Under the pieces are notes generated by a model that was not told the DNA's origin, did no database searches, and saw only the letters and a list, made by a program, of their open reading frames with translations. Made by a program: the position numbers and the translations under genes. A DNA stretch of 64,000 nt. Origin: Candidatus Saccharimonadota bacterium. Its GTDB lineage: Bacteria > Patescibacteriota > Saccharimonadia > Saccharimonadales > Saccharimonadaceae. Location of the stretch: NCBI GenBank assembly GCA_030445265.1, contig JAUCSC010000001.1, positions 310,001-374,000 of the forward strand, written 5' to 3'. Positions 1 through 64,000 of the stretch are shown here, one piece after another; position 1 is the first letter of the stretch, and each line of letters opens with the position of its first letter.

Positions 1-1089
1 ATATATCTACCGACACACCGCTATCCGACGCCGCCACATATGCAGGAAGATCAGACTCGACTCAAAAATCTGGTTCGTGAGGCTCAGCGTATGATAGATC
101 CGGATTCGATTATGCAAAGCGCGCTACACGACATCCTCGACAAAGTGAACGAGACGCAGCTTTGGCACCGTACGACCGAGGGACTGGCGATTTTTAGTGA
201 CGGAGAGACCATACAATTATTCTCCCTTCCGATAGAATGTGAAGAGCACGTTTTTGTCGGCGAGCATTATGATATTGCCCCACTCATTGCGGTGCTTTCC
301 TACGACCAGCCCTATTATCTCCTTTGTCTGGCGATGCATAACTCGAAGCTGTTCAAGGGTGACGTCTATGGACTGCAGCCGGTCGCGATCGACTTTCCGA
401 AGAGTCCAGAGGACGCACTGAACATCGACGAGTTATTTTCAAACAGTCATACTCAGCGGAGCAATAATAAAGATAGCCGGCGCTCAAATAATGCTGTCAG
501 TCCTCATGGTCAAGGTGATTCACGTGAAGCCGGTGGTGAAGAGCGTATGTATTATTTCCGTCAAATCGAAGCGATGATAAAGGCCGACAAAGAATATGAT
601 GCTGACCTTCCGCTGGTTGTGGCTGCGACGGAGAGTGAAGCAGGCGATTTTAGAGCATTTTCATCGCTCAATATATGTGACCAATTCATCCACGGCAATG
701 TGACGCATCTGAGTACTGACGAGCTCCATCACCAGGCGTGGGCAATTATTGAGTCGACCAAAAGTGAAGATTCAGTAGAAGCAGTCCAGACCGAGTTTGA
801 AGCTAGTCGGGGCGCCGACCGTTTTTCGGACCAGCCATTAGAGATTGAAAAAGCGGCCGAAGAGGGACGAGTCAGCACTCTAGCCGTGCAGCTCCTTATT
901 CAGTCGCGCGATTCTGTTCGTGACGTCATACGAGATGCCGTGCCGATGATTCGGTTTGGTTTGGAATATGAGAAGTACGACATAGCGAAGATCGTATCAG
1001 AGGTGTATCGGCGAGGTGGTACGATACTAGCCAGCGCGAACAGCTATGTACTGGGAAGCGTGCCGCTTGCGGCATCGATGCGTTACTAA
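1..1089 (+). CDS. baeRF-type (bacterial archaeo-eukaryotic release factor-like) protein, 5'-truncated by window edge
   Basis: Frame is open to base 1 and reads IYLPTHRYPTPPHMQEDQTRLKNLVREAQRM..., matching the N-terminal signature of baeRF proteins (SIYLPTHR...QDPIRLKNLLxEAE). The listed ATG at 40 is therefore probably internal. Downstream FYVLCLA-like, VEEHVFVGEHYDIAPLI and HGN..LS.DELH..AW segments fit. Confidence 0.7.
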   Translation: MYLPTHRYPTPPHMQEDQTRLKNLVREAQRMIDPDSIMQSALHDILDKVNETQLWHRTTEGLAIFSDGETIQLFSLPIECEEHVFVGEHYDIAPLIAVLSYDQPYYLLCLAMHNSKLFKGDVYGLQPVAIDFPKSPEDALNIDELFSNSHTQRSNNKDSRRSNNAVSPHGQGDSREAGGEERMYYFRQIEAMIKADKEYDADLPLVVAATESEAGDFRAFSSLNICDQFIHGNVTHLSTDELHHQAWAIIESTKSEDSVEAVQTEFEASRGADRFSDQPLEIEKAAEEGRVSTLAVQLLIQSRDSVRDVIRDAVPMIRFGLEYEKYDIAKIVSEVYRRGGTILASANSYVLGSVPLAASMRY

Positions 1090-1134
1090 GTTTTTAGTGT
1101 TTTTCTAAGCACGAGCGGAGTATCATAAGATTAC

Positions 1135-1635
1135 ATGAATGATGTGCTGATACGAATTATTGCAGATGGCTTGGTTATACCGATCATCTTGATAGGTGCC
1201 TATGTGCTTATCGCTAAAGTACCCAGAGGCCACCGCATCGAATCGTACAGCCGAATATTAATGGCAGGGCTGACGGCATATCTCATCGCCAAATTAGCGG
1301 GTACATTGGTCACCAGTGACATCCGACCGTTTCAGGAATTAGGGATTAATGCCGGCGCATTGTACTTGAACAATGGTGGTTTCCCGTCTGACCATGCATT
1401 GTTCGTAACGGTCATAACCGCAGCGGTATGGTTTGAGACGAAAATGTATAAAACCGCTGCTCTGCTGACCGTGCTGACTATTCTCGTGTGTGTCGGTCGA
1501 GTGCTTGCTCACGTTCATTGGGTTGCAGATGTGGTATTTGGTGTTATTATAGCTTTAGTGGGCGCACTCTGGTACTTAACGACATATCAATCTGCCCGAA
1601 CCGACCGAAAGAAGCTCGATCGACGCGCAGTCTAG
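1135..1635 (+). CDS. PAP2-family phosphatase (undecaprenyl-diphosphatase BcrC-like)
   Basis: PAP2 motifs FPSDHALF and GRVLAHVHWVADVVFG; multiple TM segments. Confidence 0.8.
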   Translation: MNDVLIRIIADGLVIPIILIGAYVLIAKVPRGHRIESYSRILMAGLTAYLIAKLAGTLVTSDIRPFQELGINAGALYLNNGGFPSDHALFVTVITAAVWFETKMYKTAALLTVLTILVCVGRVLAHVHWVADVVFGVIIALVGALWYLTTYQSARTDRKKLDRRAV

Positions 1636-1644
1636 GAGGAATTG

Positions 1645-2127
1645 ATGGCAAACATCATCTTTGAGGACACGACTGGAAATAATTACGGTCGCAAAACTTG
1701 GATTTTTACTATTTTAACCGGGCTTGCTCTCGGTGTAATCTATTGGCTGCTCAGTCGGCTTCTTCATGAGTATGCTGTTCAGCCGTTACTATGCCAACTA
1801 TGGCAAACGTCTGGAGTCTGTACTGACTCGCGCGAAATAGCGGGTCACGTCGCCACTATTCTGGTGGCCGTAATCGGTCTTTTTGTGACCGTTAAGCTCC
1901 GAATCTTCCGACCACTTCTGGTCGTCGTCGCAGTCGCCGCCACGCTATGGGGATTATCCGAATGGCTGCAAGGTCTGCGTTGGCCAGAAGCCGTCGCCTA
2001 CAGTGCCTTACTCTATGCGCTAGGCTATGCACTCTTTTCATGGGTTACGCGTGGCCGGTCGCTCATCGCGGTCACTATCATTATCCTCGTCATTGTCGCT
2101 ATCGCTCGCATTCTGTTTCTGCTTTAA
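1645..2127 (+). CDS. hypothetical membrane protein
   Basis: ORF with several hydrophobic segments; ATG 1645 preceded by AGGAGGA. Confidence 0.6.
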   Translation: MANIIFEDTTGNNYGRKTWIFTILTGLALGVIYWLLSRLLHEYAVQPLLCQLWQTSGVCTDSREIAGHVATILVAVIGLFVTVKLRIFRPLLVVVAVAATLWGLSEWLQGLRWPEAVAYSALLYALGYALFSWVTRGRSLIAVTIIILVIVAIARILFLL

Positions 2128-2145
2128 CTGCTATACTAAGGTAAT

Positions 2146-3225
2146 ATGGAAATTATTGTCTTAGTTATTATATTGATCGTTATCATTAGTGGTTTTGTAG
2201 TGGCCGGCGTTATCATGAACCAGCGCCTGAAAGACCTCAAAGGCTCGGGTGGGGTCGAATTACTCAAAGCAGATGTCACCGAACTGAATCGTACGATGAG
2301 CAATCTCCAGCAAACGCTCGGCGAAAAGATGGATCGTAGCAGTATGGGCATGCAAGCCTCAATGCAGAAGCAGCTCAGTGAAAGTGCCAAGTTGGTTTCG
2401 GACGTGACGCAGCGACTCGCCAAGCTTGATGAAACGAATCGTCGTGTCGTCGACGTGGCGGATGAATTAAAGACATTACAAAATGTGCTTCAAAATCCAA
2501 AGCAGCGCGGTGTATTCGGTGAGTATTATCTTGAGAGCGTCCTCGGCAATATATTGCCAACTAAAAATTATCAAATCCAGTACAAGTTTAATGATAATCT
2601 GATTGTCGACGCGGTTATTTTCTTGGACCGCGGGCAGATCCTCCCGGTCGATAGTAAGTTTAGTCTCGAAAATTACAACCGTATGGTGTCGGCAAGTACG
2701 AAAACAGAGCGAGAAGATTATCTCAAAAAAGTGCGGATGGACCTTAAGGGGCGTATTGATGAGACGAGCAAGTATATTCGGCCAAATGAAGGCACGATGG
2801 ACTTTGCCTTTATGTTTATACCGAGCGAATCTCTCTATTATGATCTTTTGATTGGGGACGTTGGTACTGGCTCGAGCGCCCGCGATCTCATTGAGTATGC
2901 CTTTAGAGATAAGAAAGTGATTATTGTCAGTCCAACGAGCTTTATGGCGTACCTTCAAACCGTGCTTCAGGGACTACGCAGCCTCCAAATTGAAGAGCAG
3001 GCGAAAGATATACAAATTCAAGTTGGTAAGCTTGGTAAACATATAGCTAGCTTTGACAGCTTTATGCATAAGCTCGGACGAGCGCTGTCGACGACAGTTA
3101 ATCATTACAATGATGCCCATAAGGAGCTAGCCAAAGTCGATCGTGATGTTATGAAAATATCAGGTGAAACGCCAAGTATCGAGCCGCTACTACTTGACCG
3201 TCCGAACGACGAAGAGCGAATGTAA
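2146..3225 (+). CDS. rmuC: DNA recombination protein RmuC
   Basis: N-terminal TM, coiled coil, then RmuC nuclease-like domain (PKQRGVFGEYYLESVL, LPVDSKFSLENYNRM, FMFIPSESLYYDLL, IIVSPTSFMAYLQTV). Confidence 0.92.
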   Translation: MEIIVLVIILIVIISGFVVAGVIMNQRLKDLKGSGGVELLKADVTELNRTMSNLQQTLGEKMDRSSMGMQASMQKQLSESAKLVSDVTQRLAKLDETNRRVVDVADELKTLQNVLQNPKQRGVFGEYYLESVLGNILPTKNYQIQYKFNDNLIVDAVIFLDRGQILPVDSKFSLENYNRMVSASTKTEREDYLKKVRMDLKGRIDETSKYIRPNEGTMDFAFMFIPSESLYYDLLIGDVGTGSSARDLIEYAFRDKKVIIVSPTSFMAYLQTVLQGLRSLQIEEQAKDIQIQVGKLGKHIASFDSFMHKLGRALSTTVNHYNDAHKELAKVDRDVMKISGETPSIEPLLLDRPNDEERM

Positions 3226-3237
3226 AGTAATCCGTAT

Positions 3238-3274
3238 AAAAAAATACCCCGCGTCTGGCTGCGGGGTATTTTTA
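3238..3274. terminator. bidirectional intrinsic terminator between rmuC and aquaporin
   Basis: aaaaaaataccccgc-gtctggct-gcggggtattttta: about 10-bp stem flanked by A and T tracts, between convergent genes. Confidence 0.9.
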
Positions 3275-3289
3275 TGTCGAGGTTGCTAA

Positions 3290-4138
3290 CTAAGCGTTGA
3301 CGCCACTTCGTCCGCGAAGAACGTCGTGTAGCAAGAAGCCAAGTACACCACCGATGACTGGAGCTAGAATGTAGACGGCAAGTGCCCATACATTCCAGTC
3401 AAGCCCTTGGAGTGATAGCGCAACAGCTGGGTTTGCAACTGCAGTTGCGTTGACGTATGACGCCATCGTAATTGCGAGGAGCAGGCCGATAAAGGCTCCG
3501 CCGCTAATTGAGAGCGCAGAGACGATACGGTTGCGTGATTCCTTCAGTGCATGTGCAACACCGTAGGCGAAGACAGTTGCACCAAGTAGTTCAGCAAAGA
3601 AGACAAACCACTGCTTGCCATCAGGCAATGCAGCTGCTTGGAATATCTGTGGTGCTGTTTGACCGAGCAGTTGTGACTGCTGATCAACTGGACCGCTGCC
3701 ACCGATGAACGCGTTGACGATGACGAGCGCGAGCGCTGCACCGACGAACTGAGCAACGATGAGCCCAACTGCTGATAGCCAGTTAATGCGACGTGATACC
3801 CACGCACCAACGGTAACCGCTGGGTTTAGGTGAGCACCGGCTGCGGTGCCGGCAAAAAGAACGATTGCAAGTAATGCAAAGAATACATAGATTGGTGATT
3901 CCTGAGTCGTCAATACGACGGCTGCCAGCAGAAATACCCCAAAGAACTCTAGGCCGAGCGCGCGCCAGTAACCGGTCGTACGGAGTGTTTCGGCAATGAC
4001 ATTATTGCGTGACGCAACAGCGGCGGCAGATGATGTTGTAACTCGTGTTACGTTCGTCGTCTCTCGCGTTGCAGGCGCCTTCGCTGTCCTGGTAGTGGAT
4101 GACTTTTTCTTGGTTGACGTGGCTTTCTTGGTAGCCAT
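3290..4138 (-). CDS. MIP/aquaporin-family channel with Lys/Thr-rich N-terminal extension
   Basis: GAHLNPAVTVG and ANPAVALSL motifs, six hydrophobic helices, N-terminus MATKKATSTKKKSSTT; AGGAGGAAAT upstream of the ATG. Confidence 0.88.
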   Translation of the reverse strand: MATKKATSTKKKSSTTRTAKAPATRETTNVTRVTTSSAAAVASRNNVIAETLRTTGYWRALGLEFFGVFLLAAVVLTTQESPIYVFFALLAIVLFAGTAAGAHLNPAVTVGAWVSRRINWLSAVGLIVAQFVGAALALVIVNAFIGGSGPVDQQSQLLGQTAPQIFQAAALPDGKQWFVFFAELLGATVFAYGVAHALKESRNRIVSALSISGGAFIGLLLAITMASYVNATAVANPAVALSLQGLDWNVWALAVYILAPVIGGVLGFLLHDVLRGRSGVNA

Positions 4139-4220
4139 AGATTTCCTCCTTTTATGGTATGTCCATAGTATAGCATAGCGTTTACCGATGACGACAAGGG
4201 GTAAATGCTATACTCATTAT

Positions 4221-4487
4221 ATGGCATTATTTATACGACAAGACGAGAGCCGCTCCAAGCTTCAGGAACAGATCGCTGCCGAGCTGCAAGATAAGGCTCG
4301 TGCGCGGGCTGAAAAAGATAATATTGAGCGACCAGACGGAGTCACCGATTCACATTATTTAAAAGACACTAAGCAGACAACAAGTCTTGCGTGGATATGG
4401 ATTCTTATTATCGTCTTAGCAATCGGTGCATTGATATGGTTGACGATAGTCAATACCACCGCTACAATGAGCGTAAGCAGAATCTAA
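4221..4487 (+). CDS. small single-TM protein
   Basis: ATG 4221 lies 6 nt after TATACT (4209-4214); charged N-terminus plus a TM (LAWIWILIIVLAIGALIWLTIV). The listed upstream ATG 4188 precedes the -10 box. Confidence 0.55.
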   Translation: MALFIRQDESRSKLQEQIAAELQDKARARAEKDNIERPDGVTDSHYLKDTKQTTSLAWIWILIIVLAIGALIWLTIVNTTATMSVSRI

Positions 4488-4506
4488 CCAAAAAAGAAAG
4501 ATCATT

Positions 4507-5028
4507 ATGGACAACACGACCGATCCGAGAAATCCTCAAAACCAACCAACTCCTTTCACGCCGCCTTCGCCAGTCAGTCCTTCTGAAGCACCTGCCGGCA
4601 ATGGTCCGGTCTTCACCGCGCCTACGCCGACCGGTGAGCCGCTCGCAGTAGCGCCGGAAACGCCTACGGTCAATGGCCAGTACACTTCTACGGACGTCAA
4701 TCCTTCGACCGCGAGTCCCGTAGTGGCACCGGCACCAGTGGCTGAAGTCGTTGATAGCTCTAGCGTCGTCGGTGAAGAGCCGATTGCTCCGATTGTGGCA
4801 ACCGAAGTAGAGCCATCATCAGCGCCATCGCAGGTGCAAGCGAGTGAAGCAACGGGCACGCCAATCGCCGCAGGTTCATTTGGCCAGTCCCAAACAGAAG
4901 TTCCCGCAGCGGCCCCAGCTCCAGCCTCGACAACGGCTAAGAAGAAGACGCCTGTGTGGCTTTGGATCGCTCTTGTTGTTGTTGTAGTTATTGGCGGCGG
5001 CGTTATCGCGTATTTATTGACGCGTTAA
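4507..5028 (+). CDS. Pro/Ala/Ser/Thr-rich low-complexity protein with C-terminal TM anchor
   Basis: About 140 aa P/A/S/T/V-rich followed by KKKTPVWLWIALVVVVVIGGGVIAYLLTR. Confidence 0.6.
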   Translation: MDNTTDPRNPQNQPTPFTPPSPVSPSEAPAGNGPVFTAPTPTGEPLAVAPETPTVNGQYTSTDVNPSTASPVVAPAPVAEVVDSSSVVGEEPIAPIVATEVEPSSAPSQVQASEATGTPIAAGSFGQSQTEVPAAAPAPASTTAKKKTPVWLWIALVVVVVIGGGVIAYLLTR

Positions 5029-5071
5029 GCTATCTTTAGCGATACAGTTTGACGTATAATATCTGTTAGTT

Positions 5072-6079
5072 ATGGAATCGATTGACACGCTCCGTCAGGA
5101 GCTTCTAGACGCTATCGCAGTTCATGAGTCACCTCGTGAAGTGTTAAAGCATGCTCGGCTGCGGGAGCTATTTTTGTCAATTAGCACGCGCGATCCTTCG
5201 GAGAGGGCGGCTTTCGGCAAGGCGCTCAATGAATTTAAAAACGAGCTTGAAACGCGGATCGCCGATCGTGAAGCCGAGCTTGAGAACAGCGATGTTGAAT
5301 CTATCGACGTTACGGCCCCGTGGGATATCACCCACGGACAGGTGGAGCTTTTGCCGACCGAGCAAGGGTCGAGGCACCCGCTCATGCGCGAGCTGGAGCG
5401 CGTCATCGATATATTTACGCGCATGGGTTTTGAGGCCATCGAATCTCGACAGATTGATGATGATTTTCATATGTTTGGCTCACTCAATTTTCCAGAAGAC
5501 CATCCCGCCCGTGATGGATACGACACCTTTCGTACCGAAGAAGGATTTATCCCACCCGCTCACACATCAACCATGCAGCACCGTATATTGAAAGCGGGCA
5601 AAGAGAAACTCGAAGCCGGCACGCCGATTGCCGCCGTTAGCTACGGAAGAGTATTCCGTAATGAAGATGTTGACGCAACTCATGAGCACACGTTCTACCA
5701 ATGTGAAGGTGTCTATGTCAGCACCGAAGCCACGCTCGGGGAAATGCTGGGAACGCTAAAACGTTTTTTTGAAACATACTATAGCCAGCAGTTAAAAATC
5801 AAAACTCAGCCTGCCTATTTCCCATTTGTTGAACCAGGTCTGGAATTTGCCATTGAAAAACCTGCTGCCCTGGGAGGGGCGCCTGGCGAATGGCTGGAAA
5901 TGCTCGGCTGCGGCATGATTCACCCGAATGTTCTCTCTGCGGCTGGCATTGATCCTACGAAGTATCGCGGCTTTGCGTGGGGCGGCGGCATTGAGCGGCT
6001 CGTCATGCTGAAGTATGGTATTGAAGACCTCCGACATTTTGAGTCGGCAAAATTATCGTTTTTGAGGAAATTTGCATGA
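5072..6079 (+). CDS. pheS: phenylalanine--tRNA ligase subunit alpha
   Basis: Class II aaRS motifs (THTSTMQHR, GRVFRNEDVDATHEHTFYQCEG, GLEFAIEKP..., GFAWGGGIERLVMLKYGI). Confidence 0.95.
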   Translation: MESIDTLRQELLDAIAVHESPREVLKHARLRELFLSISTRDPSERAAFGKALNEFKNELETRIADREAELENSDVESIDVTAPWDITHGQVELLPTEQGSRHPLMRELERVIDIFTRMGFEAIESRQIDDDFHMFGSLNFPEDHPARDGYDTFRTEEGFIPPAHTSTMQHRILKAGKEKLEAGTPIAAVSYGRVFRNEDVDATHEHTFYQCEGVYVSTEATLGEMLGTLKRFFETYYSQQLKIKTQPAYFPFVEPGLEFAIEKPAALGGAPGEWLEMLGCGMIHPNVLSAAGIDPTKYRGFAWGGGIERLVMLKYGIEDLRHFESAKLSFLRKFA

Positions 6080-8550
6080 TTATTTCACTAAACTGGCTAA
6101 AAAAATATACCGATATCACTATGCCGGTTGATGAGCTCGTTACTCTCATTGGCTCACGGCTCGTCGAAATAGAAGACGTCGAATACCTTGGTGAAAAATA
6201 TCGAGATGTCCTAATCGCTCGAGTCGTAGAGTGTGCAGCCGTTGAAGGCTCCGACCATCTCAACCTCACGAAAATTGATGACGGCGGCGTGGCGGCGGAC
6301 GTCGCGCGTGATGAGCACGGCTATGTTCAAGTAGTCTGTGGTGCTCCAAATGTAGCAGCAGGTATGTTGGTCGCATGGCTGCCGCCTGGTAGCACCGTTC
6401 CAGAAACCTTCGGTACAAAAGAGCCTTTTATTCTTGGTGCGCGTGAACTCCGCGGTTTTATCAGTAACGGCATGATTGCCAGTGCCCGTGAACTTGCTTT
6501 GTACGACGAACACGAAGGCATTATTGTCGTTGATAAAGATGCAGCTCCCGGTACGCCGTTTGCGGAAGTCTATGGACTGGACGATTACCTACTCAACATT
6601 GAGAACAAGTCGCTGACGCATCGTCCAGATTGTTTCGGCGTTATTGGATTCGCACGGGAAGTCGCGGCAATATCGGGGCATGCGTTTAAGACTCCAGACT
6701 GGCTTACTGATGTGCAGCCGGTTATTACGACAACCGGTGCGGTCGAAGCGCCAAAGGTTCATATCGATGATGATCAAATCAGTGATCGTTATCAGGCAAT
6801 TGTCCTTCATTCTCACGGCCAAGCTGGGCAGACTCCTCTTGAAATCAAAACGTATTTATCTCGGAGCGGCGTCAGGCCGATTAGCCCGATCGTCGATGTG
6901 ACTAATTATCTTATGCTCTTGAGCGGACAGCCCCTTCATGCTTTTGATTATGATAAAGTTCTCGCCTTAAACAATGGCCAGGGCGATATCCACGTCCGAC
7001 TAGCACGCAGTGGAGAGACTCTTAAACTGCTGGATGGAAAAACTATCGATCTACATACCACTGATATCGTCATCGCTTCTGGCGATACGCCGATCGGTCT
7101 CGCTGGAGCAATGGGCGGCTTTGATACCGAGATTGATGACACGACGAACTCAGTCATCCTGGAGAGCGCCACGTTCAACTTGTACCGACTGCGATCAACG
7201 CAAATGAGGCATGGCATTTTCAGTGAAGCGATCACTCGTTTTACGAAAGGCCAGCCTGCTGAATTGACTGCTCCTGTTCTCGCCGAAGCGGTGCAGCTAA
7301 TGTCAAAGAATGCGGGACTCGATGCTTCGAGCACGGTGGCTGAAGCGTACCCTACGCCATCAGATAACATACATATTACCGTTGAGGCCAGTGCAGTGAA
7401 TGCGGCGCTTGGTACAAAATTTGCCACGTCTGACATCGTTGAATTACTGGGTAACGCGGAATTTGATGCAAGCGGCGCCGAGGAGGCAATAGCCATCGCT
7501 GTGCCGTACTGGCGTAAAGATATCCATATCGCCGAAGACATCTATGAAGAAGTAGGCAGGCTAAATGGGTTTGATATGATTGAGCCAAAGCTGCCCGTCC
7601 GTGATTTTAGCGCCGTCATGCCGAGTGACTTTGAGCAACTCCGTACGCACATGCGCACCAACTTGGCCCGTGCGGGTGCCAACGAAGTACTGACGTATAC
7701 CTTTGTTCATGGTGACACGATGAAAGCAGCTCTCCAAAATAGCGATGAGGCATATCGGATCGTTAATAGTATTAGTCCCGACCTTCAATATTACCGCCAG
7801 AGTCTCACTCCAAGTCTTTTGACGCATATACACGCAAACATTAAGGCCGGTTATCCTCATTTTGCCCTGTATGAATTTAATAAGTTCCACACCAAACGTC
7901 ATGATGTGACTGATGAAGCAGTGCCGAAAGAGCTGGACGGTTTGGCGTTTGTTATTACGGACAGCAAGGCGAAGGGTGTCGCGTATTATGAAGCGAAACG
8001 CCACCTCGACTTTCTCCTGAGCACGATGGGAATCGAAGCAGTCTATGAACCACTAGAGGAACAGGGTGATTATCCCGTAACGATGCCATTTGAGCCGAAA
8101 AGAAGTGCCCGTGTTTGGTCAAAAGATCGTTCTCGGATCGGTGTCATAGGTGAATATAAAGCATCGGTTCGCAGGGCATTCAAGTTGCCGGAGCATACCG
8201 CCGGTTTTGAGATAGCTCCTCAGGCTCTCTTGGCGCTGACTCAGCAACAAGGACCATCATACTCACCCTCGAGCCGTTTTCCTAGCGTCGGACGAGACAT
8301 CTGCTTCCAGATACCGGCTAGCGTGCCGTACGCACAGCTGATGGCAGCGATTCCAAGTAGTGAAGCTGATATTGTGATCACTGTTGAGCCACTTGATATG
8401 TATCAGCCACCTGAGACTGATTTAAAAAATATTACGGTGCGACTCAGTTTCGTCTCAATGAATAAGACGCTGGTTGGTGCAGAAGTCAATGAACTGGTAG
8501 GGCGAGTCATCGAAACAGTCACATCTCATATTGACGCACGAATCATATAA
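6076..8550 (+). CDS. pheT: phenylalanine--tRNA ligase subunit beta
   Basis: ATGA overlap with pheS; B3/B4, B5 and anticodon-binding FDX domain; 824 aa. Confidence 0.95.
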   Translation: MIISLNWLKKYTDITMPVDELVTLIGSRLVEIEDVEYLGEKYRDVLIARVVECAAVEGSDHLNLTKIDDGGVAADVARDEHGYVQVVCGAPNVAAGMLVAWLPPGSTVPETFGTKEPFILGARELRGFISNGMIASARELALYDEHEGIIVVDKDAAPGTPFAEVYGLDDYLLNIENKSLTHRPDCFGVIGFAREVAAISGHAFKTPDWLTDVQPVITTTGAVEAPKVHIDDDQISDRYQAIVLHSHGQAGQTPLEIKTYLSRSGVRPISPIVDVTNYLMLLSGQPLHAFDYDKVLALNNGQGDIHVRLARSGETLKLLDGKTIDLHTTDIVIASGDTPIGLAGAMGGFDTEIDDTTNSVILESATFNLYRLRSTQMRHGIFSEAITRFTKGQPAELTAPVLAEAVQLMSKNAGLDASSTVAEAYPTPSDNIHITVEASAVNAALGTKFATSDIVELLGNAEFDASGAEEAIAIAVPYWRKDIHIAEDIYEEVGRLNGFDMIEPKLPVRDFSAVMPSDFEQLRTHMRTNLARAGANEVLTYTFVHGDTMKAALQNSDEAYRIVNSISPDLQYYRQSLTPSLLTHIHANIKAGYPHFALYEFNKFHTKRHDVTDEAVPKELDGLAFVITDSKAKGVAYYEAKRHLDFLLSTMGIEAVYEPLEEQGDYPVTMPFEPKRSARVWSKDRSRIGVIGEYKASVRRAFKLPEHTAGFEIAPQALLALTQQQGPSYSPSSRFPSVGRDICFQIPASVPYAQLMAAIPSSEADIVITVEPLDMYQPPETDLKNITVRLSFVSMNKTLVGAEVNELVGRVIETVTSHIDARII

Positions 8551-8594
8551 TTTTTTGATATAATAGATCGAATGGACAAGGGGGAGAAACAGTA

Positions 8595-9248
8595 ATGGCG
8601 ACACCTAAAGCGCAGCGTATTGCGATTTGGATTATTGCAATTGTCATGACCGTTGGGACGATCGGATCGTTCCTCGTCATTATACTTGGAAATAAGAATA
8701 CACAGACTGATCAGCAACGCATCAATGAGCTTTCAACCGCGTATCAAAAAGAGTACGCGGCCTATCAAGCAAAAGTCGATAAACAGTCAAAAGAGCTCAG
8801 CGACAAATACTACACAGAATTTTCGTCGTACTCAACGCGCCCGAGCGCGTTTGATGGGTCAGCAGTCAAAGATCTCGCAACAACTGATCTGAAAGTGGGA
8901 GATGGCGAAGACATCAAAGCCGATACCGCCTACTCAGCGTACTATATTGGCTGGAATCCCAGCGGTAAAGTATTTGATCAATCGATTGACAATGGGACGT
9001 TGAAGGCGCCGATCGAAGGCGGAAATCTTATCGAAGGATGGAATAAAGGCGTTATCGGTATGAAAGTTGGCGGTGTACGTGAAATCACGATTCCGTCAGC
9101 TCAGGCCTATGGTGAAGCTGGCTCTGGTACTGATATTCCACCAAATACGCCAATCAAATTTGTCGTTATGATTATTCCCAAACCAGAGAAACTATCAGCA
9201 CCAGAACCATCAGCGGAATTATTGAGGTACTATTATGGACAACAGTGA
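8595..9248 (+). CDS. membrane-anchored FKBP-type peptidyl-prolyl cis-trans isomerase
   Basis: N-terminal TM; C-terminal FKBP (GKVFDQSIDNG, LIEGWNKGVIGMKVGGVREITIPSAQAYGE). Confidence 0.88.
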   Translation: MATPKAQRIAIWIIAIVMTVGTIGSFLVIILGNKNTQTDQQRINELSTAYQKEYAAYQAKVDKQSKELSDKYYTEFSSYSTRPSAFDGSAVKDLATTDLKVGDGEDIKADTAYSAYYIGWNPSGKVFDQSIDNGTLKAPIEGGNLIEGWNKGVIGMKVGGVREITIPSAQAYGEAGSGTDIPPNTPIKFVVMIIPKPEKLSAPEPSAELLRYYYGQQ

Positions 9249-10179
9249 AATTCGTGACGTTATTATGATCGGAGCCGGCCCGAGTGCATTGGCTGCGGCC
9301 GTCTATACTACTCGAGAAGACATTGATACCGTGCTCTATGAAAAAAGCACCATTGGTGGACTCGCTGCAATCACCGATATGGTTGATAACTATCCTGGCT
9401 TCCCCGATGGTATCCAAGGGCTGACGTTAGCGGGCTATCTCGAAAAACAGGCGGAACGCTTTGGCGCGCATATTGATTTTGGTGACGTATCCGCACTGCG
9501 TGATGCGGGTGACCACAAGATTGTCACCGTCGATGGAGCTGAGGTAAAGGCAAAGACCGTATTAATTGCGACGGGCAGCGACTATAAAAAAATCGGCGTG
9601 CCGGGCGAGGCCGAAAACTATGGCCGTGGTGTACATTACTGTGCGACGTGCGACGGAGCTTTCTATCGTGAAAAAAAGCTGGTTGTTATAGGTGGCGGCA
9701 ATTCGGCAGTCCAGGAGACTATCTTTTTAACGAGATTCACCAGTCACATTGACCTGCTTGTTCGGAGCACCATTAAAGCCAGTGATATTCTGGAAAAAGA
9801 ATTACAAAAGTTTGTCGACGAAGGTAAGGTTACGGTCCATCTTAATACGCAGACTACCGAAATTGTCACAACAGACCGGCAGGTGTCGTCTGTCTCAGCT
9901 ATTAAAGAAGGCCAGCCAGTTTCATTCGATACTGATGGTGTTTTCGTGTTCGTCGGCCTAAAGCCCAACACAGAATTCTTGGCAGGGAGCGGAGTTGAGC
10001 TTGATGATATCGGGCTGGTGAAAACGACGACAAAGATGGAGACCAACCTTCCGGGCGTATTTGCCAGTGGCGATGTCCGCAGCGGTTCAACCGATCAAAT
10101 AGCGAGTGCCGTCGGCGAGGGCGCAACGGCTGCCCTGGCGATAAGGGAATACCTCGATCGTCTTCATATGATTGCTTAG
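9235..10179 (+). CDS. trxB: thioredoxin-disulfide reductase
   Basis: GAGPSALAAAVY, CATCDGAFY redox motif, GGGNSAVQE, GVFASGDVR. Confidence 0.92.
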   Translation: MDNSEIRDVIMIGAGPSALAAAVYTTREDIDTVLYEKSTIGGLAAITDMVDNYPGFPDGIQGLTLAGYLEKQAERFGAHIDFGDVSALRDAGDHKIVTVDGAEVKAKTVLIATGSDYKKIGVPGEAENYGRGVHYCATCDGAFYREKKLVVIGGGNSAVQETIFLTRFTSHIDLLVRSTIKASDILEKELQKFVDEGKVTVHLNTQTTEIVTTDRQVSSVSAIKEGQPVSFDTDGVFVFVGLKPNTEFLAGSGVELDDIGLVKTTTKMETNLPGVFASGDVRSGSTDQIASAVGEGATAALAIREYLDRLHMIA

Positions 10180-11159
10180 GCGATATTATCTCGCCAAAAC
10201 TGTTCCAGCTGTCTAATGACGTCAGGGTCGGAAGTCTCAAGCGCAATCTCTCGAGTTCCCAGTAATACGCCGCTATGCGCAAAATTATGTGAACCGCTGA
10301 GTGCGATCTTTTTGCCGTCTTTCATAGTGAAAATAATGAACTTTCCATGTAAATAGCGGTCGTGCCGATAAAGCGTTTCGTGTTTGGTCATTAGCATTCC
10401 GTAGCGAATGACGAGCTTATTCAAGAAGGTCGCATTCTGCGGTTTGTTGAAGTAAAGCCGGCTCGGTTTCTTCCGCAGCATACGACCGAATGTCCCCGTG
10501 GGGCAGTACTGTGATACCAGGAGGATGTCTTCGGCTTGTCGTGCGAGCTGAGTAGCACGGCGATAGATAATTGAATCACCAACAATACCGCCGTCGATAT
10601 AGACGGTGTGGTTTTGATAGAAGAAGCGATGACTCCGGTACAATTTCTCAGTTTTATCAGCTTGGGTAAGCCGGCGGTGTTCTTCGGCAAATCGATCAGC
10701 AAGGTTGTTGTCGGTTACTTTTAGCATGTAGTCGACGCTCTCAATACCCGGGTGATAAAGGTTGACGCCACCAAAAGAATAGACGGTGTCATCGACGACG
10801 CTCCATTTACTATGGGTGCGCCCGGTAAAAATGGTCGTATGTGATCGTCCGAGCCATGAGAATGACGCACCATGCGTTTTGAAGCGGCGAACCATATCGG
10901 ATGTCCGTCTCGCGTTACGATTATAGAAGCGGAGCGGGAGAAAACCACCACTTACCTCGCCGTACGTAAATAGGTCACCGGCAACAGTGACGGAAACACC
11001 ACGTTTTGCTGCTGCTAGCAGTGCTTCGATTAATTCTTCAGTTGAGGAATCTTCGGAGACAATCAATGCTAACAAGTAGATGCGTTTTTTTGCAGCTTTG
11101 ACGTGCGTCGTTAAATCGCGTAGATAGTCCTGCGCAGTGAGCAGGCGTAATGGACTCAT
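10176..11159 (-). CDS. phospholipase D-like protein (cardiolipin synthase-like)
   Basis: Two HxK motifs: HSKWSVVDD and HGKFIIFTMKDG; two PLD-like repeats. Confidence 0.8.
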   Translation of the reverse strand: MSPLRLLTAQDYLRDLTTHVKAAKKRIYLLALIVSEDSSTEELIEALLAAAKRGVSVTVAGDLFTYGEVSGGFLPLRFYNRNARRTSDMVRRFKTHGASFSWLGRSHTTIFTGRTHSKWSVVDDTVYSFGGVNLYHPGIESVDYMLKVTDNNLADRFAEEHRRLTQADKTEKLYRSHRFFYQNHTVYIDGGIVGDSIIYRRATQLARQAEDILLVSQYCPTGTFGRMLRKKPSRLYFNKPQNATFLNKLVIRYGMLMTKHETLYRHDRYLHGKFIIFTMKDGKKIALSGSHNFAHSGVLLGTREIALETSDPDVIRQLEQFWRDNIA

Positions 11160-11229
11160 GTCACGATTATATCTATAAAAAAGGGAAAATGGTAAAATAA
11201 CACTAACGAAGACTAATAAGTACAGGAGA

Positions 11230-11766
11230 ATGAACGTGGCAGATTATCAAGACGTTACCACTGGTGACATAGAAAACGGTAGTGTGAATGTCATCATTGA
11301 GATTCGAAAAGGTGAACGCAACAAGTATGAATTTGATAAGGAAACCGGACGGCTGTTCTTAGACAGAGTCAATGGAACAACCCTTGGATACCCTTCGGAT
11401 TATGGCTATATTCCTGGCACACTTTGCGAAGATGGTGACCCACTTGATGCCCTCCTGATTATTGATGAATCCGTTCCGCACGGGACAGTCGTACCGTCGC
11501 GTCCCATCGGCGTTCTCTATTTTGAAGATGATGGTGAAATGGACGAAAAACTTATTGTAGTTCCGAGCGATGATGTCAGCAAGGATCACATCACCGAACT
11601 TGACCATCTCGGAGCGAACTTTAAGAAAGTTATTGAACACTTTTACAGTCACTACAAAGACTGGAAGAAGGACTGGACCGGTGTCGAAGGCACACTCCAT
11701 GGGTGGGGTGACGCCGCTGCAGCAAAACAGGTCGTTCGCGAAGCCATCGGCCGCGCGACGAAATAG
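11230..11766 (+). CDS. ppa: inorganic pyrophosphatase
   Basis: IEIRKGERNKYEFDKETG, YPSDYGYIPGTLCEDGDPLDALLI. Confidence 0.95.
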   Translation: MNVADYQDVTTGDIENGSVNVIIEIRKGERNKYEFDKETGRLFLDRVNGTTLGYPSDYGYIPGTLCEDGDPLDALLIIDESVPHGTVVPSRPIGVLYFEDDGEMDEKLIVVPSDDVSKDHITELDHLGANFKKVIEHFYSHYKDWKKDWTGVEGTLHGWGDAAAAKQVVREAIGRATK

Positions 11767-11770
11767 CGAC

Positions 11771-13306
11771 CTACTTTTTCGACCGAAGGGTTTTTTGGCG
11801 AATAATATTCGCCGCACCGGTAATGGTTTCGAGCGCGCCAGTCTGACGAAGGTGCGCTCGGAGTTTATTACGGGCGTGAGTTGTCTTAACCAGATCCAAC
11901 CATGCTTGCTTGGGCATTGCCATTTTACGCGTGACAACTTCAACCACGTCGCCGTTTTGGAGCGGTTTGTTAAAGGCATGAATATTACCATTCACCTTAA
12001 AGCCGTATGATCGCTTGCCGATATCGCTATGCACCAGGTACGCGAAGTCGAGTGGTAGGGCTCCTTCGGGAAGGTTATATATATCGCCCTTGGGTGAATA
12101 GACAAAAATCCGATTCCCGAAAAGGTCGACGTTCAATTGATCCTGGGATATTTCTTCACCGCTTCGGAGGCGCTGGGCAATCTCTTGCATCTGAGTGATC
12201 CACTGCAATTCTGCTGGCAAGCCACCATTTCCACGACGTTCGGTGTAGGCTTTGGTCGCCTTTTGTTCGTGATAGTGAAAACTCGCGGCGAGACCGCGTT
12301 CGGCATATTCATGCATTTCATAGGTACGAATCTGAAATTCAACGATTTGTTTCGACGGCGTCAGTACAGTGGTGTGCAAGCTCTGGTAGCCATTGGGTTT
12401 AGGTACAGCGATATAGTCTTTGATACGTTCAATCATTGGCTGATAGAGCGAGTGAAGGATACCGAGTGCTCGGTAGCAATCTTCTTTCGTTTCAACAACG
12501 ACGCGAAGAGCCATCAGGTCGTAGATATCATCGATATTTCCATTTACCTTCAATAGTTTGCGGTGCAGGCTGTAAATGCTTTTCACCCGGCCATTTACTT
12601 CACCCTTAATGTTCTGTCGACTGAGCTCGCGCTCCACTTCTTGGCGGACAACCCCCAGTTTGCGAGTGCTTTTGCCAAGGCGATTCTTCATCAGATTCGT
12701 CAGTCGCCTGAATTCATCGGGCTGTAAGTAACTGAATGCCAATTCCTCGAGTTGCATACGGACTCTCCCCATTCCGAGGCGGTCAGCCATCGGTGCAAAA
12801 ACTTCGAGGCTTTCGCGGGCAATCTTTTGTCGTTTCTCGATCGGCATATGCTGAAGCGTCGATAGATTATGTAGTCGATCAGCCAGCTTGATAATAATGA
12901 CGCGAACGTCTTGGCCGACGGCAATAAGTAATTTTGATAGATTATCTTTTGTTTGTGGCAAGTACTCCGTGAGATCTTGCATGCCGGACCGCGCCTTTGA
13001 TACTTTCGTCACGCCATCGACCAAGAATGCGACATCTTTCCCAAAGAGTGATTCAATGGTTCCAAGACTCATCTCAGTGTCTTCGACCGTATCATGGAGT
13101 ACGCCAGCAAGTACGCTGTCGATATCCATACCCCAATCAATCAGTGTGGCGGCAACGGCAAGCGGATGGCTGATGTAGGCCTCACCACTTTTACGGACTT
13201 GGCCAGCATGAGCCATCGTAGCCTCATTAATGGCACTTTCCAGCTCGAGAAGCTGATTCTCTTCGTAATATGGCCGAGCTTTTTCCAGCAGCTGATTTTT
13301 ATCCAT
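11771..13306 (-). CDS. rel: RelA/SpoT-family (p)ppGpp synthetase/hydrolase lacking a C-terminal ACT region
   Basis: HD hydrolase (HDTVEDTEMS, KLADRLHNL), synthetase (DLMALRVVV...PKPNGYQSLHTTV), TGS (GDIYNLPEGALPLDFAYLVHSDIG); ends soon after TGS. Confidence 0.92.
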   Translation of the reverse strand: MDKNQLLEKARPYYEENQLLELESAINEATMAHAGQVRKSGEAYISHPLAVAATLIDWGMDIDSVLAGVLHDTVEDTEMSLGTIESLFGKDVAFLVDGVTKVSKARSGMQDLTEYLPQTKDNLSKLLIAVGQDVRVIIIKLADRLHNLSTLQHMPIEKRQKIARESLEVFAPMADRLGMGRVRMQLEELAFSYLQPDEFRRLTNLMKNRLGKSTRKLGVVRQEVERELSRQNIKGEVNGRVKSIYSLHRKLLKVNGNIDDIYDLMALRVVVETKEDCYRALGILHSLYQPMIERIKDYIAVPKPNGYQSLHTTVLTPSKQIVEFQIRTYEMHEYAERGLAASFHYHEQKATKAYTERRGNGGLPAELQWITQMQEIAQRLRSGEEISQDQLNVDLFGNRIFVYSPKGDIYNLPEGALPLDFAYLVHSDIGKRSYGFKVNGNIHAFNKPLQNGDVVEVVTRKMAMPKQAWLDLVKTTHARNKLRAHLRQTGALETITGAANIIRQKTLRSKK

Positions 13307-13395
13307 AGCTCTTATAGTATAAATCACCCTCACGGTATATACTACGTGATGAATATGCTCATGCTAATCAGACAATCATAAAAGGAGTGGACAGT

Positions 13396-14412
13396 ATGAC
13401 AAAAACAAAAGTAGCCATCAACGGATTTGGCCGTATCGGACGTAACGCTTTCAAGATTGCTTATGACAGGAGTGACCTTGAAATCATAGCGATTAACGAT
13501 TTGACGGACACAAAAACGCTGGCATACCTGCTAAAGAACGACAGCAACTATGGTGCGTATAAATTTGATGTCGGTTACGACGACGAAGGCATAATCGTCG
13601 ATGGGACGCATGTGAAGGTTTTAGCTGAAAAAGACCCACACGCCCTTCCCTGGGGCGACTTGTCTGTCGAGATTGTGATTGAATCGACAGGCTTTTTTAC
13701 CGATAAAGAAGGTGCTTCCGGACATATTGCCGCTGGAGCAAAGCGGGTTATTATCAGTGGACCAACCAAAAGCGAAGGTGTCGACACGATTGTCCTGGGC
13801 GCTAATGAAGACAAAATCCAAGGTGCCACCGAGATTATCTCAAACGCCAGCTGTACGACTAACTCGCTGGGCGCTGTTATGGCGATTCTCGATGCTGAAT
13901 ATGGGGTTGAAAAAGCGCTTCTCACGACGGTCCATAGCTATACGGCGAGCCAAGCACTCCAAGATGCGCCGAAAAAAGACCTTCGTGAAGGCCGCAATGC
14001 TGCCGAAAACATCGTCCCAACCACGACCGGTGCCGCCATTGCGGTTACCAAGGCATTGCCTCATCTGCTAGGCAAGTTCGATGGTCTCAGTATGCGGGTG
14101 CCAACCCCCGTCGTCTCAATCAGTGATATTACTGCATTGCTATCAAAAGACGTGACGGTCGACGACCTGAACAATACGTTTAAAAAAGCCGCAGCAGAGC
14201 CGTATTATCAAGGGATATTAGGCGTCAGTGAAGAGCCGCTTGTCAGTCGTGATTACATCGGTAACAGTCACTCTGGCGTCGTGGACTTGCTGCTGACAAA
14301 AGTCGTTGGCGGTAACCTCGTTAAGGTTGCTGTCTGGTATGACAATGAGTGGGGATACAGTAATCGTTTAGTCGAGCTAGTCGCTGACGTAGGAAAAACC
14401 TTGCAGGCCTAA
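13396..14412 (+). CDS. gap: glyceraldehyde-3-phosphate dehydrogenase
   Basis: KVAINGFGRIGRNAFK, SNASCTTNSL, WYDNEWGYSNRLVE. Confidence 0.96.
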   Translation: MTKTKVAINGFGRIGRNAFKIAYDRSDLEIIAINDLTDTKTLAYLLKNDSNYGAYKFDVGYDDEGIIVDGTHVKVLAEKDPHALPWGDLSVEIVIESTGFFTDKEGASGHIAAGAKRVIISGPTKSEGVDTIVLGANEDKIQGATEIISNASCTTNSLGAVMAILDAEYGVEKALLTTVHSYTASQALQDAPKKDLREGRNAAENIVPTTTGAAIAVTKALPHLLGKFDGLSMRVPTPVVSISDITALLSKDVTVDDLNNTFKKAAAEPYYQGILGVSEEPLVSRDYIGNSHSGVVDLLLTKVVGGNLVKVAVWYDNEWGYSNRLVELVADVGKTLQA

Positions 14413-14436
14413 CGCCATAACGCTTATACTTTAACT

Positions 14437-14886
14437 ATGAAAATTTACCTTGGCGCTGACCATAACGGCTATCATTTAAAAGAGAAGGTTTTTGCTTACT
14501 TGGCAAAGCATGGCTACAGCGTTGAAGATGTCGGTGATGGCGTCATGGATCCATCAGATGACTTTCCTGAATACGCCCAGGCTGCCTCACTCAAGATTAT
14601 GGGAAGCGACGATAAAGACCCGAGGGCTATACTCCTTTGCGGCGGAGGCCAGGGAATGGCCATGGCGGCGAATCGTTTTCGTGGTATTCGAGCCAGTGTC
14701 ATATGGGATGCCCATGAAGCGAAAATGACGCGTAATGATAACGACAGTAACATCCTTTGCTTGCCGTCTCGGGTACTCGATGATAACGACGATCAGTGGC
14801 AAGGCATTATCGAGACGTGGCTGAGCACGCCATTTGCTAGCGCTGCCCGATTTAAAAGACGTAACCAGCAGATTGATGAGTTTTAA
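14437..14886 (+). CDS. rpiB: ribose-5-phosphate isomerase B
   Basis: YLGADHNGYHLKE, LCGGGQGMAMAANRFRGIRAS. Confidence 0.9.
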   Translation: MKIYLGADHNGYHLKEKVFAYLAKHGYSVEDVGDGVMDPSDDFPEYAQAASLKIMGSDDKDPRAILLCGGGQGMAMAANRFRGIRASVIWDAHEAKMTRNDNDSNILCLPSRVLDDNDDQWQGIIETWLSTPFASAARFKRRNQQIDEF

Positions 14887-14888
14887 CA

Positions 14889-15533
14889 ATGAGCGTTATA
14901 GCACCCTGCATTACCACCGAAACCGCTGACGCTTACAAAGTGGCCGTTGAAAAACTGTCACTATTTGCTCACCGTGTCCATATTGATGTGAGTGACGGGG
15001 AATTTACGCCATCATTCCTCCTACCTGTTCAACAACTGTGGTGGCCTCAGCAATGGACCGTCGATATTCATGCAATGGTGAGCCGACCAGAAGATTACGT
15101 CGCCGCCCTTATTAATCTGAAACCTCATCTCATAACCTTCCATGTTGAAACGCAAACACCACTACTGCCTATCATTAGTCAAATTAAACAGGCCGGCATT
15201 CAAGCGGGCATTGCTTTGATGCGTCCGACCGTGCCATCGACTGTTGCCGAGCTTATTAAAGCGGCCGATCATGTGATGATCTTTAGTGGTGATCTTGGTC
15301 ACTACGGGGGAAAGGCGAGCCTCATGCAGGTTGAGAAGATCCGATTAATCAGAGCCATCAATCCAGCAGTAGAAATCGGTTGGGACGGTGGTGTGAGCCT
15401 GGAAAACGCCTATACGTTATCTCAGGGAGGGGTTGATGTGCTGAACGCTGGTGGTGCAATTGCCATGGCACCTGACCCAGCGGCGGCATACGCCAATCTC
15501 GAAGTCGAAATGAAGAAACACGGAGTAATATGA
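14889..15533 (+). CDS. ribulose-phosphate 3-epimerase-like protein
   Basis: HIDVSDGEFTPSF, VDIHAMVSRPEDY, EIGWDGGVSLENA; TIM-barrel pattern in a pentose-phosphate operon. Confidence 0.8.
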   Translation: MSVIAPCITTETADAYKVAVEKLSLFAHRVHIDVSDGEFTPSFLLPVQQLWWPQQWTVDIHAMVSRPEDYVAALINLKPHLITFHVETQTPLLPIISQIKQAGIQAGIALMRPTVPSTVAELIKAADHVMIFSGDLGHYGGKASLMQVEKIRLIRAINPAVEIGWDGGVSLENAYTLSQGGVDVLNAGGAIAMAPDPAAAYANLEVEMKKHGVI

Positions 15534-16396
15534 GAACGAACCTCACTATCCCACAACTTGAAGAAAAGGCGAATGACATCAGAAAGTCAATTATCCGCAT
15601 GCTCGAAGCAGCTGGAAGCGGGCATAGTGCTGGGCCACTCGGACTTGCCGACTTATTCACGGCGCTTTATTTCAACATTCTGTCTATCAAGCCCGACGAG
15701 CCAGAGTGGCCTGATCGAGACATTCTCTATCTGAGTAATGGCCATACTGTTCCCGTACAATATGCAACCATGGCAGAGGCAGGCTATTTTCCAAAAGAAG
15801 AGCTATTAACGCTGCGGAAACTGGGCAGCCGGCTACAAGGACACCCAGAACGTGAGAAGCTACCGGGCCTAGAATCAACCAGCGGGCCACTTGGCAGTGG
15901 CCTGTCGCAAGCTGCTGGCTATGCCTACAGCATGCAGTATATGGATGATATTAAGCACCGCTTTGTCTACGTCGTGATGGGGGATGGTGAACTCAATGAG
16001 GGCAATATATGGGAAGCGGCTATGTTTGCCGGTAAGTATAAGTTGTCTCAGCTGATTGGATTTATTGATCGAAACAACATCCAGATTGATGGCAGCACGG
16101 AAGCGGTCATGCCGCTGGAAAACTTAAAAGCAAAATGGGAAGCATTCGGCTGGGAAGTTCTTGAAATCGATGGCCATAACCTTGAGAGTATTATAGATGC
16201 AGCGAGTATGGGACGGGCAATCACCAATAAGCCTGTCGTGGTCATTATGCACACCATTCCGGGTAAGGGGGTGGATTTCATGGAATACGACTATAAATGG
16301 CATGGTATGCCACCAAATCATGAGCAAGCAGCGCTCGCACTCGAGAAACTCCGTACGCTCGATGGCAAAATCACCCACGAAGGAGCTGGTGTATGA
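15530..16396 (+). CDS. transketolase, N-terminal (TPP-binding) subunit
   Basis: AAGSGHSAGPLGLADL, LSNGH, GSLGSG-like GPLGSGLSQAAG, GDGELNEGNIWEA. Confidence 0.93.
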   Translation: MRTNLTIPQLEEKANDIRKSIIRMLEAAGSGHSAGPLGLADLFTALYFNILSIKPDEPEWPDRDILYLSNGHTVPVQYATMAEAGYFPKEELLTLRKLGSRLQGHPEREKLPGLESTSGPLGSGLSQAAGYAYSMQYMDDIKHRFVYVVMGDGELNEGNIWEAAMFAGKYKLSQLIGFIDRNNIQIDGSTEAVMPLENLKAKWEAFGWEVLEIDGHNLESIIDAASMGRAITNKPVVVIMHTIPGKGVDFMEYDYKWHGMPPNHEQAALALEKLRTLDGKITHEGAGV

Positions 16397-17388
16397 GCGA
16401 CTACCCACTGATTAATGATCTCTACAGTAAGGACATCACGCAGGAACCAACCCGCGCCGGATTTGGCCGAGGGTTGAGAGCAGCCGGTGAGTCAGATGAG
16501 CGTATTGTTGCTCTGTGCGCGGACCTGACCGAAAGTACCCAAATGCATTTGTTCCGCGAAGCTTTTCCGGCACGTTTCATTGAAATCGGCGTCGCCGAGC
16601 AGAATCTTGTCACGGTGGCTGCAGGATTAGCCCGGGCAGGCAAGATACCATTTACGAGTAGTTATGCGGCCTTTAGTCCTGGGCGTAACTGGGAGCAAAT
16701 CCGCACAACAGCGGCACTGAATAATCAGCCGGTTAAGATTGTCGGCTCGCACGCAGGCATTAGTGTCGGACCAGACGGCGCTACTCATCAGATGCTCGAA
16801 GACATCGCACTTATGCGCGTTCTCCCTAATATGATTGTGGTTGCCCCAGGCGATAGCCTTGAAGCTGAACGAGCGACTCAAGCAATCGCTGGCAATGGTA
16901 AGCCAAGCTATCTCCGGCTTGCCCGCGATAAAACACCGGTCTTTACGACGCCTGATACACCATTCGAAATTGGCAAGGCCTATGTTCTCCGTGAGGGCAA
17001 AGAAGTGACGTTGCTTGGAACGGGCACGATGACCTACCAGCTGCTTGTCGCTGCCGAAGTACTGTCAGCGCAAGGTATTGAGGCCGAGGTTCTTCATGTC
17101 CCGACTATCAAGCCGCTCGACGAAGAGACTATCTTAAGAAGCGTCAAAAAAACCGGTCGCGCGGTCACGGCCGAGGAAGCTCAGGCGGCGGGTGGTTTCG
17201 GTGGAGCGATTGCTGAGCTCTTGAGCGATAAACTGCCAACACCCGTGAAGCGAATCGGTATGAATGATCGATTTGGTGAGTCGGGCGCACCGACTGAGCT
17301 GCTTGACCATTTTGGTTTGACCGGTGAAAAAATGGCTGTCGTAATACAGAAATTTATAACTAACGTACCACGCTACCATCAATGGTAA
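16393..17388 (+). CDS. transketolase, C-terminal subunit
   Basis: ATGA overlap with N subunit; LCADLTEST, FIEIGVAEQNLVTVAAGLA, TSSYAAF, SHAGISVGPDGATHQMLEDIALMR. Confidence 0.93.
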   Translation: MSDYPLINDLYSKDITQEPTRAGFGRGLRAAGESDERIVALCADLTESTQMHLFREAFPARFIEIGVAEQNLVTVAAGLARAGKIPFTSSYAAFSPGRNWEQIRTTAALNNQPVKIVGSHAGISVGPDGATHQMLEDIALMRVLPNMIVVAPGDSLEAERATQAIAGNGKPSYLRLARDKTPVFTTPDTPFEIGKAYVLREGKEVTLLGTGTMTYQLLVAAEVLSAQGIEAEVLHVPTIKPLDEETILRSVKKTGRAVTAEEAQAAGGFGGAIAELLSDKLPTPVKRIGMNDRFGESGAPTELLDHFGLTGEKMAVVIQKFITNVPRYHQW

Positions 17389-17473
17389 AAAACCACTTCA
17401 CCAACTGCTTCATTTGAAAGCGTAAGTGATATACTAGGGAAAAGATCGTAATGCTAAGGGGGGCAATATCGAC

Positions 17474-18385
17474 ATGGGGCTGAGTATCCGGGAAATACGC
17501 GACAATACGACAAGGGCGCGTCACTTAATGCAGCGGAGTCGCGCGCAACACTTTGCGGTCGGCGCCTTTAATATCGACAACCAAGAGACGCTGATAGCTA
17601 TTGCACTGGCGGCTCAAAAAACGAATGCACCCGTACTGGTTGAAGTGAGCCAAGGCGAAATTGATGCCATGGGACTTGATAACGTACGTGATCTGGTCGA
17701 CAATTACAAATCTCAGTACGGCATAGAAATGTACATCAACCTGGACCATAGTCCAACGGTCGATGACTGTAAGCGCGCGATTGATGCCGGCTATGAGTTC
17801 ATTCATATCGATATATCACAGGCAAACCATGAGGCAAGCGAAGCTGAGATAATCGCGAAGACGCGCGAAGTCGTTCACTACGCTTCGTTTACCGGTGCGC
17901 TTGTCGAGAGTGAACCTCATTACTTCGGCGGTTCATCAAATGTGCATGAAGAAGCCATCGACTACGAAGCCATTAAAAAGACCTTCTCGACGCCGGAAGG
18001 TGCTAAGAGTTTCGTTGAGGCAACCGGCATTGATACCTTCGCTGCCGCTATCGGAAATCTCCACGGCAAATACCCGGTACCAAAAGAGCTCGATTTGGAA
18101 TTACTTTCTCGTATTCGTGAGTCTATCGGCTGTCAAATCAGTCTTCACGGCGGTAGTGGTACACCGCTACATTTCTTTGAAGACGCGGCCAGAATCGGTG
18201 TGAGTAAGATTAATATTAATAGTGATATGCGCTTTGCATTCCGTAAGACACTTGAGAAAGTGCTTGCCGAGCACCCAGAAGAGTATGCGGTCGTCAAACT
18301 GATGCCGGAAGTCTATGGAGCTGTTCAGGCAGTTATTGAAGAAAAAATAGCAGCGTTCGGCAGTGGAGATAAGGCAGTTCGTTAG
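17474..18385 (+). CDS. fba: class II fructose-bisphosphate (ketose-bisphosphate) aldolase
   Basis: FAVGAFNIDNQET, NLDHSPTVDDCKRAIDAGYEFIHIDIS, GNLHGKYP, SLHGGSGTPLHFF, KININSDMR. Confidence 0.93.
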   Translation: MGLSIREIRDNTTRARHLMQRSRAQHFAVGAFNIDNQETLIAIALAAQKTNAPVLVEVSQGEIDAMGLDNVRDLVDNYKSQYGIEMYINLDHSPTVDDCKRAIDAGYEFIHIDISQANHEASEAEIIAKTREVVHYASFTGALVESEPHYFGGSSNVHEEAIDYEAIKKTFSTPEGAKSFVEATGIDTFAAAIGNLHGKYPVPKELDLELLSRIRESIGCQISLHGGSGTPLHFFEDAARIGVSKININSDMRFAFRKTLEKVLAEHPEEYAVVKLMPEVYGAVQAVIEEKIAAFGSGDKAVR

Positions 18386-18387
18386 TT

Positions 18388-19353
18388 ATGACCGTACCGA
18401 CCATCGTTACTATCGGAAAAGCGACGCAAGATGTTTTTTTGCAGAGCACAAAAGCGTTTGTGCCATTTGAGCACAAAGGGGTCATGTACGAGCAGCTGCC
18501 GCTTGGGCAAAAACTTGATCTGGATGAGGTTATTTTTGCGACTGGCGGTAACGTGACGAACGCAGCCGTTACCTTTGCGCGTCAAGGCCTCCACAGCCGC
18601 TACGCGTGGTGTATCGGTACAGATGTGGCCAGCGAAGCTATCCTACACGATCTCGACCGCGAAGGCGTCGACACTACCCATGTCGTACGGGATGACGCCT
18701 ACCGAGCCAGCTATTCCGTTATCCTACTCGCATCGTCTGGCGAGCGGACGATCTTGAATTATCACGGCACAAAGGTGACTTCAGACCGTCATCAACTCGA
18801 CCTCAGCATCATCAAAAGCGGTGATTGGCTTTATCTCTCCTCGCTTGGTGATATGGATTTACTTGAACAGATCATTAGCGAAGCGGCCGCCCATCACGTG
18901 AAGGTTATGCTCAATCCAGCTGGCACGGAACTTGCCCAAGCCGACAAATTAAAAGCGCTTCTGGAAGATGTGACGGTGCTTTCCGTTAATAAAGAGGAGG
19001 CTCAGCAAATCGTCAGCGGCGAGACACTTGAAGAACTTGTCCGGCACGCCGCACATTATTGCCCTGTGGTTATCGTCTCGGATGGCCCAAATGGTGTTGT
19101 CGCCACTGACAGTAAGACGATTGTAACCGCCGGTATGTACGAGGATGTCCCCGTGGTTGACCGGACGGGTGCCGGTGATGCATTTGGGTCAGGGTTTTTA
19201 AGTTGGTGGGCTTCGGGGCACTCACTGAAAGACGCTATTCACTTTGCGAGTGCTAATTCGACATCTGTCGTCACGAAGATTGGCGCAAAGGCAGGCATCC
19301 TTGGTACACCAGTGAAGCTTCATGAGATGCCGATAAAAGAGGAGAAGTTATAA
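18388..19353 (+). CDS. PfkB-family carbohydrate kinase (paralog 1)
   Basis: ATGGNVTNAAVTFARQG and catalytic VVDRTGAGDAFGSGF. Confidence 0.9.
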   Translation: MTVPTIVTIGKATQDVFLQSTKAFVPFEHKGVMYEQLPLGQKLDLDEVIFATGGNVTNAAVTFARQGLHSRYAWCIGTDVASEAILHDLDREGVDTTHVVRDDAYRASYSVILLASSGERTILNYHGTKVTSDRHQLDLSIIKSGDWLYLSSLGDMDLLEQIISEAAAHHVKVMLNPAGTELAQADKLKALLEDVTVLSVNKEEAQQIVSGETLEELVRHAAHYCPVVIVSDGPNGVVATDSKTIVTAGMYEDVPVVDRTGAGDAFGSGFLSWWASGHSLKDAIHFASANSTSVVTKIGAKAGILGTPVKLHEMPIKEEKL

Positions 19354-20876
19354 TGGCAAAATTCTTACAACAGTTATTGGAAGTACAAGAACCCATGTTT
19401 TCAATGGGACTGCGACGCCTTGAAGCCATGTCTGGGCATAGCGGTGTCGATGTACGCCTTATCGCTGACATAACGCACCGAGCGCATGATGTCATGCGGG
19501 CGCTTCGACTCGATCCATCAAATACCACGGCTCGCGAACTATATAATGCACTGAGTGCGGCAGTTGTGTCCGATAACTTCCACGATATGCTCAGTGATTC
19601 GGACTTCGTTTTGGTGTCAATCGATGATGAAGTTATATCATTTAATATGATTGATGTTATAGAAAACAGCCATCATGAACTCACCTTTGAAAAACGCATC
19701 ATCAGTCACGGTCAACGGTCGCTACGCGGTGAACTACTGACCCGCTATCTTGAGCATGTATTGACCGACAATATTTCCGTACAGGCGGCCGCTAACGATG
19801 CTGGTATCGTTGTTGCCTCGGATGAGGGATATAGCAATGTTGCCTCAGCTACTCAGCTGGTACAGGCGTCTCGTTCGTCGGCTCCCTCCGTCCTGTCAAT
19901 TGGCGACATTTTTACTGATGCTTTTATTAAGCTCAGAGAAGATAAGGCCCGCATCGATACCGATCCGGACGGCTCGAAGCGGCTCAGCCTACCATTTGGT
20001 TCTAAGCCACCGTATGATAGCGTAGAAATCGTCCAAGCCGTCGGCCCTTCCCCAAATGCTGCCGTCGCCTTTAGCCGACTAGGCTTACGGTCGTCCCTGA
20101 TGGCCTTTCTTGGCGATGACCAACCCGGAAAAGAGTCACTCGAATATTTAAAAAGTGAATTAGTTTCAACCGACTCGGTGAGTGTCGAAGAAGGGCAGAA
20201 ATCGAACTATTACTATGTGCTTCGATATGGGGCTGACCGGACAATTCTCGTTAAGAATGAAGAGTATAGCTATACGTGGCGCGAGCCGGCCCAGGTACCG
20301 GATTGGATCTACTTGTCGTTGATTAGTGATAAGGCCTGGCCGCTGCATGAGGACCTCCTGCGTTATCTCGAAGCGCATCCATCGGTCAAACTCGCCTTTC
20401 AACCTGGTACGTTCCATTTCGAATGGGGCAAAGAGAAACTCAAAGACTTGTACGGCCGGAGCGAAGTTGTTGTCATGAACCGTGAAGAGGCAGTCGACGT
20501 GACGGGAGTCTCGTACGATTCGGTAAAAGAGCTACTCGGGGCACTGCGAGCGCTTGGTCCAAAAATCGTCGTGATGACCGATGGACCAAATGGTTCGTAT
20601 GCACATTATGAAGATACTTTTGTGACCGTTCCGAATTATCCCGATCCTGCACCGCCCTATGACCGGACGGGTGCCGGTGATGCGTTTGCCTCGACATTCG
20701 TCGCTGCAGTTGCTCTCGGCGAAACGGTTGAAAATGCCTTGACATGGTCACCGATTAATTCGATGAGCGTTGTGCAAAAACTGGGGGCTCAGGCAGGATT
20801 ATTGAGTGCCGAAAAAATTAGAGAATACCTGGCAAGTGCGCCAGATGATTATCATCCAAAGGAACTGACTGAATGA
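19353..20876 (+). CDS. PfkB-family carbohydrate kinase with about 175-aa N-terminal extension (paralog 2)
   Basis: TAATG coupling; kinase domain begins near APSVLSIGDIFTDAF; catalytic PYDRTGAGDAFASTF; N-terminal helical domain (HDVMRALRLDPSNTTARELYNALSAAV) unassigned. Confidence 0.88.
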   Translation: MAKFLQQLLEVQEPMFSMGLRRLEAMSGHSGVDVRLIADITHRAHDVMRALRLDPSNTTARELYNALSAAVVSDNFHDMLSDSDFVLVSIDDEVISFNMIDVIENSHHELTFEKRIISHGQRSLRGELLTRYLEHVLTDNISVQAAANDAGIVVASDEGYSNVASATQLVQASRSSAPSVLSIGDIFTDAFIKLREDKARIDTDPDGSKRLSLPFGSKPPYDSVEIVQAVGPSPNAAVAFSRLGLRSSLMAFLGDDQPGKESLEYLKSELVSTDSVSVEEGQKSNYYYVLRYGADRTILVKNEEYSYTWREPAQVPDWIYLSLISDKAWPLHEDLLRYLEAHPSVKLAFQPGTFHFEWGKEKLKDLYGRSEVVVMNREEAVDVTGVSYDSVKELLGALRALGPKIVVMTDGPNGSYAHYEDTFVTVPNYPDPAPPYDRTGAGDAFASTFVAAVALGETVENALTWSPINSMSVVQKLGAQAGLLSAEKIREYLASAPDDYHPKELTE

Positions 20877-21481
20877 AATATCAAATTTGTGTCTCAGGTG
20901 CCGCCGCGGGCGCAACGGTTCAGGCGGCGCATCAGCTTGCCTATGATCTGGGCCGGGCGATTGCCGAGGAAGGTCTGACGCTTGTCACCGGTGCGACGGT
21001 AGGTCTGCCATGGTATGCGGCGCAAGGAGCGTTTAGTGTCAAAGGCAAACGGGGTGTCTCGATTGGTTTTTCACCGGCTAGTTCAATGCGTGAGCATGTC
21101 GCTGTCTATAAACTGCCGACTCGGGAGTTTGACTACATAAACTATACGGGCATGGCGTATGTAGGCCGAGATGTCCACCTGGTCCGTAGTAGTGATGCGA
21201 TTATAACGGTTGGCGGTCGGATGGGAAGTTTGCATGAACTTTCAACGGCACTTGAAAGTCGGAAAGTCTGTGGCGTCTTGCTGGGAAGCGGCGGACTGGC
21301 CGATTATATACCAACCCTTCTTGAGCATGTCGACGCACCGGGTGCAAAAGATATTATTTATGATACTGATCCAGAACGATTGCTGAAGAAGGTAATCGAG
21401 CGGCTTGACGAAAAATATGAAGATTTCATTCCACCGACTGGCGATGAACATATTTCTGCCCACCGTGCCGGTCGAGGCTGA
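20873..21481 (+). CDS. SLOG/LOG-fold (TIGR00725-like) nucleotide-binding protein
   Basis: [12 protein letters not shown]...[45 protein letters not shown] overlap with upstream kinase. Confidence 0.72.
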
Positions 21482-21528
21482 CGACACAACGTTCCTGTGC
21501 CTCTCTGAAAAAGAGTATAATAGTTAGG

Positions 21529-23499
21529 ATGGAGCAGCGTTTTCGCCTTGAGACAAAGTATAAACCGACAGGTGACCAGCCGTCGGCTATTGCTGCGTTG
21601 ACTCAAGGTCTGGAGAACGGTGTACGCGAACAGACGCTCATGGGTGTTACTGGAAGTGGTAAAACATTTACTATGGCGAATGTCATTGTTAATCAGCAAA
21701 AACCAACGCTGGTTCTCGCGCATAACAAGACATTGGCTGCGCAGCTTTACAGCGAGTTTAAATCTTTTTTCCCTGACAATGAAGTTCATTACTTTGTGAG
21801 CTACTTTGATTATTATCAACCGGAAGCATATATCGCGAGCAGTGATACCTACATTGAAAAAGATAGCCAGATCAATGATGAGATTGATCGCCTGCGGCAT
21901 GCAGCCACGATGGCGCTCCTGACACGGCGCGATACGATCATTGTTGCGAGTGTCAGCTGTATCTATGGCATCGGCTCGCCGGACGACTATTCGGCTATGT
22001 CCATTACGGTATCGGTCGGTGAGCGCCGACAGCAGGATAAGTTCATTCGCTTACTAACCGACATCCAATATCAACGAAACGATATAGATTTTCACCGCGG
22101 CACATTTCGGGTACGGGGCGATATTGTTGATGTTTTTCCAGCCGGAAGTGATGTGGCATATCGGGTTGAGTTCTTTGGCGATGATGTTGATCGCTTGACG
22201 AGGATTGACCCACTGACTGGTGAAATACTTGGTGAACCGAAATCATTTACTGTCTTCCCGAGCAGTCACTACGTCACACCGCGGCAAAAACTGGAGCATG
22301 CCATAGAAGGAATAAAAAAAGAATTCGAGGAGCGGTTAGAGTTCTTTGAAAAGCATGATCGGTTCCTGGAGGCTCAGCGCCTGGGCCAACGAACCAAGTA
22401 CGATATTGAGATGTTAGAGGAGACAGGATTTGTCAAAGGTATTGAAAACTATAGTCGCTACCTGACAAACCGAGAACCGGGCGAACAGCCAGCGACTCTG
22501 CTTGATTATTTCCCAGATGATTTTTTATTATTCGTCGACGAGAGCCACATGACCTTGCCCCAAGTCCGGGGTATGTATAACGGCGACAGGGCGCGCAAAG
22601 AGATTCTGGTAGAGCATGGCTTCCGTTTACCGAGCGCGCTCGACAACAGGCCGCTCACATTTCAGGAATTTGACCGCCATTTTAATCAAGCAATTTATGT
22701 TTCAGCGACGCCAGCTGAGTATGAACTGACGCATAGTCCAGAGCCGGTACAGCAGGTTATTCGTCCGACGGGGCTGATAGATCCTCTTATCTCAGTGCGA
22801 CCGACAAACGGGCAGATCGATGACCTGATTGCGGAGATTCGTGACCGTGTTGCCAAGCATCAGCGCGTATTGGTAACGACACTCACCAAGCGCATGGCTG
22901 AAGACTTGTCGTCGTATCTGATTGAACTTGATATTAAAACGGCGTATATACATAGTGAAGTTGATACATTGGAGCGCGGGGATATTCTGCGGGACCTCCG
23001 TACGGGTGTATATGATGTGCTGGTAGGTATTAACTTACTGCGTGAAGGCTTAGACTTACCGGAAGTAAGCCTGGTGGCTATCATTGATGCCGACAAAGAA
23101 GGTTTCCTGCGTAGTACGAGTGCCTTGATCCAAATCATTGGTCGAGCAGCCCGACATTTAGAAGGTACCGTTATCATGTATGCCGATAATATGACGGCTT
23201 CGATGACACGGGCAATTGACGAGACGGAGCGACGCCGGGTTATTCAACAAGCCTATAATGAAGAACACGGCATTACACCGACCAGTATCGCGAAGGCAAT
23301 TGATGAAGGGCTTCGGGCAATTATTCCAAAGAAAGAAGAGGAAGCGCCAAAAATCGATCTGAAGCGGGTTCCGAAAGGTGAGTATAAATCGCTCATTAAA
23401 GACCTTTCGGCACAGATGGAACTGGCCAGCGCTAATCTCGAATTTGAAAAGGCAGCCGAACTGCGTGATATGATCGGCGAAATAAGAAAAAAACTGTAG
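21529..23499 (+). CDS. uvrB: excinuclease ABC subunit B
   Basis: [40 protein letters not shown]-terminal UVR motif. Confidence 0.97.
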
Positions 23500-23543
23500 C
23501 CTGTCGTATTTCGTGCTCTTTATAACTGCGCTATACTAAGTTA

Positions 23544-23834
23544 ATGACTATGATCTCGCGCGACGATGTTGCTTATTTGGCGACGCTCAGTAATCTCCAG
23601 TTAGGTGAACAAGAAGCGGCTGACTTGCAGCAAGACCTCGAACACATTATCGAATATATTCATCAGCTTGATGAGCTTGATACTTCAGGCGTAGAGCCAA
23701 CCTATCAGGTATCGGGCTTGGAGAACGTATCCAGGGATGACCTCATCGATACATATGGGTTAGCGCCAGAAGCGCTGCTCGCGCTGGCTCCATTGGCGCA
23801 GGACAATCAAGTTAAAGTGCCGAAAGTGCTATAA
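23544..23834 (+). CDS. gatC: Asp/Glu-tRNA amidotransferase subunit GatC
   Basis: ISRDDVAYLATLSNLQL...LEHIIEYIHQLDELDTSGVEPTYQVSG; followed by gatA. Confidence 0.92.
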   Translation: MTMISRDDVAYLATLSNLQLGEQEAADLQQDLEHIIEYIHQLDELDTSGVEPTYQVSGLENVSRDDLIDTYGLAPEALLALAPLAQDNQVKVPKVL

Positions 23835-23836
23835 AT

Positions 23837-25207
23837 ATGACGACGATTGCCGAATACCAAGCACATTCCGCACGCGAGAACGTCGAAGCAGCGCTCCAAA
23901 AAGTGCATGAAAATGAATCATTCCACGCTCTTATTTCGACGACGGAAGCTCGAGCACGGGAGCGTGCCGAGGCAGTCGACAGGGGTGAGATCACTGGAAA
24001 GCTTGCCGGTGTACCTTTCATTGCAAAAGATAATTTCCTCGCGTACGGCGCACCGACGACAGCCGCCAGTCGTATCCTTGAAAAGTTTGAAGCGCCTATT
24101 CAAGCAACGGCGATTGAAAAACTTGAAGCGGAAGGCGCCATCTGCATTGGCAAGGCTAATCTTGACGCTTTCGCACATGGTGGTAGTACTGAAAACTCTA
24201 CTTTTGGACCGACACTGAACGCGTTTGATCAGACGAGAGTCGCGGGTGGAAGTAGCGGTGGATCGGCCGTTGCTACCGCTCTCGGCATCGTACCATTTGC
24301 CATCGGTACCGATACGGGCGGTTCCATCCGTCAACCGGCCAGTTTTAATGGCCTTGTCGGCGTCAAGCCCACATACGGGACGGTGAGCCGATTTGGCGTC
24401 GTTGCAATGGCGAGCAGCACTGACACCATTGGCGTCTTCACGACCAATGCATCAGATGCCGAGCTTGTCATGTCTATCATGGCCGGACAAGACAATAAAG
24501 ATATGACGACGTTGCCTGATTTTTTTGTGCCTGTAAGTGCTGGTGATAAGAAACGAGTTGGCATCATCAAGCAATTTATGACTGACGATGTCGACGCTGG
24601 CGTGCGCGCAGTTGTTCAAGACTATGTGCAGCGCCTGAAGGCCAAAGGTTATATCGTCGATGAAGTCGACATGCCTATCTTACGTTACGCCTTGGCTATG
24701 TACTATATCATCGTACCGGCAGAGATTAGCAGTAACCTGGGGCGTTATGATGGCATCCGATACGGCAAGCGCGCTGAGGGAGCGCAGTCGTTAAACGATG
24801 TGTACGGCAAGTCGCGGGATGAGGGCTTTGAGCCCGAAAATAAGCGTCGTATTATGATTGGAAGCTTTGTCCTCTCGAGTGGCTATTTTGATGCTTATTA
24901 TTTACAAGCTCAAAAAGCCCGGACCCTCCTTATCCAGGCGTTTGATGAATTGTTTAAAAACTATGACGTGCTCATCGGTCCAACTGCGCCGACTCCAGCC
25001 TTTAAATTAGGTGAAAACAGTGAAGATCCAGTTAAGATGTATCTTGCCGATGTCATGACAGTGCCAGCCAGTCTCGCGGGCTTACCGGCTATCAACGTGC
25101 CAGGTGGAACAAATCCCGACGGTTTGCCGGTCGGTGTACAGCTGATTGGTCCTCGCCGATCGGATGCTCAATTATTAGCTATGGCGCGTGAAGTGGAGCA
25201 GCGGTAA
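23837..25207 (+). CDS. gatA: Asp/Glu-tRNA amidotransferase subunit GatA
   Basis: Amidase signature GGSSGGSAVATALG, GTDTGGSIRQPASFNGLVGVKPTYG. Confidence 0.96.
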   Translation: MTTIAEYQAHSARENVEAALQKVHENESFHALISTTEARARERAEAVDRGEITGKLAGVPFIAKDNFLAYGAPTTAASRILEKFEAPIQATAIEKLEAEGAICIGKANLDAFAHGGSTENSTFGPTLNAFDQTRVAGGSSGGSAVATALGIVPFAIGTDTGGSIRQPASFNGLVGVKPTYGTVSRFGVVAMASSTDTIGVFTTNASDAELVMSIMAGQDNKDMTTLPDFFVPVSAGDKKRVGIIKQFMTDDVDAGVRAVVQDYVQRLKAKGYIVDEVDMPILRYALAMYYIIVPAEISSNLGRYDGIRYGKRAEGAQSLNDVYGKSRDEGFEPENKRRIMIGSFVLSSGYFDAYYLQAQKARTLLIQAFDELFKNYDVLIGPTAPTPAFKLGENSEDPVKMYLADVMTVPASLAGLPAINVPGGTNPDGLPVGVQLIGPRRSDAQLLAMAREVEQR

Positions 25208-25626
25208 TGGATGCCTCAATGATTTTTGTTTTTGCTGCCATTGTGATTATCGGTGCACTGCTTTTGGCACTCATCACCTTTACTCACCGCGGGGTGAAGC
25301 CGCTGGCCGTCGAGAAATATCGTTCTTCATGGATGACCATTGAACGTCAGCTCAAGAAAGATGACGTTGCCTCACTCCATGTCTGTGTCCTGAGTGCGGA
25401 CAAGCTGCTTGATCAAGCGCTGAGAGAGCGAGGTTTCAAAGGCGATACAATGGGTGAGCGGATGAAGGCGGCTAAGAATATATGGACGAACGCCAACCAA
25501 GTTTGGAATGCACATAAACTGCGTAATCGCATTGCTCATGAGACTGATGTGGTTGTTAAATATGATGATGTTCGCCGGCACCTTTCGGCATATAAGCGGG
25601 CGCTGATGGACGTAGGAGCCATATAA
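25207..25626 (+). CDS. TM-anchored HEPN-like protein within gatCAB
   Basis: N-terminal TM (MIFVFAAIVIIGALLLALITF), C-terminal HKLRNRIAHE (Rx4H-type HEPN signature); TAATG overlaps with both gatA and gatB. Confidence 0.6.
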   Translation: MDASMIFVFAAIVIIGALLLALITFTHRGVKPLAVEKYRSSWMTIERQLKKDDVASLHVCVLSADKLLDQALRERGFKGDTMGERMKAAKNIWTNANQVWNAHKLRNRIAHETDVVVKYDDVRRHLSAYKRALMDVGAI

Positions 25627-27077
25627 TGATTACACCAGAGATTCTCGCCAAGTATAAAGTCACGATTGGTATCGAGTGCCATGTCCAGCTCAATACGAAA
25701 ACGAAACTGTTTAGCGGTGCTGATAATGACGCGCGAAATAAGGAGCCTAATGCCGTCATTAGTCCGATTGATTTCGGGTTGCCAGGTATGCTGCCGGTAC
25801 TTAATAAGGAAGCTGTTATTCTGGCGGTTCGTGCCGGAAAGGCACTTGAATCTGACATTGCCTCTGTCAGCCGATTTGACCGCAAGCACTATTTTTACCC
25901 AGATCTTCCCAAAGGCTATCAGATAAGTCAGCTCTACGAGCCTATTATTATCGGCGGTGTGGTCCGTGTACCACAGGAAGACGGTAGCGTACTTGATGTT
26001 CGCATCCACCATGCTCATATGGAGGAGGACGCTGGAAAGTTAACGCATTATTCGGATTATAGTCTTGTCGACCTAAACCGTGCCGGAACACCACTGATTG
26101 AAATTGTATCGGAACCCGACATGCATTCAGCAGTGGAAGCCAAGGCCTATGCGACGGAGCTCTATCGGCTTATGACGTATGCCGGCGTTACAAATGGTGA
26201 CTTGTACCAAGGCAATATGCGCTTTGACGTCAATATATCAATTGCACCGCTTGATGCAATGGAACTGGGCACCAGAGCGGAAATAAAAAACTTGAATTCT
26301 TTCCGTAGCGTCGAACGTGCGGCCGAATACGAGTATCGTCGACAGGCAGACCTTCTTGAAAAAGGGGAGCGTGTCATACAGGAGACTCGTGGTTGGGACG
26401 ATGCTGCTCAGAAAACCGTATCACAACGTTCCAAAGAAGATGCGCAGGATTATCGCTATATGCCTGACCCTGATATTCCACCGCTACGATTGACTGAAGA
26501 TGAGATAGCGCTGTATCAGTCGGTTGTTCCCCGCTTACCGCAGTACTACCGTGATGCATGGCGTGATTTACAGCTCGACCGGTCGGTTGCGGATTCTTTG
26601 CTGGCGCGGAGAGCTATTGCTGAACTCATCGAGGCGGTACGTGTCCAAGCAGGTAGCGCGGCGACCAAGCACGTTGCTCACTGGTTTGCCAGTTCATTGA
26701 GCGACGAAACAAGCGAGATAACTGTCGGGCAGGATGACGCTCCGCGTTTTATCGAGCTCTCTAACATGGTAACGGCGAATGAGCTATCTAGTACGGCAGC
26801 CAAAGACATTTTCAATGAACTATTGCTTGGCCACGATAGTCCACGAATCATCGCCGAGCGAAAGAACATACTGCAAGTCAGTGATACCGGTGCTATCGCC
26901 GCTATTGTCGATGAAGTATTATCGGATCCCGCAAGCGCTCAGTCCGTCGCCGATATCAAAGAGGGTAAGGACAAGGCCATTGGTTTTCTTGTTGGCCAAG
27001 TTATGAAACGATCAGCGGGCACGGCAAATCCAGGCCTCGCCAGCCAATTGATTCGTGAAAAAATCAAGGATCTATAA
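25626..27077 (+). CDS. gatB: Asp/Glu-tRNA amidotransferase subunit GatB
   Basis: TIGIECHVQLNTKTKLFSGADND, SRFDRKHYFYPDLPKGYQISQ, C-terminal YqeY/tail domain. Confidence 0.96.
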   Translation: MITPEILAKYKVTIGIECHVQLNTKTKLFSGADNDARNKEPNAVISPIDFGLPGMLPVLNKEAVILAVRAGKALESDIASVSRFDRKHYFYPDLPKGYQISQLYEPIIIGGVVRVPQEDGSVLDVRIHHAHMEEDAGKLTHYSDYSLVDLNRAGTPLIEIVSEPDMHSAVEAKAYATELYRLMTYAGVTNGDLYQGNMRFDVNISIAPLDAMELGTRAEIKNLNSFRSVERAAEYEYRRQADLLEKGERVIQETRGWDDAAQKTVSQRSKEDAQDYRYMPDPDIPPLRLTEDEIALYQSVVPRLPQYYRDAWRDLQLDRSVADSLLARRAIAELIEAVRVQAGSAATKHVAHWFASSLSDETSEITVGQDDAPRFIELSNMVTANELSSTAAKDIFNELLLGHDSPRIIAERKNILQVSDTGAIAAIVDEVLSDPASAQSVADIKEGKDKAIGFLVGQVMKRSAGTANPGLASQLIREKIKDL

Positions 27078-27117
27078 GTCGACTCTCAGCTAACCTGCAG
27101 TAAAAATTCATGCATGA

Positions 27118-27123
27118 TATAAT
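27118..27123 (+). promoter_or_regulatory. -10 box (TATAAT) upstream of small envelope-protein operon
   Basis: gatgatataatagtaggg, about 40 nt upstream of an SD-led ATG. Confidence 0.5.
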
Positions 27124-27162
27124 AGTAGGGTAAGCCTCGCAGGAGGCAGAGAGGAGATATTA

Positions 27163-27408
27163 ATGGACCCAGCCGCTGAAATTCTCGTTATCATATTGTC
27201 GATATTCCTTGCACTGTTCTTATTGCTCGGAATCATCCTCACCGTCTATCTCATCCGTTTAACGGGCGAGATAAAGAAAATCACTCAGTCTGCCAAGCGC
27301 ACGGTCGACAGTTTCGAAGACGCTGTCACCAATGCGAGTAAGTTTGCGTCACCAATGTATGTGGCCAAAATAATTGGCAGTACTATTAAAAAATTCAAGG
27401 ATAAATAA
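27163..27408 (+). CDS. small single-TM protein
   Basis: GAGGAG SD; N-terminal TM followed by an amphipathic region. Confidence 0.65.
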   Translation: MDPAAEILVIILSIFLALFLLLGIILTVYLIRLTGEIKKITQSAKRTVDSFEDAVTNASKFASPMYVAKIIGSTIKKFKDK

Positions 27409-27420
27409 GGAGGCAACGCT

Positions 27421-27771
27421 ATGACTAAAAGTAAAATCGCACTTGGTGCAATCGTCGGAGCTGCTGCAGGATTCGTAGCTGGCTTACTTACCGCCCCAAA
27501 GAGCGGCAAGGAAACACGGGAAGATTTAAAATCACGAGCCAACGAACTGAAGGATCAAGCTTCACAAAAAGTTGGACAAGCTCGAGACCGCGCGAGTGAC
27601 GTCGTGTCAGATGTTAAGAATCGTGCGCAGGATGTGCTCGGTGATGTCAAAGGGCATGCCAATGAGGTTGCAAATGATGTTAAAGGTCGCGCAAATGAAG
27701 TCAAGGGCCGAGCAAATAATGCTGCCAATAGTGCAGTTGAAAATGCAAAGCGTGATTTGAACAAGAAGTAG
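27421..27771 (+). CDS. YtxH-like / LEA-like repeat protein
   Basis: ALGAIVGAAAGFVAGLLTAPKSGKETREDLKSR is YtxH-like; C-terminal repeats KGRANEVKGRANN. Confidence 0.75.
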   Translation: MTKSKIALGAIVGAAAGFVAGLLTAPKSGKETREDLKSRANELKDQASQKVGQARDRASDVVSDVKNRAQDVLGDVKGHANEVANDVKGRANEVKGRANNAANSAVENAKRDLNKK

Positions 27772-27787
27772 TATGGTACATTGAATG

Positions 27788-27830
27788 ACACCGGCTTATC
27801 TCTATAGAGAAGAGCCGGTGTATTGTTATT
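27788..27830 (+). terminator. intrinsic terminator
   Basis: acaccggct-tatctctatagagaag-agccggtgt followed by attgttattattt. Confidence 0.65.
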
Positions 27831-27846
27831 ATTTGAGGAGACCAGT

Positions 27847-28125
27847 ATGCCGAAGAAGACACTGAAAGAAAAGCTGCAAGACAGCAATGAACAAGGCGCC
27901 CGCCGGGCTATTTTAGAAGATCTCTTTTACGACTTTCATTCAAGTCGGCGCCAAGTCTATAAGATGAATTTTATCAGGGGTATTTTCCTCGGTTTTGGCA
28001 CGGTGCTGGGCGGTACTGTACTGATTGCCATTTTGATTTGGCTGCTCGGTTTGTTTGTCGACTGGTTCCCCTTCATTGGCGGCTTTATCCAAAACGTTAT
28101 TGACGCCATGCAATCAAAGGCCTAA
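27847..28125 (+). CDS. DUF5665-like membrane protein
   Basis: Begins MPKKTLKEKLQDSNEQGARRAILEDLFYDFHSSRRQVYKMNFIRGIFLGFGTVLGGT; GAGGAG SD before ATG 27847. Confidence 0.7.
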   Translation: MPKKTLKEKLQDSNEQGARRAILEDLFYDFHSSRRQVYKMNFIRGIFLGFGTVLGGTVLIAILIWLLGLFVDWFPFIGGFIQNVIDAMQSKA

Positions 28126-28165
28126 ATTCTCTTATCTGACGTCTTGTCCGTTATACTAGATAGTA

Positions 28166-31100
28166 ATGGGGGCGACGAAAATAGAGGAAGGGACAAGCCA
28201 GACATCTTTGCAAGTGTCTGATTATGTTCACCTCCACAATCACACGCACCACAGTTTACTTGATGGACTGACGAAAATTCCCGATCTCATATCTATCGTT
28301 AAAGAACTTGGTATGGAAGCAGTCGCTATAACTGATCATGGCACCATGTCTGGGACGATTGAGTTCTACAAAGCCGCTAAAGATGCCGGCGTAAAGCCCC
28401 TCCTTGGTATGGAGGCATACGTCGCTGCTCGTACACGCTTTGATCGTGATCCGTCGAAGGATAAAGGCCGCTATCACTTGACTATTTTGAGCATGAACCA
28501 AAAAGGCTATGAAAATCTCATGCGTCTGAGTTCCAAAGCTAACCTTGAAGGTATGTATTATAAGCCGCGTATCGACCACGATTTATTGGAAGAGTACAAC
28601 GAGGGACTGATCATACTCTCAGGATGTGCCAGCGGTGAACTCGGTGAGAGCCTGCGAATAGATAATTATGAAGAGGCCAAGAAAATTGCTCTATGGTATA
28701 AGGGTGTATTTGGCGATCGATACTACCTCGAACTCCAAGATCATGGGCATCCAGAGTATCCCGGTGCGTGGGACGTTCAGGTCAAGATCAATGGTCACCT
28801 GCGCCGCCTGGCACAGGAACTTGAGATACCCTTAGTCGTGACGAGTGATGGGCACTATCCGACCCATGATGATCAAGAAGCGCATGAAATACTCCTCTGC
28901 GTCGGTACGGGATCATTTCTGGCAGATGAAAAACGTATGAGCCTGCGTGATTTTGAACTGCATGTCACCAACCCTGCAGAGGTAATTACCCGCTGGAAAG
29001 ACGACTGTCCGGAGGCCGTCGCAAATACCAGAGTGATTGCCGATCGCTGCGAAATAGAATTAATGCTCGGCAAGATTCTTATTCCAACATTTCCAACGCC
29101 AGCGGGTCACAATGAGAAGACATTTCTGGATGAGTTAGTGTACCGCGGCCTGGCCTGGCGGTACGGGAACCACGACCTTAAGTCATCGCAGGCCTTGAGC
29201 GTCGAAGCGGCTCGGCAATCTTTGCCTTCAAAAGTACTCGAAAGAACCGAGTATGAGCTCGGTGTCATTGACCGTATGGGTTTCAATGGCTATTTCTTAA
29301 TTGTTCAAGATTTCATTAACTGGGGGAAAAACCGCGGCATCATCTTTGGCCCCGGACGAGGCAGTGCGGCCGGCTCCATCGTCGCGTATGCCCTCAGGAT
29401 TACCGAGCTTGATCCGCTGCATTATGATCTGCTCTTTGAGCGTTTTCTTAACCCTGATCGAATTAGTATGCCTGATGTCGATATTGATATTCAGGATACC
29501 CGGCGTGATGAGGTAATCGCTTACTGTACTGAAAAGTATGGTACTGAGCGCGTTGCAAACATCGTAACGTTCGGCAAAATGGCAGCTCGGGCAGCGGTAA
29601 GAGACGTTGCTCGAGTCCTGCAGGTTCCGTACGCCGAAAGCGACCGCTTGGCAAAGTTGATTCCGCCGCCAATTCAAGGGCGACACATTCCACTCAAAGT
29701 AAGCGTGGTAGAAGATGCTGATTTAAGAAAAGAATACGAGTCTAACCCGGTGGTGAAACGTGTATTTGATTATGCGATCCGCCTGGAAGGGACAATCCGG
29801 AGCCACGGTGTCCATGCCGCTGGGGTGGTCATCGCACCGGACGATATTGTTAAGTTTGCTCCTGTCGAAATGTCCCAAAAAGGCGTCGTGGCGACACAGT
29901 ACCCGATGGGCCCGATTGAAGAAATCGGCTTGCTGAAGATGGACTTTTTGGGTCTCTCAAATTTAAGCATCATTAATAATGCACTCCGTATTGTTAAGAA
30001 GGTTTACAAGCAAGATATTGATTTGTCTTTGATACCGCTGGATGACGAAAAAACCTATGAGCTTTTTCAGCGGGGTGATACGACTGGTGTCTTCCAACTT
30101 GAATCAGCCGGAATGAAACGCTACTTACGTGAACTCAAGCCGACCGTCTTCGACGACATTATTGCAATGGTGGCGCTATATCGTCCGGGTCCGATGCAGT
30201 TTATCGATGACTTCATCAAACGCAAACACGGTGAGCGCGATATTACCTATATGCACCCTAAGATGGAGAACGCGCTTTCGACAACCTACGGGGTGTTAGT
30301 ATACCAAGAGCAAGTCATGCAGATTTCAAAAGACCTTTCCGGCTTTACGGGGGGTGAAGCTGACACGTTGCGTAAGGCTATCGGTAAAAAGAACTTGGAA
30401 ATGATGGCGAAAATGAAGGCGCGGTTTGTGGAAGGCGCTATCGAGCAGTCAGGTGCTAAAAAGACCGACATGGAAGTATTCTGGAAGCAGCTCGAAGACT
30501 TTGCCGCCTACTGTTTCAATAAGTCGCACGCCGCTTGCTATGGAATGATTGCCTATTGGACAGCGTACTTGAAAGCGCATTTCCCCGATGCTTTTATGGC
30601 TGCACTCATGACAAGCGACCAGGATGATATTGAGCGCCTGGCTATTGAGATAAATGAATGTAAACACATGGGAATTAAAGTGTTATCACCGGATATTAAT
30701 GAAAGTTATGTCGAGTTCGCCGTCGTGCCTGATAAACAGCAGATTCGGTTCGGTATGGCAGCAGTCAAAGGCGTTGGAGTGGCAGCCGTTGAAGAGATTC
30801 TGCGGGCCCGCGGCGATGGCAGGTTTATGTCGATCGAGGACTTTGCGAAGCGAGTCTCAACCAGCCGGGTCAATAAAAAAGCCTGGGAGTCGCTGATACG
30901 AACCGGTGCATTTGACGCGCTTGGTGACAGATCTGACTTACTCTTCAATCTGGAGACGATTCAGGGCTTTGCGAGCAAGGTGCAGAAAGAAGCCTCGAGC
31001 GGGCAGACCGATCTCTTTGGTGCCTTGGCAGATGCCGGATATGTACAGCCACTGATGGCCTTGCAGGCAGCTCCAGTCAAGCATACGGAGAAAGAGCGTC

Positions 31101-31876
31101 TGATGTGGGAACGAGAACTACTCGGGCTTTATATCAGTGCACACCCGCTCGATAACTACGATATGTATTTTCGTGAACAAACCTTACCACTCAGTGAAGT
31201 GCGTTCGGAAGTTGATGGGCGTACCGTCACGATTGGCGGCGTGGTTGCCAGTGTCCGTACAATTATTACAAAAAGTGGGAGCAAGATGGCGTTTGTCAAA
31301 ATTGAAGATAAGACGAATGAATGTGAAGTCATCGTCTTTCCAAATCTCTACGAACAGACAGGCGGGAAATTGATCCAGGATAATGTCGTCCGCATTACCG
31401 GTAAAGTAACGGCGAAAGACCGCGATGGTAATCTGACCAGTGACACCAAAATTATTGCCGATGAAGTACAGGCAATTGATGACCGTGAGCTGGATGAGTA
31501 TGAATCGACGGGTCGAGAGATGGATAAGCCCAAACCGAAACGGCCACGCCGGGTAAAAGCTGAAGCGGGTGGGCAAAGAGGCGAAGTAAAAGCTGAAGCC
31601 GTCAAGACGGAGCGTCCGGTGATTACTGACATTATACCCATAGAGACACCTCCATTGAAGAAATTGTATGTTCATATTAAGGACCCAGACGATCAGTCAT
31701 CGCTGATGCTCTTAAAGCAGACGTGCAATAGCTTTCCAGGCGTGAATGATATAGTCTTAGTGCTCGGCAAAGACAAGAAGTCGGCGATCAAATTGCCATT
31801 CAAAGTTGATGGGAGCGATCAGTTAGTCGGCGCACTGGTCAAGATACTGGGCGAAGACTCGGTTGTGTTGAAATAA
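28166..31876 (+). CDS. dnaE: DNA polymerase III subunit alpha
   Basis: PHP domain (YVHLHNHTHHSLLDGL), polymerase core (FGPGRGSAAGSIVAY, PDVDIDIQDTRRDEVI), OB domain; 1236 aa. Confidence 0.97.
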   Translation: MGATKIEEGTSQTSLQVSDYVHLHNHTHHSLLDGLTKIPDLISIVKELGMEAVAITDHGTMSGTIEFYKAAKDAGVKPLLGMEAYVAARTRFDRDPSKDKGRYHLTILSMNQKGYENLMRLSSKANLEGMYYKPRIDHDLLEEYNEGLIILSGCASGELGESLRIDNYEEAKKIALWYKGVFGDRYYLELQDHGHPEYPGAWDVQVKINGHLRRLAQELEIPLVVTSDGHYPTHDDQEAHEILLCVGTGSFLADEKRMSLRDFELHVTNPAEVITRWKDDCPEAVANTRVIADRCEIELMLGKILIPTFPTPAGHNEKTFLDELVYRGLAWRYGNHDLKSSQALSVEAARQSLPSKVLERTEYELGVIDRMGFNGYFLIVQDFINWGKNRGIIFGPGRGSAAGSIVAYALRITELDPLHYDLLFERFLNPDRISMPDVDIDIQDTRRDEVIAYCTEKYGTERVANIVTFGKMAARAAVRDVARVLQVPYAESDRLAKLIPPPIQGRHIPLKVSVVEDADLRKEYESNPVVKRVFDYAIRLEGTIRSHGVHAAGVVIAPDDIVKFAPVEMSQKGVVATQYPMGPIEEIGLLKMDFLGLSNLSIINNALRIVKKVYKQDIDLSLIPLDDEKTYELFQRGDTTGVFQLESAGMKRYLRELKPTVFDDIIAMVALYRPGPMQFIDDFIKRKHGERDITYMHPKMENALSTTYGVLVYQEQVMQISKDLSGFTGGEADTLRKAIGKKNLEMMAKMKARFVEGAIEQSGAKKTDMEVFWKQLEDFAAYCFNKSHAACYGMIAYWTAYLKAHFPDAFMAALMTSDQDDIERLAIEINECKHMGIKVLSPDINESYVEFAVVPDKQQIRFGMAAVKGVGVAAVEEILRARGDGRFMSIEDFAKRVSTSRVNKKAWESLIRTGAFDALGDRSDLLFNLETIQGFASKVQKEASSGQTDLFGALADAGYVQPLMALQAAPVKHTEKERLMWERELLGLYISAHPLDNYDMYFREQTLPLSEVRSEVDGRTVTIGGVVASVRTIITKSGSKMAFVKIEDKTNECEVIVFPNLYEQTGGKLIQDNVVRITGKVTAKDRDGNLTSDTKIIADEVQAIDDRELDEYESTGREMDKPKPKRPRRVKAEAGGQRGEVKAEAVKTERPVITDIIPIETPPLKKLYVHIKDPDDQSSLMLLKQTCNSFPGVNDIVLVLGKDKKSAIKLPFKVDGSDQLVGALVKILGEDSVVLK

Positions 31877-31889
31877 GGCTGGTTCACTG

Positions 31890-32387
31890 TTACAGCCAGT
31901 AGCGACGCGTTAATTCATAGAGGGCAATGCCGGTAGCCACACTGACATTGAACGACTCTTTTTGTCCCCTCATTGGTATTTCTATAATATCGTCGCATAA
32001 CTCGCGCATGTCACGAGCGATGCCTTCAACTTCTTCACCGATCAGTAGAGCTATTTTATCTGGAACAGTATAGCGGGGAAGAATAATGCTTCGCTCGTCC
32101 TGCTCAAGTCCGACAATCCGATAACCCTCATTCTTCAACGCCTCTAGGGGAGGCACCTCGTAGTGCTCGTAAGGGACCGTTAGCTCGGCCCCGAGTGCTG
32201 TTTTATGTATCTGATCGGTGAGTTTACGCGAAATGTGCGGCAGGCGAGCGTCGTTCTCGAGCGCCGGGTAAGGGGTGTAGCCGCTGAGGATAATACGAGT
32301 AATCCCGAGGCCGTCAGCTGTCCGGAATAATGACCCGACGTTGTGGGTTGAACGGATGTTGTGAGCAATTAGTATAATATCTGGCAT
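31890..32387 (-). CDS. SpoU/TrmH-family RNA methyltransferase
   Basis: HNIRSTHNVGSLFRTADGLGI, IGEEVEGI, IPMRGQKESFNVSVATGIALYE. Confidence 0.9.
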   Translation of the reverse strand: MPDIILIAHNIRSTHNVGSLFRTADGLGITRIILSGYTPYPALENDARLPHISRKLTDQIHKTALGAELTVPYEHYEVPPLEALKNEGYRIVGLEQDERSIILPRYTVPDKIALLIGEEVEGIARDMRELCDDIIEIPMRGQKESFNVSVATGIALYELTRRYWL

Positions 32388-32444
32388 CCTCGTGGCATTA
32401 TACCACTATAAAATGCTTATGTTTTCTGCTAGGATTGGTGGTAG

Positions 32445-34067
32445 ATGAACGAAGACAAAGTGCAGTCACAGCACCGCGAGCAAGAGGAGCACTCGACGAG
32501 GGAAAGAGCTGCTATTGTAGGCTTGTCATATTTTGATGCCCGGAATGTCGAAGCTACCTTACCGCTTCTCGTCGGCATTCTCGATGTCGATGTCATGCAC
32601 AAGACCCGGATGGTGCCATTATCAGATGGTAGCGACGAGACACCGTGGCAATTTGGCGTCACAACCCAAACCCCTCAGTCAGTTATTCGCAGTCTGCAGC
32701 AAGAATATAATAACCACGGGAAGACAGCGCAATTCTTTTTGATTAGCCAGAGTGCCTATCAAGCATTGATGCGCCGCTATGATCCACCGGTCCAGGCTGT
32801 CTATAATGATATTAAGATTGCGAATGATGGTGACAGTACGACAATCAGCGAAGTCAGTAAAACTCTGAATGCGGTAGCGAGTGATGATGTTTTTGACTTT
32901 TTGATTGACCAGGCAGATAAACTCGGTGCGAGTGATATTCACATTGAAAACCAGCGGGAAGATATACGGGTCCGGATGAGAATCGATGGCGCGTTGCACC
33001 CGGTTGCTTCACTAGACAGCGATCGGTACCGTGTTATTCTCGGGGCGCTTGCTTCAAGAGCGAATATTTCGACCGCAGCATCGGAGCCGCAATCTGGCCA
33101 TATGCAGAAAGAAGTCACCCATGGCGATGAGACCCATTTATTGAATCTTCGGGTTGAAACGATCCCGACTCTGTATGGGCAGGATGCCGTGCTGCGTCTT
33201 TTCAACTTCGACCAGTCTATGCTGAATCTCGATCAACTTGGCATTCCGCCGCGTGAGCGCGAGCAAATTGATGCGGTTGTCAGCCACCCTCGGGGCATGG
33301 TCCTCATGGTCGGCCCGACGGGTAGTGGTAAATCAACGACGCTCTATAGTATGATCAACGCCTTAAACACCACCGACCGTAAGATTTTGACCCTTGAAGA
33401 TCCGATTGAGTATAGTATTGCCGGCGTCTCGCAAATACCAGTCGATACGACTCATGGCCGAAATTTTGCTGATGGACTACGTTCAATCCTCAGGCTTGAC
33501 CCTGACGTTGTTATGGTGGGCGAGATCCGTGATGCCGATACGGCCCGCACAGCGATTCAGGCATCGATTACGGGACATCTGGTCCTATCGACATTCCATG
33601 CGAACTCAACGGCCGCTGCATTTAGTCGTATGATTGATCTTATCGGTATCAATCCAATCTTCAGCTCGGCTATTCGCCTTGTCATCGGTCAGCGACTTGT
33701 TCGGCGGCTCGATGATACGACGAAGGAAACATATACGCCTGACGAGGCGACAATTAATTACATTAAAGAAGTCTTACATGATATCCCTAGTCACGTAGCC
33801 GTCCCTGATCTTGACGGCCTCACGCTTTACCGACCAGTCGAGACACCGTCCTCTCCCTTCGGCTATAAGGGCCGTATAGTCATCATGGAGCAGATGGTAG
33901 TCAGCGAGACGATACAGAAGTTCCTGCGTGGTGATGAAGCCGATGTCCACCAGGAAGCTATTGAAGCAGCCGCGCGAAAAGATGGTATGGTGACATTGCT
34001 TCAGAACGGTATGCTGGCAGTACTGCGCGGTGAAACGACGCTGGAAGAAATTAACCGCGTTATTTAG
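32445..34067 (+). CDS. GspE/PilB-family secretion ATPase
   Basis: Walker A VGPTGSGKSTTLYSM, Asp box LTLEDPIEYSI, Walker B DPDVVMVGEIRDADTARTA. Confidence 0.93.
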   Translation: MNEDKVQSQHREQEEHSTRERAAIVGLSYFDARNVEATLPLLVGILDVDVMHKTRMVPLSDGSDETPWQFGVTTQTPQSVIRSLQQEYNNHGKTAQFFLISQSAYQALMRRYDPPVQAVYNDIKIANDGDSTTISEVSKTLNAVASDDVFDFLIDQADKLGASDIHIENQREDIRVRMRIDGALHPVASLDSDRYRVILGALASRANISTAASEPQSGHMQKEVTHGDETHLLNLRVETIPTLYGQDAVLRLFNFDQSMLNLDQLGIPPREREQIDAVVSHPRGMVLMVGPTGSGKSTTLYSMINALNTTDRKILTLEDPIEYSIAGVSQIPVDTTHGRNFADGLRSILRLDPDVVMVGEIRDADTARTAIQASITGHLVLSTFHANSTAAAFSRMIDLIGINPIFSSAIRLVIGQRLVRRLDDTTKETYTPDEATINYIKEVLHDIPSHVAVPDLDGLTLYRPVETPSSPFGYKGRIVIMEQMVVSETIQKFLRGDEADVHQEAIEAAARKDGMVTLLQNGMLAVLRGETTLEEINRVI

Positions 34068-34148
34068 CACTGAACCCCTTTAAAAAAAACCTTTTCTGTG
34101 TTATATTAAATAATCGATTGTACTGTTAACGAAAAGAAGTGGAATAAT

Positions 34149-34577
34149 ATGAGTTTTGAACTGATTAAGAAGGTGAACGATGCACAGCTTAAGAAAGCTG
34201 TCGTCAGCGCAAAGAGCGGTGATACCGTTCGTGTGCACCAAAAAATTCGTGAAGGCAACAAAGAGCGTATTCAGATTTTTGAAGGCGTGGTCATTCGGAC
34301 CGATCGTACTGAATCGCATACTTCGCGTATCACAGTGCGGAAAGTAACGAGTGGTGTTGGTGTAGAAAAAAGCTTCTTGATCCATAGCCCTCTGGTTGAA
34401 AAAATTGAAATTGTACGACGTGCGAAAGTGCGCCGCAACTACCTCAGCTTCCTCCGCGAACGAAGTGGTAAAAGCGCCCGCCTTAAGGGTGTCGACTTCG
34501 ACCGCGAAGACGTCAATACGGTTGCCGCTGATGAACCTGTTGTCGTTGAAGAACCGGCTGCGGCTGACAAAGAATAG
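34149..34577 (+). CDS. rplS: 50S ribosomal protein L19 with acidic C-terminal extension
   Basis: SGDTVRVHQKIREGNKERIQIFEGVVIR, HSPLVEKIEIVRRAKVRRNYLSFLRERSGKSARLK; C-terminal acidic tail. Confidence 0.95.
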   Translation: MSFELIKKVNDAQLKKAVVSAKSGDTVRVHQKIREGNKERIQIFEGVVIRTDRTESHTSRITVRKVTSGVGVEKSFLIHSPLVEKIEIVRRAKVRRNYLSFLRERSGKSARLKGVDFDREDVNTVAADEPVVVEEPAAADKE

Positions 34578-34593
34578 TTTACCTATAAAGAAT

Positions 34594-34621
34594 GCGCTTC
34601 CAATCAGGAGGCGCTTTTTTT
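34594..34621 (+). terminator. intrinsic terminator after rplS
   Basis: gcgcttcc-aatca-ggaggcgc-ttttttt, 8-bp stem. Confidence 0.85.
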
Positions 34622-34702
34622 ATGGAATGAAGGTGAGGATAGGAGGCTGACGGCGGAGGGGCAGGAAGGACGAAGCTTGTTCCTCCCTGCCTCCTGCGCC
34701 GG

Positions 34703-34888
34703 TCATCCACGACGCGCCTTCGCTTGCCACCGCAGCATCATCCACCAGGCGATCAGCGAGACCAGCATCACTTCGAGCGCGTAGCGCTCTTCCGATTTGC
34801 GATCTCGCCAGATCCAGATGGTACCGAGAACGGCACCGGGCGCGCTGTAGGCGAGCATGACCATGACGGTATAATATGCCAGATCCAT
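34703..34888 (-). CDS. small hypothetical membrane protein in a GC-rich patch
   Basis: MDLAYYTVMVMLAYSAPGAVLGTIWIWRDRKSEERYALEVMLVSLIAWWMMLRWQAKARRG; upstream aggaagg SD on minus strand; locally raised GC. Confidence 0.5.
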   Translation of the reverse strand: MDLAYYTVMVMLAYSAPGAVLGTIWIWRDRKSEERYALEVMLVSLIAWWMMLRWQAKARRG

Positions 34889-34963
34889 GGTACAGTTCCT
34901 TCCTATTCCTCACCAAGGTAACTGCCGCAGGTTTGCGATAGTTAAGCATAGTATACTACTTTA

Positions 34964-35029
34964 ATGATAGAGCGCAATGCCCTGAAATCATTTACGCTAG
35001 AGGAAAATGTCATTACTATAATCCTATGA
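34964..35029 (+). CDS. candidate leaderless uORF (MIERNALKSFTLEENVITIIL) coupled to rnhB
   Basis: TATACT 34952-34957, 6-nt gap, ATG 34964; stop TGA 35027-35029 overlaps rnhB ATG 35026 (ATGA). Confidence 0.4.
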   Translation: MIERNALKSFTLEENVITIIL

Positions 35030-35940
35030 TACTTGGGATTGACGAAGTCGGACGGGGTGCATGGGCTGGCCCACTGGTGGTTGGTGCTGCTGTGCTTCAT
35101 GAACACATCGATGGACTGACTGACAGCAAACTGCTGACAAAGTCAAAACGTGAAGCGCTCTATGACGTTATCGATACTGCTGCAACCGTCAAGTTGGGCT
35201 GGGTCACCTCAGAGGAAATAGATGCCATTGGCTTAAGTGAAGCGCTCCGCCTAGCAACTGTGCGCGCCGTTGAACAAATCGACGTACCGTACCATGACAT
35301 TATTATTGATGGGACACAAAACTTTCTTATGCATACGACGAAAGGTCAGTACGTGACAACCCTGAAAAAAGCCGATCTGCTTATTCCTACGGTTTCGGCA
35401 GCCGCCATAACGGCGAAAGTGGCGAGAGATCGCTATATGGTTAGTCAATCATCGCTGTATCCACAGTACGGTTTTGACCAGCACGTGGGGTATGGTACAA
35501 AAATGCACCAAGATGCGCTGGCACTCTATGGAGCCACGCCGCTTCATCGTATGTCATTTGCACCACTGAAGGCGCATAACCAATCCGTCGACGTGACGAA
35601 AAAAGCGGCCGGTATCGGTATGCTAGCCGAAAGGGAGGCGGCGTTATATCTCCATGCACAGGGCCACACCATCATTGAGCGTAATTGGAAAACTAAGGTG
35701 TGCGAGGTAGACATCGTATCTGAAAAAAATAATATCTGGTATTTTACGGAAGTGAAATATCGTCGTCAGCCGAGACAAGGCGGTGGCCTGGCGGCGATTA
35801 CTTCGAAGAAACAGCAGCAAATGCGGTTTGCCGCCGATGTTTTCTGTCACTACCGTAAAGATGATTCACACGACAGGCGCCTTATGGCGATTGCTATGAG
35901 TGGAGAAATCCCGGTCGTTGATCTAGTCGTCGAGGTTTAG
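35026..35940 (+). CDS. rnhB: ribonuclease HII fused to C-terminal UPF0102 (YraN-like) domain
   Basis: N-terminal MILGIDEVGRGAWAGPLVVGAAVL; C-terminal ERNWKTKVCEVDIVSEKNNIWYFTEVKYRR is the YraN endonuclease-fold signature. Confidence 0.93.
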   Translation: MILGIDEVGRGAWAGPLVVGAAVLHEHIDGLTDSKLLTKSKREALYDVIDTAATVKLGWVTSEEIDAIGLSEALRLATVRAVEQIDVPYHDIIIDGTQNFLMHTTKGQYVTTLKKADLLIPTVSAAAITAKVARDRYMVSQSSLYPQYGFDQHVGYGTKMHQDALALYGATPLHRMSFAPLKAHNQSVDVTKKAAGIGMLAEREAALYLHAQGHTIIERNWKTKVCEVDIVSEKNNIWYFTEVKYRRQPRQGGGLAAITSKKQQQMRFAADVFCHYRKDDSHDRRLMAIAMSGEIPVVDLVVEV

Positions 35941-38454
35941 TAATGCGCCGGTTACGCCGGGCGTATCTCTCTCGAGCAGCGCGATTCGTCCCTGAATATC
36001 AGTGAGGCCAATTTCAATGTTCCTCTTCAGCACCGTGTCGTCCTTCATCGGCGAAAAGAATGACTTATATTCTTTATATTGCCGGTCTGTGCGAAGCGAC
36101 CCGGCGATGTAACGAGGAAATAAATCATAGCTCATGTCACCAGCAAAAGTTTTCTTGATCCAGTCCCAATTTTGTCTTATCCAGCTCCAGACCAAGTGAC
36201 GACTATAGCGGTTGCGTAGCAGCCATATGATCCAGTGTGTCGCGTCTTGGGGTCGAATAAGCTTACCCTCTTTGACTATATCGAGGATCCTGGCGGCAGT
36301 CGATTCTTGCCGTGTCGATGTTATGCCGGCGGCAATGTCATTGCGTACCTCACTGGAAGACTCTTTTCGATAGCGTTCGAGCAACGCATCAATCAGTTCT
36401 GGCGTCTCTGCATGCCGTACGACGGCTCCAAGTACGAGACCACGGAGTTCGGGCACGAGCTTATCAAACGCTGTCTCTGCGTATATCGCTTGTGCCTTTG
36501 TCAGTACGTCAGCGTCCTCGCTATAGAGCATCATGCCGAGAATAATTGAGCGGAGACGAATATCATGGTCGGGCTCATCTTTAATCGGCTCCCAGCCGAG
36601 GTGGTCGTAGAGAAGCTTTGCGAGCCGTCCGCTCAAACTTCTGAGTTTCGCCTCGGCGTCTGGATCATCTTCAACAAATTTTTTTAATTCTCCCAGGGCC
36701 AGACTGAGCATATTCCAAACCGGTTCTTTTGTTTCGGACGAGTATGCTTGCAGAACGGGAATCAACGTGGCGCTTGGAATGATATTGCCTTGGGCTAAGA
36801 GCGTTTGTTCGTGAACGAGCTGAAGACGGGTCAGCGGCGGCAGGGTATCAAGCGCAGCAAGCTTCTTCTCCAGTAAAGGTACGGATAGATGGGTGATGAA
36901 GTGAGCACTATCGTGTTGGTTGAACATGTAGCTCGTCACATTATCGGAGTCGGTGGGGATCGTCAGGATTTGTTCTGTCATGAGTGGTGGTACGCCCTGT
37001 AACGGTGAGCCCAGAGGAATGGGCCATTGTTTTTTTGAGGGCTCATGCGGCCCGATAAAGAACTGCTCCTGGGCAAGCTCAAGACCGGCTGGTGTTTTGT
37101 TGACATGAATAACGGGGTAGCCTGACTGACCGAGCCAGGTATTCATGAATGTACTCACGTCAATATGACTGGCGGCATGGAGCGATTCCCATAAGTCATT
37201 CGCGACCGTATTACCGTAGGCATGAGTCGTAAAGTATCTTCTGAGCCCTTCCGTAAAGTTTTGCTCTCCAATATATTCGCGGAGCATCTTAAGGAGCCGG
37301 GCTCCTTTGGCATAGACAATTGACCCATCAAACAGCGTCGAAATTTCATCTGGATGGTTCACATCAATCTGGACAGGCTGTACGCCCTCAAGCGCGTCAC
37401 GGCGGAGCGCGGAGACGGTTTCTTGCTGAGAAAAGTCGAACCATATGTCCCAGTCTGGTTTAATAGCATCGACAGCGATATATTCCATTAGCGTCGCAAA
37501 GCTCTCATTGAGCCAGAGATCATTCCACCAGGCCATGGTGACAAGGTTTCCAAACCACTGATGGGCGAGTTCATGAGCAATAACGGTCGCGACATACTGG
37601 CGCTGTTCGATACTGGTGGTCGCCGGATCGGCAAGCAGGGCAATCTCACGGTAGGTAATTAATCCCCAGTTTTCCATGGCTCCTGACGAAAAGTCAGGGA
37701 GGGCAACATGGTCAGATTTCGGCAGTGGATATGGTATGCCAAAGAAATCATTATAAAATTCGATTGTTTTGACGGCAAACTCGAGCGCAAACTCGAGGCT
37801 GGCGGTACTTTGTACGGGAGTAGCCCATACTGACACTTCGACGCCATCTTTCGTATGGGCTGACTTTCTCTGCATATCACCTACGACCCAGGCAAGCAGA
37901 TAGGTGCTCATTCGGGGAGTGGTCTCGAAGCGTGTCACTAACAGACCATTTTCGTCGTCTTGCTGCTTGATGGGCATATTACCAAGAACAGCTACGGCTG
38001 TTTCAGTTGTCAGAGTGACGTCAAATGTCGCCTTAGCCGAAGGCTCGTCGACACAGGGGAATACTTCCCGCGCGTGGTGACTCTCAAACTGCGTTGCGAG
38101 CAGTTCCTTCGGAGTACCGTCATGGTCAAAATAACACGGATATAGTCCATGCATGCCGTCGGTTATTGCGCCGGTGAACGTAATCACCGTGATGTGCTTG
38201 CCGGGTCGGTAGTCAGGATGAGTAATTGAAAGTGCATCATAGTCATTTGTTTCCCATTCGGCGGCTTTTCCGTCGAGGCTGGCGGATATAATGTGCAAGT
38301 CCTTTGCATGCAGCGTAATTGCTGTCGTGTCTTCCTGGCCGGTACCGATAATGGTGACCGTTCCCTTAAACACACGCTGCTGGCGATCAAGCATGAGTGA
38401 GAGGTCATAATGTTCGGGAACGAATGAGTCAAGAAGTCGAGGTACTGTAGTCAT
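35923..38454 (-). CDS. pepN: M1-family aminopeptidase (aminopeptidase N)
   Basis: GAMENWGLITYRE and HELAHQWFGNLVTMAWWNDLWLNESFATLMEY. Confidence 0.95.
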   Translation of the reverse strand: MTTVPRLLDSFVPEHYDLSLMLDRQQRVFKGTVTIIGTGQEDTTAITLHAKDLHIISASLDGKAAEWETNDYDALSITHPDYRPGKHITVITFTGAITDGMHGLYPCYFDHDGTPKELLATQFESHHAREVFPCVDEPSAKATFDVTLTTETAVAVLGNMPIKQQDDENGLLVTRFETTPRMSTYLLAWVVGDMQRKSAHTKDGVEVSVWATPVQSTASLEFALEFAVKTIEFYNDFFGIPYPLPKSDHVALPDFSSGAMENWGLITYREIALLADPATTSIEQRQYVATVIAHELAHQWFGNLVTMAWWNDLWLNESFATLMEYIAVDAIKPDWDIWFDFSQQETVSALRRDALEGVQPVQIDVNHPDEISTLFDGSIVYAKGARLLKMLREYIGEQNFTEGLRRYFTTHAYGNTVANDLWESLHAASHIDVSTFMNTWLGQSGYPVIHVNKTPAGLELAQEQFFIGPHEPSKKQWPIPLGSPLQGVPPLMTEQILTIPTDSDNVTSYMFNQHDSAHFITHLSVPLLEKKLAALDTLPPLTRLQLVHEQTLLAQGNIIPSATLIPVLQAYSSETKEPVWNMLSLALGELKKFVEDDPDAEAKLRSLSGRLAKLLYDHLGWEPIKDEPDHDIRLRSIILGMMLYSEDADVLTKAQAIYAETAFDKLVPELRGLVLGAVVRHAETPELIDALLERYRKESSSEVRNDIAAGITSTRQESTAARILDIVKEGKLIRPQDATHWIIWLLRNRYSRHLVWSWIRQNWDWIKKTFAGDMSYDLFPRYIAGSLRTDRQYKEYKSFFSPMKDDTVLKRNIEIGLTDIQGRIALLERDTPGVTGALLNLDD

Positions 38455-38504
38455 TCTCCTATTATAGCAAGCAAGGATCGGTCGAGTCTGCCATAATAGC
38501 TATT

Positions 38505-39206
38505 ATGAATAAGTATAAGCGTCGTCGCTTTGGAGCGGTTCTCGTATTGCTTATTGCTGTTCTTATGGCCGTTGTCACAACAACCAGTCATTCCGAGAAT
38601 GATTCGCGGGCCCCGTCGGTGATTGTATCTGAACCATCCGTGACCTCACCAGCTCTATCGGCACTCGATACGCTCGTCGTCAAAGGCCGGGCGCCAAAGA
38701 CTGGCTATGACCGAGCGCTTTTTTATGATGACTGGAGCAAGATTAATGGCTGCGATATGCGCAATGTTATTTTACACCGTGATCTTACTGAGGTGACGGT
38801 CAATGCCGAGTGCCAGGTAACGCACGGAACCCTGCATGATCCATATACCGGATCGACGATTACGTTTGAGCGCGGAGAATCAACCAGTGACGATGTCCAG
38901 ATCGACCACGTGGTAGCTTTGTCCGATGCCTGGCAAAAAGGAGCACAAGACCTTTCAGCGGACCAGCGTCACCAGCTGGCCAATGACCCGCTTGAACTCT
39001 TGGCAGTTGACGGAAAGACCAATCAACAAAAAGGTGATGGCGACGCTGCTACGTGGCTTCCGCCGAGCAAAGCTTTTCGTTGTGAGTACGTTGCTCGGCA
39101 AATTGCTGTCAAACAGAAGTACTTGCTTTGGATAACGGCGGCCGAACGTGATGCAATGAAAGGTGTGCTGTCAAGCTGTCCGGACCAACGCTTGCCAAGT
39201 CAGTAA
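38505..39206 (+). CDS. secreted/membrane-anchored HNH nuclease (GmrSD C-terminal/DUF1524-like)
   Basis: N-terminal signal/TM; VQIDHVVALSDAWQKGAQ...LANDPLELLAVDGKTNQQKGDGDAATWLPP...CEYVARQIAVKQKYLL. Confidence 0.87.
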   Translation: MNKYKRRRFGAVLVLLIAVLMAVVTTTSHSENDSRAPSVIVSEPSVTSPALSALDTLVVKGRAPKTGYDRALFYDDWSKINGCDMRNVILHRDLTEVTVNAECQVTHGTLHDPYTGSTITFERGESTSDDVQIDHVVALSDAWQKGAQDLSADQRHQLANDPLELLAVDGKTNQQKGDGDAATWLPPSKAFRCEYVARQIAVKQKYLLWITAAERDAMKGVLSSCPDQRLPSQ

Positions 39207-39220
39207 ACGGGCTGTATAAT
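39192..39220 (+). promoter_or_regulatory. nusA promoter
   Basis: TTGCCA (39192-39197)-17 nt-TATAAT (39215-39220). Confidence 0.7.
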
Positions 39221-39241
39221 GAAAGTTGAAGATGCATACAC

Positions 39242-39265
39242 GTCGGCCGGCAGGTCGGCTTTTTT
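39242..39265 (+). terminator. intrinsic terminator/attenuator in nusA leader
   Basis: gtcggcc-ggca-ggtcggc-tttttt: 7-bp stem with two G-U pairs, tetraloop and six Ts, located between the nusA promoter and start codon. Confidence 0.65.
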
Positions 39266-39285
39266 AATCGAAAGGAATGTGCACT

Positions 39286-40407
39286 ATGGATGATATCAAT
39301 ATTAAGCAATTGACGCTCGCGGTGCGCACTATTGCTGAAGAAAAGAACCTACCCGAAGAAACAGTCATGGCTATCATTGAGCAGGCTATTGCTGCTGCGT
39401 GGCGCCGAGATAATGGCGAGCGTGATCAAGAAGTTCGCAGTGAGCTAAATGTTAATGATGGCTCAGCCATCGTCTATGTTGCCCGCGAAGTAGTCGATGA
39501 AGTCGGTAGTGAGGCTCATGAAATTAGTCTTGATGAAGCCCGTAAGATAAAGAAGGATGCTGAGATTGGTGACATCATCGAAGAAAAATTTACCGTCACC
39601 TCATTCGGACGTGTGGCTGCTCAGACAGCCAAGCAGGTGGTGCTCCAACGTCTGCGTGAAGCTGAACGCGAGATTATCCTCGAAGAATATGCTGATAAGA
39701 TTGGCACAGTAGTCAATGGCACCGTGCAACGTGTCGAACCTCGGGTTGTTCGCGTTGAGATCGCCAAAGCCAGTGGTATTATTCCGCAAAGTGAACAGAT
39801 CCAAGGCGAGTACTATAGCGTTGGTAGTCGTATCAAGGTCTACATCAAAGACATTGAGCGCGATAACCGCGGGCCTCAGCTGATTCTTAGCCGCGGCAAC
39901 GAAGCGTTTGTCGAATATCTCTTCCGCCAAGAGGTGCCTGAACTAGAAAGCGGCGCCGTTGAGATTAAAGGTATTGCTCGTGAAGCAGGTCGCCGTACAA
40001 AACTTGCCGTTGCCAGTACTGTACCGGGAGTTGATCCTGTCGGTACGTTCGTCGGCGGTCATGGAACTCGTGTCCAGGCGGTCATGAACGAAATTGGTGA
40101 TCAGGAAAAGATAGACATCATAACCTATGATAAAGATATCATCCAGTTTATCAAAAATGCCCTGAGCCCTGCCGAAGTGAGTAAGGTTGAGATCAAGGAA
40201 GACGATAAGCGAGCTATCGTTCACGTTAACGAGGACCAGCAATCGATAGCCATCGGACGTGGTGGCCAAAACGTTCGGCTTGCTAGTCGTCTGACGGGCT
40301 ATGAAATCGATATTGTACAGGTGACTGCCACCGCTAAACCGGCTGCTCCACGGAAAAACATTGAAGACAGTCTGATTGACGCTTTAGAGAACAACGACAG
40401 CGAATAA
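39286..40407 (+). CDS. nusA: transcription termination/antitermination factor NusA
   Basis: S1 domain and KH domains (REAGRRTKLAVAS, DPVGTFVGGHGTRVQAVMNEIGDQEKIDIITYD, IAIGRGGQNVRLASRLTGYEIDI). Confidence 0.95.
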   Translation: MDDINIKQLTLAVRTIAEEKNLPEETVMAIIEQAIAAAWRRDNGERDQEVRSELNVNDGSAIVYVAREVVDEVGSEAHEISLDEARKIKKDAEIGDIIEEKFTVTSFGRVAAQTAKQVVLQRLREAEREIILEEYADKIGTVVNGTVQRVEPRVVRVEIAKASGIIPQSEQIQGEYYSVGSRIKVYIKDIERDNRGPQLILSRGNEAFVEYLFRQEVPELESGAVEIKGIAREAGRRTKLAVASTVPGVDPVGTFVGGHGTRVQAVMNEIGDQEKIDIITYDKDIIQFIKNALSPAEVSKVEIKEDDKRAIVHVNEDQQSIAIGRGGQNVRLASRLTGYEIDIVQVTATAKPAAPRKNIEDSLIDALENNDSE

Positions 40408-40423
40408 TCACGACATTTATAAA

Positions 40424-40450
40424 TTAGCACTCCATTGACCGGAGTGCTAA
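40424..40450 (+). promoter_or_regulatory. CIRCE operator (HrcA site) upstream of clpC
   Basis: Exact TTAGCACTC-N9-GAGTGCTAA. The N9 contains TTGACC (40435-40440); 17 nt later is TATACT (40458-40463). Confidence 0.95.
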
Positions 40451-40531
40451 TTTTTGTTATACTTTTCTGTAGAGAGTTAGTGAAAAGCAAAATGCTTGCG
40501 CTTTCGATATAGGAGGATAGATAATAGATTT

Positions 40532-43018
40532 ATGGCTGATGAATTTGCGGAATTTATATCCCATCTGACCGATAATGCTCGGACGAGCTTACACCATGCG
40601 ACTGTCATAGCTCAGGGATACGGCAGCCCGTACATCGGTACGGAGCATTTACTATTGGGCGTCATGGCTCAGGGCTCATCTGTCGGGGCTAAAATCCTGG
40701 CAGACGCCGGGGTGACACTCGAAAAAGCCCAAATGGCCTTGAACACCGTGCCGGTTTCAGCGGTGATTGGCAATGTCACGGCGAAGAGTCTGAGTGAAAC
40801 TGCCAAGCTAACGCTAAAGATGAGCTGGGACATTGCTCAGGAATTTCATCAGGATCTTCTCGGTACTGAGCACATCATCTACAGCATATTGTCGCAAAAG
40901 AATGCTCGGGCCACGGTGTTGCTCCGTGACATGAATGTGAACATTGCCGAACTTCTGGCTGAACTAGAAGAATACTTCGATCGGCAAAATGACAACTATA
41001 CTGATGCTGACGCGGACGATGGCGCCGATATTGGCACGAAGAAACAGCCGCGCCGTAAAGGTGCGCTCGAAACATTTGGGACGGACCTCACGGCACGAGC
41101 CCGGGCTGGCGCACTTGACCCAGTGATCGGACGCGCTGAACAAGAAGAGCGAATTGTCACGATACTCAGCCGGCGCACCAAAAACAACCCAGTTCTCATC
41201 GGTGAGCCAGGTGTTGGTAAGACCGCTATTGTTGAGGGTCTCGCGCAGCGAATAGTGAGCGAAGATGTGCCCGAGCACCTACTTGATAGGCGCGTTATCC
41301 AGCTTGATCTCGCTGGCATGATTGCCGGCACTAAATATCGCGGAGAGTTTGAGGAACGGCTGAAGAAAGTCGTGAGCGAGCTGCAAGAACAAAAGAATGT
41401 CATTGTCTTTATTGATGAGCTTCATTTGCTGGTTGGAGCAGGTGCGGCCGAGGGTGCGCTTGACGCAGCCAATATGCTCAAGCCAGCGCTGGCTCGCGGT
41501 GAAATACGGCTGATTGGTGCAACGACACTCGATGAGTACCGTAAACATATTGAGAAAGATACGGCACTTGAGCGCCGCCTGCAAACGATTGTTGTTCCCG
41601 AGCCTCACTTGAAAGATACGGTGGCTATTCTGAAGGGCCTGAAGCCGTATTATGAAAAGCATCACGGCGTCTCGATAGATGATGAAGTGATTGAAGATGC
41701 CGTCTATATGGCTGATCGCTATATAAGTGAACGTTTTATGCCCGACAAAGCCATCGACGTTATTGATGAGGCATCGGCACGAGTACGCGTCAAGGTAGGC
41801 CACAAGCCAAGTAAATATCGTGACTATATGCGCCAGCTGAAGAACCTCAACGAAAAAATGGAAGAAGCCGTCGTCGGCGAAGACTATGAACGGGCTGCTC
41901 TCTATAAGACGCGCATCAGCCAACTGAGTGTTCGGCTTGATGAGCTGAAAGAAGCATACGAGAAAGCGACGCCGATTACGTTAACCGCTGACGACATTGC
42001 TAGTGCTATCTCGACCATGACTGGTATACCGGCCAAACGTGTTCAGAAATCTGAAGCAAAGCTCCTGAGAAATCTTGAGCAGCACCTCGGTAAGTTTATT
42101 ATCGGACAGGAACAGGCAGTGCAACAGGTTTCTCGTGCAATCCGCCGAAGCAGAAGTGGCGTCGCGAGTACCAAGCGGCCGATTGGCTCATTTGTCTTCA
42201 TGGGACCTACTGGTGTTGGTAAGACTGAGCTGGCAAAAGTACTTGCCCGAGAAGTTTTTGGCAGCGATGAGTCGCTCATTAAAATTGATATGAGTGAGTT
42301 CGGTGAACGGCACAATACCAGTCGTTTACTTGGTGCGCCAGCTGGCTATGTTGGCTACGAAGACGGCGGGCAACTGACCGATAAAATCCGTCGCCAACCG
42401 TACAGTGTCGTGTTGTTTGATGAAATCGAGAAAGCTCACCCTGATGTCTTTAATCTGTTGTTGCAGATTATGGAAGACGGATCACTGACCGATGCGAAGG
42501 GTCATAAGGTCGACTTTACGAACGCTATCGTCATCCTGACGAGTAATCTTGGCGCAGATCGGATGATGAAAGAGTCGAGCCTTGGGTTTCACGCCTCCAG
42601 TCGCGATGACGAAAAACAACTTGAAGAAGTCCATAGCGAGAATACGAAGGCCGCCGAAGAGGCACTTTCAACCAGAATGCGCCCAGAGCTCATCAACCGT
42701 TTGGATGCAATCGTCACGTTCCGTGCTTTAACACGAAAGCAAGTTGGTAGGATTTTCGATAATCTTATGAATGAGCTGAGTGACCGACTGATACGAAAGG
42801 GAATTCACCTCGTTATTAAGCCATCTGCTAAGAAGATACTTATCGACAAAGGTCATGATGAGAAGTATGGCGCCCGGCCACTACGCCGCGCGATCCAAGA
42901 TCACTTGGAGCACGTTATTGCCGATGGTATACTATCGGGAGAATATGAAAAGGGTAGCGTACTTATCGTGGCAGCTAAGAAGGGTGAGATACAGGTAACT
43001 GTTGAACATGAGACGTAG
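40532..43018 (+). CDS. clpC: ATP-dependent Clp protease ATP-binding subunit ClpC
   Basis: Clp N domain, two AAA+ modules ([31 protein letters not shown]), short UVR-like middle domain; AGGAGG SD before ATG 40532. Confidence 0.95.
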
Positions 43019-43994
43019 ACGAGCGGGCATTGTCGGGCTCAGCGTCAGTCTTGTTGTGCTGGCCTTTGCTGGCTGGCTTGTACTTAATCGCCAATATGCC
43101 GTCGATCAGGTCAGTGTCTGGGTATATAAACCGTCAGCGGCAGTTGCTGCCATTGATCAGCGGTTAAGCCTGACTGAAAAAGGAAAATTCTATTTCCATA
43201 CCACGCAGCCAGCCGTTGATGCAGCGGCACAGTTTAATGAGAGCTGTCCGCAGCAGGAGGCGGGCAGCGCTATCCTCGGTTGTTATACAACGGGGAGAAT
43301 ACATATCTATGACGTCCCCAATGAGCAGCTTGATGGCATCGAAGACGTCACGGCCGCGCATGAAATGCTCCATGCAGCATGGGAACGACTCGACACAGCC
43401 GAGAGGGACCGTATCGGCAAGTTGTTGGTCGCCCAGTACGAAACCCTGAATGATCCAGATCTAAAAGAACGGATTGATTACTACCAGCGCAACGAACCCG
43501 GGCAGCTTATTAACGAGCTTCACTCAATCATCGGTACAGAACAGCAACAGCTTAGTCCCGAGCTTGAAAATTATTATGCTCGCTATTTCGTGCATCGGGC
43601 TGGTGTATATGAACTCTATAGTAGCTATGCCACCGTATTTAAAGACCTAAAAACCAGATCAGAAGCGCTCTACGCCGAGCTGACATCACTTGAAAAGCAG
43701 ATAAGTGGGGCGAGTGATGCCTATGAAAATGAGAGTAAGCAGTTCACTACTGACATCACTAGCTTTAATCAGCGTGCCCGCTCCGGTGGTTTCAGTTCCT
43801 CGTCACAATATAACGCCGAGCGACGTGCTCTGTTAGCTCGTCAAAACCAGCTCGAAGCGGATCGACTCGCCTTAAATGCGATGATCGATACCTACAATAC
43901 CAAATTTAATGAATATCAGACGTTAGCGTTTCAGAGTGAGCAGCTGAATCGCAGTATCGACAGCACGGTCGCCCCGGCACCAACAGTTGAATAA
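43002..43994 (+). CDS. putative secreted HExxH metallopeptidase-like protein
   Basis: N-terminal TM/signal (GIVGLSVSLVVLAFAGWLVL), VTAAHEMLHAAWERL (HExxH), long C-terminal coiled coil. Confidence 0.6.
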   Translation: MNMRRRRAGIVGLSVSLVVLAFAGWLVLNRQYAVDQVSVWVYKPSAAVAAIDQRLSLTEKGKFYFHTTQPAVDAAAQFNESCPQQEAGSAILGCYTTGRIHIYDVPNEQLDGIEDVTAAHEMLHAAWERLDTAERDRIGKLLVAQYETLNDPDLKERIDYYQRNEPGQLINELHSIIGTEQQQLSPELENYYARYFVHRAGVYELYSSYATVFKDLKTRSEALYAELTSLEKQISGASDAYENESKQFTTDITSFNQRARSGGFSSSSQYNAERRALLARQNQLEADRLALNAMIDTYNTKFNEYQTLAFQSEQLNRSIDSTVAPAPTVE

Positions 43995-44015
43995 CAAGCA
44001 AGGTATACTAAGAAT

Positions 44016-45365
44016 ATGGTAAAAGCGAAAAGCAATTACGTCTGTCAAAACTGTGGAGCTAGCTACGGTAAGTGGAGCGGACGCTGTGATAACTGCGGTG
44101 AATGGAATACGCTCGTTGAACAATTGGTGGACATGGGTAAGTCGGCCGTATCGCGGGCAAGCTCGAGCGGTAAGGCTCTCTTGGTTCAGCACATTAGTGA
44201 TATCAAAACGGATGATAAAAGTGCCCGGATTAGTACTGGTGTTGGTGATCTTGATTTGGTTCTCGGTGGGGGTATATTGCCGGGCGCCGTCATCTTGGTT
44301 GCGGGACAGCCAGGGATTGGCAAGAGCACACTGCTTTTGCAGGTGACGGCTTACGTAGCTCGCACCCGCGCAGTTCTCTATGCCAGCGGCGAAGAGTCTG
44401 CCTCTCAGGTAAAGCTCCGAGCTGATCGATTGGGCGCCGACGCTGCCAAGCAGCTCGATTTTGCTTCCAGTACCAGTGCCGACGATATAGCGGCGACCAT
44501 CCGGTCAGGTGCTTACGACGTCGCTGTCGTCGACTCGATACAGACATTGTCGCTCGACGATATCGCCAGTGCACCTGGAACAGTTAGTCAAATTACGAAC
44601 AGTAGCAATGTACTCATACGTGCCGCAAAAGAAAGTGGCACTGCCGTCATATTGGTGGGACATGTCACCAAAGAAGGAAGTATCGCTGGTCCAAAAGTAC
44701 TCGAGCACCTCGTTGACGTCGTCCTTCAGTTTGAAGGCGATCGATATGGCGGTTTTAAAGTCGTGCGAGCCGTCAAGAACCGTTTTGGGTCAACCAACGA
44801 AGCGGCTATTTTCGAAATGTACGAAGAAGGACTGCGGCTGGTTGAGAATCCTTCGGCCGCTTTGCTCGCCGAAAGACAAGAGGCTGATGGTTCGGTGGTT
44901 CTCGCTACGCTGGAAGGAAATCGACCACTACTGGTTGAGATTCAGGCGCTTGTGCATCCGACTAGTTTCGGGTATCCTAAACGTACGTCAAGCGGTTTTG
45001 ACCCCAATCGTTTAAATGTTCTTATCGCGGTGCTTGAGCGCCGGACAAAATTGAAGTTATCGGATAAAGACATCTACATCAACGTCGTCGGGGGCTTGAA
45101 GCTCAATGACCGTGCTGCAGATCTAGCAATCTGCATGGCCATTGCCAGCGCTGCCGCCGGACGAAAAATAGATGACGATATCGTAGTCTTTGGCGAAGTA
45201 GGGCTGGGTGGTGAAATCCGATCGGCTGCTGCGGTAGATCGTCGTATCGGAGAAGCAAAGAAACTTGGTTTCAAAAAAGCTATCGCGCCGAACGGTCCGG
45301 CAAAAGACCGATTTATAACCCCGGTAAAAGATTTGCGCATGGCGCTTATCGACTACCTTAAATAA
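44016..45365 (+). CDS. radA: DNA repair protein RadA
   Basis: Zinc finger CQNCGASYGKWSGRCDNCGEWNT, Walker A GQPGIGKST, KNRFGSTNE motif, Lon-like C-terminus. Confidence 0.97.
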   Translation: MVKAKSNYVCQNCGASYGKWSGRCDNCGEWNTLVEQLVDMGKSAVSRASSSGKALLVQHISDIKTDDKSARISTGVGDLDLVLGGGILPGAVILVAGQPGIGKSTLLLQVTAYVARTRAVLYASGEESASQVKLRADRLGADAAKQLDFASSTSADDIAATIRSGAYDVAVVDSIQTLSLDDIASAPGTVSQITNSSNVLIRAAKESGTAVILVGHVTKEGSIAGPKVLEHLVDVVLQFEGDRYGGFKVVRAVKNRFGSTNEAAIFEMYEEGLRLVENPSAALLAERQEADGSVVLATLEGNRPLLVEIQALVHPTSFGYPKRTSSGFDPNRLNVLIAVLERRTKLKLSDKDIYINVVGGLKLNDRAADLAICMAIASAAAGRKIDDDIVVFGEVGLGGEIRSAAAVDRRIGEAKKLGFKKAIAPNGPAKDRFITPVKDLRMALIDYLK

Positions 45366-45374
45366 AAGGATCAT

Positions 45375-46250
45375 ATGGATATACTTATCATTATCACGCT
45401 GCTACTTATCGCGGCTGAAACAACCTACCTTAGTGTCAGTACCATTAAACGGACTTCGGCAAAAATCACATCACAGCCCATCTTTGTTGATACATCGGTT
45501 CTTATTGACGGGCGGATTATCGCCGTTGCACAGTCCGGCTTTATCACGAGCACGTTATTTATTCCGAGGAGCGTCATTGGCGAACTACAGCTACTCGCTG
45601 ATACCGGCGATGCCGAGAAGCGATCGAGAGCCCGACACGGCCTCGATATCGTCAGTGAGCTACAGGCATTAGAGAATGCTAAGGTAGAGATATTCCCCGA
45701 CGGCGAACGCGCCGCAGAAGGTGTCGACAACCGCCTATTGTCTCTTGCGAAGAAGCATCACGGATCGATCTGCACGATTGATTATAATCTGAATAAAGTG
45801 GCAGTCGTGGAGCACATCCCCGTATTAAATGTGAACGATTTAGCAAAAAATCTTCGTATGGCCTATTTGCCTGGTGAACGTGTTCTTATTGAATTAACAC
45901 AGAAGGGCAATGACGCCTCACAGGCCGTCGGCCACTTGAGCGATGGCACGATGGTTGTCGTTGAGCACGGGAGCTCTCATATGGGACAATCAGTTGAAGT
46001 CGAATTTACTCGTGGGCTCCAGACTGCAGCCGGCCGCATGATGTTTGCACGTGTCGTTCAGTCACAAAGTACGCCCGCCGCCACGCAAAAGCCTCGTCCA
46101 AAGAATGAGTCAAGAAGCCGGACAAGGAATACCGCTCAACCGCCAAAAAAAGAACGGCAATCTGAGTCAGCGCAGCCACGCGGTAACCGCCGCCGGCCAA
46201 ATGATCGAGAAGAAAATCTTATCGATCTCGTCAATAAGCAGCAAGATTAG
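45375..46250 (+). CDS. PIN/TRAM-domain protein (YacL-like)
   Basis: PIN: FVDTSVLIDGRIIAVAQSGF...IPRSVIGELQLLAD; TRAM-like GERVLIELTQKG...VGHLSDGTMVVVEHG; basic tail. Confidence 0.88.
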   Translation: MDILIIITLLLIAAETTYLSVSTIKRTSAKITSQPIFVDTSVLIDGRIIAVAQSGFITSTLFIPRSVIGELQLLADTGDAEKRSRARHGLDIVSELQALENAKVEIFPDGERAAEGVDNRLLSLAKKHHGSICTIDYNLNKVAVVEHIPVLNVNDLAKNLRMAYLPGERVLIELTQKGNDASQAVGHLSDGTMVVVEHGSSHMGQSVEVEFTRGLQTAAGRMMFARVVQSQSTPAATQKPRPKNESRSRTRNTAQPPKKERQSESAQPRGNRRRPNDREENLIDLVNKQQD

Positions 46251-46262
46251 CCTGTCTCGATT

Positions 46263-48887
46263 TTACTTAAGTGGCGCGGATGCGTCGGCTGTATAGAGCC
46301 CATCGTCTTTGATTTGCACGGTGACTGTCTGCGATCCACTACCGTTGCCAGTATACGTATAGGTATATGGACCAGGGGCTGCAATGGTCGATACGACACT
46401 GCCTCCGACGCTGACGGTTAACTCATCTAAGGCGAACGTTCCCTTGGTCGGATTGGCGGTTATCTTATAGTTATTTCCACCTTCTTTCGTGACGGTGACG
46501 CTGACTGACGGCTTCACATCACTACATTGATGGACGTCATCTTCAGCCGAGGCATCATAGCCGTCTGGCGCAAGGATTGTCTCCTTTTTAGAAATAGGGT
46601 CGGTCGTCTTGGTAACTCCCAGGCTGATGCGCGCTGCGTCAGGAGTACAGTCGGTTGCTTTCTTCTTGGAGACCTTATCAAATGCCATCGTGGCATTTGT
46701 TTGTCCCTGGTTCTTATTCCACCATGGAGGATACACTTCTGAGCCAATCCGCTGGATACCGGCAGGCTGCGTAAACCAATCACCAGACTTCCATTTGCCT
46801 TCAGTTGCGTATACTTCCTTGTGTGCGTAATTCATGACCTGTTCGATGATCGGGCCCGGAATTGTTGATGACCCATTGTTGAGGATGGTTGTATCGGGAT
46901 TACCGAGCCAGACGCCCATGGCAAGTACCGGGCTATAGCTCATCATCCAGATGTCTTTTGCAAAGCCACCTTTGTCTGATGTACCGGTCTTCGTTGCAGT
47001 CTTTACGCCAGGGATATTCATCGATGAAGGGTTAGCGAGAGCCGCCCGTGCCACAGGGTCGGTCAGGATATCACTGACAACATAGGACGATTCCGGGCTG
47101 ACGATTTTCTTACCTTCAGTGTCGGTCCATTTCTGTAAGGTATCACCTGAGCTATTCTTAACTTCGAGAATAGTTGATTGTGGTTTGTACGCGCCGCCGC
47201 GAGCCAAAGATGCGTAGGCATTAACCAGATCGGTTTGTTTAATGCCACACCCACCGATAGCGGCAGCCAGGCCAACCGTCGTGTCGCCACCCTCACTACA
47301 GTAACTTGGTGCACCGAGTTCATGAATTGTTTTGAGCGTTGAGCCGTCGGCTACCTTCTCGTTAATCGCCATCGCTTTGACCGCCGGAACGTTACGTGAG
47401 GTTGCCAGACTCCGGCGGATGGTAATATCGCCGAGGAATTTGCGGTCAGCGTTTTGCAGCTTGGCTCCGTAGAGTGCATCGATATTCTCATCTTTCAAGA
47501 TTGTGCCGCTTCCGTAGTTGCGCTGACCATCCGGTTTTTGTTCGAAGAGCTCAGAGTATACCAACGGCTTGATGGTCGAACCGGGTTGAATATACGCCGT
47601 TGCTGCGTTATCTTGTCCGAAGCCTTCATATAAAAAGTCACGACTGCCAAGTAAGGCCACGATCTGCCCCGTCTTGACGTCTTCGACCGTCGCGGCACCA
47701 TTGCTAAAGCCCGCTGTCTCATCACGTGTACTAGCGAACATCGTGGTCATCGCTTCTTCGAGCTGCTGCTGAATACGATAGTCCAATGTTGTCGTGATGC
47801 TGAGGCCACCGCGCCCGACCGTTGTAGCCCCAAGTTTATTTTGTAACTCTGAACGAACCATTTGAACGAAGTGAGGTGCTTTAATATCTTTCAGTTGGCT
47901 CGTTTCCGGTTTAATCGAGTCAAGAATTGGGTAGGCTTTCGCCTCATCTTCTTCAGCCTGAGTGATATAATTCATTTCCCGCATGTTATCGAGCACTTTG
48001 TGCTGCCGGGCGATGAGGGCTTGATGACCTTCGACGACGTAGGGATTATAGAGATTAGGGTTTTGCGGAATGGCGGCGAGGAGGGCTGCTTCGGCAATGG
48101 TCAGATCTTTCGCGGACTTATTAAAGTAGGTCTTTGCACCTGATTCGGCACCATTACCGCGTCCACCGTAGGGTGACTCATTAAGGTAAAGGCTGAGAAT
48201 CTGGTCCTTGTCATACATGCGCTCGACTTCAACCGAAAGAATAAGTTCTTTGATTTTTCTCGGGACACCACTGAGGCCCCGGTCACCTGATTGATCAGCA
48301 AAGAATACTTGTTTCACCAGCTGCTGCGTCAATGTCGAGCCTCCTTGGGTACCGCCGCCGCTGGCGTTATTAACAGCGGCACGGAGCAAGCCAGTCACAC
48401 TGACGCCATTATGGGAATAAAAATCGCGGTCTTCGATGGCAACAGTCGCATTTTTGAGGTTTTTACTGAGATCTTTGCTATCGACAACCAATTTATAGTT
48501 GCCGTCGCCCTTGTCTTCCCAGAGGAGGATACCGTTGCGGTCATAGTACTTTGTGACAGTCGTCTGGACACGCTTGGCCAGCTCACCTGGTCGGATGGCA
48601 TCTAAATCTTTGCGGAAATAAGCAAATAAAGCACCAACAATCAAGCACAGTAGGAGGATGGTGACGCCAGTCATCTTAAGAGCCATTATCAGCCCACGTT
48701 TCGAGAACCAGTATGCCCATAGGCGTTTGGGGTGGAGGCGATGGAAGAATCGACTGACGGGGTGCTTGGGGAGTGAAGCAAGATACTCAGCCTTGCGACG
48801 GAGTTCAGTATCCTTACGGGCCTTACGACGGTGCGACAAATTAGAATACACGCTCAGTTTGCGTGATTGTGAAGGTTTTTTCGCCAC
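46263..48887 (-). CDS. class A penicillin-binding protein (transglycosylase/transpeptidase)
   Basis: GT51 (AIEDRDFYSHNGVS, GGSTLTQQLVKQ), transpeptidase SxxK (STIKPLVY), KTG (TKTGTSDKGG), C-terminal Ig-like domain. Confidence 0.94.
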   Translation of the reverse strand: MAKKPSQSRKLSVYSNLSHRRKARKDTELRRKAEYLASLPKHPVSRFFHRLHPKRLWAYWFSKRGLIMALKMTGVTILLLCLIVGALFAYFRKDLDAIRPGELAKRVQTTVTKYYDRNGILLWEDKGDGNYKLVVDSKDLSKNLKNATVAIEDRDFYSHNGVSVTGLLRAAVNNASGGGTQGGSTLTQQLVKQVFFADQSGDRGLSGVPRKIKELILSVEVERMYDKDQILSLYLNESPYGGRGNGAESGAKTYFNKSAKDLTIAEAALLAAIPQNPNLYNPYVVEGHQALIARQHKVLDNMREMNYITQAEEDEAKAYPILDSIKPETSQLKDIKAPHFVQMVRSELQNKLGATTVGRGGLSITTTLDYRIQQQLEEAMTTMFASTRDETAGFSNGAATVEDVKTGQIVALLGSRDFLYEGFGQDNAATAYIQPGSTIKPLVYSELFEQKPDGQRNYGSGTILKDENIDALYGAKLQNADRKFLGDITIRRSLATSRNVPAVKAMAINEKVADGSTLKTIHELGAPSYCSEGGDTTVGLAAAIGGCGIKQTDLVNAYASLARGGAYKPQSTILEVKNSSGDTLQKWTDTEGKKIVSPESSYVVSDILTDPVARAALANPSSMNIPGVKTATKTGTSDKGGFAKDIWMMSYSPVLAMGVWLGNPDTTILNNGSSTIPGPIIEQVMNYAHKEVYATEGKWKSGDWFTQPAGIQRIGSEVYPPWWNKNQGQTNATMAFDKVSKKKATDCTPDAARISLGVTKTTDPISKKETILAPDGYDASAEDDVHQCSDVKPSVSVTVTKEGGNNYKITANPTKGTFALDELTVSVGGSVVSTIAAPGPYTYTYTGNGSGSQTVTVQIKDDGLYTADASAPLK

Positions 48888-48995
48888 GTTAGTTAGTTCC
48901 CATAAGCAATATTATGACTCCATTATAACATCGTTTGAAAGGCGCGATAGAGAATCTTTTGCTATACTACAGCGTAGTAATAATAAAGGAGAAAT

Positions 48996-50216
48996 ATGAC
49001 GCTTTCCGAAGAATTGCAGTGGCGCGGCTTTTACAATCAAACGACGTTTGAGTCGTCTCATGAATTGGACGAAGGCTCGTACTCTCTCTATTTCGGTACG
49101 GACCCGTCTGGCGACAGCCTCCATGTTGGACATCTTGCGGGCCTCATGATGGTGCGCCGTTTTCTGGACCACGGGCATAAGGTCGTGCTTCTCGTTGGAG
49201 GTGGCACCGGTATTATCGGCGATCCGGGCGGGCGTGACGATGAGCGCAACCTGCTGTCACTTGAACAGATTGCCCATAATAAACAGGCACTGGCGGGACA
49301 AGTCTCCCAGCTATTCAGCGGAAAAGAATTTATCCTTGTCGATAATTATGACTGGCTGAAAGATGTTCATTTGCTTGATTTTCTTCGTGACGTTGGCAAG
49401 CATTTTAGTATGTCCCAGCTGGTACAGCGAGACTATATTGCTACTCGAATAGGCAAAGACGGTACCGGCATAAGTTATGCAGAGTTTAGCTATACATTAT
49501 TACAAGGCTATGACTACTGGCAGCTTTATCGAGATCATGGTGTCAACATGCAGATCGGGGGCAGTGACCAGTGGGGTAATATCCTATCTGGCGTTGAATT
49601 TATTCGCAAAAAAGAGGGCGTACGGGTCGACGGCATGACGGCTCCCCTCATCATCAATAAAAGTACTGGTAAAAAGTTTGGTAAGTCGGAAGGTGGGGCG
49701 GTGTGGCTCGATTCGACTAAGACCAGCGTCTATCAATTCTTCCAGTTCTGGCTGAACACTGATGATGAAAGCGCCGTTGATTATCTCAAGATATTTACGT
49801 TGCTCGACAAAGAAGCGATTGATGGCCTTGAACACGAAATACGGGACAATCCCGGTGCACGCGTTGCTCAGCGCACCCTGGCACGAGAAGTGACGACACT
49901 GGTACATGGGGCTGACCGGACGGCCAGTGTTGAGCGAGTAACGAGCGTCCTTTTTGGCAATGACACTATTGACCAGTTGACTGCCGAAGATATCGAAGTG
50001 TTGGCAAAGGAGATACCCGTCGCCGTGGTAGGGACCACAGTCATAGATGCGTTAGTCGCGGGCGAAGCTGCGGGCAGCAATGGTGAAGCGCGGCGGTTGA
50101 TTGATGCAGGGGCAGTGAGTGTGAATGGGGTGAAGCAGACTGAAGATAGTATCGTCTCATCCCTTTCGCTCATAAAAAAAGGCAAGAACCACTTTATTCT
50201 GGTTCGTGAGCATTGA
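48996..50216 (+). CDS. tyrS: tyrosine--tRNA ligase
   Basis: DSLHVGHLAGL, QIGGSDQWGNI, KFGKSEGGAVWLD, C-terminal S4 domain. Confidence 0.96.
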   Translation: MTLSEELQWRGFYNQTTFESSHELDEGSYSLYFGTDPSGDSLHVGHLAGLMMVRRFLDHGHKVVLLVGGGTGIIGDPGGRDDERNLLSLEQIAHNKQALAGQVSQLFSGKEFILVDNYDWLKDVHLLDFLRDVGKHFSMSQLVQRDYIATRIGKDGTGISYAEFSYTLLQGYDYWQLYRDHGVNMQIGGSDQWGNILSGVEFIRKKEGVRVDGMTAPLIINKSTGKKFGKSEGGAVWLDSTKTSVYQFFQFWLNTDDESAVDYLKIFTLLDKEAIDGLEHEIRDNPGARVAQRTLAREVTTLVHGADRTASVERVTSVLFGNDTIDQLTAEDIEVLAKEIPVAVVGTTVIDALVAGEAAGSNGEARRLIDAGAVSVNGVKQTEDSIVSSLSLIKKGKNHFILVREH

Positions 50217-50229
50217 TATACTAAACGGC

Positions 50230-50988
50230 ATGACAAAGAAAATTATCGCCTTCGACCTCGACGACACGCTGGCCGTCACAAAGTCACCGATCAGTGACGT
50301 GATGGGAGAGCTGCTCGTTCGATTATTGCAGCACTATGATATTTGTATTATTTCCGGTGGGAAATTTGAACAGTTTAAAACCCAGGTCATCGATCGGTTG
50401 GAAGCCAGTGAGCGCGAGCTCTCCCGATTGCATCTAATGCCGACCTGTGGGACGCGGTATCTTCGTTACGACGAAATTGAGCATAGCTGGGTACAGCAAT
50501 ACGCAGAAGATCTCACCGATGATGAGAAGCAGCGTGCTATCGATGCTCTGACGAAATCAGCCAAAACACTGGGATTCTGGGAAGAACAGCCATATGGCGA
50601 CATTATTGAAGATCGCGGTTCACAGATTACCTTTTCGGCAATCGGGCAGCAAGCGCCCGCCGAAGCAAAGTATGCGTGGGATCCGACGGGTGAGAAAAAA
50701 CAAACCCTTCGCGCCGCAGTAGCTGAGCAACTTATTGATCTCGAAGTACGGGCGGGCGGCTCAACGAGTATTGATATTACGCGCATCGGGATTGATAAAG
50801 CGTACGGCATGCGCAAATTAATGGACGCAGTGCATTGTTCTAAGGAAGATATTTTATTCATCGGTGACAAACTGGAAGAAGGCGGCAATGATTATCCGGT
50901 TAAGGCCTTCGGTATTGATACGATCGCTGTTGACCGCTGGGAAGATACCGCCTTCGTGCTGCGGGGCATTACTAGTGTCGCCTCCTAG
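50230..50988 (+). CDS. HAD-superfamily (phosphomannomutase-like) hydrolase
   Basis: IIAFDLDDTLAVTKSPIS, IISGGKFEQF, DILFIGDKLEEGGNDYPV; ATG 50230 is 7 nt after TATACT (50217-50222). Confidence 0.85.
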   Translation: MTKKIIAFDLDDTLAVTKSPISDVMGELLVRLLQHYDICIISGGKFEQFKTQVIDRLEASERELSRLHLMPTCGTRYLRYDEIEHSWVQQYAEDLTDDEKQRAIDALTKSAKTLGFWEEQPYGDIIEDRGSQITFSAIGQQAPAEAKYAWDPTGEKKQTLRAAVAEQLIDLEVRAGGSTSIDITRIGIDKAYGMRKLMDAVHCSKEDILFIGDKLEEGGNDYPVKAFGIDTIAVDRWEDTAFVLRGITSVAS

Positions 50989-51006
50989 CCCTGATACAAT
51001 AACATT

Positions 51007-53037
51007 GTGAATATTCACTCATCGCTCTCGCAAATTAAAGGTGTAGGGGACAAGACCTATGATCTATTCCTGGCGGCCGGCATACGGACGGTGCGTGATC
51101 TTATTTATTTTTTGCCCAGAGCGTACGAAGATTACACGAGCATCGGACAGATTTCTGAGATTCGACCAGGTAAGTCGACGATAAAAGCGCGCTGTGAATC
51201 GATTTCAACTCGTCAAGTCCGTCGTGGTCTGCGTGTAACGACTGCTACGCTGGCTGATGACAGCGGCAAGGTCAAAGCCGTGTGGTTCAATCAACCGTAC
51301 CGCGCGACCCAGCTCAAGAGCAATGAAGAGTTCTTTTTTTCTGGCAATTTCGAATTTAGCTATAACCAATATCAGCTAACCAATCCGAGCGCCGAAAAAG
51401 CGAGCGATCTTCCCCAGCAGACCGATCGAATGCTGCCGATATACCGGTCAGTCAAAGGTTTGAAGGTCCAGCTCGTCCGTAAGATTATGAGTGAAATCAA
51501 GCCGCTGATGACCATGCTGCCCGAGACATTACCCGATTCCATAGTAAAGACCGAGAAACTAGTCAGCCGCTCTGAGGCGTTACTTGGGATGCATTTTCCG
51601 AATGATGAGGCTGACGTGTCCCGTGCGAAGGAACGGCTGGCCTTTGAAGAGTTGTTGGAGTTGTTGATCGCTAGTCAGTTGAATCGTCTGGAAAATGCCC
51701 AGCTTGAAGGCTGGCACATTCCTTTTGACAAAGATTTAATACAGTCTTTCGTCAAGCGTCTCCCCTTTGAACTGACCAATGCCCAGCGGTTAGCAGCCTG
51801 GGAAATCCTGCAGGACTTTGAAAACAAAATTCCGATGAACCGGTTACTTCAGGGTGATGTTGGCTCCGGCAAGACAGTTGTGGGTGGTTTGACGGCACTC
51901 CAGGCGGCTCATGCTGGCTACCAGACGGCCTTGATGGCGCCAACAGAAATACTGGCCATCCAACATGCCGAAACCCTGCGTAAGCTTGTTGAACCGTTTG
52001 GTATCGAAGTAGGCTTACTCACGGGAAGTGTAAAAGGTACAGCTCGTAAGACGCTATATACGGCGATTGCATCTGGTGCGGTACAGATTGTCATTGGCAC
52101 CCATGCGCTTATTCAACAGACGGTGAGCTTTCATAAGCTGGGATTTGTTATTATTGACGAACAACACCGCTTTGGCGTTCAGCAGCGTCACGAGCTATTA
52201 AAAAAATCAGCCCGTATGCCGCATCTATTAGCGATGACGGCGACGCCTATCCCGCGTAGCCTGGCGCTGACGCTGTATGGCGAACTTGATGTGTCGATTC
52301 TTAAAGACCTCCCCAAGAATCGTCTGCCGATCGTGACGAAGATATGGTCACCCAATAGCCGCACGCAGCTCTATGCTCATATCAGTGCGGAAATTGAGAA
52401 AGGTCGACAGGCCTATGTCATCTGTAATCTTATTGATGACGATCCAAGCAATGAGCTAAAAAGCGTCGAAGCTGAGTTTAAGCGTCTCCGGCAATCAGTC
52501 TTTAAGCAGTACCGCATCGGGTTACTTCACGGGAAGCTGCCGTCGCAGGAAAAAGAGTCGGTTATGGCGTCCTTTGCTCGTCATGAAATCGATATCCTCG
52601 TCAGCACCACGGTGGTGGAGGTTGGTGTGGACGTTCCGAATGCCAGCATCATACTGATCGAAGATGCTGAACGGTTCGGATTAAGTCAGCTCCACCAGCT
52701 CAGGGGGCGGGTTGGCCGTGGTGTGGAGCAAAGCTATTGTTATCTCATGATGAGTACGAGCGCCAAGCCCAGTCAGCGTCTGCGTGAGATTGAAAAGAGT
52801 AATGATGGTTTTCATTTAGCGGAAGTGGACTTGGAACTCCGAGGTCCGGGTGAGATCTACGGCAGAGCTCAGCACGGTGAACTGAATCTCCAGATTGCGA
52901 CGTTAGCTGATACTCGTATGATTGCCCGCGCCCAAAAAGCTGCCAAGCGTTTCGTCCACGAGGGTAATGATTTGTTACAATATAAAGAGTTGGCAGACAA
53001 TGTCAGGCATTATCAGCGGGTAACCACCCTCAATTAA
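51007..53037 (+). CDS. recG: ATP-dependent DNA helicase RecG
   Basis: GVGDKTYDLFLAAGI wedge, LLQGDVGSGKTVVGGLTAL, DEQHRFGVQQR, TATPIPRSLALTLYGELD; GTG start. Confidence 0.96.
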   Translation: MNIHSSLSQIKGVGDKTYDLFLAAGIRTVRDLIYFLPRAYEDYTSIGQISEIRPGKSTIKARCESISTRQVRRGLRVTTATLADDSGKVKAVWFNQPYRATQLKSNEEFFFSGNFEFSYNQYQLTNPSAEKASDLPQQTDRMLPIYRSVKGLKVQLVRKIMSEIKPLMTMLPETLPDSIVKTEKLVSRSEALLGMHFPNDEADVSRAKERLAFEELLELLIASQLNRLENAQLEGWHIPFDKDLIQSFVKRLPFELTNAQRLAAWEILQDFENKIPMNRLLQGDVGSGKTVVGGLTALQAAHAGYQTALMAPTEILAIQHAETLRKLVEPFGIEVGLLTGSVKGTARKTLYTAIASGAVQIVIGTHALIQQTVSFHKLGFVIIDEQHRFGVQQRHELLKKSARMPHLLAMTATPIPRSLALTLYGELDVSILKDLPKNRLPIVTKIWSPNSRTQLYAHISAEIEKGRQAYVICNLIDDDPSNELKSVEAEFKRLRQSVFKQYRIGLLHGKLPSQEKESVMASFARHEIDILVSTTVVEVGVDVPNASIILIEDAERFGLSQLHQLRGRVGRGVEQSYCYLMMSTSAKPSQRLREIEKSNDGFHLAEVDLELRGPGEIYGRAQHGELNLQIATLADTRMIARAQKAAKRFVHEGNDLLQYKELADNVRHYQRVTTLN

Positions 53038-53044
53038 AGGAAAA

Positions 53045-53863
53045 ATGTTCATGTACTCCGGCACTACTTTTCGTAAAGACTCTGGCCGCATCGTCGGTGT
53101 TCACCAAAAAATTGATCGGGCCGCTCGGCGCCATCTGAAGCATGTGATGCGTCATGGGGCTTTCTTCCCCGGCATAAAAGACATATTGCACTTCGAGGGC
53201 ATGAACGGACCTGATGGGATTAAACGAAAGAGCCCGTCAAAAGACGAGCCGTGGCATTATATCAATCCTCGCAAACCAGAGGATAAAGCACTTGTCCGAT
53301 TGATTCAGGACCATAGCCATAATCTTACTGTTGCTCTAAAGGAGAAGAACGAGGTTCGAGCATCATTTGAGGCCGCCTGGATGGCGCATGCGATTGTCGA
53401 TGGGTTGACGCCGGCTCATCACTATCCACTGAATGATAAGATCGAAGAACTTTGGGGGAAGCCACATCACGAAAGAACCACCATTAAGGATAAGAACATT
53501 ATTCGTGGCTCCTCGCGGCGTGACACGCTCGCTAAGAACTGGGAGTATTGGGGCAAAGGCGGCGTATTTACGGCACATATCATGTTCGAATGGGGCGTCG
53601 CCTCAGCTATATCACCGTTGAAATTCGAAAAGATTGGGCTGACCGATCATGTAGTAAGCCGGGCGCGCAAGCAAACACTTGAAGAACTTTTTTTGGAAGC
53701 GGTGCACGATATTGCTGAGCTAAAGATGTATGAAGAATTCGGTGAAGACGGTTGGACTCGGCACCTCGTCAATCTGACCAAAAAAACATTAATACCGCGG
53801 ATCATTCGCACGGTTTGTCTGGCGTGGCTCTTTGCCCTTGAGGCGGCAGAGGAAAAAGCGTGA
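53045..53863 (+). CDS. hypothetical His-rich, possibly metal-dependent hydrolase
   Basis: Repeated His/Asp/Trp motifs: DEPWHYINP, RLIQDHSHN, AWMAHAIVDGLTPAHHYPL; weak resemblance to Zn-dependent PLC/S1-P1-type helical folds. Confidence 0.5.
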   Translation: MFMYSGTTFRKDSGRIVGVHQKIDRAARRHLKHVMRHGAFFPGIKDILHFEGMNGPDGIKRKSPSKDEPWHYINPRKPEDKALVRLIQDHSHNLTVALKEKNEVRASFEAAWMAHAIVDGLTPAHHYPLNDKIEELWGKPHHERTTIKDKNIIRGSSRRDTLAKNWEYWGKGGVFTAHIMFEWGVASAISPLKFEKIGLTDHVVSRARKQTLEELFLEAVHDIAELKMYEEFGEDGWTRHLVNLTKKTLIPRIIRTVCLAWLFALEAAEEKA

Positions 53864-54402
53864 ACATCAGGGTCATTGCTGGTCGTTACGGGGGGCGAGT
53901 GATTGAAGGTTCCGGAACGCAGCGGACTCATCCCATGAGTGAACGAATTCGTAACGCCCTTTTCAATAGTCTGGGCTCGGAAATAGAAGGCAAGAAGGTT
54001 CTCGATGTTTTTGCAGGGAGCGGCGCACTCGGGCTGGAGGCGCTGAGCCGAGGAGCCGAGCAAGTTACGTTTATCGAACGAGACCGTATTGCGCAGCGCA
54101 TTATTGAAAAGAATATCGCCACACTCGGTGTCCAAGAATCGGCCAAGTTAGTCAAAGCCAGTGCCTCGGCCTTCATAGGCTCAACAGCAGAAACGTATGA
54201 TATTATTTTTGCCGACCCACCCTTTCGAGATACACAGTTTTCCACAGTTACGGCGTTATTTAGTCTATTGAAACCGGATGCGCTTATGGTACTATCATAT
54301 CCAGGTAGTAGTGAGATGCCGACCGCTAATGGAGTTGTTGTGGTGGACAATCGTAGTTACGGAACCGCGGCTCTCGCGTTCTACCGAAAAAAGGATGCTT
54401 AG
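53860..54402 (+). CDS. rsmD: 16S rRNA (guanine(966)-N(2))-methyltransferase RsmD-like
   Basis: RVIAGRYGGRVIEG, DVFAGSGALGLEALSRGA, IIFADPPF. Confidence 0.9.
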   Translation: MNIRVIAGRYGGRVIEGSGTQRTHPMSERIRNALFNSLGSEIEGKKVLDVFAGSGALGLEALSRGAEQVTFIERDRIAQRIIEKNIATLGVQESAKLVKASASAFIGSTAETYDIIFADPPFRDTQFSTVTALFSLLKPDALMVLSYPGSSEMPTANGVVVVDNRSYGTAALAFYRKKDA

Positions 54403-54414
54403 GCATCCTTTTTG
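54387..54414. terminator. bidirectional terminator embedded in two convergent CDS ends
   Basis: aaaaaaggatgc-ttag-gcatcctttttg: 8-bp perfect stem; the TTAG loop contains TAG (rsmD) and, on the opposite strand, TAA (minus-strand ORF). Confidence 0.9.
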
Positions 54415-54827
54415 TGTGGCTTTATTACCGTATTAATATGATTCCTCATTAAAAAAGCTTTAATAATGGCATCATGCGCACTTTGCGGCGTTACGAAATC
54501 TGAAAATTCCGGGCCCGTTTTGTCACTAAACGATAAGTACCCATCATTATTGTCGTTGATAGTAATCGTAGCCGTCACCTCGCCATCGAGAGAAGCTTCC
54601 CGCAGCGTGTAGAGTGTTGGTAGCGGCACTAATGCAGTGTTATCAAGGCCGAGCATAATCTGACAATCGAGTGCCTCGCATACGATTACCTTATCCTTAA
54701 ATTGTAGCGTGCCTCGTTTGATTGCCGGATCTTCCGCATCTGGGATGACTGCATGGAAAGCAACGAAAGACTCGAGCGCACGACTTGGCTGAGGGAGTAC
54801 TTCGGATTCAGATGCAGAACGTCCCAT
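54399..54827 (-). CDS. hypothetical protein
   Basis: Begins MGRSASESEVLPQP; start 54827 is 9 nt from a minus-strand TATAAT (54837-54842). Confidence 0.55.
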   Translation of the reverse strand: MGRSASESEVLPQPSRALESFVAFHAVIPDAEDPAIKRGTLQFKDKVIVCEALDCQIMLGLDNTALVPLPTLYTLREASLDGEVTATITINDNNDGYLSFSDKTGPEFSDFVTPQSAHDAIIKAFLMRNHINTVIKPHKKDA

Positions 54828-54905
54828 ATTATTACTATTATAACACAATAGACAGATATTAGCAATGTATATAAGAAATCATTCACGTAACGCCCCATAT
54901 AAAAA

Positions 54906-54925
54906 AGTCACCGTTACTGGTGACT
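54906..54925 (-). terminator. terminator after tRNA-Leu(TAG)
   Basis: On the minus strand: agtcacc-agtaac-ggtgact followed by ttttta. Confidence 0.75.
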
Positions 54926-54933
54926 CATTTATA

Positions 54934-55018
54934 TGGTGCGCGAGAAAGGACTTGAACCTTCACGCCCGAAAGCACTAGCTCCTAAGGCTAGCGTGTCTAC
55001 CAATTCCACCACTCGCGC
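54934..55018 (-). tRNA. tRNA-Leu(TAG), CCA encoded
   Basis: Acceptor GCGCGAG/CTCGCGC, anticodon stem CTAGC-CTTAGGA-GCTAG (anticodon TAG), long variable arm, T-loop GGTTCAAGTCC, terminal ACCA. Confidence 0.95.
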
Positions 55019-55101
55019 ACGCCGATAGGTATTATAGCAGAAACCAAGGCGCCCGCACTACGAATTAATACGCGACTCTGGTATCGCTCATGCTATTATA
55101 A

Positions 55102-56742
55102 ATGCAGTTAATTCAGCAGGGGCAGGCAGTGAGCAGACTAGCACAATATCTCAATCAGCATATCGTCGGTGAAGTGAGCAGTAGTACCGTACTGCGGCGT
55201 CATTATAGTCAGGATGGAAGTGTTCTCGCCATCGCGCCGGAACTTGTCGTCTATCCTCGGACGACGAATGACATCCGCAAGGTGACATTATTTGCTCGTC
55301 AGCTCGCTGAAAAGGGTCATATCGTCGGTATAACGCCGCGTGGGGCAGGCGCCGATCAAACAGGCGCCGCAATCGGTAGCGGTATCGTCATCGACATGTC
55401 TGCAAGGCTTAATAATATTATCCACGTCGCGGTAAAAGAAAAATTTGTCCATGCGCAGGCCGGCACAACTACCGAAGCCATTAATCAAGCGCTACGCTGG
55501 CATGGCCTCCGGCTCCCGGGACAAATCGATATGCCGTACGCTACAATCGGAGGTATGATAGCCAGTCAGAGTCCTCGTTCGTTTACGCAGCACCTCACGC
55601 GGCTTGAAGTGATCTTAGGCAATGGTGATGTGCTCGAAACCGGCCGAATGAACCGCAAAGAAGTGAATCGAAAAAAAGGCTTGCAGACACTTGAGGGTGA
55701 AATTTACCGGAAAATTGATGCCATTACTGAAGACCATGAATCGATCATACAAACGCATATACGCCATGCAACACCAAGTGCCGTTGGATACCCCGGCATC
55801 GCTGATGTCAAAAAGCGAGACGGTTCTATCGACTTAACGCCGCTGTTTATCGGTAGCCAAGGAACGCTCGGCGTTATATCCGAAGCGGTCATTAAAACGG
55901 CATTTTATAGTGCTGAACGGGTCGCCTTTTTAATCGGTACACCGACACTAGAGATGGGACGCGATTTAGTTGATGGCTTTAAGGCGTTGTCTCCCGCACT
56001 GCTCGAACTGATCGACGGAAGATTATTTGACGTAACGCAGAAAAACGGAAAAACACTATCATTCATTAGTGCCGACGGACAAGCAGTCCCAGGCGCGGTT
56101 GTTGTTGTCTGCTTTGATGATATTGCCGAAATCAATCGTAAGAATAAATTTAAGAAGGCCTTAAAGCTACTGCAGCGATATGACGGGTGCAAAGTAGTAA
56201 ACTCTACGGAACGTCCGATCGAAGAACTGCTATCCGTCAGAGAGATTTTTGCACGCATGGTTCTGTCGCTTGATGAAGCAGAATCTTTTCCTCCGCTTAT
56301 CGACGGTGCATATATCCCGACGGATCGACACGAAGAATTTATGCGCGCGCTTGAGCTTCTCGAAAAAAAGCATCACATAACGCTTTATCACAAAACGGAT
56401 GGCTTATCGAATATCGTTGACGTCCGATCAATCATGCAACTCCAGCAAGTTGGCGACAAACAGCGGGTTCTGAGGCTCATTAGTGATTACTGCGAACTTG
56501 TCGAGCAGCACGGCGGGTCGTGTATCAGTGAAGGAGGCGAGGGGCGCATCAAGGCTAATGCGGCCTGGGAAACGATCGACGCGTCACTGGCCGACCTCTA
56601 CCGGCAAGTTCGACATTTGTTTGATCCGCTCGGGACGCTAAATCCTGGTGTCAAACAGGTGAATGATCAAAAGGCGCTTATCGCGGCGCTCCGTTCTCAT
56701 TATGAGCCCGGTTCAATTGCTCGTTATCTTCCGTACGTATAG
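55102..56742 (+). CDS. FAD-binding (PCMH-type/GlcD-like) oxidoreductase
   Basis: PELVVYPRTTNDIRKV, ITPRGAGADQTGAAIGSGIVIDMS, GSQGTLGVISEAVIK, C-terminal LFDPLGTLNPGVK. An extended -10 (TGCTATTAT 55091-55099) very close to the ATG makes the true start uncertain. Confidence 0.85.
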   Translation: MQLIQQGQAVSRLAQYLNQHIVGEVSSSTVLRRHYSQDGSVLAIAPELVVYPRTTNDIRKVTLFARQLAEKGHIVGITPRGAGADQTGAAIGSGIVIDMSARLNNIIHVAVKEKFVHAQAGTTTEAINQALRWHGLRLPGQIDMPYATIGGMIASQSPRSFTQHLTRLEVILGNGDVLETGRMNRKEVNRKKGLQTLEGEIYRKIDAITEDHESIIQTHIRHATPSAVGYPGIADVKKRDGSIDLTPLFIGSQGTLGVISEAVIKTAFYSAERVAFLIGTPTLEMGRDLVDGFKALSPALLELIDGRLFDVTQKNGKTLSFISADGQAVPGAVVVVCFDDIAEINRKNKFKKALKLLQRYDGCKVVNSTERPIEELLSVREIFARMVLSLDEAESFPPLIDGAYIPTDRHEEFMRALELLEKKHHITLYHKTDGLSNIVDVRSIMQLQQVGDKQRVLRLISDYCELVEQHGGSCISEGGEGRIKANAAWETIDASLADLYRQVRHLFDPLGTLNPGVKQVNDQKALIAALRSHYEPGSIARYLPYV

Positions 56743-56795
56743 GCTTGTCAAAAAACCAGAGCGTAGGTATGCTTAATGAAGTGTTTACCCCCTAT

Positions 56796-56882
56796 GCGGA
56801 TGTGGCGGAATTGGTAGACGCGCTAGCTTCAGGTGCTAGTGTCCGTAAGGACGTGGAGGTTCAAGTCCTCTCATCCGCACCA
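56796..56882 (+). tRNA. tRNA-Leu(CAG), CCA encoded
   Basis: Acceptor GCGGATG/CATCCGC, anticodon stem CTAGC-TTCAGGT-GCTAG (anticodon CAG), variable arm, T-loop GGTTCAAGTCC, terminal ACCA. Confidence 0.96.
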
Positions 56883-56886
56883 TTAC

Positions 56887-56913
56887 AAAAAGGCCGTTTG
56901 ATACGGCCTTTTT
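56887..56913 (+). terminator. intrinsic terminator after tRNA-Leu(CAG)
   Basis: aaaaaggccgt-ttgat-acggccttttt. Confidence 0.9.
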
Positions 56914-56963
56914 GTATGCCTTCATGTAGATAGATCATTTCTTCATTAACGTATACTAGTGCT

Positions 56964-57575
56964 ATGACAAATACGATAGGTGTTGGCCCTCATCCCCAGC
57001 CGTGGCCAGTAGGCGAACAATATGACGCTGAGCTTCTAGAAAATGGAGACCGGCGCAATGTGGTCGATAAGTACCGGTACTGGACGGTAGAGGCCATAAA
57101 GAAAGACCTCGATAATACCAGATCTGCGCTCGTCATTGCGATTGAGAACTGGCAGCATGATTTTAATATCGGCACCATTGTCCGCACGGCCAATGCCTTC
57201 AACGCGAATGCAGTTCATATTATTGGACGCAGGCATTGGAATAAGCGGGGAGCCATGGTTACCGATCTCTATATGAATATGTATTATCATGATTCCGTCG
57301 ATAGCTTTACGGCGGCGATGCAGCAGCAAGATCGTCTCATCGTCGGTATCGATATTATACCGGGTGCCAAACCGTTGCATGCGACCATCCTTCCCAAGAA
57401 TGTAGCGCTGGTATTTGGCGGTGAAGGACCTGGCCTGTCGGACAACATGAAGGCTGCTTGTAGCGATATAATTATGATCGAACAATCTGGCTCGACACGT
57501 TCAGTGAACGTTGGCGTCGCGGCTGGGATAGTGATGTATGCATGGACAAAGGTGCACATCGATCAGGTTCGTTGA
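56964..57575 (+). CDS. SpoU/TrmH-family RNA methyltransferase (second copy)
   Basis: NWQHDFNIGTIVRTANAFNA, VFGGEGPGLSDNM, EQSGSTRSVNVGVAAGIVMYAW. Confidence 0.9.
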   Translation: MTNTIGVGPHPQPWPVGEQYDAELLENGDRRNVVDKYRYWTVEAIKKDLDNTRSALVIAIENWQHDFNIGTIVRTANAFNANAVHIIGRRHWNKRGAMVTDLYMNMYYHDSVDSFTAAMQQQDRLIVGIDIIPGAKPLHATILPKNVALVFGGEGPGLSDNMKAACSDIIMIEQSGSTRSVNVGVAAGIVMYAWTKVHIDQVR

Positions 57576-57600
57576 CGAAATATGAAGCCAGTGTCATAAT
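57572..57600 (+). promoter_or_regulatory. promoter of 57607 ORF, overlapping upstream stop codon
   Basis: TTGACG (57572-57577)-17 nt-CATAAT (57595-57600)-6 nt-ATG. Confidence 0.7.
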
Positions 57601-57606
57601 AAGCAC

Positions 57607-58248
57607 ATGAACGGAACTGATGAAACAGCCTACGTCCGAAGATCAGTTCATATCTTGCGCCCCAGCTTCCTCCCGAGTCCCTACTTGCAGCAGGAATTTA
57701 ATAAACTGCTTGAACCGAGCGCACATTACACGACTCCTCTTACCTTCTTTGGAACGAAAAATGTCGCCGTTGATTTAATTGATTATACGCACCGTCACTA
57801 TAGTGATGTTATTGCCCAAGTAGAGACAGAGATGCACCAGCAGTCAGCCGGGATCGTTCGACTAAGTGGTGAACTAGCCTACCGAGCCCTGAGCGATGTC
57901 AAAACACGAGTGGCCTTAAAGCCAAAGAACCAAACTTCATTCAATGAGCTGATGGAGGTAATGAACATTATACCGATTGCATTTCCTGAACGCGGGAGTG
58001 AGGGTAAAGTGCAAAATCATTATCTCTTTTTTGATATAGCGACCAGTGCGCTACTGGCCGATATCCAGCAACGTAAGCGTGTTCAGGCTGGTATGTCGGC
58101 GGGAATGAGCGTCATGACTCTCGGTAACCTGCAGGGCTTTGACTTTCACTTCAACACAAAGGTGCCCCAAGAACCGGGTAAAGGATTAGTGTCCCCAGTT
58201 GTTCGCATTCAGCCAACTGACGGCGGTTCTTTAAAAGATGCAATCTGA
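57607..58248 (+). CDS. hypothetical protein
   Basis: 213-aa ORF with own promoter; no recognised motif. Confidence 0.6.
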   Translation: MNGTDETAYVRRSVHILRPSFLPSPYLQQEFNKLLEPSAHYTTPLTFFGTKNVAVDLIDYTHRHYSDVIAQVETEMHQQSAGIVRLSGELAYRALSDVKTRVALKPKNQTSFNELMEVMNIIPIAFPERGSEGKVQNHYLFFDIATSALLADIQQRKRVQAGMSAGMSVMTLGNLQGFDFHFNTKVPQEPGKGLVSPVVRIQPTDGGSLKDAI

Positions 58249-58267
58249 CGTATAAAGCACGAGCTTC

Positions 58268-58296
58268 TTGTCTCTTCTTGGTAAAAGTGAGACAAT
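58268..58296 (+). promoter_or_regulatory. hisS promoter
   Basis: TTGTCT (58268-58273)-17 nt-GACAAT (58291-58296)-7 nt-ATG 58304. Confidence 0.55.
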
Positions 58297-58303
58297 AACC
58301 CCT

Positions 58304-59638
58304 ATGGAACCTCTCTCGTCGTTGCCGTACAAGGGCACTCGTGACTACTACCCGGAAGATAAGCGGGTGCAAAACTATATCTTTGCAAAGTGGCGCAAAG
58401 TCGTCGAAGGCTATGGCTACGAAGAATATGGTGCACCGATGATCGAACAGCTTGAGGTATATGCGGCGAAGAGTGGTCAAGAAATTGCCAACGAGCAGAC
58501 CTATTCTTTTACTGATCGCGGTGGGCGAATTGTGGCAATCCGACCAGAAATGACACCGAGTATTAGCCGAATGGTTGCCGCTCGCCGCCAGCAGCTGGCA
58601 TACCCGGCCCGGTTGTATTCTATCGCTAATTTCATGCGTTATGAACGTCCTCAGCGTGGCCGTGAACGAGAGTTTTGGCAATTGAACGTCGACCTTTTTG
58701 GCCTAGAAGGCAGTCAGGCAGATGCTGAGATGATTGGTATGGCGGATGCAATCTTGAAAGCATTCGGGTCAAAAGCAGACGATTACACGATTAAGATCAA
58801 CAGTCGTAATCTCGTTAATTTCATGATGGTCCAGTATCTCGGGCTTGACTCAATTCAAACCCAACAAATGATTCGTCTTCTCGACCGCAAAGACAAAATT
58901 ACCGCAAGCGATTTTGATGAACAGGCGCAGTCAATCTTTGGTGAATTGGCGGAGGGTGAAGGTCTCGAGCGGCTTCGGGGGATTATTGAGGCGACGTCAA
59001 TCGGGCAGCTACCACGTGAAATCCGCGATTCAAGTGCCTTTGATGAAGTCCATAATCTTTTTGAGGCCTTAACCAAGCAAGGGACTGACAGTGTCGTCTT
59101 TGATATCGCGTTGATGCGGGGCCTTGATTACTACACAGGTATTGTATTTGAGGTATTTGATACACACCCGGACAATAACCGCTCGCTGTTCGGTGGTGGA
59201 CGATACGACGGGCTCGTCGGCTTGTTTGGTGCAGAGCCGATCAGCGCCATTGGGATGGCTCCGGGCGGCACAACGTTTGAACAATTCCTCCAGGTACATG
59301 ACCTCCTGCCTAAATTACACTCGACGACCGATATTTATATCGTGGTACTGAGTGATGATGCGCGCAAGGGTGCGGCAACTCTCGCTCGCAATCTCCGTGA
59401 AGATGGCGTAAACGTAGAATTCGACTTCACTGGCCGTAAAATTGATAAGCAAATCAAAACAGCCGTTAAAAAAGCTATCCCATATCTTGTTTTTGTTGGT
59501 GATCAGGAAATAAAAAACGAAATATATACCATTAAAGATACGGCCAGTACCGAAGAACAGACCATGAGCGCGGCGCGTATCGTGAGCTTTGTAAAAGACC
59601 GGCGGCGTAACGATACGACCGACGATGATTTGATATAG
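58304..59638 (+). CDS. hisS: histidine--tRNA ligase
   Basis: PYKGTRDYYPEDKRVQNYIF, IRPEMTPSISRMVA, RPQRGREREFWQLNVDLFG, GLDYYTGIVFEVF. Confidence 0.96.
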   Translation: MEPLSSLPYKGTRDYYPEDKRVQNYIFAKWRKVVEGYGYEEYGAPMIEQLEVYAAKSGQEIANEQTYSFTDRGGRIVAIRPEMTPSISRMVAARRQQLAYPARLYSIANFMRYERPQRGREREFWQLNVDLFGLEGSQADAEMIGMADAILKAFGSKADDYTIKINSRNLVNFMMVQYLGLDSIQTQQMIRLLDRKDKITASDFDEQAQSIFGELAEGEGLERLRGIIEATSIGQLPREIRDSSAFDEVHNLFEALTKQGTDSVVFDIALMRGLDYYTGIVFEVFDTHPDNNRSLFGGGRYDGLVGLFGAEPISAIGMAPGGTTFEQFLQVHDLLPKLHSTTDIYIVVLSDDARKGAATLARNLREDGVNVEFDFTGRKIDKQIKTAVKKAIPYLVFVGDQEIKNEIYTIKDTASTEEQTMSAARIVSFVKDRRRNDTTDDDLI

Positions 59639-59667
59639 AACGCGACCCCTGTTATAATCAATCAGAT

Positions 59668-60951
59668 ATGGACACACGACTGAAACAACTATCTGAGACC
59701 AAAGTAGAATTAACGATTACTGTCGGCGCGGCCGAGCTTCTGGCGGCCGAACAAGTCGCCCTGACAAAACTTGCTAAGAATATCAAAGTTGCTGGCTTTC
59801 GAGCGGGCAAAGTACCGATGTCGGTAGCTGCAAAGAATATTGATCCATCGGCGCTGGCGGAACAGACGCTGGAAGATGCTTTGAGTAAAGCTGTGGCTGA
59901 AGCGTTTGTCACCGAAAAAATCCAGGCGCTCGACCGCCCGTCGGTAGAAGTAAAGAAGTATGTCCCGAGGGATGTGCTCGAGTTTACCGCTGAAGTGGAA
60001 ATCATCCCTAAGGTAACACTCGGAAAGTATACTTCTCTCAAAGCTCGACCTGAAGCAGTGAAAGTCTCGGCCGATGAGGTCAATGAGCTTATCGAACGCA
60101 TGAGGGCCGGCTTTGCCTCTAAGGAAGAGGTTAAACGGGCTGCTAAAAGCGGCGACGAGGTGGTTATCGATTTTATCGGTAAGAAAGATGATGTTGCTTT
60201 CGACGGCGGTACGGCGAGCGATTACCGGCTCACGCTTGGCGAAGGTCAATTTATTCCTGGCTTTGAAGAAGCGGTCGAAGGCCATAAAGCTGGCGACGAG
60301 TTCGATATTGATTTAGCTTTTCCAGACGACTACCACGTCGCCGATCTTGCCGGACAAAAGGTTGTTTTTAGTGTGTCCCTTAAGCAAGTCAACGGCGTGA
60401 AGCTACCGGCGGTAGATGACGAATTTGCGGCAAAGGCTGGTCCGTTTACGAGCGTGAAAGATCTGAAAGATGATGTGAAGCGTGAGCTAACTGCCCAGAA
60501 AGAACGCGAAGCAGGCGAGAAGCACAAAGATATTCTCGTACAAGAACTGATTAAAGTCAGTGACGTGACAGCACCCGAAATCCTTATCACTGATCAAATG
60601 GATTCGATCCGCCAAGATTTTGAGCGCAACCTCATGTATCAGGGCTTAACGGTCGAAAGCTATATTCGTACCTCAGAGTATAAGGATGTTGAAGATTGGA
60701 TTGCTAAGGAAGTTCGTCCAACCGCCGAGAAGCGCGTCAAGGCTGGCTTGGTTTTGGCCGAACTCAGCAAGGCTGAGAAAATTGAAGCAACGGCGGCTGA
60801 GCTGGAGGAGCATGTTGAGGTATACAAGAAGCAGTATGCCAACAACCCTGATGCGCTGAAGCAGTTTGAAACACCTGAGGTCCGTCGGGACATTGCCAAT
60901 AGACTATTGACCGAAAAGACCGTCGAACGCCTTGTCGAATTAAACAAGTAG
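59668..60951 (+). CDS. tig: trigger factor
   Basis: N-terminal GFRAGKVP ribosome-binding signature, FKBP domain, C-terminal SurA-like helices; directly upstream of clpP. Confidence 0.93.
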
Positions 60952-60968
60952 ATCAGTAAACACCATGA

Positions 60969-60995
60969 TTAGCACTCTATTGAAACGAGTGCTAA
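60969..60995 (+). promoter_or_regulatory. CIRCE operator (HrcA site) upstream of clpP
   Basis: Exact TTAGCACTC-N9-GAGTGCTAA. The N9 contains TTGAAA (60980-60985); 18 nt later is TATAAT (61004-61009). Confidence 0.95.
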
Positions 60996-61015
60996 TTTTG
61001 ATATATAATAGAGTC

Positions 61016-61612
61016 ATGAATAATCCTCGCAACTATCTTGTTCCAACCGTTATTGAAAAAAGCTACGATGGGGAGCGCGCCTTTGATATATACTCGCGCC
61101 TCCTCAACGAGCGCATTATCTTCCTCGGTGAAGACGTCAATGAGCACACCGCGAATATCGTCGTCGCTCAATTGCTTCACCTGGCCTACGCTGATAGCAG
61201 CAAAGACATTAAGCTGTATATTAATAGCCCTGGCGGCAACGTATACGACGGCTTGGCTATCTATGACACCATCCAGTTCATTAAGCCGGACGTCCAGACA
61301 ATTGGTATTGGCCTGCAGGCTAGTATGGGCGCCTTCCTGCTCTCGAGTGGGGCAAAGGGCAAACGCTTTGCGCTGCCAAACAGCCGTATTATGATTCACC
61401 AGCCATCGAGTGGGACGCAGGGAAAAATTAGCGACCAGGAGATTACACTTCGTGAAGGACTCTTCCTCAAGCAGCGACTCAATGAGATCCTCGCCAAGAA
61501 CACTGGCCAAAAACTGTCTAAGATTGAAAAAGATGCTGATAGAGACTTTTGGATGAGCGCCGAAGAAGCAAAAGAGTATGGCCTCATCGACGGACTCATA
61601 GAAAAGGCCTAA
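61016..61612 (+). CDS. clpP: ATP-dependent Clp protease proteolytic subunit
   Basis: [38 protein letters not shown] (Ser), [13 protein letters not shown] (His). Confidence 0.97.
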
Positions 61613-61617
61613 GGAGT

Positions 61618-62229
61618 ATGAAATCATTTGAACTAAAGCCAATCAGCCCGACGCCTGAAAATGCCCGGCGGGTTATTGAGTTGGCGCAGGCGGATCTCGC
61701 GCAGGCTCGGGGCGTCTATGATGAGACTACCCTGTATCATTCTTTGCATATCGAGCCAGTGAGATTGCAGCAAGAAAAACTCCAGGCCCATAATGAACGC
61801 TACCTCGGGGTATACGCGACCGATCGACTGGTCGCTTTTGCCAAAGTCAATGAGTGGCGTGCCCTTGATCAAGCTCCCTTCGCGCGTGCCAAGCTTTCGT
61901 CTACGGCTTTAAAGGCAAGCGCCCGACTGACGGGCGGCCATTTATTACAGCACCCTTTCCGACCCGTCGATGGCATCCATGCGCTTATTGCCGACATGCA
62001 GCTTGGTTCACGGCACGATGAGGCGCTTGCTGAGCTCGTCGGTGAGATCACCGAGAACTCAGACGCGCGACTCCACGAACTCCGTATTGGCGTTCCGCTC
62101 GACGATCCCGTCACACCAGTCTTGCAGCAGTATGAATTCATGCCGACCGGTCGATTTAGCGACCAGGTACCGGGCGCAGAGGGCATTACGCAGGAATTAT
62201 ACCGCCGGCCAGCTCGGCGAATGAAATAG
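61618..62229 (+). CDS. hypothetical protein, possibly GNAT-like
   Basis: YLGVYATDRLVAFAKVNEWR resembles a GNAT core strand; no firm motif. Confidence 0.45.
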   Translation: MKSFELKPISPTPENARRVIELAQADLAQARGVYDETTLYHSLHIEPVRLQQEKLQAHNERYLGVYATDRLVAFAKVNEWRALDQAPFARAKLSSTALKASARLTGGHLLQHPFRPVDGIHALIADMQLGSRHDEALAELVGEITENSDARLHELRIGVPLDDPVTPVLQQYEFMPTGRFSDQVPGAEGITQELYRRPARRMK

Positions 62230-62233
62230 TATC

Positions 62234-62262
62234 TTGACTCATTACAGACAAGCAGTCATAAT
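62234..62262 (+). promoter_or_regulatory. rpoB promoter
   Basis: TTGACT (62234-62239)-17 nt-CATAAT (62257-62262), 155 nt upstream of rpoB ATG. Confidence 0.75.
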
Positions 62263-62286
62263 AGGTGACAAGAAGTAGTGTAGCCT

Positions 62287-62379
62287 GGGTTTATCATGTC
62301 CTTATGCGCAAGTGGCGGTGCAGACGGAATAACCTCGTGCTTAGGGAATCTTCGGCGCCAAAGAACCCCTTATAAACCT
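62287..62379 (+). ncRNA. candidate structured 5' leader of rpoB
   Basis: Closing stem GGGTTTAT (62287-62294)/ATAAACCT (62372-62379) enclosing a sub-hairpin ggg-aa-tctt...aaga-a-ccc (62344-62368). Confidence 0.4.
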
Positions 62380-62417
62380 AATCTAACAATCTAATTACGC
62401 GAGGACCAGTATTTATA

Positions 62418-64000
62418 ATGGCAAAAGCTAAGCCTGCATCAGCGAAGCGTGTCTTCTTTACGCAAGACGACACGGCATTATCACTACCAAACTTAATTGC
62501 GCACCAACGTGACAGCTGGCGAGACTTCGTCGAGACCGGCCTCGGCGAGATTTTTGCCGAGCTGAACCCAATCGACGACTACACCGGACAAAAGCTTGCA
62601 CTCCGTTTCAAGGATTACAATTTCCATGATCCGAAGAACACTGAGCAGTTCGCCAAAGAAAACAACTTAACTTTTGACGCGCCGCTACACGCCAATGTCG
62701 AACTGACCAACAAAGTCACCGGTGAAGTTAAAGAGCAGGAAATTTATCTTGGTGACTATCCATGGATGACCGATCGCGGTTCATTCATTATTAATGGCAC
62801 CGAGCGTGTTGTCGTTTCTCAGCTGATTCGATCCGCTGGTGTATTCTTTACCGCTGACAAAGCTGCCACGCGTAATTACTACGGCGCAAAGTTGATTCCT
62901 GGCCGTGGTGCATGGCTCGAATTTGAAACCGCTACCAATGGCGTCCTCTACGTCAAAATTGACCGCCGCCGTAAACTGCCTGTTACGACGTTGTTCCGTG
63001 CCCTTGGTTATTCCAAGACATCTGAAATCAGCGATCTATTTAAAGATGTTGATACCGGTGAAGTAAAATACATCGAAGCCACTCTCGATAAGGACCCGGC
63101 CCGGGGTTCCAATGAAGCATTAATCGAAGTCTACCGACGCCTCCGTCCTGGCGACCTGGCGACTGTTGATAATGCCCGAAGCATGATTGAACGTATGTTC
63201 TTTGACTTTAAGCGCTTTGACTACTCACGTGTTGGTCGTTACAAGCTCAACCAGCGCCTCGGCCTGGAAGTCGCAAACACCACCGAAAACCGTGTTTTCC
63301 AATTGACTGACCTCATCGCGATTGTCCATGAGATTATTCGTCTCAATAACTCACAAGAGCCAGCCGATGACATCGACGCACTTTCAAACCGCCGCGTAAA
63401 ACTCGTTGGTGAGCTCGTTGCTCGTCAGTTCCGTGTTGGTATGCTCCGTATGCAGCGTAATGCTATGGACCGGATGAGTATGAGTGATATCGAAAACGTA
63501 TCGCCAAACCAGCTAATCAATGCGCGACCTGTTGTGGCCGCCGTCCGTGAATTCTTTGCCAGCTCACAGCTTTCACAGCTGATGGACGAAACGAACCCGA
63601 TGGCTGAACTCGCACACAAACGACGACTTAGCTCGCTTGGTCCAGGTGGACTCAGCCGTGAGCGTGCAGGGTTTGATGTCCGTGACACCCACCCGACGCA
63701 CTACGGAAAACTCTGTGTCGTTGAAACACCTGAAGGCGCCAACATCGGCCTGGTGCTCAACCTTGCCTCATATGCCCGTATCAATGAGTACGGCTTTATC
63801 GAGACACCATACCTGAAAGTTGTTGATGGTAAGGTAACGGCTGAAATCGTTTATCTCGACGCCGCTCAAGAAGCCGTCGAAGTCATTGCTGACGCCGGTG
63901 CCTCATTGAACGATGACCGTTCATTTGCTGACGAACGCGTCAGTGCTCGTAACGGCCTCTTCCCTGAGCAGGTTGACGCGACGGAGATCACCTACATGGA
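62418..64000 (+). CDS. rpoB: DNA-directed RNA polymerase subunit beta, truncated by window edge
   Basis: Open frame from ATG 62418 to the window end (absent from the ORF track because it has no stop): GDYPWMTDRGSFIINGTERVVVSQLIRSAGVFF, SSQLSQLMDETNPMAELAHKRRLSSLGPGGLSRERAGFDVRDTHPTHYGKLCVVETPEGANIGL. Confidence 0.97.
   Translation, partial: MAKAKPASAKRVFFTQDDTALSLPNLIAHQRDSWRDFVETGLGEIFAELNPIDDYTGQKLALRFKDYNFHDPKNTEQFAKENNLTFDAPLHANVELTNKVTGEVKEQEIYLGDYPWMTDRGSFIINGTERVVVSQLIRSAGVFFTADKAATRNYYGAKLIPGRGAWLEFETATNGVLYVKIDRRRKLPVTTLFRALGYSKTSEISDLFKDVDTGEVKYIEATLDKDPARGSNEALIEVYRRLRPGDLATVDNARSMIERMFFDFKRFDYSRVGRYKLNQRLGLEVANTTENRVFQLTDLIAIVHEIIRLNNSQEPADDIDALSNRRVKLVGELVARQFRVGMLRMQRNAMDRMSMSDIENVSPNQLINARPVVAAVREFFASSQLSQLMDETNPMAELAHKRRLSSLGPGGLSRERAGFDVRDTHPTHYGKLCVVETPEGANIGLVLNLASYARINEYGFIETPYLKVVDGKVTAEIVYLDAAQEAVEVIADAGASLNDDRSFADERVSARNGLFPEQVDATEITYM

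Follow-up and report, generated by a model that had tools for sequence, protein, structure and literature searches.

The question raised by this locus was whether a short hairpin followed by a run of T, which lies between a promoter-like sequence and nusA, ends the transcript of the upstream nuclease-like gene or belongs to the transcript of nusA itself. The locus was taken from the window, i.e., the whole 64,000-nt stretch that was analyzed (positions 310001–374000 of a 646-kb genome in a single contig), whose relatives are Candidatus Saccharibacteria. The element probably acts as a transcription attenuator of nusA adjacent to its promoter, and the likeliest mechanism is negative feedback by NusA. 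The predicted anatomy of the attenuator, taken separately, is very well supported.

Promoter, hairpin and nusA in the window

An earlier note had placed the promoter at 39192–39220, the hairpin with its T6 at 39242–39265 and the nusA ATG at 39286, and all of these positions were correct (Table 1). The promoter TTGCCA-17-TATAAT, predicted to be of sigma-70 type, agreed with the consensus at 11 of 12 positions and was the best promoter-like site between 36000 and 44000. Its -35 box lies within the 3' end of the nuclease gene, whose stop codon is at 39204–39206. The hairpin has 7 pairs, including two G.U.

Table 1. Positions of the nusA leader and neighboring features, numbered within the window
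Feature	Position	Strand	Remarks
Upstream nuclease-like gene	38505..39206	+	GmrSD_C domain; outside the element, 3' end overlaps the -35 box
-35 box TTGCCA	39192..39197	+	nusA promoter; lies within the final codons of the nuclease gene
-10 box TATAAT	39215..39220	+	17-nt spacer from the -35 box
Predicted transcription start (+/- 2)	39228..39228	+	inferred from the position of the -10 box
Terminator hairpin GTCGGCC-GGCA-GGTCGGC	39242..39259	+	conserved G.U wobble within the core CGGCC/GGTCG
T6 (U-tract), predicted termination point	39260..39265	+	read from the sequence
Shine-Dalgarno AAAGGA of nusA	39271..39276	+	9 nt 5' of the ATG
nusA, regulated gene	39286..40407	+	373 aa; NusA_N, S1, KH and KH domains

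Within the window, the numbers of promoter-like sites (11 vs. 8.2 +/- 3.2 in shuffles) and terminator-like sites (11 vs. 7.3 +/- 2.7) were near chance, and the fold of the leader was no more stable than that of shuffled sequences (z = -0.32). The window sequence by itself was therefore rejected as proof, and the case rests on comparison across relatives.

Elsewhere in the window, a single ORF at 35026–35940 (+) appears from its translation to join ribonuclease HII to a C-terminal YraN-like nuclease domain.

Conservation and spread of the leader

Eighty nusA loci from named genomes, mostly of Saccharibacteria, were compared with the window, and a hairpin with a T-run was found 5' of nusA at all 80 as well as in the window. 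The T-run directly followed the stem in all 81 family-level leaders; in over half of them it was an unbroken run of six T, and in the remainder it was shortened or interrupted. The leader consensus was AGTACATT-CCGGCC-GGCA-GGTCGG-A-TTTTTT. Five of the seven pairs were invariant across the 71 distinct leaders, the stem core CGGCC/GGUCG with its internal G.U being present in 71/71, and the two outer pairs covaried (UA to GC in 11, CG to UA in 4). Paired cells made up 99.4% of this alignment vs. 95.0% in shuffles, and slid alignments came nowhere close. The hairpin loop varied in sequence and length. Since the outer pairs covary and the core pairs are invariant, both the RNA stem and its core sequence are, as judged from the alignment, under conservation.

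A -10 box matching at least 5 of 6 positions lay within 20 nt 5' of the stem in 77/79 leaders, vs. 31/315 control stretches taken further upstream. When a promoter of at least 8/12 matches followed by a terminator was required, 72/78 nusA leaders passed (the upstream sequence of L067 and L086 was too short for the promoter test), vs. 4/159 leaders of other genes at the same loci; the promoter-hairpin-nusA order, for which the earlier note had proposed a check in relatives, is thus conserved. The distance from the -10 box to the CCGGCC stem was 14–15 nt in 47/79 leaders, and mostly 22 nt in the subclade that includes the window. TTGCCA with 17-nt spacing recurred in the near clade (e.g., L047, L052, L069 and L080), which may partly reflect conserved coding sequence. 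In relatives, the place equivalent to the predicted start is the A of AGTACATT, ~7 nt past the -10 box. The same motif was considered as a general start-site motif and rejected, as 17 genomes contained only 8 copies of TATAAT-N3-9-GTACATT, 0–2 in each, of which 3 were the nusA leader, and a regulon was not indicated.

A covariance model was built from the nusA leaders and run on 61 whole genomes (E ≤ 0.1). Forty-two of these relatives matched, each exactly once, and all 42 matches lay directly 5' of nusA; matches at nusA are expected of a model built on nusA leaders, and the result is the absence of other matches. In a sample of the phylum, 17/380 genomes matched the model, all of them in the same order as the window, and those that could be checked matched at nusA. 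Where members of the order did not match the model, a promoter was still followed by a hairpin of related stem and a T-run. A simple scan recovered the arrangement in 37 of 40 leaders of the order and missed it in three. A recognizable hairpin was not found in the nusA leader of G041, and in G039 the hairpin lay ~120 nt 5' of the nusA ATG.

In other orders of the same class, the stem was often GTCGG...CCGGC with a T-run. Outside the class, a strict scan found a terminator-like hairpin in 27/62 leaders vs. 1.6 in shuffles, and further hairpins with a large loop or a broken stem were visible by eye. From these comparisons, the general arrangement is widespread in the phylum, and only the Saccharibacterial side has the CGGCC/GGUCG stem. 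Recurring nusA leader stems of other kinds, GGTGAG...CTCACC or CCCACC with a T-run, were seen in other Patescibacteria classes (L252, L254, L263, L266, L269, L272 and L273).

Gene context, proposed mechanism and alternatives

RimP was found in 0/21 genomes. In the window's genome, infB lies 288 kb from nusA (G000:637449–639203 vs. nusA at 349286). The gene 3' of nusA was clpC at 75/80 loci, and clpC of the window has its own promoter and an HrcA-type operator. As RimP was not found, infB is distant and clpC has its own promoter, the leader would serve nusA alone, and of the classical rimP-nusA-infB set only nusA would remain under it. Rho was likewise found in 0/21 genomes above the curated cut-off. 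Matches well below it were weak and are probably homologous F1-ATPase subunits. With Rho not found in these 21 genomes, the lineage seems to rely on intrinsic termination, which must then bear most of the load.

Between nusA and clpC, a perfect CIRCE-type inverted repeat, TTAGCACTC-N9-GAGTGCTAA, was observed at 40421–40453 (+). The clpC -35 box TTGACC lies inside its loop and the -10 box TATACT at 40458–40463, making HrcA the probable repressor of clpC. L005, L006, L007, L016 and L019 have a similar CIRCE-type repeat 3' of nusA. In L198, L200, L203 and L204, which belong to other orders of this class, the promoter of nusA itself overlaps a CIRCE-like repeat whose loop contains TTGACA, and nusA in these lineages may be under HrcA (heat-shock) control besides the leader hairpin.

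In the proposed mechanism, RNA polymerase would start at about 39228, and the transcript would form the 7-bp hairpin after ~14 nt (~7 nt in most relatives), so that the stem begins near +15 of the predicted start (near +8 in most relatives) and is followed by six U. A fraction of the polymerases would stop at the U-tract, releasing an RNA of ~36–38 nt in the window and ~31–33 nt in relatives, and the rest would read through into nusA. The 7–14 nt of RNA 5' of the stem are too few to form an antiterminator, and any regulation would thus have to act through the transcription machinery. The share of polymerases that read through would most likely depend on a protein that acts on them, and NusA itself is the most likely one, being the product of the gene, an aid to hairpin formation and pausing, and a factor that autoregulates in B. 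subtilis. More NusA would give more hairpin-dependent termination and therefore less nusA mRNA. NusA helps suboptimal hairpins to form and aids pausing at terminators (PMC8060035). The best reading is negative feedback by NusA, by analogy with the B. subtilis precedent and with genetic evidence from E. coli.

NusA-dependent terminators are expected to have a suboptimal hairpin and/or an interrupted distal U-tract. In these leaders one internal G.U was conserved, and the U-tract was shortened or interrupted in a minority. The hairpin energies did not show the weakness expected of such terminators: the median was -11.6 kcal/mol both for the leader hairpins and for 3' terminators at these loci. 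Mean energies (-12.1 vs. -10.6 kcal/mol) gave no support to the idea of a leader hairpin weaker than other terminators.

A more specific form of the NusA loop, possible but on balance doubtful, is that of a promoter-fused NusA sensor. As the hairpin and U-tract are complete within ~31–38 nt of the predicted start, termination would be decided at about the time when sigma leaves and NusA joins the polymerase, and the leader would read the rate of sigma-to-NusA exchange, and so free NusA, with no other sensing RNA. Were this true, the invariant G.U stem would be tuned or specifically recognized, and the leader would be a minimal form of nusA autoregulation, kept in a lineage where Rho and RimP were not found.

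The same attenuator could respond to an effector other than NusA, such as NusG, polymerase speed or nucleotide levels, or an antitermination protein of a kind not yet known. In B. subtilis, NusG too acts as a factor of intrinsic termination (PMC8060035). The hairpin shows no special weakness, and its strong sequence conservation could mark the binding site of another protein. We hold such an effector to be unlikely, given that the element is present in single copy and is linked to no gene but nusA, that the product of nusA is a known hairpin-termination factor, and that B. subtilis offers a direct precedent.

Control of mRNA stability or translation by the hairpin as a 5' UTR element, in which the U-tract would be incidental or would pair with the A-rich ribosome-binding site, is quite improbable. 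The hairpin does lie near the predicted 5' end, and the minimum-energy fold of the window pairs the U-tract with the Shine-Dalgarno region, but this extended fold was no better than shuffles. The distance from stem to ATG ranged from 24 to 101 nt across leaders, yet the T-run always stood directly after the stem.

The earlier note had allowed that the hairpin might merely terminate the upstream nuclease gene, nusA then being transcribed from another promoter or by read-through. In the window, this co-directional gene stops 35 nt short of the hairpin, and at 59/80 loci a relative of the GmrSD_C nuclease-like gene was found upstream of nusA. This arrangement is what a plain terminator would call for, but at the 21/80 loci where the nuclease was not found the hairpin was unchanged. 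The nearest upstream ORF was on the opposite strand at 19/78 loci, with at least 247 codons at seven of them (L043, L048, L050, L100, L102, L108 and L110), and the hairpin sequence was kept there too, which argues that it is not the terminator of the upstream gene. Moreover, ordinary terminators are not conserved letter for letter, and a promoter lies 5' of this one at near-fixed spacing. In the window, the ATG of nusA follows the T-run after only ~20 nt and the -35 box lies within the end of the nuclease gene, leaving hardly any space for another promoter. The plain-terminator reading is very improbable, being at odds with the near-fixed spacing, with the single copy per genome found only at nusA and with retention beside divergent genes. 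The same three findings strongly support the other claim of the note, that the hairpin lies within nusA's own transcript and would terminate it. As an observation on the neighbor itself, the nuclease-like protein has an N-terminal hydrophobic stretch before its GmrSD_C domain, and it is a conserved neighbor of nusA.

That the terminated RNA of ~31–38 nt is a small RNA with targets elsewhere is scarcely credible: most relatives share its 5' end AGUACAUU and a hairpin with a U-tail is typical of small RNAs, but the 5' segment of the window leader (GAAGATGCATACAC) is not conserved, and the locus is single and always beside nusA.

Known nusA leaders

The predicted promoter and terminator before nusA, conserved almost to the letter, strongly suggest that in Saccharibacteria and many of their relatives nusA limits its own expression as is known from Bacillus and E. 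coli. The classical leader precedes rimP-nusA-infB, so it had been unclear which product it serves; a terminator leader before nusA alone, where RimP was not found and infB is elsewhere, points to NusA as the controlled product. The leader also offers a short natural construct for testing control by NusA, and is a conserved regulatory RNA element without an Rfam match in a large, streamlined and little-studied phylum. A search of Rfam 15 with the window and 13 related leaders gave nothing credible (isrD, E = 0.56, 17 bits vs. a cut-off of 37), and a paper on Saccharibacterial attenuation was not found among the papers searched.

By kind, the element belongs with the leader attenuators of nusA operons: a promoter lies 5' of an intrinsic terminator, both lie 5' of the nusA unit, and the terminator is conserved beyond chance and independently of the upstream neighbor. 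It is not a member of the rimP-leader family, since it does not lie 5' of rimP in a rimP-nusA-infB operon, its stem is not of the GGGc(...)gCCC form, and it has no Rfam match. The rimP-leader has been described as the most ubiquitous attenuator, with NusA proposed as effector (Naville and Gautheret 2010, PMC2965389). Both are short intrinsic terminators in the leader of a nusA operon, with an unusually conserved stem and no visible antiterminator. They differ in that the rimP-leader stem, GGGc...gCCC, has a G-rich 5' arm, whereas the stem here is CCGGCC...GGUCGG with a conserved G.U; in that the first gene there is rimP, whereas here RimP was not found and nusA stands alone; and in that the hairpin here begins at ~+8 to +15. 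Stems of GGG...CCC type, like that of the rimP-leader, occur in some other Patescibacteria classes (L223, L227 and L254). A GTGGG...CCCAC-T6 stem, close to the published GGGc...gCCC motif, was observed in L223, L227 and L228 of such classes. New relative to known leaders are an invariant stem of its own kind, the lack of an Rfam match and predicted termination only ~30–38 nt from the predicted start.

In B. subtilis, NusA controls its own expression by stimulating termination within the 5' leader (PMC12288461, citing Mondal 2016). That leader was tested experimentally, whereas here NusA dependence is inferred from sequence and precedent; it is 180 nt long and upstream of rimP (PMC2965389), and the one described here is ~60 nt.

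In the E. coli metY-rimP-nusA-infB operon, NusA represses its own operon (Nakamura 1985, Plumbridge 1985, cited in PMC2965389), and two terminators lie upstream of rimP (PMC6511841). The likeness is in NusA self-repression, found there and proposed here, and in the terminator upstream. The E. coli operon is a long multigene unit that includes a tRNA gene and RNase III sites and is read from several promoters, whereas the Saccharibacterial unit consists of one gene and one promoter adjacent to a single terminator.

Follow-up and report, generated by a model that had tools for sequence, protein, structure and literature searches.

CIRCE operators interlocked with -35 promoter elements and a predicted HrcA regulon including clpC and clpP in Saccharibacteria

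The closest described system to the one reported here is the HrcA/CIRCE regulon, with which it appears to share the operator consensus TTAGCACTC-N9-GAGTGCTAA, the repressor family, the autoregulation of hrcA and the targets dnaK, grpE and dnaJ (PMC3842655, PMC545781). GroE promotes HrcA activity in B. subtilis and C. jejuni, and the HrcA of C. jejuni is itself an intrinsic thermosensor, its DNA binding being lost directly with heat (PMC8533110). The Mollicutes are likewise genome-reduced, with HrcA as the main heat-shock repressor and CIRCE at dnaK and at AAA+ chaperone/protease genes (PMC5138195, PMC7737663), and some Mollicutes without GroEL keep hrcA (PMC4221730). In Firmicutes the CtsR (class III) regulon, which covers clpC, clpP, clpE and clpB, serves the same end, clpC and clpP being held under heat-inducible repression. 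Among open-licence PMC papers, we found no report of HrcA in Saccharibacteria or the Candidate Phyla Radiation.

We analyzed a 64,000-nt stretch of DNA (the window), which sits on a single 645,641-bp contig. The nearest named relatives by ClpC are Candidatus Saccharibacteria genomes, as judged from records that may omit the source genome or very near ones. An earlier note on the window had proposed that a CIRCE operator is interlocked with the clpC promoter, which would place clpC under HrcA in place of CtsR.

CIRCE operators at clpC and clpP

The perfect CIRCE claimed for clpC is there: TTAGCACTC-N9-GAGTGCTAA is exact at 40424-40450 (+ strand), a perfect 9-9-9 inverted repeat with 0 mismatches. 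Read directly, the left arm TTAGCACTC occupies 40424-40432, the spacer CATTGACCG 40433-40441 and the right arm GAGTGCTAA 40442-40450. The coordinates also agree with the promoter geometry given in the earlier note, the -35 hexamer TTGACC (40435-40440, + strand) lying as a whole within the 9-nt spacer and the -10 hexamer TATACT (40458-40463, + strand) following 17 nt from it. A TG one base 5' of TATACT makes this an extended -10. The operator lies 81 bp ahead of clpC (40532-43018, + strand, 828 aa), the HSP100 ATPase of the Clp protease, and a Shine-Dalgarno-like AGGAGG was read directly at 40511-40516 (+ strand), 15 nt before the ATG at 40532. The open reading frame encodes a full-length ClpC/HSP100 protein with Clp_N, two AAA modules, a UVR motif and ClpB_D2-small. 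The gene upstream (39277-40407, + strand, 376 aa), assigned as NusA from its sequence, ends with a stop codon 16 nt before CIRCE.

We detected a second perfect CIRCE in the window, absent from the account in the earlier note, at 60969-60995 (+ strand) ahead of clpP, which encodes the proteolytic subunit (61016-61612, + strand, 198 aa). The -35 hexamer TTGAAA (60980-60985, + strand) is again in the CIRCE spacer, and the -10 hexamer TATAAT (61004-61009, + strand) follows at a spacing of 18 nt. This -10 ends 6 nt before the ATG, and the clpP mRNA is therefore probably leaderless. Dinucleotide shuffling gave an expectation of 0.02 CIRCE matches with at most 3 mismatches per 64-kb window, and two perfect copies were observed; a chance match to CIRCE was rejected on the shuffles together with the conservation described below.

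The genome-wide site set and its conservation

The scan for all CIRCE sites that the earlier note had proposed returned five sites with at most 3 mismatches in the genome, against one for the reversed control pattern. All five precede heat-shock genes, identified by Pfam and NCBIfam: hrcA(-grpE) with 2 mismatches, dnaK with 0, dnaJ with 2, clpC with 0 and clpP with 0. The gene order at the first of these is hrcA, then a small ORF, then grpE. Each spacer holds a -35-like hexamer (TTGACA at hrcA and dnaK, TGGACA at dnaJ, TTGACC at clpC, TTGAAA at clpP). This wiring, which is conserved order-wide, probably places clpC, clpP, dnaK, dnaJ and hrcA under one repressor. HrcA control of clpC, as put forward earlier, is supported; its treatment as a one-promoter case was an underestimate, the arrangement being regulon-wide and lineage-wide.

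The start codons lie about 6-8 nt past the -10 at clpP (window 61004-61016), hrcA (locus L006, 2341-2353) and dnaJ (L006, 11448-11456), and the mRNAs of these three genes look leaderless, as do those of many relatives; at clpC and dnaK there is a leader that carries a Shine-Dalgarno-like sequence.

Within the order, CIRCE with at most 2 mismatches was found in 148/148 sampled genomes, at 1-10 sites per genome, with the reversed control almost always zero, and every one of the 148 also has a clpC match. CIRCE precedes clpC within 500 bp in 72 of 75 loci, a set chosen by best match and family spread, not at random, and comprising the own genome, relatives from most families of the order and six Saccharibacteria or saccharibacterial-type loci of a named collection. 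A -35 hexamer, in the spacer or at its edge, and a -10, both matching in at least 4 of 6 positions, accompany 59 of these 72 sites, compared with 12.4% in shuffled spacers and flanks. The site recurs before clpC across the order, the -35 usually falling within the spacer, so the interlock of CIRCE and -35 is selected. The offset of the -35 in the spacer varies among relatives (0, 1, 2, 4, 5, -1) and the CIRCE arms are fixed, the pattern expected if repressor and polymerase both constrain one piece of DNA. CIRCE persists order-wide across clpC genes that have diverged to about 52% protein identity. Judged by its sequence and recurrence, the clpC site is a real, selected HrcA operator-promoter, at which HrcA binding and heat induction are predicted.

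CIRCE was also found ahead of hrcA in 17/17 loci of the order and ahead of clpP in 28/30; in the two clpP loci lacking it, clpP is directly 3' of clpC. At G056:C18 and G075:C3 the two genes are neighbours on the same strand and likely form one operon behind a single CIRCE. Elsewhere in the order CIRCE sites were seen at groES/EL, ftsH (L307, L323) and hsp20 (L305, L316, L322), and in one genome (L319) ahead of a gene for a LysE-type translocator. Two CIRCE copies 3-4 nt apart occur at groES/EL in four genomes (G073:C22:26538-26595, G074:C24:7221-7277, G054:C12:46196-46252, G088:C11:15316-15372), and where the groEL strand was checked (G073, G088) the spacer of the first copy contains a TAT-rich, -10-like stretch.

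The clpC repeat with its flanks (40421-40458) scores as terminator-like, with a 13-bp stem, a T-rich tail, -18.2 kcal/mol and a z of -7.0. A hairpin with a T-tail 16 nt past the nusA stop codon could mean that the repeat serves mainly to end nusA transcription by intrinsic termination, its resemblance to CIRCE being incidental, a reading that we consider extremely unlikely. Chance would hardly produce an exact CIRCE, the clpP CIRCE site does not score as a terminator, and CIRCE is kept at 23 clpC loci with no detected nusA upstream, many of which are covered for just 500 bp upstream. Only 22/49 clpC CIRCE loci preceded by nusA have a T-rich tail (at least 5 T in 8), as do 9/23 of the loci where it was undetected, and relatives do not conserve pairing beyond the CIRCE arms. 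Termination as the main role was rejected on this lack of conservation of the stem extension and T-run and on the persistence of CIRCE where a nusA homologue was undetected. Dual use of the DNA, as the HrcA operator for clpC and as a terminator of nusA transcripts insulating clpC from read-through, would account for the same hairpin and T-tail and would fit the nusA-clpC order, a nusA homologue lying upstream of clpC in at least 51 of the 75 loci. We regard dual use as unlikely, since its terminator features are not conserved in relatives, and it would be a secondary property of the clpC site; a secondary terminator role is possible at this site alone, on the evidence of the predicted hairpin.

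We also asked how far the CIRCE-clpC arrangement extends outside the order. Outside Saccharibacteria, 74 clpC loci were examined and CIRCE was found at none, within at most 1.5 kb of upstream sequence (the full 1.4-1.5 kb in 66 loci, shorter in 8), a range beyond which the promoters of long Firmicutes clpC operons may lie. Within that range, the 0/74 result shows no general CIRCE-clpC link across bacteria. Beyond the order, CIRCE lies within 600 bp at 12 of the 40 clpC/clpB-like loci examined; two of the 12 belong to the same class as the order and share the clpC arrangement, and in the rest of the phylum CIRCE lies within 600 bp of 10/38 ClpC/ClpB-like loci, mostly in another geometry. A phylum-wide arrangement was likewise rejected, CIRCE being limited to these 12 of 40 loci and the geometry differing in most beyond the class. 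Having clpC under CIRCE control seems to be a trait of this lineage, the possibility of distant promoters in long Firmicutes operons being kept in mind.

HrcA, CtsR and GroEL

The earlier note had named the lack of an hrcA homologue as what would refute HrcA control. The gene was found at 112852-113565 of contig G000:C1 in the source genome (L006, 2353-3066), behind its own CIRCE. The frame has no internal stops and encodes a protein of 237 aa that matches PF01628 above the cut-off (E 2.9e-17). Its N-terminal winged-helix region aligns to residues 16-99 of T. maritima HrcA, 1STZ (E 3.1e-15; profile 1.4e-22), and its C-terminal part covers positions 90-215 of the 215 of PF01628. The best fold match of the predicted structure is also 1STZ, the model being modest with a mean pLDDT of 66.

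Compared with the 338-aa family profile, this HrcA lacks an internal segment of roughly 100 aa, a region placed mainly from profile coverage because the structure model is only of modest quality. The 1STZ chain has what we take to be an inserted dimerisation domain, and we infer that the absent segment corresponds to it. The score of 168.8 bits, below the cut-off of 197.2 of the NCBIfam equivalog TIGR00331, is consistent with a missing internal segment, and this shortfall may be the reason that short HrcA proteins are not always named HrcA. HrcA was found in 233 of 288 genomes of the phylum, with open frames mostly of 235-280 aa among those listed. The short form (about 235-280 aa) is typical of Saccharibacteria and of most Patescibacteria (L006 2353-3066; L287-L303), and in these too the inserted dimerisation region appears to be missing.

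A below-cut-off, shortened HrcA in a genus that has lost GroEL could suggest that the CIRCE sites are relics of a degenerate repressor with little function. Exact operators at 3 of the 5 sites, conserved order-wide across the deeply diverged (~52% identity) clpC genes, argue against this, as do the recurrence of the short form throughout the phylum and an intact, well-conserved hrcA gene in which winged-helix residues are invariant; we hold the relic reading to be most improbable.

B. subtilis has CtsR, whose box consists of a directly repeated heptanucleotide, A/GGTCAAA/T. CtsR domains were detected in 0/148 (PF05848) and 0/100 (PF17727) genomes of the order, in searches whose control recovered L. 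lactis and missed B. subtilis. The RGTCAAA direct repeat (at most 2 mismatches) occurred in none of the clpC upstream regions scanned, own genome included, and the upstream neighbour of clpC is nusA, not ctsR-mcsAB. The proposal of HrcA in place of CtsR at clpC is in line with the nusA neighbour and with the CtsR domain searches, which are a soft negative given the missed B. subtilis control. CtsR is the usual clp repressor of Firmicutes (PMC3842655, PMC8336468), and its profile searches had incomplete sensitivity on the controls, so that the chief regulator of clpC could be imagined to be a CtsR-like repressor or some other stress regulator, HrcA playing a minor part, as for dually regulated Firmicutes genes. 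The missing domain matches in the order, the missing box-like repeat in the regions scanned and the lack of an adjoining ctsR-mcsAB make this very unlikely. The soft CtsR negative included, our data support an HrcA regulon predicted to cover Clp genes that CtsR controls in Firmicutes.

Cpn60 gave no match in the source genome (G000) or in four genomes of the same genus, G035, G118, G131 and G147 (98-99% complete); it is present in 130 of the 148 order genomes, and all 14 controls were recovered. CIRCE before groESL is accordingly absent here, groESL being the usual but not obligate target of HrcA/CIRCE. The genus without groEL still keeps hrcA and CIRCE. With no GroEL in the genus, HrcA would therefore have to sense heat itself or via another chaperone. 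We tentatively propose, at somewhat less than an even chance, that in this genus a short HrcA without the inserted dimerisation region may alone, and independently of GroEL, sense heat for the entire chaperone and Clp regulon, and that the textbook GroE-titration model of HrcA control may be inapplicable.

Predicted mechanism and comparison with known regulons

Taken with the observed operator, promoter geometry, hrcA gene, regulon membership and conservation, the clpC site is very probably a functional HrcA operator set in a sigma-70-type promoter, where HrcA would block the -35 and stress would release it. At normal temperature an HrcA dimer on both CIRCE arms would cover the spacer -35 and block RNA polymerase at clpC, and the sister CIRCE sites would impose the same block at clpP, dnaK, dnaJ and hrcA-grpE. 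Under protein-damaging stress HrcA would lose DNA binding, and all five units would be released together. HrcA in Saccharibacteria would in this way perform the Clp-gene repression done by CtsR in Firmicutes, and in the genus without GroEL it would sense stress without a GroE titration cycle, either by being heat-labile itself or through another chaperone. The short HrcA below the cut-off, the soft CtsR negative, the terminator-like hairpin and the GroEL absence are the points against this HrcA-operator model.

The analysis provides a concrete, lineage-wide heat-shock circuit for Saccharibacteria, in which HrcA appears to take over clp genes usually assigned to CtsR. A genus that dropped GroEL and kept HrcA with its operators is a natural test of the need of HrcA activity for GroE.

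The CtsR regulon differs from this circuit in its repressor and operator, neither a CtsR box nor a CtsR gene having been found here. The Mollicutes HrcA has clpB and lon as targets (PMC5138195, PMC7737663), whereas clpC and clpP are the predicted targets here. C. jejuni provides the precedent for heat sensing without chaperonin titration (PMC8533110); it has GroE, which stimulates the binding of HrcA, and HspR as a second repressor, whereas this genus has no GroEL. The known HrcA/CIRCE regulon has groESL as a constant target, absent from this genus, and differs further in that here dnaK and dnaJ each have a CIRCE of their own, clpC and clpP join the predicted targets, every N9 spacer contains the -35, and HrcA falls about 100 aa short of the 338-aa chain of T. 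maritima. The mechanism itself is the known HrcA/CIRCE mechanism; what differs is the gene set with clpC and clpP, the recurrent -35 in the spacer, the short HrcA and the GroEL loss.
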